Shown: positions 1-26,721, numbered from the stretch's first letter. The stretch: DNA of 26,721 nt from a virus (IMGVR_UViG_3300032240_000801:1-26721); one strand, 5' to 3'. A program made the numbers and translations. Notes: generated by a model not told the origin, from the letters alone.

Positions 1-177
1 ATTTGGAGCATTAACGTTCAGTGTGGTAGCCGCTAAACTATTCATATAACTATCCAAGTTGCTCAATGCGGCTTGAATGTTATTGAAGTTGTTTCTAAAT
101 CCCTGACTATTGTTATCTTGACCCGGATGTGGGTAAAGTGGATCAATGTTTTGGATATATTGTAAGGCTGCTGTCAT
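1..177 (-). CDS. Start of a phage structural (tail or fibre-like) protein, cut by the window edge
   Basis: The first 59 codons are open to the left edge, so only the N-terminus is visible. It begins MTAALQYIQNIDPLYPHPGQ and contains GQDNNSQGFRNNFNNIQ. A 'DNNSQGFRxNFxNI' stretch near the N-terminus is something I recall from structural proteins of T4-like phages; this is memory, not a search. The start is supported by a GGAG about 6 bases upstream and by a perfect TATAAATA late-promoter box at 197-204. The position next to the fibre genes also fits a late structural role. The domain content beyond residue 59 is unknown. Confidence 0.75.
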   Translation of the reverse strand, partial: MTAALQYIQNIDPLYPHPGQDNNSQGFRNNFNNIQAALSNLDSYMNSLAATTLNVNAPN

Positions 178-195
178 AGTTATCTCCGATTATAC

Positions 196-1434
196 TTATT
201 TATAGCTAGGGAACATATAACTCTTGGCATACTTAACACCGGTGTCGTTATCTAACATTCTAGATAATATTTCTGGTTTGATTAAATCAGGATGAGCCCA
301 CCAATCCTCATAACTGTGTACTTTATCATAGGCAATATCGCTGGCGACCAATACATAGCCCTTAGATTTAAGGAATTGTCTTGATTGATCTCTTATTGAC
401 GCATCTGCATAGTAATCGTGTTCAAATAGAATAGTGGCAAATCTCCATTCATTGAACGGCATTTTTTGTAATATTGCAAATGTTTGACTGGGCGGATCAC
501 AGTCCACCTGTAAGAAATCTATATCTCTTTGTGGTACATAGTCCTTGAATAATTCAACGTAGTCAACTTGCGTAGCATCAGTACACAGCACTGGATTTTT
601 ACGGGCTTGTTTAAATTCATCTACACACTTGGGATTGATGTCTAAGCTAATGCCTTTCCACCCAAACACAGTTTCTAATATTGCTGTATTGTTTCCTTTG
701 AAAGGTTCAGCACTGCCAATTTCTACATAGCTACCGTTCTTTTTACCATCTAACATGGTCAATACAAATATGTCTTGGTAAGACTGAGAATAGTTTTTTC
801 CAATATCCTTGATGTTGTTAAATTTATATCTAATATCATCAATCATGTCTCTTCTGTAGGGAGACGTTGGAAACATGGGATACCCGATATTATTTAAATT
901 ATTATCAACAGCGTTGGCAAATGCAGGAGCCATGTTATAGCTATACTTTAAATCAGCCATAATTTCCTGTGCTTGTTCGTGTTCGCCGACCCACCAAGCG
1001 GCTACACCCTTTTGGAAGTACAATGCATACTCGCCTGGATACTCTACGTTGGTGTTTAATGGTAATAATTTAAGATTACAAAATCTCAATGCTAGGCTTG
1101 AATATGTATAACAGCTTTGCCAATCTTTTCTAACTTCATATAATCTGCTGATCAAGAAATATGCTTCAGGACGATCTGACATTAGCAATATGGCTTTTTG
1201 TAGTATGGCTTCTTCAGTATTGTCTCTTAATCCTTGGCGTTCAAAGCACAACGCTAATCTTAACAATGCCTCGTACTGTGCTATTTCGCTGTCTGATCTT
1301 TCAGACGATCTTAGATAAAAAGATGCCGCGCTGGCGGTTTGACCCATGAGCTCGTATTCTAAGCCAAGGTTAAAGTTGGCTACAGCATCTTCGGTATTGT
1401 TAATGTAATATTCTAAATGTTGTAGATTATTCAT
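196..1434 (-). CDS. TPR-like module fused to FkbM-family methyltransferase
   Basis: The protein has 412 residues. Residues 1-185 are helical and repeat-like (TPR-like; RPEAYFLISRLYE at 88-100, YFQKGVAAWW at 139-148). Residues ~214-412 are a FkbM-type SAM methyltransferase: the SAM-binding strand is YVEIGSAEP (236-244), followed by NNTAILE and GWKGISLDI (258-266), then the acidic DFLQVDCDPP (306-315). FkbM enzymes O-methylate sugars or polyketides; the likely substrate here is a glycan, by inference. The gene overlaps the upstream beta-propeller gene by 8 bases, so the two are probably translated together. The N-terminal module is clearly homologous to residues 1-184 of the protein at 10420-11568, which carries a different enzyme. 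Confidence 0.85.
   Translation of the reverse strand: MNNLQHLEYYINNTEDAVANFNLGLEYELMGQTASAASFYLRSSERSDSEIAQYEALLRLALCFERQGLRDNTEEAILQKAILLMSDRPEAYFLISRLYEVRKDWQSCYTYSSLALRFCNLKLLPLNTNVEYPGEYALYFQKGVAAWWVGEHEQAQEIMADLKYSYNMAPAFANAVDNNLNNIGYPMFPTSPYRRDMIDDIRYKFNNIKDIGKNYSQSYQDIFVLTMLDGKKNGSYVEIGSAEPFKGNNTAILETVFGWKGISLDINPKCVDEFKQARKNPVLCTDATQVDYVELFKDYVPQRDIDFLQVDCDPPSQTFAILQKMPFNEWRFATILFEHDYYADASIRDQSRQFLKSKGYVLVASDIAYDKVHSYEDWWAHPDLIKPEILSRMLDNDTGVKYAKSYMFPSYK
197..204 (-). promoter_or_regulatory. T4-type late promoter box TATAAATA
   Basis: The minus strand reads TATAAATA, an exact match to the T4 late promoter core. It overlaps the last codons of the upstream methyltransferase gene and lies 20 bases before the ATG at 177. 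RNA would start about 13 bases before that ATG, leaving just room for the GGAG ribosome binding site. Family knowledge: such boxes are read by polymerase carrying phage sigma (gp55-like) and clamp factors. Those factors are not in this window. Confidence 0.6.
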
Positions 1435-2431
1435 TGATTATTTCTTGGAAAAGTGTCAATGGAACATTGACAATAAAGGCCGCATTGTCTTGGAAACCAA
1501 AACTTAGTAACAGTTCATTATTATAAAAAGCCGCCCCACAACAAAATTCAATGTCAGCTTTCATAAAAGTAAATGTATCTGTAAATTTTAACAAATTCCA
1601 ATTTTTATCCCACACTAGGAACCGATGTAGGTATGTACCGTCTTTTTCACCTGCGGGAGATTTAGTCAAGTCTACTTCATGTGTCAGTGCTATATAATAG
1701 TCACCAAATGGAATTACTTGACTACTGCCTCTAAAATCTGGAACACCTTGGCGATAAGTTGATTCATCTAAGTGTGTAGTAGTGGTAACGCCTGTTGCAG
1801 GATCAAATTTTACAACTTCTGTAGGGTTACACCACTTGACGTATGTGTAGGGTTGATCAATAACTGGCATCCAGTTCTTCTCACAGTATGAATCATTCTT
1901 GCCTGGTGCTGGTAAGCGTGTACGTGTGATTTCTTTAACAGCGTTGGGAGTTTCTTCTAACTCAGACAATTCCATACGGCCTTGCCCATTAGTAGTAGTG
2001 TCTCTACGTACACCGCTATGGTATAATTTATTGTCCCAACGGAATAATCTAGCGTCCTCTAATCCAACAAATTCCCAAATTGGTTCAACATCTAGTTTAG
2101 AAGTATCTACTTTGTTTATGGTTTTGATGCTTAGATCAGGATTAAGCTCGCACAAATAATTCCATGTGCGCAGTTTGATGTCATTCTCTGGGTGAATATA
2201 TTGTAGTGGGCCATAACGATGCTGGAATTTTTTAACTTCAGAATGATATAAGGTATAGTTTACGTGACGCACATTGCACAGTATGCGGTCACCATCAATA
2301 AAAATTGACGGATTCATTAGCCCTGTGCCGTTGGTGTGTTCTGCGGGAATTAATAGAGGATGGATACCACCGCCCGCATCCATTGCGGCTTTAACTAGGC
2401 CGAATTTTTTTATTTTTTGAATTATACTCAT
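1427..2431 (-). CDS. Beta-propeller glycan enzyme, GH130/GH43-like
   Basis: The protein has 334 residues and no signal peptide. Recurrent short beta motifs suggest a five-bladed propeller: GLEDARLFRW (123-132), EKNWMPV (184-190), RGSSQVIPF (234-242) and IEFCCGAAF (294-302). The GLEDARLF and EKNW motifs resemble those of GH130-like phosphorylase/hydrolase proteins, with acidic residues E125 and D126 well placed for catalysis. The exact reaction cannot be read from sequence; a glycosyltransferase or phosphorylase acting on mannose-type glycans is possible. It lies between the collagen-like fibre gene and the FkbM gene, which fits glycan work tied to fibres. Its ribosome binding site (AAGG) sits in the 3' arm of a hairpin. 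Confidence 0.6.
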   Translation of the reverse strand: MSIIQKIKKFGLVKAAMDAGGGIHPLLIPAEHTNGTGLMNPSIFIDGDRILCNVRHVNYTLYHSEVKKFQHRYGPLQYIHPENDIKLRTWNYLCELNPDLSIKTINKVDTSKLDVEPIWEFVGLEDARLFRWDNKLYHSGVRRDTTTNGQGRMELSELEETPNAVKEITRTRLPAPGKNDSYCEKNWMPVIDQPYTYVKWCNPTEVVKFDPATGVTTTTHLDESTYRQGVPDFRGSSQVIPFGDYYIALTHEVDLTKSPAGEKDGTYLHRFLVWDKNWNLLKFTDTFTFMKADIEFCCGAAFYNNELLLSFGFQDNAAFIVNVPLTLFQEIINE

Positions 2432-2434
2432 ATG

Positions 2435-2466
2435 ACCTTAAACAATTTAGACAAACTATTTAAGGT
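2435..2466 (-). promoter_or_regulatory. Hairpin covering the ribosome binding site of the beta-propeller gene
   Basis: An 8-bp perfect inverted repeat (ACCTTAAA at 2435-2442, TTTAAGGT at 2459-2466) spans most of the gap between the fibre stop and the next ATG. In minus-strand RNA the downstream arm holds AAGG four bases before the ATG at 2431, so pairing would hide the binding site. The upstream arm also reads TTAAATA, similar to a late promoter core. RNA started there would lose that arm. No T-run follows, so it is not an obvious terminator. The stem is AT-rich and weak. Confidence 0.4.
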
Positions 2467-2483
2467 TAATTTTTACAGCAGAG

Positions 2484-4406
2484 TTACTTCTTGAGTTGAT
2501 CGATTTCGGATTTCAATTCTTTGATAGCTTCAATCAAGAGACCTACGATATTTCCGTAGTCAACACTTAATAAATCAGCACCATTTTTTGCTTTGAACAC
2601 AACTTCTGGAATTACCTTTTCAACTTCTTGAGCAATCACACCAATAAATGTTCTATTGTCAGCAATTCCCACAGTGCCATTGGCTATTCTGTTGAATGTA
2701 ACACCTCGTAATGCCAATGTTTTATCCAACGCATTTTCAATAGTTGCAACATTAGTTTTTACTCGAGCATCAGAATACGCAGTTACGTTACCGGACGCAT
2801 ATAAACTGGCCACACTTAATCCGCCAGCACCGTCTGTAGTAGATCCAGTATCTGAAGTAACAACAGTACTACCAGTATAGTAAGCTAAATGGTTAGCAGA
2901 TCCAGAACCTAGTCCGCCAGGACCGATTGGACCTTGGTTACCAATTCCAGTTGCTCCTTGACTTCCTTGTGTACCTGTAGCACCTTGTACTTGACCAGCA
3001 GTACCTTGTAAACCAGTTGTACCTTGGAAGTTTTGTGGACCTTGTGTTCCGTTAAGACCTTGGCTACCAATGTTACCCTGTAATCCAAATCCTGTAGTAC
3101 CTTGGTTACCATAACCAATTGGTCCTTGTGTTCCGTTTGTTCCCTGTGCGGCTTGTGTACCCTGAGCACCTTGTGTTCCTTGGAAACCACGGTCTCCTTG
3201 CACACCCTGCATGCCTTGCGCACCTTGACTTCCTTGAATACCTTGTGTACCCTGACTTCCTTGAATACCAATTGCACCTTGTACACCTTGTACACTACCT
3301 GCTTGCCCTTGTATGCCAAGACCAGTGACACCCTGTGTACCAGTTATACCTTGACTACCAGTGGTACCTTGATTTCCTAATGTACCCTGCGCCCCTGTAG
3401 TGCCTTGCTGACCAATAGTACCCTGAGCACCTTGTGCCGCCTGTGTACCTTGATTACCTTGGAAACCTATTTGTCCATCAACACCTTGGCTACCTTGTAA
3501 ACCAAACTGTCCTTGTACACCCTGTGGACCTTGCATACTGGCGCTATTACCTTGAACACCTATAGAACCTTGTGTACCAAGAGCACCTTGGATACCCTGA
3601 GCACCAATTGCACCCTGAGTACCAATTTTACCTTGAGCTCCTTGGAAGCCTATAGATCCCTGTGTACCTTGTGGTCCTTGTAAGTTTGCACTGGAACCTT
3701 GTGTTCCCAGCACACCTTGATTACCTTGGAAACCAAAGGTACCTTGTGTTCCTTGTACACCTTGACTACCGCCATTACCTTGTGTTCCCTGAGCTCCTAA
3801 TGCTCCTTGTAGACCTTGTGTACCAGTATCGCCCTGGACACCTTGTGCTCCTTGGACGCCTTGTACACCTTGACGTCCTTGGACGCCTTGTGGTCCTTGC
3901 ATACTGGCACTGTTACCTTGAACACCTTGCAGTCCAAGTACACCTTGTGCTCCTTGAACTCCAATTATACCCTGACTACCTTGTAGACCTACCCCTTGAC
4001 TACCTTGTATTCCGTTAAGACCCTGGGCACCCGTAGTACCTTGCATATTGGCATTTGAGCCTTGAACACCTTGAACTCCCTGCGGTCCTTGCGTTCCCTG
4101 ATTACCTAATTGTCCCTGAACGCCTTGTACGCCCAACACACCTTGTACACCCTGTACACCTTGTACACCCTGTACACCTTGTGGGCCAGGAGGACCATAT
4201 GATCCTTGACTACCCGGAACACCTTGGAATCCCACTACCCCTTGCGCACCAGGAGGCCCTGCTGGAATAGAATTTCCAATCAGTTCTAACGCTTGTTGAG
4301 AAGTAATTAAGGCATCAACACCACTATCTTGTACAATAAATTCAGTGGTGCCGGGGTTTGTGCTACCTAGCTGAGGTAATTGGGTTAGTTTTGGAGTTAT
4401 GCTCAT
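2484..4406 (-). CDS. Collagen-like fibre protein with C-terminal S74 self-cleaving chaperone
   Basis: The protein has 640 residues in three parts. Residues 1-49 are a short N-terminal attachment region. Residues ~50-501 are Gly-X-Y repeats with Gln at most Y positions (G-V-Q, G-T-Q, G-A-Q, G-P-Q), broken by short inserts such as NSASMQG (twice), SNANMQG and SSANLQG. Residues 545-640 are a peptidase S74 intramolecular chaperone: SDARVK at 545-550, FIGVIAQEVEKVIPE, LSVDYGNIVGLLIEAIKEL, and a short coiled-coil tail. S74 domains trimerise fibres and then cut themselves off, expected just before S545. It is a probable tail-fibre or head-fibre protein. A late-like box lies 30 bases upstream. The repeats produce long meaningless open frames on the other strand. 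Confidence 0.9.
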   Translation of the reverse strand: MSITPKLTQLPQLGSTNPGTTEFIVQDSGVDALITSQQALELIGNSIPAGPPGAQGVVGFQGVPGSQGSYGPPGPQGVQGVQGVQGVQGVLGVQGVQGQLGNQGTQGPQGVQGVQGSNANMQGTTGAQGLNGIQGSQGVGLQGSQGIIGVQGAQGVLGLQGVQGNSASMQGPQGVQGRQGVQGVQGAQGVQGDTGTQGLQGALGAQGTQGNGGSQGVQGTQGTFGFQGNQGVLGTQGSSANLQGPQGTQGSIGFQGAQGKIGTQGAIGAQGIQGALGTQGSIGVQGNSASMQGPQGVQGQFGLQGSQGVDGQIGFQGNQGTQAAQGAQGTIGQQGTTGAQGTLGNQGTTGSQGITGTQGVTGLGIQGQAGSVQGVQGAIGIQGSQGTQGIQGSQGAQGMQGVQGDRGFQGTQGAQGTQAAQGTNGTQGPIGYGNQGTTGFGLQGNIGSQGLNGTQGPQNFQGTTGLQGTAGQVQGATGTQGSQGATGIGNQGPIGPGGLGSGSANHLAYYTGSTVVTSDTGSTTDGAGGLSVASLYASGNVTAYSDARVKTNVATIENALDKTLALRGVTFNRIANGTVGIADNRTFIGVIAQEVEKVIPEVVFKAKNGADLLSVDYGNIVGLLIEAIKELKSEIDQLKK

Positions 4407-4435
4407 TTATCTAGTGCCTACGTAAATTCATATGG

Positions 4436-4443
4436 TATTTATT
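4436..4443 (-). promoter_or_regulatory. Probable late promoter box (AATAAATA)
   Basis: The minus strand reads AATAAATA in the gap between the S53 gene and the fibre gene, 30 bases before the fibre ATG at 4406. It differs from TATAAATA only at the first base. It is placed similarly to the weaker box before the S53 gene (about 32 bases from the ATG). The ribosome binding site between box and ATG is weak (TAGG). Confidence 0.4.
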
Positions 4444-4460
4444 GTTTTTGTGTCAGATAG

Positions 4461-7400
4461 TTAAGCACCAAACAGCAAATACGCTGAAGAAGTACTTGAT
4501 CTAGTATGATCAATGACAAATCTATCAACCATAAAGTTAAGTTGATTAAAAGTAAAGCCGCCGTTGGCCACTGAACGATTAAATCTATCTACAATTTTTT
4601 GTCCATTTCCGGGCAATGCATAACAGAGAATCACTGCTGGTAAGAATGTTCCTTTGCTAGTAAATGGTCGAGTCCAACGTGGAGTATAATTTCTATTGGT
4701 TGCCAGCCCGTAGTATGTACCAATACCAGTACTTCCAAGGTTACCTCGTTTTGGACTCCATTCTGGAACAGTAAACTTTGCGGTTGTAAAATATTTTCTT
4801 GTATTTGCTATTAAGTTAGTTGGGTCAACTACACCGACATATACCACATCGTAGATTGGTTTTCCAGAGCCGTCAAATGCAGATTGTGTTTGTACATCTG
4901 TAAAAAATAATTCCGACTGGTTTATTCCATTTGCATGGAAATAATTTGTATTATCAACAAAAGTTGGGTCTAAGTAGTCATAATGAACGAAATAATTAGT
5001 AGCTGAATTCAATTCAAAAACACCATACTCTACATATAGTCTTGGATCTCGCTGTATTCCAAAATTAGGGTCATCTGCTCTATACAACAATTCAGGTATA
5101 AAAATTTCAGTTGTATTGTTTATGAATTGGTTATATAGCTGTCGTTGTCTTATTGGCAAGAATGGCTTGATGTAAATGTTGTTATATGACGAAGTCAATG
5201 TACTATAATAATCTAATCCTTGACGGTTTTGACTAACAATTCGGAACTTAATTGGTTCAGGTACTGTTAATTTAAATGTTTGTGGAATACTAATTGCTTC
5301 CTGATATATGTTTGTTTGTACAGCCTGTTGCCATGTTTGAGGAGAATATATTGCAGAATCTGAAGCTACAATAGTCGGAGTAAACACGCCAGTCTGTGTG
5401 GTAATACCTATAATGTTTCCAGCCGTAGTTAACGACAGCCCTGACGGCAATGATCCGGCAACTATACTATAAATTAATGGTGATATATTTTGTGTTTGCT
5501 GGGCAAATATTGAAAGTTCGCTTGGCACACCTGGCAATAGATTACCTAAACTACCAGTAGATATCCAACTGATTTGGTTCTCGTCACTGCGTATTACCTG
5601 CATAGTAAACATAGTGGAACTTGATACGGCGGTGATAACACTGCCACCGTTTGGATTAGGCAGTGTTCTTGTTTTTGTAGCAGTAATTTCAAAATCGTAG
5701 ATTACTGAGTAAGTGTCTGTTCTCGGTATGTATCCAGCTAATATTCCAGATGTAGGATCTAAACTTAGTCCATAAGGTAGTGTAGTGGTCAATGTGTTAT
5801 AACTGTAGGTCACTACACCCATCCACGGATACGGATCATACGCAGTGACTGGAATAAATTGAATAGAATTATCTCTATACACACCGAGGTCGGTGCTGCC
5901 AATAAACTCAGGTGCTTGTAATACTTGGAAAGGAGGCCCAATCTCCGCATATGTTGTTGCTGAAGAATTTGCATTGATCACATACATTACAAATGTTTGT
6001 GTGGTTGCAAGGTATCCGTCACTGGCCGCTACAGCAAAAGTAAATGTGTTGATATAATCTAAACCAATATCTGTATTGATTATACCTTCTAATGTGCCTG
6101 TTGGACTTAATTCTAATCCGTTAGGCAGTGTATGGAATCCAGACACTAAAGCGTATGTAATGGTATACTGATCACTGCCTGTTGGCAATGCAGTCATTTG
6201 GTAACTCATGAAGTCTCTATCTATAAAGAGACCGTCACCTGTTCCACTTAATTGGAATGGAGCTCTTGGATCTAAAGGACCACCATTGTCAAACCAAATT
6301 GGAGGATCCTGTCTTCTAACATCGATGCTAAATGTTTTATCTGCAATGTAATCATTTCCAGATTGGTCTTCTCTAAGTCTACTGTACGCTCTAACAACAA
6401 ATGTACCTGTAAATGGTTGTGGGTAATGCTGTACTGATCCATTGATTAGACAAGTGGTACCTGTGTAATTTGGTAACAAGAATCCTTGTAGTGTTAGATT
6501 AGGTGGCAGTGTTCCGGCTATTAACGAATATGTTGTATCTGTACCCGACGCCCGTATTGATGTGGTAAAGGTTGCCCCGCCGACTAATCCTAAGTTAGTT
6601 TGAGTAGTGATCCAATGTACTGGCGGATGTATTACAACGGGAGTAACAGCATCAGTTGTACCTGCTGGGTTCAATCTAAAAATTGTTGTGTTGTATGTTT
6701 TTTTAGTAACTAAGTCGCCAGCAGTGGCCACAATGGTAAATGAATTACTGCCTGTGTTTAGATAAAATGCAGGGCCAGTAAATGTATTTGGAGTTACTGG
6801 ACTGTTGTTAACAGTTATAGAATGTATACCAGCATCGTTAGCCGATGCATCCAGACCTATAAATTTATATGCGTTGGTTACTGTGCCAATATAAGATGTG
6901 ATGGTAGTTACAAAGCGAGGTGACAACGGAACTAGTACTGGTGATATTGCAGTGTCAGTTGTTGCGGCAAAATATAAATCAGACAGCGTTGCATCATTAG
7001 GTAATTGTGCCGCTCTGTTAATATTAATAACATAGTTTGAACTGAATTGTCCGTTAAACGATGTTACGGTTACTGGGATTGCATTAAATGGACCAACAGT
7101 CAACCCATCAATGGTTATTGCCTGACCAGATATAGCAGTTTGCCCGCCTACCAATATGGTCTGTGTTGGTACTGGTGCGGTAGGAGTTATAATAACTGAT
7201 GTTACAGAGTTGTCAACGTTGACTCCATAAGATAAATTAGTTGGATCAAAACTAGGGATCAAAGTTAATTGCTGACTCAAAGTTGTAGCAACAGTAATGT
7301 TGGTCAGCGTAGAGGTTACATAATCGTAATATACCGCATTAAAATTAATAGACCCTAGTCCAGTTACCGCATCCCAACCAGTAGTCGCTTCGTAACCGCC

Positions 7401-8969
7401 ACCATATGTTCCACCTACACGAATATTACTGTTTCCAACAGTAACGTCTCGAATGTATCTATCAGCTTTGTTATATAATAAATTTTGTGGAGCACCAATT
7501 GACCCGCCTACCATACTGTTGAGTCCGGCGATCATACCAGCTACTAAAGGAGCCGCCACACTGGTTCCACCAAAATAATACAGTGCGCTTGGATTATTAT
7601 TTGTTGAATCATAAACACTGATGACGCATGACGGATCTGCATGAGCAGATATATCTGGGATAGCTCGTCCAGAGGCTCCTGTGGCTGACCCACTAGGATT
7701 GGTTGTAATAAAGATTCCACTATTTTGATATGTTGGAACTGAGAACCTTCTACTAACACCGCCACCACCGGCCGCAGTTAATTGGTTCCAAGCATATTCG
7801 TTGCCAAACGCTCCAGTAATTGGATCAAGCTGTAAAATTGTACCACCCACAGCCAATACACCCGGATTACTAGCAGGATAATTTGGATATCCATACGTTG
7901 AATAAGCCGCATTTGGTCCTGATGGATCATAAGGCCATGGACCATAATCTCCAGTGGATGCACATATAGTAATGCCCAATGTAACTAACGATGAAATGAT
8001 TCCATCTAATTGTGGAAGGGTCGAACCTAAATATTGTTCACTAGCACCGTAACTATAAGAAATTATATTGATACTTTCAGTTCCGGATATAGCATCGTTT
8101 AAAATCCTTTGCCATATAGACACAACACTCGATGGCTGATAATCTTTAGCAAAGTATACAATAATATTGGCGCTGGGTGCAGCCGCGCCTACAGCTACAA
8201 TGTCTCCAACTACTTCAAGATTGGTTGATAAATCGCCGCCAGTTGGATTATTACCTGCCGCACCTGTTACAGTTTTTGCTCGTACATTGGGAAATGGTAT
8301 AGTAACTCCATCTATGCCATTTGCACGAAAGCTGTCCTGTAAATTAGTGTTGGTGTAACCGCCGCCCAATTCAATAATAGCTACAGTTTGTCCACCGCCC
8401 TGTGGCCATGGAGTCCCATAAGCCTTGGCCGCAGTGGCCAATGAAGTTACTTCACTATTGGTTGGGCTTAATATTCTCCCAGGGTTTGACGCATTTCTTG
8501 AAACAATCGCAGATTCTTCTAATCCGAGTACACCAACAACGATGTCTGATAATTCTATAGGTAAACTAACAGAACCGTTAAAACTAGTATATGTAGAGCC
8601 ACCATCAGTTACGGTCTGTAAAGTAATACCAAATGCGGAATTAATATGTTTAACAGTGCCTGTTAAATGTACTGTGGCACCGGTTGCATAATGATAATCA
8701 AGTTCTAGTCTATTAGCACTTGCAAATGCTAGAACTGCGGCAATATCTGAGTCAGATACTGTAAAATGAGCGCGATAAGTGGCTCGATCTAATGGTGGAA
8801 GCTCACCATTTATAACCTTTTCAGCATATTGTTCTACGGTTAACCCGTCTGGATGCACAGGTCTACGGAGCATCACAGTAATTGGTAATACTGTGGATTC
8901 ATCTAACGGGATAACGGATACCGCATTAGATGAAATTGTATGATTAGCAATAATGACTGACTGGGGCAT
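4461..8969 (-). CDS. Giant sedolisin (S53) serine protease fused to cadherin/Ig-like modules; probable virion protein
   Basis: The protein has 1502 residues. Residues ~20-165 match a pro-kumamolisin activation domain (HFTVSDSDIAAVLAFASANRLEL; TGTVKHINSAFGI). Residues ~166-550 are a sedolisin domain with all key residues: E252 and D256 (ExxxD spacing), oxyanion D341 in STGDYG, and S470 in GGTSVAAP. Calcium-site motifs RDVT (507-510) and GWDAVTGLGS (531-540) are also present. Residues ~550-770 look like two cadherin-like beta sandwiches. Residues ~785-1236 contain about four Ig-like modules of the 'LPxGLxLxxxGxxxG' type. Residues ~1240-1502 are a unique C-terminal domain. There is no signal peptide. 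S53 enzymes are usually secreted acid proteases of about 400-650 residues, so this is a much-enlarged fusion. Its place next to the fibre gene suggests a tail or fibre component that degrades host-surface protein or processes itself; that role is inference. Confidence 0.88.
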   Translation of the reverse strand: MPQSVIIANHTISSNAVSVIPLDESTVLPITVMLRRPVHPDGLTVEQYAEKVINGELPPLDRATYRAHFTVSDSDIAAVLAFASANRLELDYHYATGATVHLTGTVKHINSAFGITLQTVTDGGSTYTSFNGSVSLPIELSDIVVGVLGLEESAIVSRNASNPGRILSPTNSEVTSLATAAKAYGTPWPQGGGQTVAIIELGGGYTNTNLQDSFRANGIDGVTIPFPNVRAKTVTGAAGNNPTGGDLSTNLEVVGDIVAVGAAAPSANIIVYFAKDYQPSSVVSIWQRILNDAISGTESINIISYSYGASEQYLGSTLPQLDGIISSLVTLGITICASTGDYGPWPYDPSGPNAAYSTYGYPNYPASNPGVLAVGGTILQLDPITGAFGNEYAWNQLTAAGGGGVSRRFSVPTYQNSGIFITTNPSGSATGASGRAIPDISAHADPSCVISVYDSTNNNPSALYYFGGTSVAAPLVAGMIAGLNSMVGGSIGAPQNLLYNKADRYIRDVTVGNSNIRVGGTYGGGYEATTGWDAVTGLGSINFNAVYYDYVTSTLTNITVATTLSQQLTLIPSFDPTNLSYGVNVDNSVTSVIITPTAPVPTQTILVGGQTAISGQAITIDGLTVGPFNAIPVTVTSFNGQFSSNYVININRAAQLPNDATLSDLYFAATTDTAISPVLVPLSPRFVTTITSYIGTVTNAYKFIGLDASANDAGIHSITVNNSPVTPNTFTGPAFYLNTGSNSFTIVATAGDLVTKKTYNTTIFRLNPAGTTDAVTPVVIHPPVHWITTQTNLGLVGGATFTTSIRASGTDTTYSLIAGTLPPNLTLQGFLLPNYTGTTCLINGSVQHYPQPFTGTFVVRAYSRLREDQSGNDYIADKTFSIDVRRQDPPIWFDNGGPLDPRAPFQLSGTGDGLFIDRDFMSYQMTALPTGSDQYTITYALVSGFHTLPNGLELSPTGTLEGIINTDIGLDYINTFTFAVAASDGYLATTQTFVMYVINANSSATTYAEIGPPFQVLQAPEFIGSTDLGVYRDNSIQFIPVTAYDPYPWMGVVTYSYNTLTTTLPYGLSLDPTSGILAGYIPRTDTYSVIYDFEITATKTRTLPNPNGGSVITAVSSSTMFTMQVIRSDENQISWISTGSLGNLLPGVPSELSIFAQQTQNISPLIYSIVAGSLPSGLSLTTAGNIIGITTQTGVFTPTIVASDSAIYSPQTWQQAVQTNIYQEAISIPQTFKLTVPEPIKFRIVSQNRQGLDYYSTLTSSYNNIYIKPFLPIRQRQLYNQFINNTTEIFIPELLYRADDPNFGIQRDPRLYVEYGVFELNSATNYFVHYDYLDPTFVDNTNYFHANGINQSELFFTDVQTQSAFDGSGKPIYDVVYVGVVDPTNLIANTRKYFTTAKFTVPEWSPKRGNLGSTGIGTYYGLATNRNYTPRWTRPFTSKGTFLPAVILCYALPGNGQKIVDRFNRSVANGGFTFNQLNFMVDRFVIDHTRSSTSSAYLLFGA

Positions 8970-9000
8970 GGTAATGTACTTTAGAGTAGTTTTCTAAAAG

Positions 9001-9008
9001 TATTTACC
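9001..9008 (-). promoter_or_regulatory. Possible late promoter box upstream of the S53 gene
   Basis: The minus strand reads GGTAAATA, keeping the TAAATA core but not the first two bases of TATAAATA. It sits about 32 bases before the S53 ATG, the same spacing as the box before the fibre gene. The S53 start itself has no good Shine-Dalgarno sequence. The call rests on position as much as sequence. Confidence 0.25.
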
Positions 9009-9023
9009 TATAATTAAAACCAA

Positions 9024-9248
9024 TCAGTGTAGGGTTCTATTTTCTAAATCGTATATGCTTTTAATACCGAATAAACTTAAAATTATTTGAACTTCTTCGG
9101 GAGGATCGTCCATTAAATGTTCAGGAACCATAAAACTTTTTAATTCCCCGTCTGGTCCTAATACAAAACTAAAATCATCTGGACCAAAATCGTCTTCTTC
9201 ACTACATTCTTCAATGCTAACTACCGCTTCAAAATTGTTGTTGGACAT
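9024..9248 (-). CDS. Small acidic protein of unknown function
   Basis: The protein has 74 residues, starting MSNNNFEAVVSIEE. This ATG was chosen because GGAGGT ends four bases before it; an in-frame ATG nine codons upstream has no such site. The protein is strongly acidic in its first half (EECSEEDDFGPDD) and ends in a probable short helix (EEVQIILSLFGIKSIYDLE). I do not recognise the family. It lies between the superoxide dismutase and the S53 protease genes, 54 bases before the latter, and could be a small virion or accessory protein. Confidence 0.65.
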   Translation of the reverse strand: MSNNNFEAVVSIEECSEEDDFGPDDFSFVLGPDGELKSFMVPEHLMDDPPEEVQIILSLFGIKSIYDLENRTLH

Positions 9249-9278
9249 ACTACCTCCATGTTCGGTTATTGACATCCT

Positions 9279-9291
9279 GTGACTGAGTCAC
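9279..9291. promoter_or_regulatory. 13-base palindrome, possible protein-binding site
   Basis: GTGACT-G-AGTCAC is a perfect odd palindrome in the 54-base gap between the superoxide dismutase stop and the small acidic gene. It has the size and symmetry of a dimer-binding operator. With a one-base centre it cannot form a useful RNA hairpin. No other copy was noticed in the window. Confidence 0.25.
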
Positions 9292-9302
9292 CTCTACTTA
9301 AA

Positions 9303-9854
9303 TCAAACACCCTCCATTTTAATGTTGATCCTATCCCAATCAATAATTTTCCATTGATTGTCTAGGTATTTTTCTTTATCTGCTTGGTAATCTAATGCCC
9401 AGGCGTGTTCCCACCAATCAATAAGTACTAAGATATCTTGCTTAATTTCATGATTAGTGATGGTTTTAATTTTACCATCTTTTGCAAGATACACCCAACC
9501 ACTGCCTTGTATAGACATTGCAGTTTTTTTGAAACTCTCTTTGAATTTATCCCAATCTTTAAAATGTTGGTTGATAAAGTCTGAAATTGCACCTTCTGGT
9601 TTGTTGTTACCTTTTGGTGGTCTTAACTGTGGAAAATATATACTATGTAAAAATGCACCTGCTTCATTGAAGTCGGGGTCACCTTCTCCTGCGTTAAATC
9701 GATCAACGTAGGCCTTATAGAGTTTACCATAGTGATAATCTATAGCTTTTTTACTTAGGCTACGACCTAAACCATCTTTTGGATATGGTAATTCTGTCTG
9801 TTTTAATTCTTTAGGGACCTTCCCTTCAGTAATTGTTTTAATAAAATTATACAT
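9303..9854 (-). CDS. Iron/manganese superoxide dismutase
   Basis: The protein has 183 residues, close to the usual length for the family. It converts superoxide to oxygen and hydrogen peroxide. Metal ligands are visible as H41 (DYHYGK), H70 (GAFLHSIYF), D146 and H150 (IDWWEHAW), with second-shell Tyr Y49 retained. G66 lies four residues before H70, as in Mn-type enzymes. N134-H135-E136 sits where Mn enzymes have N-Q-D, so a His replaces the usual Gln, and the second-shell His of HYGKH is L45. No signal peptide. A superoxide dismutase in a phage genome is uncommon. The next TATAAATA box upstream on this strand is about 140 bases away (9987-9994). Confidence 0.9.
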   Translation of the reverse strand: MYNFIKTITEGKVPKELKQTELPYPKDGLGRSLSKKAIDYHYGKLYKAYVDRFNAGEGDPDFNEAGAFLHSIYFPQLRPPKGNNKPEGAISDFINQHFKDWDKFKESFKKTAMSIQGSGWVYLAKDGKIKTITNHEIKQDILVLIDWWEHAWALDYQADKEKYLDNQWKIIDWDRINIKMEGV

Positions 9855-10035
9855 TTATAAATATCTTGTCAAGTGGTTAACAGGGCATCCAAGGACCCCT
9901 AACTACGAACTTTCCCTGTTTTTGCGTAGTACAGCCAATGTGGCTCAAAGGTAAATTGGCTCTTGACTTCAGTTTTTGCATATGTTTATTTATAGGCCAT
10001 TAAATAAACATACATTTTAAAAAGGAATCCATATC
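9855..10035. other. Structured intergenic region between divergent genes
   Basis: This 181-base non-coding stretch separates the minus-strand superoxide dismutase from the only plus-strand gene. It holds several inverted repeats: AACAGGG/CCCTGTT (9879-9885 and 9914-9920), ACTACG/CGTAGT (9902-9907 and 9925-9930), AGCCAAT/ATTGGCT (9933-9939 and 9955-9961), and a 12-bp perfect one at 9981-10012. The first two overlap, so they are alternatives. TTGACT at 9963-9968 could be a plus-strand -35 element, but the -10 at proper spacing is poor. No tRNA fold or open frame was found. It may hold divergent promoters or a small RNA. Confidence 0.5.
9981..10012. promoter_or_regulatory. 12-bp inverted repeat carrying a late promoter box
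   Basis: The arms 9981-9992 and 10001-10012 are perfect reverse complements around an 8-base centre (TAGGCCAT). The minus strand reads TATAAATA at 9994-9987, an exact T4-type late core pointing at the superoxide dismutase gene. The plus strand reads ATTAAATA near 10000-10006, a weaker match pointing at the plus-strand gene, whose AAGGA binding site (10022-10026) and ATG follow. It could be a back-to-back late promoter pair or an operator. Confidence 0.5.
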
Positions 10036-10371
10036 ATGGAATTAATTATCGGTCTTATCGTGCTAGTAGTTGTTGGTTATTTTGTGTTCTTCAACAAGAA
10101 AGAATCAGTAGCTTCTCCTGCACCTTATAAAGTTGAAACACCTGTAGAAGTTACACCAGTTGCTGCCGCAGATGTTCCAGTAACATTACCTGTTGCTGAA
10201 GTTGTTGAAGCTCCTGCCAAAGCCCCACGTAAGCCACGTGCTCCTAAAGCAGAAAAGCCAGCCGCTAAAAAAGCCCCAGCAAAAGCCAAGGCTCCTAAAG
10301 CAAAGGCTACAACTACTAAAGCTACAACTAAGAAGCCAGCCGTTACTAAGGCAAAAACAAAGAAGGCTTAA
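10036..10371 (+). CDS. Membrane-anchored histone-H1-like Lys/Ala/Pro-rich protein
   Basis: The protein has 111 residues and is the only plus-strand gene recognised. Residues ~3-19 are a hydrophobic helix (LIIGLIVLVVVGYFVFF) followed by KK, suggesting an N-in or N-out single-span anchor. Residues ~30-64 are Pro/Val/Ala/Glu-rich. Residues ~65-111 are a basic tail with repeated KAPKA, KPAAKK and TTKATTKK blocks, like bacterial histone-H1-like or AlgP-type tails that bind DNA or RNA. AAGGA lies 10 bases before the ATG, and a strong terminator follows the stop. It could tether DNA to the membrane or coat nucleic acid. Function is inferred from composition only, and low-complexity tails also occur in linker proteins. 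Confidence 0.8.
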   Translation: MELIIGLIVLVVVGYFVFFNKKESVASPAPYKVETPVEVTPVAAADVPVTLPVAEVVEAPAKAPRKPRAPKAEKPAAKKAPAKAKAPKAKATTTKATTKKPAVTKAKTKKA

Positions 10372-10390
10372 TTTGTTATTCAACAAAACA

Positions 10391-10413
10391 AAAAAGCCCC
10401 TAGGGGCTTTTTT
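10391..10413. terminator. Bidirectional intrinsic terminator
   Basis: A GC-rich self-complementary stem (AGCCCC...GGGGCT) has an A-run on one side and a T-run on the other, so it works in both directions. It lies between the stop of the plus-strand H1-like gene and the stop of the minus-strand TPR/oxygenase gene. It therefore closes both convergent transcripts. Confidence 0.9.
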
Positions 10414-10419
10414 TGTGAC

Positions 10420-11568
10420 TTAATCGAAAAAGAACATTTGCCAAAGCCTACAGTTCTCTTTGGTGTATCCAAAATATTCATTAGCTGAATGAATATATCC
10501 TGCATTGAATATCACTAGTCTATTGTATACATTGCCCAATACATCGACTGGTTCAAATATAGTTCTATCTAAGTTTTGTGAGCCAGCTCTAAAACACTGC
10601 ATGATATCTGGATGTGTTTTATGTCTAATGTTTGTGCCTTTCCTAGCATAAGTTGACGTACCAGTTTCTGGAGGGGCATCCGGAGTAAGGTATAGCATGC
10701 CAGCAAATGATTGATCATCACAATGATATACCAGTGGCTCGCCTTCCATACTATACTGAAAGCGTCCGTTCATACCGTGTTCTTCCCATTTGGTAATTTT
10801 ACGGTTCATTATTTTTTCAAATTCTTCTTTTAGTCCTGGGAATAAGAACTGTTTGAAAGTTCTGCGTCCAATGTATCCACGTCCAATGCCGCCTTGATGA
10901 TACTCTTGTTCTAATGCAAATTTTCTTATAGCATCTGGGTCTGCATAAAAATTATCCACTACCCATAGTCCTGGCATTCTATTTTTATTAAAAATAGATG
11001 GGGTTTCAATTTTTTTTGGATAACCTAAATTATTCAAATTGTTATTGACAGCGTCCAAATACATCGGAGCAATGGTATAGTTGTGTTTTAGATCAGCCAT
11101 GATTTCTCTGGCTTCTTCATACTTGCCATTCCACCACGAAGCTACACCTTTTTGGAAATACAATCCATAATCGCCTGGATATGTAACATCCACAGGTAAT
11201 GGTTCACATTTTGAATTAGAAAACTTCATACCCATTGATGCCATGGTGTATGAGTCTATCCAAAGTTGTTGATTTTCAAAATGTTTACTTAATAGGAAAT
11301 ATGCTTCGGGTCTCTTTGGCATCAATGCGATGGCTTTTTGCAAAAGGGCTTTTTTGGTTTCATTGTCCCTAACATTTTTTAAACATACCACACATTTTAG
11401 TATTGCTTGGTATTGTTTAAGATCGTCATCTTCTCTTTCACTAGCTCTGAGAAATAATGCAAATGCCATGCCAAGTTGTCCCTGGCTTTCATATTCTAAC
11501 GCTAATTTAAAATTAGCATCTGGATCTTCTGGATTGTTGGTATAATTTAATAGTGATTGTTCTAGCAT
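10420..11568 (-). CDS. TPR-like module fused to a 2OG-Fe(II) oxygenase domain (DUF6445-like)
   Basis: The protein has 382 residues. Residues 1-184 match the N-terminal module of the FkbM protein at 196-1434 along their length (shared RPEAYFL, YFQKGVA, EIMADLK, NNNLNN, GYP). Residues ~200-382 carry an oxygenase-like core: VVDNFYADPDAIR, an HxD pair H282-C-D284 in YHCDDQSFAGMLYL, distal H360 in GYIHSANEYFG, and R374 near the end (RLWQMFFF) as a probable 2-oxoglutarate anchor. The layout resembles DUF6445-type putative hydroxylases. The substrate is unknown. It is the last gene before the terminator at 10391-10413. The ATG has no clear Shine-Dalgarno site and follows the uvdE stop by 18 bases. 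Confidence 0.75.
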   Translation of the reverse strand: MLEQSLLNYTNNPEDPDANFKLALEYESQGQLGMAFALFLRASEREDDDLKQYQAILKCVVCLKNVRDNETKKALLQKAIALMPKRPEAYFLLSKHFENQQLWIDSYTMASMGMKFSNSKCEPLPVDVTYPGDYGLYFQKGVASWWNGKYEEAREIMADLKHNYTIAPMYLDAVNNNLNNLGYPKKIETPSIFNKNRMPGLWVVDNFYADPDAIRKFALEQEYHQGGIGRGYIGRRTFKQFLFPGLKEEFEKIMNRKITKWEEHGMNGRFQYSMEGEPLVYHCDDQSFAGMLYLTPDAPPETGTSTYARKGTNIRHKTHPDIMQCFRAGSQNLDRTIFEPVDVLGNVYNRLVIFNAGYIHSANEYFGYTKENCRLWQMFFFD

Positions 11569-11586
11569 ACTATTAATTATTATTTT

Positions 11587-12381
11587 TTAAAGGGCACCGA
11601 CTTTTTTTGCGTGTTCATATAATTTGAAACTAGCAAGATTTTTGCCTTTGCTTTCGCACATGATGTCATGTGTGCCTAAAAATCCTACAGCCCACTCGTT
11701 AGTGGCATCATTCCAGTAGAAGTCAGAGTGTGCTCTGAGCTTTTGCTTTTTATAACCAGACTCTAGAAGTGCTTGATAGTCAGGGGCGCAAATGTTATTA
11801 TGGCCCACGAGATAATCTTCACGGCTGACAGAATAATGCATAGTAGGCCGGACACCACGCCAAGACTGAACCACCCGATCAACACGGGGGTCCATGGGCG
11901 AGATGTACTCTCCTGTTTTAATCCAATGGTGATGAATATCAAGAACGATAGGCACCAAATCACAAAGCTCAATACAATCATCTAACCCCCAGGCGTTTTC
12001 TTCATTTTCGATAGTAATACAGTTTCTTGCTTCTGCTGATAATTTTGAGTAGGCACGGCGGATACCGGCTGGACCTTGTTTACCGGAGATGTGGACGTTG
12101 ATCTTGAGATCCTGAAAGGATAGGCCGAAGCCCATGTAACGTGCCATATCCGCATGATATTCAAATTCCTCTATACTACGTTCAACAATGCCGGGGTTAT
12201 CGCTTGCGAGGACAGTAAACTGTCCAGGATGGAAGCTAAGCCTAACATTATTATTCCTAGCACTGTTGCCAATAATGCTAAAATTTTTATTACAATAGTC
12301 AACAACATCAGCACGACGCCAAAAATAACTCCAATCACGTTGGGTATAAGCAGGAAGCAAATCACTGCTAAGACGCACCAT
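11587..12381 (-). CDS. uvdE: UV damage endonuclease UvdE, C-terminal part (frame broken)
   Basis: These 264 residues carry most of the UVDE TIM-barrel. Likely metal ligands are H51 (SFHPGQF), H97 (NVHISGK), E125 (TIENEENAWG), D148 and H151 (VLDIHHHW), H182 (TMHYS), H218 (RAHSDF) and E243 (CESKGK). UvdE nicks DNA 5' of UV photoproducts and starts repair without photolyase. The reading frame is open upstream to 12399 as LDENLRMVRLSSDLLP, and VRLSSDLLP matches the first conserved strand of the family. The true start therefore lies in the fragment at 12396-12614. The ATG at 12381 is only the first Met in this frame. One missing base near 12398 explains the split. Confidence 0.85.
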   Translation of the reverse strand: MVRLSSDLLPAYTQRDWSYFWRRADVVDYCNKNFSIIGNSARNNNVRLSFHPGQFTVLASDNPGIVERSIEEFEYHADMARYMGFGLSFQDLKINVHISGKQGPAGIRRAYSKLSAEARNCITIENEENAWGLDDCIELCDLVPIVLDIHHHWIKTGEYISPMDPRVDRVVQSWRGVRPTMHYSVSREDYLVGHNNICAPDYQALLESGYKKQKLRAHSDFYWNDATNEWAVGFLGTHDIMCESKGKNLASFKLYEHAKKVGAL

Positions 12382-12395
12382 CCTAAGATTTTCAT

Positions 12396-12614
12396 CTAAC
12401 TACCTACTCTTTCAACAAGTCGTCGAGTTGCCTCAATATTTTGTACCATGATGTCCCAGAGCTTTTGTTCTGCAACATCCTTTGTTTGTCTATTTAACCA
12501 TGTGATGGTAGTGCCACCAGTATTATACTGTTTAGCATCATCGTTGGGTTTGATGCCATCTACTTGGCTTGGGTGGTCGATCCATTTACAAGCGAATCCG
12601 ATTCGTTTAATCAT
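12396..12614 (-). CDS. uvdE: UvdE N-terminal part, ending at a frameshift
   Basis: The 72 residues begin MIKRIGFACKWIDH and contain NTGGTTITWLNRQ and a helix ending LVERVGS, fitting the start of UVDE proteins. The frame then hits TAG at 12398-12396. Re-reading one base puts LDENLRMVRLSSD directly after VGS, giving an unbroken UvdE of about 342 residues. The minus strand has TT where TTT would restore the frame. The gene overlaps the upstream stop by 8 bases. It may be a real inactivating mutation, a programmed slip, or an assembly or sequencing error in a short homopolymer. Confidence 0.8.
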   Translation of the reverse strand: MIKRIGFACKWIDHPSQVDGIKPNDDAKQYNTGGTTITWLNRQTKDVAEQKLWDIMVQNIEATRRLVERVGS

Positions 12615-13068
12615 TGGTAGTTTCTTTGACTAGTTTGCATACAATTTGAAAATTTTCGTAGGACTTCTGTACAGCTGGGTGTTGCATCAACTTGTCGGCT
12701 TCGTCCATCATGGCCTTGACACCTGCTTCTGCACAATCATGAACACTGAGTCCGTGTAGTGTACAAAGTTCGTCACCAAATTCCTGGGCCAATGCTTCCC
12801 ACGCTTTTTTCTGTTTAGGAGTGATAGGTGTTTGCTTTGGACGCAGTTCACTGGCCTTGCTAATAGCCTTACATATAGCATCTTCTGCCAAACGGCCAGC
12901 GGCAATCATAGCCGCATAGTTAGGATCAATATTGAACCGACGACTAGTGCCTCCGGGATAAGACATGACAAGATGATTGCCTTTTGGAAAACTGTCGAGA
13001 AAGTCGTTGTCGTATTCAGCCACTGGAACATATTTACGACCCACTTTTTCATAGTATATCTTTTTCAT
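12607..13068 (-). CDS. Conserved phage protein of unknown function
   Basis: The protein has 153 residues from MKKIYYEKVGRKYVPVAEYD. The start at 13068 was preferred over an in-frame one 14 codons upstream because the protein reads as a complete domain from here. It contains the distinctive SFPKGNHLVMSYPGGTSRRF and DPNYAAMIAAGRLAEDAI, then a helical C-terminus (HPAVQKSYENFQIVCKLVKE). A similar helix ending ('NPAVQRAWQQFQIVAGLAK') closes the protein at 18201-18623, so the two share a C-terminal motif. I recall close relatives in T4-like aquatic phages, without known function. It overlaps both neighbours. Confidence 0.75.
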   Translation of the reverse strand: MKKIYYEKVGRKYVPVAEYDNDFLDSFPKGNHLVMSYPGGTSRRFNIDPNYAAMIAAGRLAEDAICKAISKASELRPKQTPITPKQKKAWEALAQEFGDELCTLHGLSVHDCAEAGVKAMMDEADKLMQHPAVQKSYENFQIVCKLVKETTND

Positions 13069-13231
13069 CTTTAACTTTCTGGATGCTCCAAGAGCCATCC
13101 TTGTTGTCAATCCACTCTAAAGTGTCACCCTCGACCCAACCTTGCAAGTCTAGCAAGTCTTGTGGTAGCGGCAATACCAAATCGCCACTGCCATCTTCTG
13201 CTTCTTCAACTGTTACTGTCCATGTAGTCAT
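13049..13231 (-). CDS. Small AbrB-like (swapped-hairpin) protein
   Basis: The protein has 60 residues. The core DLVLPLPQDLLDLQGWVEGDTLEW resembles the SpoVT/AbrB fold of antitoxin-type DNA-binding proteins ('lxLPxxlLxxlGwxxGDxLxw'). It is followed by DGSWSIQKV. The protein may bind DNA as a dimer or may be a conserved phage protein that only shares the fold. It overlaps the upstream gene by four bases (ATGA) and the downstream one by about 20. Confidence 0.7.
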   Translation of the reverse strand: MTTWTVTVEEAEDGSGDLVLPLPQDLLDLQGWVEGDTLEWIDNKDGSWSIQKVKDEKDIL

Positions 13232-13398
13232 AGTCGTACATTATACATTCTGTAGTTGAGATACGCAATAGCGGCATCAATTGCGGCCCAACCGTAACTA
13301 CCTCTAACTAAATTATCAAGGCATGACATACTCACCCAGCCAATAATAAACCAAGTAATTTCGTCTTGATTATTGATATACCAATCTCTAAAACTCAT
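13228..13398 (-). CDS. Small phage protein, unknown function
   Basis: The protein has 56 residues from MSFRDWYINNQDEITWF. The start at 13398 has AAGGA about 8 bases upstream and follows the previous stop by one base. A moderately hydrophobic stretch (ITWFIIGWVSMSCLDNLV) may be a membrane segment. It ends YLNYRMYNVRL, overlapping the next gene by ATGA. No family recognised. Confidence 0.65.
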   Translation of the reverse strand: MSFRDWYINNQDEITWFIIGWVSMSCLDNLVRGSYGWAAIDAAIAYLNYRMYNVRL

Positions 13399-13399
13399 A

Positions 13400-13639
13400 T
13401 TAGTAATTCCTTGTAAGTGCGTGTTCAACTAAAAATGCTTTGAAAGCCTTGTATACAGCAATTGATTCGTTTTCATCTACGGGTACTTTTTTACCACGTA
13501 CATAAAAGCCGTCTTCGGAAACTTTGAGAATTTCACTTTTTCCAGAGTGGAAAGTAATGTTGTTTTCTGGTGGAGCCGAAACAGACAGCACAGGGTCCGG
13601 ATTTGGATTGTTTAGAACGAATTTAGTTGCTGAAGTCAT
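13400..13639 (-). CDS. Conserved small phage protein; start fixed by a consensus promoter
   Basis: The protein has 79 residues from MTSATKFVLNNPNPDPVL. It has a beta-rich middle (ITFHSGKSEILKVSEDGFYVRGKKV) and a C-terminal helix (ESIAVYKAFKAFLVEHAL). I recall similar proteins in T4-like phages; function unknown. Two ATGs compete. The one at 13654 has AGGA four bases upstream but lies inside the promoter spacer, so it is usable only on read-through RNA. The one at 13639 is exactly where RNA from the promoter at 13646-13674 should begin, giving a leaderless message. Confidence 0.7.
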   Translation of the reverse strand: MTSATKFVLNNPNPDPVLSVSAPPENNITFHSGKSEILKVSEDGFYVRGKKVPVDENESIAVYKAFKAFLVEHALTRNY

Positions 13640-13645
13640 GTTACT

Positions 13646-13674
13646 ATTATACATGATTTCCTAAACAATGTCAA
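13646..13674 (-). promoter_or_regulatory. Full-consensus sigma-70 promoter
   Basis: The minus strand has TTGACA at 13674-13669 and TATAAT at 13651-13646 with a 17-base spacer, matching both consensus hexamers and the ideal spacing. The -35 starts within the stop codon of the 2OG oxygenase gene. Six bases separate the -10 from the ATG at 13639, so the expected +1 is the A of that ATG. It would drive the small-gene, uvdE and TPR/oxygenase run down to the terminator at 10391-10413. Confidence 0.85.
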
Positions 13675-14252
13675 CTTTTGTGATACCACCCAGTCAGTAT
13701 ATATTTGGCTTGACTGTATACAGGGTTGCCACGATGTATATGTGTTGACCCAGCGGGCCATAACACAATAGTGCCGCGGGTTGGTTTAACCCTGCGTCTT
13801 TGATAAAGGAATTCGGTTTCTGCTTCACCATCGGGCATGTCGTTTAGATAAATCATCCAAACCAATTCTCTGCAAAAGTTTTCTGGTGGAGAGCTGTTTT
13901 CACAATGCCAAACATGATAGCCGCCCATGGGCAATGTGCGTTGCAACTTCATCACATATCGGTTGCTCAATGTAGAAGCTCTAAGCTGACCAAATTCTTC
14001 AATGTATTCTAGTAATGAACCATGTAAATAGTCCATTATTTCATTACATAAATCCGCTTCATCAAAGACAGCATCACCTAAAAATATAGCAAGATCTTTT
14101 CTACCTAAATTACTATCGCTAAATTGTTTAGCGTTGTTCATGACTGACTCACTGTACTTTGGATCGGCAATGATATCTTCAAAAGTTTGAATCGCTCGAT
14201 TGCAAAGGCTCTCGGGAACCTTGTTGGGCCAAGTTCTAATGAAGTCTTCCAT
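13671..14252 (-). CDS. 2OG-Fe(II) oxygenase, prolyl-hydroxylase-like
   Basis: The protein has 193 residues. The double-stranded helix core is visible: GGYHVWHCENSSPPE, LVWMIYLNDMPDGEAETEF, RVKPTRGTIVLWPAG, THIHRGNPV and KYILTGWY. Likely Fe ligands are H116 and E118 (HxE rather than the usual HxD) and H173 (H171 is nearby). K183 fits the 2-oxoglutarate anchor of prolyl-4-hydroxylases. It would hydroxylate a protein or small molecule, coupled to decarboxylation of 2-oxoglutarate. Its start overlaps the epimerase stop by one base (TAATG). The substrate is unknown; the collagen-like fibre is a candidate because it contains Gly-Pro-X repeats. Confidence 0.8.
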   Translation of the reverse strand: MEDFIRTWPNKVPESLCNRAIQTFEDIIADPKYSESVMNNAKQFSDSNLGRKDLAIFLGDAVFDEADLCNEIMDYLHGSLLEYIEEFGQLRASTLSNRYVMKLQRTLPMGGYHVWHCENSSPPENFCRELVWMIYLNDMPDGEAETEFLYQRRRVKPTRGTIVLWPAGSTHIHRGNPVYSQAKYILTGWYHKS

Positions 14253-15190
14253 TACACTACATTTTTAAAATAGTCGATAGTTTTTTGTAAACCTTGTTCT
14301 AATGCAATAGTAGGTTCCCAATTTAAAACTTTTTTGGCAAATGAAATGTTGGGTTTGCGCTGTCTTGGGTCATCTTGTGGTAGAGGCATTTGTAAGATTT
14401 GGCTTTTTGTTCCAGTTAATTCGATGACCTTTTCTGCCAATTCCATCATGGTAAATTCGCCTGGGTTTCCTAAATTAATTGGTCCAGGAGTAGATACATC
14501 GACATCTAATGCCATATATCTAATCATTCCTTCAATTAGGTCATCCACATAGCAGAAACTGCGAGTTTGCTGTCCGCTACCATACACTGTAATGTCTTTA
14601 CCTTGTAGGGCCTGTACAATAAAGTTACTGACAACACGGCCGTCTTGTGTGGCCATTCTAGGACCATATGTGTTAAAAATACGGATAATTCTAACATCTA
14701 CATTGTGTACACGGTAGTAATCCATGAACAAAGTTTCTGCGGCACGTTTGCCTTCATCATAGCAACTACGGATACCAATTGGGTTTACATTGCCCCAATA
14801 GTCTTCAGTTTGTGGATGTACTGCTGGATCACCATAAACTTCACTAGTACTGGCCTGTAGAATTTTAGCACCAGTACGTTTGGCCAAGCCCAACAAATTA
14901 TAAGAACCGATAACACTGGTCTTCATAGTTTGAATAGGATCCCACTGATAGTAGAACGGACTTGCTGGGCAAGCTAGGTTATAAATTTCATCCACTTCAA
15001 CATATAGTGGCAAGCAAATGTCCTGACGAATAACTTCAAAGTTTTTATAATCAAGCAAATGCTCAATATTCTTTTTACTACCAGTAAAGTAGTTGTCTAC
15101 ACAAAGAACATGATGTCCTTCTTTAACTAGGCGTTCACAAAGATGTGATCCTAAAAATCCAGCACCGCCGGTTACTAATACTTTTTTCAT
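14252..15190 (-). CDS. UDP-glucuronate decarboxylase-like NAD-dependent epimerase
   Basis: The protein has 312 residues, an extended SDR. NAD-binding is GGAGFLG (8-14). The family signature reads [29 protein letters not shown] (114-122) and [12 protein letters not shown] (141-152), with the Y144xxxK148 catalytic pair. These segments are typical of UDP-glucuronate decarboxylase (UXS), which makes UDP-xylose; some related dehydratases share parts of them. The full length suggests an active enzyme. It overlaps the nucleotidyltransferase gene by four bases and the oxygenase gene by one, so the three are probably translated together. Its product could feed glycan decoration of virion or host surface. 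Confidence 0.88.
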
Positions 15191-15672
15191 TCTGGTCCTT
15201 TAATTAATTCTGGTGAGTGTTGTGGGACAATACTCATGACTTTGTCTTTTTCTTTTTGGCTTTCTAATTTTACAGTTCTATCTCTTAACTCACTGGAACT
15301 GTAAATGTGATCACGTTTATGATAGTGTAATTCAATACCGTTGTCAATACACCATTGCTTACCGGTAAAATCTCTATTAAGATATTCGTCACTTAAAAAT
15401 CGAATATGAATAGTTTGTGTTTGTAATAGTTGTAGCAAGTCAAATTCTGTACTGTACACTAGAATTTCATCTACATACTTGCAGGCCTGTAACTGTACGT
15501 ATCTTTCATAGATACTTTGTACTGGTTTGTTTTTAACACCTGGACGATCAATCGTAGGATCGACTTGTAACCCCACTATTAAATGGTCACACAGTTGTTT
15601 TTCCATCTTTAGCATTGTCACATGCCCGGCATGCAACAAATCAAAACTGCTACAGTTAAACCCTATCTTCAT
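15187..15672 (-). CDS. Cytidylyltransferase-family nucleotidyltransferase
   Basis: The protein has 161 residues. [12 protein letters not shown] carries the HxGH nucleotide-binding motif, and the C-terminal [11 protein letters not shown] matches the 'SSxxxR' motif of this superfamily (TagD, phosphopantetheine and ADP-heptose type). It would activate a phosphorylated sugar or polyol with CTP or ATP. The substrate cannot be read from the sequence. In context with the sugar-nucleotide epimerase and the cupin it probably serves glycan precursor synthesis. The gene begins directly after the stop of the small membrane gene. Confidence 0.82.
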
Positions 15673-15849
15673 CTAATTCCAATGTCTAATTACGCCTGCA
15701 ATAATAAAGCAGTTTGTTATTATATATGATAACACGATGGCAGTACGAATACAAGCAATTTTATCTGCTTCATTATCTGTACTACCTGTTTTTTCACCTA
15801 ATGCTTTGGCCCAAAGCCTCCACAAATATTTAATGATTCCGCTTCCCAT
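15673..15849 (-). CDS. Small conserved phage membrane protein
   Basis: The protein has 58 residues from MGSGIIKYLWRLWAKALGEK, with a C-terminal hydrophobic segment (TAIVLSYIITNCFIIAGVI) of one-span length. I recall KYLWRLWAKALGEK-type proteins in T4-like aquatic phages; function unknown. The start is uncertain. The ATG at 15849 lies inside the cupin gene with no clear ribosome site, and a GTG at 15858 or a start at about KYLW are alternatives. It overlaps the cupin end by 20 bases. Confidence 0.65.
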   Translation of the reverse strand: MGSGIIKYLWRLWAKALGEKTGSTDNEADKIACIRTAIVLSYIITNCFIIAGVIRHWN

Positions 15850-16171
15850 CAAACACACAATTGAATATTAGATTTTGTTCACCATCGTTAATTACACGAT
15901 GAAACGCACCGTCTGGAATTAGCACGATATCTCCAGAGGAAACGGCAAAGGGTTCGTCAGTTTCGTCGCCAACTACCATTTTTCCAGATCCTTGTACAAA
16001 GATATATACCTCTTCCTGTCCAGCATGTCTATGTCCACGAGTACTTTGCTCTCGATATAACTTTGTGCTACTCAGCACTAGGTTGTTTAAAGTCTTGTTA
16101 TCTTTAAGTAAGTAGGTTTCATTATCTTTTACAATGTCTCCTCCCACATCATGTATGTTGTATTTTTTCAT
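15830..16171 (-). CDS. Small single-domain cupin
   Basis: The protein has 113 residues from MKKYNIHDVGGDIV. Both cupin motifs are present: RGHRHAGQEEVYIFVQG (HxH...E) and GDIVLIPDGAFHRVIN (final H, then N). Together they give a 3-His/1-Glu metal site. Cupins of this size act as sugar isomerases, epimerases or dioxygenases, or simply bind ligands. With the epimerase and nucleotidyltransferase downstream, a sugar role is the best guess. The start is supported by AAGGAT before the ATG, which follows the upstream TAA by one base. Confidence 0.82.
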   Translation of the reverse strand: MKKYNIHDVGGDIVKDNETYLLKDNKTLNNLVLSSTKLYREQSTRGHRHAGQEEVYIFVQGSGKMVVGDETDEPFAVSSGDIVLIPDGAFHRVINDGEQNLIFNCVFDGKRNH

Positions 16172-16172
16172 T

Positions 16173-16703
16173 TTATCCTTCGTACGTAGCTGAATTAGCC
16201 CCATGCTCAAATACTTCAACAGATTTAATTTTTACGGTTGGGTTAATTGGATAACGCATGTCGCCACTAGCCAAAAGTTCAGCCATTTTGTCGTATGCCA
16301 TTTTGGCAAACATTTCACAGCCTACGCCTGGTACAATACGCAAATCACATAGTGCGCCACGCTGATATGGTTCTAGTGTATCAAATCCTTGATCACCATT
16401 ACCAGAACTTGGAATATTGCCCATATTAGCCATTCTTTGGAAGAAATCTAAATGAGGGTCGTCTTGAGCAATCACTAGGGTATGGTCAAACATATAGTCT
16501 GCCCATGCTTTGAATTCTTTAAGTCCACCAAAGTCCATACACCAGTTTTTGTCATCTAGTGTATCGCATTCAAATATCAGCTTGATGCCAATTGAGTAAC
16601 CATGTAGCGTCGAGCAGTGGCTGTGTTTGGCACGCCATTGTCTAAAACAGCATGATAAGCCGCGGTCGTTACCGTAAGTTTTTGTTGAGTAAAATTTTGC
16701 CAT
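16173..16703 (-). CDS. 6-pyruvoyl-tetrahydropterin synthase / QueD-like protein
   Basis: The protein has 176 residues, longer than the usual 120-140. Visible motifs are AKHSHCSTLHGYSIG (H27, C30, H34), WCMDFGGLKEF, FDHT (D73-H74), and a C-terminal EVFEHGANSATYE with the substrate-binding Glu. The family makes 6-carboxy- or 6-pyruvoyl-tetrahydropterin from dihydroneopterin triphosphate, en route to queuosine/7-deazaguanine or pterins. The usual zinc motif HGH reads HGY (Y36), so one His ligand is missing unless another residue replaces it. No other queuosine gene is in this window. It is the first gene after the promoter at 16777-16804 and has AAGGA 8 bases upstream. Confidence 0.8.
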   Translation of the reverse strand: MAKFYSTKTYGNDRGLSCCFRQWRAKHSHCSTLHGYSIGIKLIFECDTLDDKNWCMDFGGLKEFKAWADYMFDHTLVIAQDDPHLDFFQRMANMGNIPSSGNGDQGFDTLEPYQRGALCDLRIVPGVGCEMFAKMAYDKMAELLASGDMRYPINPTVKIKSVEVFEHGANSATYEG

Positions 16704-16726
16704 TGTTGTTTTCCTTTATGAACAAT

Positions 16727-16769
16727 GGCATGCAGAATTTATATTGCGGGATGAATGCCTGAGGCCGCA
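16727..16769 (-). promoter_or_regulatory. Possible 5' UTR pseudoknot before the QueD-like gene
   Basis: The leader is about 67 bases long from the promoter's expected +1. TGCGG (16769-16765) can pair with CCGCA (16749-16745). GGCAT inside that loop (16759-16755) can pair with ATGCC (16731-16727), just before the AAGGA binding site. This is an H-type pseudoknot layout. Both stems are only 5 bp, and I do not see the consensus of a known preQ1 riboswitch, so this is tentative. Confidence 0.25.
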
Positions 16770-16776
16770 TAGTATA

Positions 16777-16804
16777 ATTATACACTGCTATTTAACTAAG
16801 TCAA
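16777..16804 (-). promoter_or_regulatory. Sigma-70 promoter, TTGACT-16-TATAAT
   Basis: The minus strand has TTGACT at 16804-16799 and TATAAT at 16782-16777 with a 16-base spacer. It lies in the gap after the 104-residue membrane gene and would start RNA near 16770. It serves the QueD-like, cupin, nucleotidyltransferase, epimerase and oxygenase run. Confidence 0.75.
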
Positions 16805-17119
16805 TTACTTTGGTAGAGATTTTACATCTTCTCTAATTGCTTTGACTGACTCAACAATTTCAATCAGCACAACAGTTTCTTCTTCTCTGTGCTTTATTAA
16901 TTGACGAATTGTTCGCATAACCCAATACCACCATACTACACATAGTAGTATTCCACCCACGCCGATCGGCCACAGCAGGCCATTATTTGCCAGATGTCTA
17001 TTATCAAAAATAAGAACGTTAATAACCACAATTATAAATGCGCTTAATACAAGCCAAGCCTTACGTTCTGCCGTTAAATGTTTTAGTTCTTCTAGATGTC
17101 GTTTTAAAATATTGCCCAT
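16805..17119 (-). CDS. Two-span membrane protein, unknown function
   Basis: The protein has 104 residues. Two membrane helices are clear (AWLVLSAFIIVVINVLIF and LLWPIGVGGILLCVVWWYWV), with positively charged flanks placing both ends in the cytoplasm. The C-terminal part is helical and charged (EEETVVLIEIVESVKAIREDV), possibly a coiled coil. The two-span shape is common in holin-like and inner-membrane phage proteins, but no family is recognised. Its binding site GGGAG lies in the 3' arm of a 10-bp hairpin. Confidence 0.75.
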   Translation of the reverse strand: MGNILKRHLEELKHLTAERKAWLVLSAFIIVVINVLIFDNRHLANNGLLWPIGVGGILLCVVWWYWVMRTIRQLIKHREEETVVLIEIVESVKAIREDVKSLPK

Positions 17120-17125
17120 AATGAT

Positions 17126-17165
17126 TCTCCCATAAGTGAAAATATTTAATTACTTTTATGGGAGA
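17126..17165 (-). promoter_or_regulatory. Hairpin covering the ribosome binding site of the two-span membrane gene
   Basis: A perfect 10-bp inverted repeat (TCTCCCATAA at 17126-17135, TTATGGGAGA at 17156-17165) fills the gap after clpP. In minus-strand RNA the downstream arm contains GGGAG six to seven bases before the ATG at 17119, so pairing would block translation from read-through RNA. The loop reads ATTAAATA on the minus strand, resembling a late promoter core; RNA started there would lack the upstream arm. T4 uses this design for some genes (e, soc, 49). Confidence 0.5.
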
Positions 17166-17179
17166 GTTTTATTGTGAGT

Positions 17180-17764
17180 TTATCGCTTTTCTACAATTTT
17201 ATCACACAGGCCATATGCCAGTGCTTCTTCAGCACTCATGAATGTATCACGATCCATATCACGTTCAAAATCTTGATATGTCTTGCCTGCTGTATTGTGT
17301 TTAACATACAACTCAGTCAACATTGTTTTCATCTTGGTAATTTCTTGATATTGAATAGCAATGTCACTTTGCATACCGCGAGCGCCGCCACTGGGTTGGT
17401 GAATCATATGACGAGCATATGGCAACATATAACGCTTGTCAGGATGCCCAGCCTGCGCTAGGAAACTGCCCATGCTACACGCTTGCCCAATAACATATGT
17501 ACACACATCTGGTTTAACAAACTGCATTACATCATAAATGCCCATGCCGCTGGTAATAACACCGCCAGGACTGTTGATATAAAAGTGAATATCTTTCTCG
17601 CTGTCTGCGCTTTCCAAATGCAACATCTGTGCAATGACCAAACTGGCACTGGCATCATCAACTGGTCCGTTTAAGAACACAATGCGCTCATTGAGCAAAC
17701 GACTAAAAATATCAAAGGCACGTTCGCCTTGTCCGGTCTTTTCGACTACCATTGGTACTAACAT
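17180..17764 (-). CDS. clpP: ClpP-family serine protease
   Basis: The protein has 194 residues, normal ClpP length. Catalytic S97 lies in GQACSMGSF and H122 in MIHQPSGG; the acidic member lies in ERDMDRDTF (D173 by alignment, D171 as alternative). INSPGG (64-69) and the C-terminal YGLCDKI are also typical. ClpP forms a barrel and needs a ClpA/X-type ATPase. No such ATPase is in the window, so it may use the host's or act in head maturation. The start overlaps the upstream stop. I would expect an early or middle gene, because it lies in the run driven from 22865-22893. Confidence 0.92.
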
Positions 17765-18201
17765 TATTGAACCTTTTCGTAAGTTTGATTAAAAATATCT
17801 TTTTTGACCACACCGTAGTCGTTAGGGCCATGACGTACTAAAACGTCCTCCCCTGGATTATAGTGTAACTTTTCACCCCAGCTGGTGTCAACAGTTCCGG
17901 AGCGATCAGCTACCTTGGCCATTTTAATGATCTTCTTGGGAGTACATACACCATTGCCCAAATCATCTTTAAGTTCTTTAAAACGTTCTGGACTGATAGG
18001 ATACTGCTCGCCCTTGGGTCCAGTCATGATATAAAACCCTGCTGGATACTTAACTGGTCCTTCCAGTGTTTGGATAGTTCCTGGTGCTTGAGCAATCTCA
18101 TACTTTTCTTGAGCAGGTCGCTTGTAGGCTTGGAAGCCATCATTGAACCAATCGTCAGTAATGCCTTCCATTGATTCAATTATGTTAATATATTCTTTCA
18201 T
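17764..18201 (-). CDS. Conserved phage protein of unknown function
   Basis: The protein has 145 residues. Its middle and C-terminal parts look conserved: [73 protein letters not shown]. The end resembles 'PGDYGVV'-type beta domains of small-molecule-modifying proteins, but no catalytic motif is evident. It sits between clpP and the next conserved phage gene, sharing a base with each start. Confidence 0.7.
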
Positions 18202-18623
18202 TAAAAATCATCCTTTAAAATTTTTTCAGATTTAGCCAAACCTGCAACGATTTGGAATTGTTGCCATGCACGTTGTACAGCAGGATTACTTTCAAGTTCC
18301 TCAGCTGGCAAACTTGCTTCTAACCAGTAGTAAGGCATTCTGGTCGGGTGAGCACCAAACTGACGGGGCTGATGCAGTCTGCCAGTATCATACAGCTCGA
18401 TACTTATTTTTCGAAACTTTTCTTCGTCCGCATCTTCATAACTAGCCCACTCAGGATTGCTCCAGGGACTGTAGCCGTGATAACCGGCCCAAATGCCTTC
18501 CCATTGCTCATCGTTGTGAGGATCAAAATCTGTACGAGCAATGACAACTAACACATCCGTAAGGTCGACTTTTCCGTCAACAATGTCTCGAATGCAACGG
18601 CTATAACTAAGTCCGATTTTCAT
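18201..18623 (-). CDS. Conserved phage protein of unknown function
   Basis: The protein has 140 residues, beginning MKIGLSYSRCIRDIVDGKVD. Distinctive segments are VLVVIARTDFDP, ELYDTGRLHQPRQFGAHPTRMPYYWLE, and a helical end NPAVQRAWQQFQIVAGLAKSE that resembles the end of the protein at 12607-13068. I recall relatives in many T4-like phages with no assigned role. The gene overlaps the upstream membrane gene by 17 bases. Confidence 0.75.
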   Translation of the reverse strand: MKIGLSYSRCIRDIVDGKVDLTDVLVVIARTDFDPHNDEQWEGIWAGYHGYSPWSNPEWASYEDADEEKFRKISIELYDTGRLHQPRQFGAHPTRMPYYWLEASLPAEELESNPAVQRAWQQFQIVAGLAKSEKILKDDF

Positions 18624-18801
18624 CTTTATTTTCCATTCTAAGTTTACGACATTCCTGCTTTACTTCAATAGGTATGTCTGGGCTAATTTCTGCAATATCG
18701 CAGTTATACATAACGCCGTGCCGTGGCATCATAGTTGCTAACCAAATACCAAATACTAAACATATAACGGCAATTATAATTTCTCTATATACCTGTTTCA
18801 T
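18607..18801 (-). CDS. Small one-span membrane protein
   Basis: The protein has 64 residues. An N-terminal membrane helix (IIIAVICLVFGIWLATM) is followed by YNCDIAEISPDIPIEVKQECRKLR, with two Cys and an acidic, Pro-containing segment. The latter segment is familiar from small T4-like phage proteins of unknown function. No clear Shine-Dalgarno site; translation is probably coupled to the overlapping upstream gene (17 bases). Confidence 0.7.
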   Translation of the reverse strand: MKQVYREIIIAVICLVFGIWLATMMPRHGVMYNCDIAEISPDIPIEVKQECRKLRMENKDENRT

Positions 18802-18937
18802 TATTTTTTTTATCTTGTGCTTTAAATAATGTTTCTAAATCTCTAATACGACTCAATAATTTTTGACCAGCAATAGCGTGACGCCATGCTTCCATATGAA
18901 GTTCTTCTAATAAAGCATTACGAGTTTTCTTGTCCAT
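18785..18937 (-). CDS. Small helical protein, 50 residues
   Basis: This short open frame starts MDKKTRNALLEELHMEAWRH and continues AIAGQKLLSRIRDLETLFKAQDKKNNETGI. It is helical and charged, with a likely coiled coil at residues ~20-42. The ATG has AGGA about 7 bases upstream. It fills what would otherwise be a 116-base gap and overlaps both neighbours by about 20 bases, as is usual in this run. No family recognised. Confidence 0.65.
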   Translation of the reverse strand: MDKKTRNALLEELHMEAWRHAIAGQKLLSRIRDLETLFKAQDKKNNETGI

Positions 18938-19190
18938 GTTGTTTTCCTAAGTCGTATTCCTTAACCATTTTATAAAGAGGATCAAATGGTTCCCCTTTAC
19001 GCTCTATAATATCCGGACGGCTATCTGCCAACATACTTAAATAGTACTCATCTGGAAAATGCCTTAATACACCAAGTGCTCTACGTCGAATTTCTTTGGA
19101 AACCCTGGGAGTTTTCTTAGGATCCAACAAATCTTCACAAAAGCTCTTAGCATACATTATAGCACGATATCGTTCGTCGGGCAAGGTCAT
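18918..19190 (-). CDS. BPSL0761-like small protein
   Basis: The protein has 90 residues from MTLPDERYRAIMYAKSFCED. The order 'MTxPDERxRAxxYAxxF', LLDPKKTPRVSKEIRRRALGVLRHFP and a final acidic segment resemble the BPSL0761 family of bacterial and phage proteins, as far as I recall it. Function is unknown; it is all-helical and basic in the middle. The start overlaps the zinc-ribbon gene by ATGA. Confidence 0.7.
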   Translation of the reverse strand: MTLPDERYRAIMYAKSFCEDLLDPKKTPRVSKEIRRRALGVLRHFPDEYYLSMLADSRPDIIERKGEPFDPLYKMVKEYDLGKQHGQENS

Positions 19191-19705
19191 TCTTCAAATC
19201 CTTCTTTCAAAAGTTTTGCCTGTTCACGTTCTTCTTGGTACTGCTTATATTTTTCTGCACGTTTGTCCTCGCATGGTTCGCAGATAGTTTTAATCCAACC
19301 ACCACCTTTACGCTCACCAGGGTTACCGCACGATTCACAAGTACAGCCACTCATGCTTTCTGCCATAGTAACCATACCGCTGATATAGTCATCACCACCT
19401 GTGTAGTAGAAGCGTAATGTGCCAAACTTTTCCTTAACTTGATCCAATGTTACTTGTGGTACCAGTTCAGGAACTTCTCTAAGTTCATCGGGGTGTTCCT
19501 TGTTCCATTCTATAGCCCAGTTATGCTGTTTTTGTTTCCAATCAATGTGATGCTGAATATTGCCCATGAGCTGATCTAAAATATTGAACCAACCATCACC
19601 ACATTCAAAACCCCAACACATACAAGTTTCTTTCATGTCCTTGTTACGGTTGACCATCATCTTTGGATACTTCTCGCACAACAACTTATCTAGTTCTTGT
19701 TTCAT
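19187..19705 (-). CDS. Phage protein with C-terminal zinc ribbon
   Basis: The protein has 172 residues. The N-terminal half includes CMCWGFECGDGWFNILDQL. The middle has VKEKFGTLRFYYTGGDD. Residues ~120-145 hold a zinc-ribbon-like CTCESCGNPGERKGGG and CEPC, i.e. two CxxC pairs. A Lys/Glu-rich helix ends the protein. Similar proteins are common in phages and remain unassigned; nucleic-acid or protein binding is likely. It overlaps both neighbours by ATGA. Confidence 0.75.
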   Translation of the reverse strand: MKQELDKLLCEKYPKMMVNRNKDMKETCMCWGFECGDGWFNILDQLMGNIQHHIDWKQKQHNWAIEWNKEHPDELREVPELVPQVTLDQVKEKFGTLRFYYTGGDDYISGMVTMAESMSGCTCESCGNPGERKGGGWIKTICEPCEDKRAEKYKQYQEEREQAKLLKEGFEE

Positions 19706-19956
19706 TTTATCTCATCCGACGTTTCTGGAAAGTGGCTGATAATCAAATCCAATGCCGCAATAGTCTGTATGTTAATGCCCACATCTTCTGGATGCATCCA
19801 ATACCCGTCTGGGTTACTATCGCTTTTGGGATTCTTTTTCCACTGCTTCAATTCTTTCTTCAAATAGGCACGGTAGTCTTTTAAATTAAGGCTAGTGATA
19901 CGATCTGCGGTTTCACCATCAATCCATTGATATGGCTTGTGCTTACTCTTGCTCAT
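19702..19956 (-). CDS. Small basic phage protein, unknown function
   Basis: The protein has 84 residues from MSKSKHKPYQWIDGETADRI. The ATG at 19956 was chosen because GAGG lies six bases upstream; a GTG four codons earlier has none. The middle is basic (YRAYLKKELKQWKKNPKS) and the end is helical (GINIQTIAALDLIISHFPE). It overlaps the end of the two-span membrane gene by 14 bases. No family recognised. Confidence 0.65.
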   Translation of the reverse strand: MSKSKHKPYQWIDGETADRITSLNLKDYRAYLKKELKQWKKNPKSDSNPDGYWMHPEDVGINIQTIAALDLIISHFPETSDEIK

Positions 19957-20416
19957 CGAGACCCTCACTTAACAAGTCACGATACGATTCTAACAGTTTA
20001 ATCATACTGTCAATGCCAGCGGCATTCATAGTAATTTCGCTGTAACCCATTTGGAAACTAACACGATTGTTGTTGGTCAGTCCTAGACGATAGTATGTAT
20101 GCACAGGCTTCTCTGGTTCAGGTGCTGGCTCAACATACGGAACTGGTTTAGGCTGTTCTGGAAACGGAACAACATTGCTAGGTGTCTTATCTTTTTTCAT
20201 CCAATCAAACATTTTTATATCCCATTCTACATCTAAGTTAAAATATCTACCAACTGGCGGAACTGCAAAGGGTAGAGCTAGTGCAACGATCCAAATAATC
20301 TGCAACACTTCTGTTGGTACTGCTTTATAGTATACAGCAAAAGTAAGTCCTGTTACAAGATAAATGAACGAACACCAGAACAAATAGTATCCACCTGTAC
20401 GTCCAAATATCTTCAT
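19943..20416 (-). CDS. Membrane protein with soluble C-terminal domain
   Basis: The protein has 157 residues. Two membrane segments lie at residues ~10-30 (YYLFWCSFIYLVTGLTFAVY) and ~38-54 (LQIIWIVALALPFAVPP). A Pro/Glu-rich linker follows (residues ~84-103), then a soluble domain HTYYRLGLTNNNRVSFQMGY with a C-terminal helix. This linker arrangement puts the soluble domain away from the membrane. I recall similar proteins in T4-like phages; function unknown. AAGGA lies five bases before the ATG. Confidence 0.72.
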   Translation of the reverse strand: MKIFGRTGGYYLFWCSFIYLVTGLTFAVYYKAVPTEVLQIIWIVALALPFAVPPVGRYFNLDVEWDIKMFDWMKKDKTPSNVVPFPEQPKPVPYVEPAPEPEKPVHTYYRLGLTNNNRVSFQMGYSEITMNAAGIDSMIKLLESYRDLLSEGLDEQE

Positions 20417-20417
20417 A

Positions 20418-20987
20418 TTAGTCCTTGTTGTGTGATTCTACAAAATTCTGAGCATCTTCTTTTGTTAGACGCCCAGCGTTAACTTCTTCAATAGCGTATC
20501 GCAACGCTTCTTCAACTAGCGCATTAAATGTGATATCACGTTCATGAGCTAGTTTCATGTATTGTAACAGTTCCTCATCCGAAAAGTCAACTGGAACGGA
20601 AACTCGAGTATCGTAATCTTCGCCGTCTCGAATAGCCAAACATTTTTGGATAAAGTCGTCATCTACATCCAAATCAATATAGGCAATGTCGTCCCAGGCT
20701 TGATTCAAATCAACTCCCAGTTCCACAGCTTCTTTACGATGCTTTTTCTTCTTGTCTTCAGCAACCATACGGTATGCACGATCATTAGTGTAGTCACATA
20801 CACTTACTTCGTATACCTTTTGAGTTTTGGTGCTGAACACAATGCTAAAACTGTATCCTCCCTTGCCATGGACTCCATTCCAGCTGTCCAAACAATAGGC
20901 ATTAGGTCCATAACACTGCCAACCATAATCACCACCTTCGGTGATTTTGTAGCCAACCAATTCCATCCACTCTTTCATTGTAATCAC
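20418..20987 (-). CDS. Protein with C-terminal ribbon-helix-helix-like domain
   Basis: The protein has 189 residues. The C-terminal part (DTRVSVPVDFSDEELLQYMK, then AHERDITFNALVEEALRYAI) has the strand-helix-helix pattern of Arc/MetJ-type DNA-binding proteins. The N-terminal ~120 residues are a beta-rich domain (WMELVGYKITEGGDYGWQCY; GGYSFSIVFSTKTQKVYEVSV). GTG at 20987 is the preferred start: GGAG lies seven bases upstream and it overlaps the previous stop as GTGA. An ATG three codons later is the alternative. It may be a regulator. Confidence 0.7.
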   Translation of the reverse strand: MITMKEWMELVGYKITEGGDYGWQCYGPNAYCLDSWNGVHGKGGYSFSIVFSTKTQKVYEVSVCDYTNDRAYRMVAEDKKKKHRKEAVELGVDLNQAWDDIAYIDLDVDDDFIQKCLAIRDGEDYDTRVSVPVDFSDEELLQYMKLAHERDITFNALVEEALRYAIEEVNAGRLTKEDAQNFVESHNKD

Positions 20988-21340
20988 TTTACATCTCCAG
21001 TTACAAGTTTACCTTCTTTGATAGTACGCATTAGGTTTTTATTGCGTTCCTTTTGTTCAGCCTTGGCACGTTTGGCATCGTCACTCAGCTTCAACATCAT
21101 ATCGTATTCACGAGCCCAGCGTACACCGTGTAGCCAAGTTTCCAATCCTTCTATGCTACCTACATACAGTTCAGCATCTCGACTGTAAATTGGCAATGCA
21201 TTAGGGTCTTTTGGCTTAAGACTCAGAGCACCGTGGTCGTCACTCCAATCACTATGTTTACTTTTGGCAAACTTAAAACCTAGCTTGTCAATTTGTTCTT
21301 CAAGTCGACGAACTCGTTCAATTGTATTCCACCCAGCCAT
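20984..21340 (-). CDS. Conserved phage protein of unknown function
   Basis: The protein has 118 residues from MAGWNTIERVRRLEEQIDKL. The start at 21340 has AGGAG seven bases upstream. The N-terminal helix is coiled-coil-like (ERVRRLEEQIDKLGFKFAK). The middle has LSLKPKDPNALPIYSRDAEL and the end is a basic helix (DDAKRAKAEQKERNKNLMR). It follows the zinc-ribbon gene by two bases and overlaps the next gene by four. No function can be assigned. Confidence 0.68.
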   Translation of the reverse strand: MAGWNTIERVRRLEEQIDKLGFKFAKSKHSDWSDDHGALSLKPKDPNALPIYSRDAELYVGSIEGLETWLHGVRWAREYDMMLKLSDDAKRAKAEQKERNKNLMRTIKEGKLVTGDVK

Positions 21341-21342
21341 AA

Positions 21343-21627
21343 TCAATCTCCTGAATCAATTTCAAAACGTTCATCACAGTGTATACAAGTATACTCTGTC
21401 AAACACCGTCCCACTGTTTTACTTTGGTACACATGAGTACATGGTACATCTTCTTTGTTTAATCTAACTTCCCCAGTTGGACGACCAAACATATACTGGC
21501 CACCACAGTTACGACATTCAACAGTATCAGTTTCTTTGTCGTAGCCTGCGATAACACTTTTGTATTTGCTGTCGCCTGCAGGAACTCTTTTTAACCCGTT
21601 ACAAACTGGGCAAGTACCTTTGATCAT
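21343..21627 (-). CDS. Zinc-ribbon protein with DnaJ-like CxxCxG motifs
   Basis: The protein has 94 residues. CPVCNG (6-11) and CRNCGG (38-43) form one zinc site resembling DnaJ zinc-finger motifs. A second set includes C63-T-H, C75 and CIHC near the end. It probably binds one or two zinc ions and a protein or nucleic acid partner. The start overlaps the upstream gene by ATGA. Confidence 0.72.
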   Translation of the reverse strand: MIKGTCPVCNGLKRVPAGDSKYKSVIAGYDKETDTVECRNCGGQYMFGRPTGEVRLNKEDVPCTHVYQSKTVGRCLTEYTCIHCDERFEIDSGD

Positions 21628-22829
21628 TTAAACACCTTCAACAACACAATTTCTTCATTCAACCGACCATTCATAATAGTCTCTGTACTCTTAATTTTAC
21701 TGAACCAAGTCTCGACACGCTTTTGCGTATTTTGTTCTTTGAACTCTTTGAGTTGAACATCGGGTTTACGCAAAGTCTTTTGGAAACTTTTCTCTGTAAA
21801 GTTAGTAATAGTAGTGCCTTTGATAGCAAGACCTGAACTGTTAAGACTGGTGTAAACACCAATCTTACGTGTCTTAGTATTGTAAATTACCAAACCTTGA
21901 GCACCAACAATTTGTGCTGGCGGCACACTGGTAATTCCCAATTTGTCGTCACCAGTCTTGAACTTAACTTTGGCAACTAACTTCTCAGCTGGCACAATTT
22001 TCTTAGCACGTGGCTTCTTAGTCAGTTTTGCTTCTGCGGCAATTTGATCACAAGCAACCATAATGCTGTCGTAAAACTCAATCAGCTTTTTAACATTCTT
22101 ACGTGCCACATGACTGTAGGCTTCACGCAACTGTTCGTCAGCATTTCCACTGGCCAACTCAAGCAATTCTTCATGACCACGCTTAAAGTAAGCCTTGATA
22201 AAACGGGCGTGTGCGGCTTTGGCACCTTTACCACGCAACAAATTAGTCATTTTAAATGCTTTGGGATCAAATGCATCTGGATCTGTAATCCAGCTGTCGA
22301 TGGCATAGTCAATTTCTTCACTCATGTCACCAGAGGCATCTTTCAAACGATCTTGAATAGTAACAACGGGAGCCACTGCCTTGACAGCTTTGACTTCTTC
22401 TACTTTTTCAATATCATATTTGCCAGCCTCGATAACATCATTAATACTTTTTGTTAAGTATTCGCTGAAGCTACGACCATTGTTCCAATCTGTATGATTG
22501 TCTGGCATACCTTTGATTAGACATGCGGCAATTGAGCCCATGGTCAAATTGCAACGCCAATCTTGTGTTTTCTTAAATGCAGTAATGTCTGCCTTGTCCT
22601 TGCCTGCACGACCCATCCAGTCGATAACTTTTGGCTTAAGGTCCTTTGCAGAACTTTCCAAACGATACCAGTTCATTGCAGAACGGTATTTGGAGCCAAA
22701 CTGTTCGCCAGTCAAGCCTTCAACATCATCCCACTTGGGACTGTGATCCTTGCGGGCGTTTTCTCTAATACTTTGGGAAGTGATTCGTTTAGTTTTGGGT
22801 TTAATTTTAACCCCTGCAACTGTAGCCAT
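21624..22829 (-). CDS. Large conserved phage protein, first gene after an early promoter
   Basis: The protein has 401 residues, beginning MATVAGVKIKPKTKRITSQS. It has conserved-looking segments SPKWDDVEGLTGEQF, SAMNWYRLESSAKDLKPKVI, WRCNLTMGSIAACLIKGMP, DPDAFDPKAFKMTNLLRGKGAKAAH, QLREAYSHVARKNVKKLIEF, and a beta-rich C-terminal part. The middle is Lys-rich (KLTKKPRAKKIVPAEKLVAK). I recall similar proteins in T4-like aquatic phages, without function. AGGAG lies six bases before the ATG, and the promoter at 22865-22893 leaves a leader of about 28 bases, suggesting strong early expression. Confidence 0.78.
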   Translation of the reverse strand: MATVAGVKIKPKTKRITSQSIRENARKDHSPKWDDVEGLTGEQFGSKYRSAMNWYRLESSAKDLKPKVIDWMGRAGKDKADITAFKKTQDWRCNLTMGSIAACLIKGMPDNHTDWNNGRSFSEYLTKSINDVIEAGKYDIEKVEEVKAVKAVAPVVTIQDRLKDASGDMSEEIDYAIDSWITDPDAFDPKAFKMTNLLRGKGAKAAHARFIKAYFKRGHEELLELASGNADEQLREAYSHVARKNVKKLIEFYDSIMVACDQIAAEAKLTKKPRAKKIVPAEKLVAKVKFKTGDDKLGITSVPPAQIVGAQGLVIYNTKTRKIGVYTSLNSSGLAIKGTTITNFTEKSFQKTLRKPDVQLKEFKEQNTQKRVETWFSKIKSTETIMNGRLNEEIVLLKVFK

Positions 22830-22864
22830 TGTGTGCTCCTTGATTGTGTTTAAGCAATGTAGTT

Positions 22865-22893
22865 ATTATACTATCATTTGAATAGGAAGTCAA
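22865..22893 (-). promoter_or_regulatory. Sigma-70 promoter, TTGACT-17-TATAAT
   Basis: The minus strand has TTGACT at 22893-22888 and TATAAT at 22870-22865 with an ideal 17-base spacer. RNA would start near 22858, 28 bases before the AGGAG-preceded ATG at 22829. It lies in a true intergenic gap and would drive the long run down to 16805. Confidence 0.85.
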
Positions 22894-22913
22894 GCGAATT
22901 TTGAACAGATAAT

Positions 22914-23010
22914 TGTGGATAACTTTGACGCCCTACAAGCCCCTACAAGCCCCTAGAATTTGTCCGGGTCTCTACGCTTAACTGGGGATTTTCAGCCTAC
23001 TGTAGGGGCT
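22914..23010. repeat. Direct repeats with inverted partner and a DnaA-like box
   Basis: CCCTACAAGC occurs twice in tandem (22931-22950), followed by CCCTA. AGCCCCTACA (22938-22947) has a perfect 10-bp inverted copy TGTAGGGGCT at 23001-23010, so the partner can pair with several alternative upstream units. The minus strand also reads TTATCCACA at 22922-22914, the canonical DnaA-box sequence. There is no T-run, so it is not a standard terminator. It could be a transcription boundary, a regulatory RNA element or a replication-related site; a single box is weak evidence. Confidence 0.45.
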
Positions 23011-23020
23011 ATAAACGCCC

Positions 23021-23560
23021 TTAGTCATCGTCATCATCGTCCCACTCTACAGCAATCCAGCCCAGTTTTTTCAAATCTTCTCGTATTTCATCTGTAACTA
23101 CACCTTCGGGTACGAACCCAGGTATAGCATCGGCTTCATCATAGCTTGGATTTATACCACTACAATACCAATCAATGTAGTCGCCTTTTTCCAACATGTC
23201 AGCAACAATGCCTCCAGCATGTCTCCAACTGGCACTCCACCGCTGATTTTTCAAAATTGGCATTGTGTCTAATTTCATAAACTGCATATTGCACATGGCC
23301 GCATATAAGTTTTGAGCATACGGTTTACTGGCCTTGGCTTTATCGCAAATCCATTTGGTACTACGGAGATCATACTCCATATTGTCTTTTTGCCATTCTG
23401 GATCTACAAGATTAGCCGCATCTTGCTCTTTGGCAGTTTTCCAAAAGTTTTCATAAAACTCTGGAACTTCTTTGCCATCTTCTTCAGCTCGTTTTTTAGC
23501 CCCTTCTAATTGGAAGGTATGACGTTCAGGACTGCTGTTTGGTTTGGAATCGGTACTCAC
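23021..23560 (-). CDS. Conserved phage protein with acidic tail
   Basis: The protein has 179 residues. The GTG at 23560 is the likely start, because no ATG lies close by in frame. The core SASWRHAGGIVADMLEKGDY followed by IDWYCSGI is very distinctive and familiar to me from many phage proteins of unknown function. Before it lie STKWICDKAKASKPYAQNLY and AAMCNMQFMKLD. The protein ends in six Asp residues, which may mimic DNA or bind metal. It overlaps the upstream gene by 35 bases and is the last gene before the 190-base promoter gap. Confidence 0.78.
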   Translation of the reverse strand: MSTDSKPNSSPERHTFQLEGAKKRAEEDGKEVPEFYENFWKTAKEQDAANLVDPEWQKDNMEYDLRSTKWICDKAKASKPYAQNLYAAMCNMQFMKLDTMPILKNQRWSASWRHAGGIVADMLEKGDYIDWYCSGINPSYDEADAIPGFVPEGVVTDEIREDLKKLGWIAVEWDDDDDD

Positions 23561-23711
23561 GCTTTAACCACCATTTGTACATGTTAAAATATTCATTCAT
23601 TGAATACGGTAGTTCACCGAGACTTGAATGCTCTTCTGAATTTTCAATCCAAATATTTTGGACCCATAGTCGAAATCTACTTGCTTCTTTGGGATTTAAA
23701 GTTAGTGACAT
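23526..23711 (-). CDS. Small phage protein, unknown function
   Basis: The protein has 61 residues, with LPYSMNEYFNMYKWWLKREY as its most conserved-looking part. It overlaps the genes on both sides by 35 bases, which is more than usual here. AAGG lies about 9 bases before the ATG. The aromatic-rich helical end argues that it is a real protein. No family recognised. Confidence 0.6.
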   Translation of the reverse strand: MSLTLNPKEASRFRLWVQNIWIENSEEHSSLGELPYSMNEYFNMYKWWLKREYRFQTKQQS

Positions 23712-24015
23712 CTTTAATAGCCTTTTTCAAAGTTTCTGCATAGTTAAGAGCTTGTTGTTCGCTCATGATAATGTTTGCTTCGTACTCTACATACCCTTTG
23801 GTCAACAAAGTCCAAATGATTTTGAAACGATTAAGTTCCCACCATTTGGTCTTTTGTTGAGTATACGTAGTCACAGTAACTCCAGAATCATCTGCTTCAA
23901 TCCAAACATCATGTTGGTGATTAGGATCAGTACATTCACAGGCAACGCTGTACATGACAGAGTCGCCCCACTCTCTATGTTTGTAGATGCCTTCAGCTGG
24001 AATTTGTGCTTTCAT
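23677..24015 (-). CDS. Conserved phage protein of unknown function
   Basis: The protein has 112 residues. CECTDPNHQHDVWIEADDSG in the first half could bind metal through Cys and His. The second half (RFKIIWTLLTKGYVEYEANI, then a helix with QQALNYAETLKKAIKD) looks like a compact alpha/beta domain. The start follows the previous stop by one base. I recall similar small phage proteins but no function. Confidence 0.72.
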   Translation of the reverse strand: MKAQIPAEGIYKHREWGDSVMYSVACECTDPNHQHDVWIEADDSGVTVTTYTQQKTKWWELNRFKIIWTLLTKGYVEYEANIIMSEQQALNYAETLKKAIKDVTNFKSQRSK

Positions 24016-24016
24016 A

Positions 24017-24841
24017 TTAAGTCCAAAGTGATTGACGGATTTTGATCAAACGAATCATCATTTGTTCATCTTCTTTTTCGTAAGCCGCTTCAATTTTACG
24101 AAGTAGTTTATGAGCCTTATCACTCATCTTACGAAGTTCAGGAGTCTTGTCTGAGCTGAAATTTAGTCGGCCACCATTGGCTTCACGTGCCGCTTCGCAG
24201 TAAGCAGTCCACCCACTGGCATCCATTGGATCTGGACGATTACGATATACAGTAGTCCACCAAGTGTAAAGCTCAATAATTTCTTTAGCGGCTTTAGCTT
24301 GATAAGTTGGTTCTTCTTTTTCACCTTCTTCGATGAACTCTTTGTTAGTCAATGTTTCTGCCCAACGTAGATATTCTAGACCAGCTTCTGGGCAACGCCA
24401 AGTACGCCAACGCAACCAACCCTTACGATACCAAGGTACATTGAACTTGGTCCTAGCTTCGTCACTCCAGATGCAATGATGCCACGCTTGTTCTATTTCA
24501 ACAAAGTCTTGAAGCTCATTAAACAGGCATGGCAGGAATCGATTCCCAACATCGCACCAGTCGCCAGGACGAATATCACGAGCATGAGCAGTAAGACTAT
24601 GACTGCGGCTAACCCAACGATTATTAATATAATATCTAACATCATTTAATTTATCCGGAACGTAGTAAACAAACTTCTGAAGATGGTCCAATCCTTCTTC
24701 AGCAATCCACCAACGAACAGGATGTGCGGCCTTAGCCTTGTCTTCCCAGTCGTTCCATTCTTCGCTTGTGCCACACTTGAGCTTAGGTGTGCCACGCAAC
24801 CAATCTGCAAATTTTCCAATTGTCCAATAATGTGATCTCAT
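24017..24841 (-). CDS. Tryptophan-rich phage protein of unknown function
   Basis: The protein has 274 residues, unusually rich in Trp and other aromatics. Its segments include HYWTIGKFADWLRGTPKLKC, DWCDVGNRFLPCLFNELQDF, RKGWLRWRTWRCPEAGLEYL and EIIELYTWWTTVYRNRPDP. It is mostly helical, with no catalytic motif I recognise. The start overlaps the stop of the 45-residue gene (TAATG), so translation is coupled. Related proteins seem frequent in aquatic phages, from memory. Confidence 0.72.
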   Translation of the reverse strand: MRSHYWTIGKFADWLRGTPKLKCGTSEEWNDWEDKAKAAHPVRWWIAEEGLDHLQKFVYYVPDKLNDVRYYINNRWVSRSHSLTAHARDIRPGDWCDVGNRFLPCLFNELQDFVEIEQAWHHCIWSDEARTKFNVPWYRKGWLRWRTWRCPEAGLEYLRWAETLTNKEFIEEGEKEEPTYQAKAAKEIIELYTWWTTVYRNRPDPMDASGWTAYCEAAREANGGRLNFSSDKTPELRKMSDKAHKLLRKIEAAYEKEDEQMMIRLIKIRQSLWT

Positions 24842-24978
24842 TATTCCACCTTGTCTATTCCATAAAAACTTCCGTAAGGAATTTTACCGTATACTGAAAA
24901 TCGTATTGCTTCACTCAATGTAGCAAATACCCTCGATCTCAAATGTTCTCCAGTTGACCAATATCGCAATTTATACAT
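24841..24978 (-). CDS. Small protein, 45 residues, between mazG-like gene and the Trp-rich gene
   Basis: This short frame reads MYKLRYWSTGEHLRSRVFAT, LSEAIRFSVYGKIPYGSFYG, IDKVE. It fills the gap between two genes: its ATG comes two bases after the MazG-like stop, and its TAA overlaps the next ATG. It is basic at the N-terminus and looks like a small strand-helix-strand fold (YxLRYWxTGE...A...SxxEAIRFS). This coupling on both sides is the main reason to call it real. Confidence 0.65.
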   Translation of the reverse strand: MYKLRYWSTGEHLRSRVFATLSEAIRFSVYGKIPYGSFYGIDKVE

Positions 24979-24980
24979 TT

Positions 24981-25340
24981 CTAAATAAATTCTGCCAAAT
25001 TAGGAGGAGTCCATCCAATTGGCTTCAACACCTTGCCATCTTCACGCTTACGTACTTTGCCAGTATCTTTGTCAATCTTGGCAAAATTACTACGCATAAC
25101 TTCTTTCCATGCACCTTCGGCATCAAATCCTGCACTGTGAATAGCACCGATGGTGACAACTAGAATGTCAATAAGTGCATCTAGTTCTTCAACATCGTTA
25201 TTCATAGCTCTTGCTTCTTGAAGTTCTTTAAATTCTTCTTCAATCAAATTGAGGTACATGTCATATTGACCCGGGTCAAAAGTGCCAACACTTTGATCGC
25301 AAGCCTTCATAAATTTTTCTTGATCTCTAAACGGGTTCAT
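24981..25340 (-). CDS. MazG-like nucleotide pyrophosphohydrolase
   Basis: The protein has 119 residues from MNPFRDQEKFMKACDQSVG. The MazG/PRA-PH helical motif is visible: LIEEEFKELQEAR (EExxE) and ELDALIDILVVTIGA (ExxD), which bind Mg and the triphosphate. The end, GKVRKREDGKVLKPIGWTPP, is typical of phage members. It would hydrolyse NTPs or dNTPs to monophosphates, shaping nucleotide pools. The start at 25340 is favoured by GAGG six bases upstream and follows the previous TAA by one base. Confidence 0.85.
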   Translation of the reverse strand: MNPFRDQEKFMKACDQSVGTFDPGQYDMYLNLIEEEFKELQEARAMNNDVEELDALIDILVVTIGAIHSAGFDAEGAWKEVMRSNFAKIDKDTGKVRKREDGKVLKPIGWTPPNLAEFI

Positions 25341-25341
25341 A

Positions 25342-25578
25342 TTATCCTCTAACACCTGTTTTTGTTTTAATTACTGATGGCCCATCAGTTATAAAATCAA
25401 TCCCGGCCATTCGACCTTCATACATTCTGCCGTTCCAAGTCATCATGAGCTTAACTGATTTATTTAACACTACAGTTAAATTTCTCTTTTCATTAAAACT
25501 AAGAACTTCAGCTTCGACAGTCTTTGAGCTTTTTTCTTGTTTGACAATACACTTGTCACCAACTCTAGTTACATCCAT
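25342..25578 (-). CDS. Conserved small phage protein, unknown function
   Basis: The protein has 78 residues. A beta-rich first part (GDKCIVKQEKSSKTVEAEVL) leads to the distinctive VKLMMTWNGRMYEGRMAGID and FITDGP. The last motif is one I recall from T4-like phage hypothetical proteins. AAAGGA lies five bases before the ATG, which follows the glycosyltransferase stop by one base. Confidence 0.72.
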   Translation of the reverse strand: MDVTRVGDKCIVKQEKSSKTVEAEVLSFNEKRNLTVVLNKSVKLMMTWNGRMYEGRMAGIDFITDGPSVIKTKTGVRG

Positions 25579-25579
25579 G

Positions 25580-26521
25580 TCAATCCTTTAGGAATACATC
25601 ATTAAACTTTTGCATTACTGGGCCAGGTCTAAATTGTGCCGCTCTCTGCGACCAATCTTCCTTACCCATAGTATAACGTATATTAAGCATCTTGTCAAAG
25701 AAATTATTTTGATTATACATCAATTCAGAGTCTTTGAGCATCAGCGTATGATTCAAATCATAGCCGCCTTCCCAAGACATGACGGGCTTGCCTAAACTTA
25801 ACGCTTCTAATACTGCCACTCCAAAACTCTCACCTTCAAGTCTAGCGTGTATCATAGCGTCCCATGTATTGATCAAATTGCTTTTTACTTGTGGGTCCTG
25901 CACTTCTGGATAGAAAATAACATTGGGATGATCAATCCATTTGTTAGTACCTACAAATAAGAAAACATAATCATTGCTTTGATTTAGCAATCGCATAATG
26001 TCTTGATATACAAATCCCAAGTTAAAAGTTTCCTTGGCACCAATCCTACCAAAAATAAACTTGTCTTTGGCAATGCCTAGCTGTTCTCTAAAAGTGCCAG
26101 TGGGTTCGGGCAAGTTGGCCATGTGAGGCACCCAAGGAGTTCCTGGATTCATTTTTTGGCTTAACCACTCGCTGACATACGCATACCTATCACCATGCGG
26201 AGCATAGTGTTGGAAAATGGCATGTACGCCAGTTCGACAATTTGTAGGAACAAATTCTAAACCACCACCTCTTAGAAAATAAGCAAAGTCTACTTTTTCT
26301 TGGTCAATGATCTTTTCTAAATCAGTAAATCCGTTATGTCCAATCAAACGAAACTGCTTACCAATTCTTTCACGCATGTCTGCATTAGTATGAGGATTGG
26401 TCAAATCATAACTGAACACTACTTCGTGTCCCAGTAGATCCTGTGTGTATTTGGCATAATCAATAGCCGCTACGGTTGACCCGCGAACGTCCAATTGATT
26501 GTTGTGTATCATAATTTTCAT
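25580..26521 (-). CDS. GT-B fold glycosyltransferase
   Basis: The protein has 313 residues from MKIMIHNNQLDVRGSTV. The start at 26521 overlaps the upstream stop as ATGA. The donor-binding C-terminal half has LEGESFGVAVLEALSLGKPV, matching the Ex7E motif of GT4-like retaining enzymes. FIFGRIGAKETFNLGF and YVFLFVGTNKWI are Rossmann strands of the same half. It is shorter than usual (350-400), but both lobes are present. Donor and acceptor are unknown; a cell-surface or virion glycan is likely given the sugar genes elsewhere. Confidence 0.82.
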   Translation of the reverse strand: MKIMIHNNQLDVRGSTVAAIDYAKYTQDLLGHEVVFSYDLTNPHTNADMRERIGKQFRLIGHNGFTDLEKIIDQEKVDFAYFLRGGGLEFVPTNCRTGVHAIFQHYAPHGDRYAYVSEWLSQKMNPGTPWVPHMANLPEPTGTFREQLGIAKDKFIFGRIGAKETFNLGFVYQDIMRLLNQSNDYVFLFVGTNKWIDHPNVIFYPEVQDPQVKSNLINTWDAMIHARLEGESFGVAVLEALSLGKPVMSWEGGYDLNHTLMLKDSELMYNQNNFFDKMLNIRYTMGKEDWSQRAAQFRPGPVMQKFNDVFLKD

Positions 26522-26721
26522 TCTGGTTTGCCCCATTTAAGATAATATTCTGATAATTTTTTGACTGGCATTTCTGCTACAATCAAATAGATGTGACCGT
26601 AAGTCATTGGGTCCACATGTCTATGCCAAGTAGGACTTTCTGGTATACAGTGCTCCATGACAAACTTGCCTGGATCCGACTGTTGCCATTTCCAAATAGG
26701 ATCAGCTACCATTAAGTCTGG
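26518..26721 (-). CDS. C-terminal end of a gene cut by the right edge
   Basis: The frame is open to the edge for 68 codons, so the start is probably outside the window; an internal ATG at 26712 without a visible ribosome site is the only alternative seen. The visible part, MVADPIWKWQQSDPGKFVME then HCIPESPTWHRHVDPMTYGH, is rich in His, Trp and Pro and matches nothing I recognise. It overlaps the glycosyltransferase start by four bases, so it probably belongs to the same operon. Confidence 0.6.
   Translation of the reverse strand, partial: PDLMVADPIWKWQQSDPGKFVMEHCIPESPTWHRHVDPMTYGHIYLIVAEMPVKKLSEYYLKWGKPE

Follow-up and report, generated by a model that had tools for sequence, protein, structure and literature searches.

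A putative sedolisin protease on an Ig-type stalk, encoded among the tail genes of a phage

Phages are well known to carry glycan depolymerases on their tails, hydrolases displayed on tailspikes and tail fibres and exchanged between phages, while tail-borne proteases have been little studied. The closest described systems are Agrobacterium phage Atu_ph07 gp329 (AUZ95088.1) and Sinorhizobium phage Phosso XYS97278.1 (PHROG 3677), in which an N-terminal protease of clan SB, He_PIG modules and a C-terminal domain (hereafter the foot) are joined in one protein encoded among tail genes. Their protease belongs to family S8 (Asp-His-Ser). Cyanophages, such as S-SCSM1 and S-H38, also have subtilisin-like S8 proteases (PHROG 9158), which are encoded by a separate gene and carry virion or baseplate annotations. 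S8 proteases thus already appear in phage annotations, as “protease” in PHROG 3677, in PHROG 9158 and as “subtilisin-like serine protease” in cyanophages. Kumamolisin and sedolisin (1t1e, 1sio, 1ga4) and human TPP1 (3edy) represent family S53 of the same clan, whose members are usually acid-active.

Here we describe a gene in which the foot and Ig-type modules are combined with an S53 protease. The encoded protein has in common with kumamolisin and sedolisin the prodomain, the fold, the Glu-Asp-Asp-Ser residues and the Ca-site residues, and differs from them in being phage-borne, in its Ig stalk and tail-type foot, and in having Tyr307 in place of Trp129. Atu_ph07 (P0002) and Phosso (P0003) follow the same plan (N-terminal region, S8 subtilase, Ig-type modules, foot) with a different protease family of the same clan, and their foot is only about 21–24% identical to that of the window. 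Comparison with tailspike and tail-fibre depolymerases is functional only, i.e. a hydrolase on a tail appendage that is exchanged between phages; the enzyme described here has a different fold and is predicted to cut protein rather than glycan, and no homology is claimed.

A tblastn search of 50,697 phage records with three different viral S53 queries yielded no S53 protein, no PHROG matched the protein of the window, and the open literature searched contained no phage sedolisin or kumamolisin and nothing relevant on phage tail proteases. Given that S8 proteases are annotated in phages and that S53 was found in none of the phage records, PHROGs and papers searched, we consider the S53 form to be new as far as searched, within a known but little studied kind, the tail-linked clan SB proteases. 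The preliminary description of this locus, made from the DNA alone, had named no phage system of this sort, which holds for S53 within these searches and fails for S8, as an S8 protease with the same foot exists in Atu_ph07 and Phosso.

An apparently complete S53 zymogen

The window, i.e. the whole stretch of DNA analysed, is a 26.7-kb IMG/VR record (IMGVR_UViG_3300032240_000801, 26,721 nucleotides) and probably a fragment. Within it, the gene (4461..8969) runs on the minus strand as a single open frame, uninterrupted from its ATG at 8969 down to its stop at 4461, and encodes an S53 protease, an Ig body and a C-terminal foot in 1502 amino acids. The 1502-residue frame had been reported before with no strand given; all features below lie on the minus strand. 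A full-length ortholog with the same plan, fusion and gene order was found in an independent contig, L002.

Pfam analysis identified a pro-kumamolisin activation domain at residues 16–151 (8517..8924; PF09286, E 1.1e-12, over the cut-off), followed by the S53 catalytic domain at residues 170–545 (7335..8462). The phmmer alignment with pro-kumamolisin 1t1e covers residues 15–540 without a break at either end (E 6.6e-53), and the identity to solved relatives is about 31–34%. In this alignment, E252, D256, D341 and S470 pair with kumamolisin residues that we take to be numbered E78, D82, D164 and S278. The codons of the catalytic Glu252 and Asp256 lie within 8202..8216 (E 8214–8216, D 8202–8204), that of the oxyanion-hole aspartate Asp341 at 7947..7949, and that of the catalytic Ser470, part of a GGTSVAAP motif, at 7560..7562. 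The prodomain and these four residues, all proposed in the preliminary description, were thus recovered exactly as placed there, at a level that chance does not approach.

The AlphaFold2 model of the S53 part, built on an alignment of 40 sequences, reached a pLDDT of 86.6 and a pTM of 0.90. The prodomain was modelled mostly at pLDDT >90, and the linker leading from it to the mature enzyme (residues 159–171, 8457..8495), the putative activation cleavage region, at <50. The best solved match of this model is intact pro-kumamolisin (Foldseek, E 9.6e-43). VIA-align gave Z scores of 46–50 against kumamolisins and about 26 against subtilisins, with Z 49.8 and an rmsd of 2.6 over 501 residues for residues 2–545 against 1t1e, and residue 170 was superposed on residue 1 of mature kumamolisin. 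A structure prediction placing E252, D256 and S470 apart had been named as evidence against the protease; what was obtained is a superposition on intact pro-kumamolisin over those 501 residues.

In human TPPI, a hydrogen-bonded network of W542/Y508/D451/R447 and the Ca ligands have been described (PMC2914745). Based on spacing and motif, their apparent counterparts are W532, Y499, D439, R435, D508 and D533, which are invariant or nearly so among viral S53s. The predicted Ca2+-site residues Asp508 (7446–7448) and Asp533 (7371–7373), spanning 7371..7448, correspond to TPPI D517 and D543. Viral S53 relatives were gathered with a profile of the C-terminal half, an earlier weak-pattern profile having found only the L002 ortholog. 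Every one of the 63 full-length viral S53 domains has an intact catalytic tetrad, and 62 of 64 domains retain the Ca-site residues D508, G531 and D533. Tyr307, the counterpart of kumamolisin Trp129, also occurs in five relatives. Comparison with the L002 ortholog gave dN/dS values of 0.094 (catalytic domain), 0.28 (prodomain) and 0.129 (foot).

By sequence and predicted structure, the protein possesses the features that mark S53 enzymes, i.e. the tetrad, the fold, the prodomain and the Ca2+-site residues D508/G531/D533. Given the intact fold, tetrad and Ca residues together with the low dN/dS, the domain is very likely an active S53 enzyme, and the model presents it as a complete, apparently working sedolisin of the zymogen type. 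The wording “active-looking”, used when the locus was first described, is well matched by an intact zymogen-type S53 domain under purifying selection. An argument from signal peptides was uninformative, as a crude hydrophobicity test found none in viral or nearest bacterial S53s.

The Ig body and a foot with a 2H fold

The S53 domain is followed by a Cadherin-like/He_PIG beta-sandwich body (residues 546–1240, 5250..7334; PF12733 4.4e-17, PF05345 3.5e-12). Within these approximately 690 residues Pfam recognised two Cadherin-like and three He_PIG stretches, with room for about seven modules, so that the earlier figure of “about six” is a fair one. The later part of the body matches a body common to other foot proteins.

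The foot comprises residues 1258–1502 (4464..5198). The C-terminal 260 residues had been called unique, a claim that must be withdrawn: a profile search found foot homologues in 192 viral contigs, and tblastn matched two cultured jumbo phages, namely the “extracellular serine proteinase precursor” of Atu_ph07 and the “S8 family peptidase” of Phosso, as well as four viral contigs. Of 55 foot domains, 14 matched PHROG 13911 “virion structural protein”, and in BFVD the models nearest to the foot are those of phage “Ig” proteins and of the Atu_ph07 proteinase.

The AlphaFold2 model of the foot (pLDDT 71, pTM 0.70), for which the alignment was made without the two phage-record rows, has a 2H phosphoesterase fold, with Z 10.6 to Usb1 (rmsd 3.3, 173 residues) and 9.4 to LigT. 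The foot resembles the 2H phosphoesterases (Usb1, LigT, AKAP18, Acb1) in fold and differs from them in the catalytic HxT/S motifs: neither is present in the foot of the window, and among 53 foot domains 45 have none, eight have one and none has two. R1297, D1300, D1482 and R1483 are invariant in the foot. We read the foot, as modelled, as a structural or binding domain whose 2H fold has lost its catalytic motifs. Pfam analysis of 44 foot proteins free of a protease revealed He_PIG and CBM_5_12 as the only domains, and no enzyme.

Tail context and exchange of proteases

Next to the gene lies a collagen-like tail fibre gene with an S74 chaperone domain (2484..4406; PF01391 2.2e-50, PF13884 8.8e-16, PHROG tail fibres). 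In another contig, L004, the foot gene adjoins genes matching the PHROGs “baseplate wedge tail fiber protein connector” and “baseplate wedge subunit”, and T4 gp9/10 N-domains, Mtd_N and collagen are encoded near other foot genes. For Atu_ph07, three virion-protein clusters have been defined by ESI-MS/MS, one of which is CDS 284–329 (PMC6102473). With two tail fibres taken as gp288 and gp327, exactly 39 apart by CDS count, the proteinase becomes gp329 and thereby the last gene of this cluster. Thus, the gene lies among tail genes and its foot is a domain common to virion proteins. Given the intact zymogen-type S53 domain, the purifying selection and the Ig body's relatives among baseplate and tail-fibre genes, the best reading of the sequence is a protease borne on the virion by a stalk, as the preliminary description had suggested. 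A search of related contigs for the T4 capsid (PF07068) and sheath (PF04984) gave no matches; the records are fragments, and PF07068 matched no control either. T4-type late promoters (TATAAATA) were not above chance, and none lies directly upstream of the gene.

S53 recurs in seven contigs related to the window. In the window, L002, L010 and L102 it forms one protein with the foot, the fusions of L010 and L102 being 35–37% identical to that of the window, whereas in L011, L107 and L110 it is a separate gene adjacent to that of the foot; L090 carries S53 and ends before any foot could appear. Among the fetched contigs, 16 have an S8 gene next to that of the foot, in most cases on its upstream side. 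The S8 protease beside the L004 foot gene is related to those of the cyanophages, in whose S8 records tblastn found no foot protein. At 26 foot loci whose surrounding sequence amounts to about 5 kb or more, neither S8 nor S53 lies within the fetched stretch, which indicates that the protease is accessory. On a foot tree made by a quick method, and with “none” meaning none within the fetched stretch, at least two changes are needed for S53 and at least five for S8. In an S53 tree (quick method), 14 viral sequences, including all those adjoining a foot, stand apart from bacterial S53s (SH-aLRT 98). Stand-alone S53s were also found in many other viral contigs. The proteases may therefore be interchangeable among phages with this foot and used in the attack on the cell.

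Proposed role of the stalked protease

In the mechanism that we propose, the gene product would be a structural protein of the phage tail, in the baseplate or fibre region. Its foot and Ig body, a widespread phage part, would dock it on the virion in that region, and the Ig stalk would hold the S53 zymogen outward. Until the enzyme itself cuts the linker near residues 159–171, the prodomain is predicted to cover the active site; thereafter the mature protease would stay tethered through the stalk and could clip a host-surface protein (S-layer, outer-membrane or matrix), opening the way to the receptor. Taking together family, fold, residues, selection, foot, exchange with S8 and tail context, we lean towards an autoactivating, virion-borne protease that cuts a host surface protein at adsorption, and rate it somewhat above an even chance.

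The main rival, which we regard as unlikely, is an assembly protease, which would act within the cell while the tail is being built, releasing itself by cleavage or trimming the fibre proteins nearby, and would play no part at the host surface. S53 zymogens do cut themselves in cis, and the S53 domains discussed here are fused to or lie beside tail proteins, in the window next to a fibre with an S74 domain of the self-cleaving type. The cytoplasm, however, is not acid, the 26 foot loci with no S8 or S53 nearby indicate that the conserved body can do without a protease, and two unrelated peptidase families alternate in this place. Since the distribution is accessory and exchangeable, an enzyme for the host surface is favoured over an obligatory assembly protease. 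A still less probable alternative is that the protease acts unbound after autoprocessing or lysis, on host proteins, the matrix or competing phages, with the foot serving only in folding or storage. The separate, footless S53 genes of L011, L107 and L110 and the stand-alone viral S53s would suit such an enzyme, whereas the foot is a virion-type domain and the four fusions to it have been kept.

That the S53 domain is catalytically silent, serving as a binding or structural module, seems very improbable: the replacement of Trp129 by Tyr307 would agree with it, yet the tetrad and Ca residues are conserved as described, the catalytic domain is under purifying selection and both prodomain and linker are retained. 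Lastly, since bacteria commonly have S53 and the searches of cultured-phage records gave none, a bacterial S53 gene might have been misassembled onto a phage gene, giving a chimeric or host-derived contig. This is already contradicted by the independent contigs that carry the fusion, L002 with the same gene order and L010 and L102 at considerable divergence, and also by the continuous reading frame and the separate grouping of the viral S53s; we assign it next to no probability.

An acid-active family is an odd fit for a virion in water, which counts against action at the host surface, and S53 family members share their pH optima (PMC2914745). The loci in which S53 or S8 is a separate gene also count against it, as the product of such a gene need not be attached to the foot protein. 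The locus thereby raises the question of how an enzyme family of the acid type works on a phage. A phage sedolisin is amenable to expression and assay, and the cultured relatives Atu_ph07 and Phosso lend themselves to determining the virion location and to a catalytic mutant.

The foot and body constitute a defined protein family with exchangeable proteases. Going further, we tentatively suggest, at slightly under an even chance, that the conserved foot (a 2H fold with no active site) and Ig body form an enzyme socket that accepts S53, S8 or an esterase-like hydrolase, and that large tailed phages generally use proteolysis of host surface proteins, by exchangeable enzymes, as a strategy for entry, of which the sedolisin form has so far gone undescribed. 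The esterase-like case is that of L110: its foot protein, 2234 residues long, has an esterase-like alpha/beta hydrolase at the N-terminus, with a Pfam match (BD-FAE, 7.3e-6) that falls slightly short of the cut-off.

Short S53 domains in other viral contigs

Short S53 (sedolisin) domains of about 350-470 aa, most of them lacking a prodomain, were encoded in many further viral contigs (L115-L151), which are often high in GC. These domains formed a separate part of the S53 tree, and the neighbours of their genes were found to include tail and lysis genes.

Protease genes beside the foot gene

The foot domain, with which the S53 protein of the window ends, was present in L110 in a separate protein of 2234 residues (L110:9504-16208), whose gene directly follows the S53 gene. 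This protein begins with an esterase-like alpha/beta hydrolase and also possesses eight Cadherin-like repeats. Two S8 (subtilisin-family) protease genes were arranged in tandem immediately upstream of the foot gene in L019, L023, L025 and L034.

Genes accompanying the S53 gene

Immediately upstream of the S53 gene, the window carries a complete Fe/Mn superoxide dismutase gene (9303-9854, minus strand; Pfam match over the cut-off); the S53 contigs L002, L010, L090, L102 and L110 likewise contain an SOD gene. A UV-damage-endonuclease-like gene occupies two frames in the window (11587-12381 and 12396-12614, minus strand), whereas it is a single 342-residue frame in L010 and L110; the split is a frameshift, either viral or from assembly. 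Within this gene, the window (12171-12395, minus strand) and L010 (L010:4141-4512) share a strongly hydrophobic alternative-frame ORF, which may be a by-product of the overlapping conserved gene.

Two window proteins (199-1434 and 10423-11568, minus strand) have mutually related TPR-like N-termini, followed by a methyltransferase-like part in one and a DUF6445 part in the other. Both latter parts are fused in one 626-residue protein of L010.
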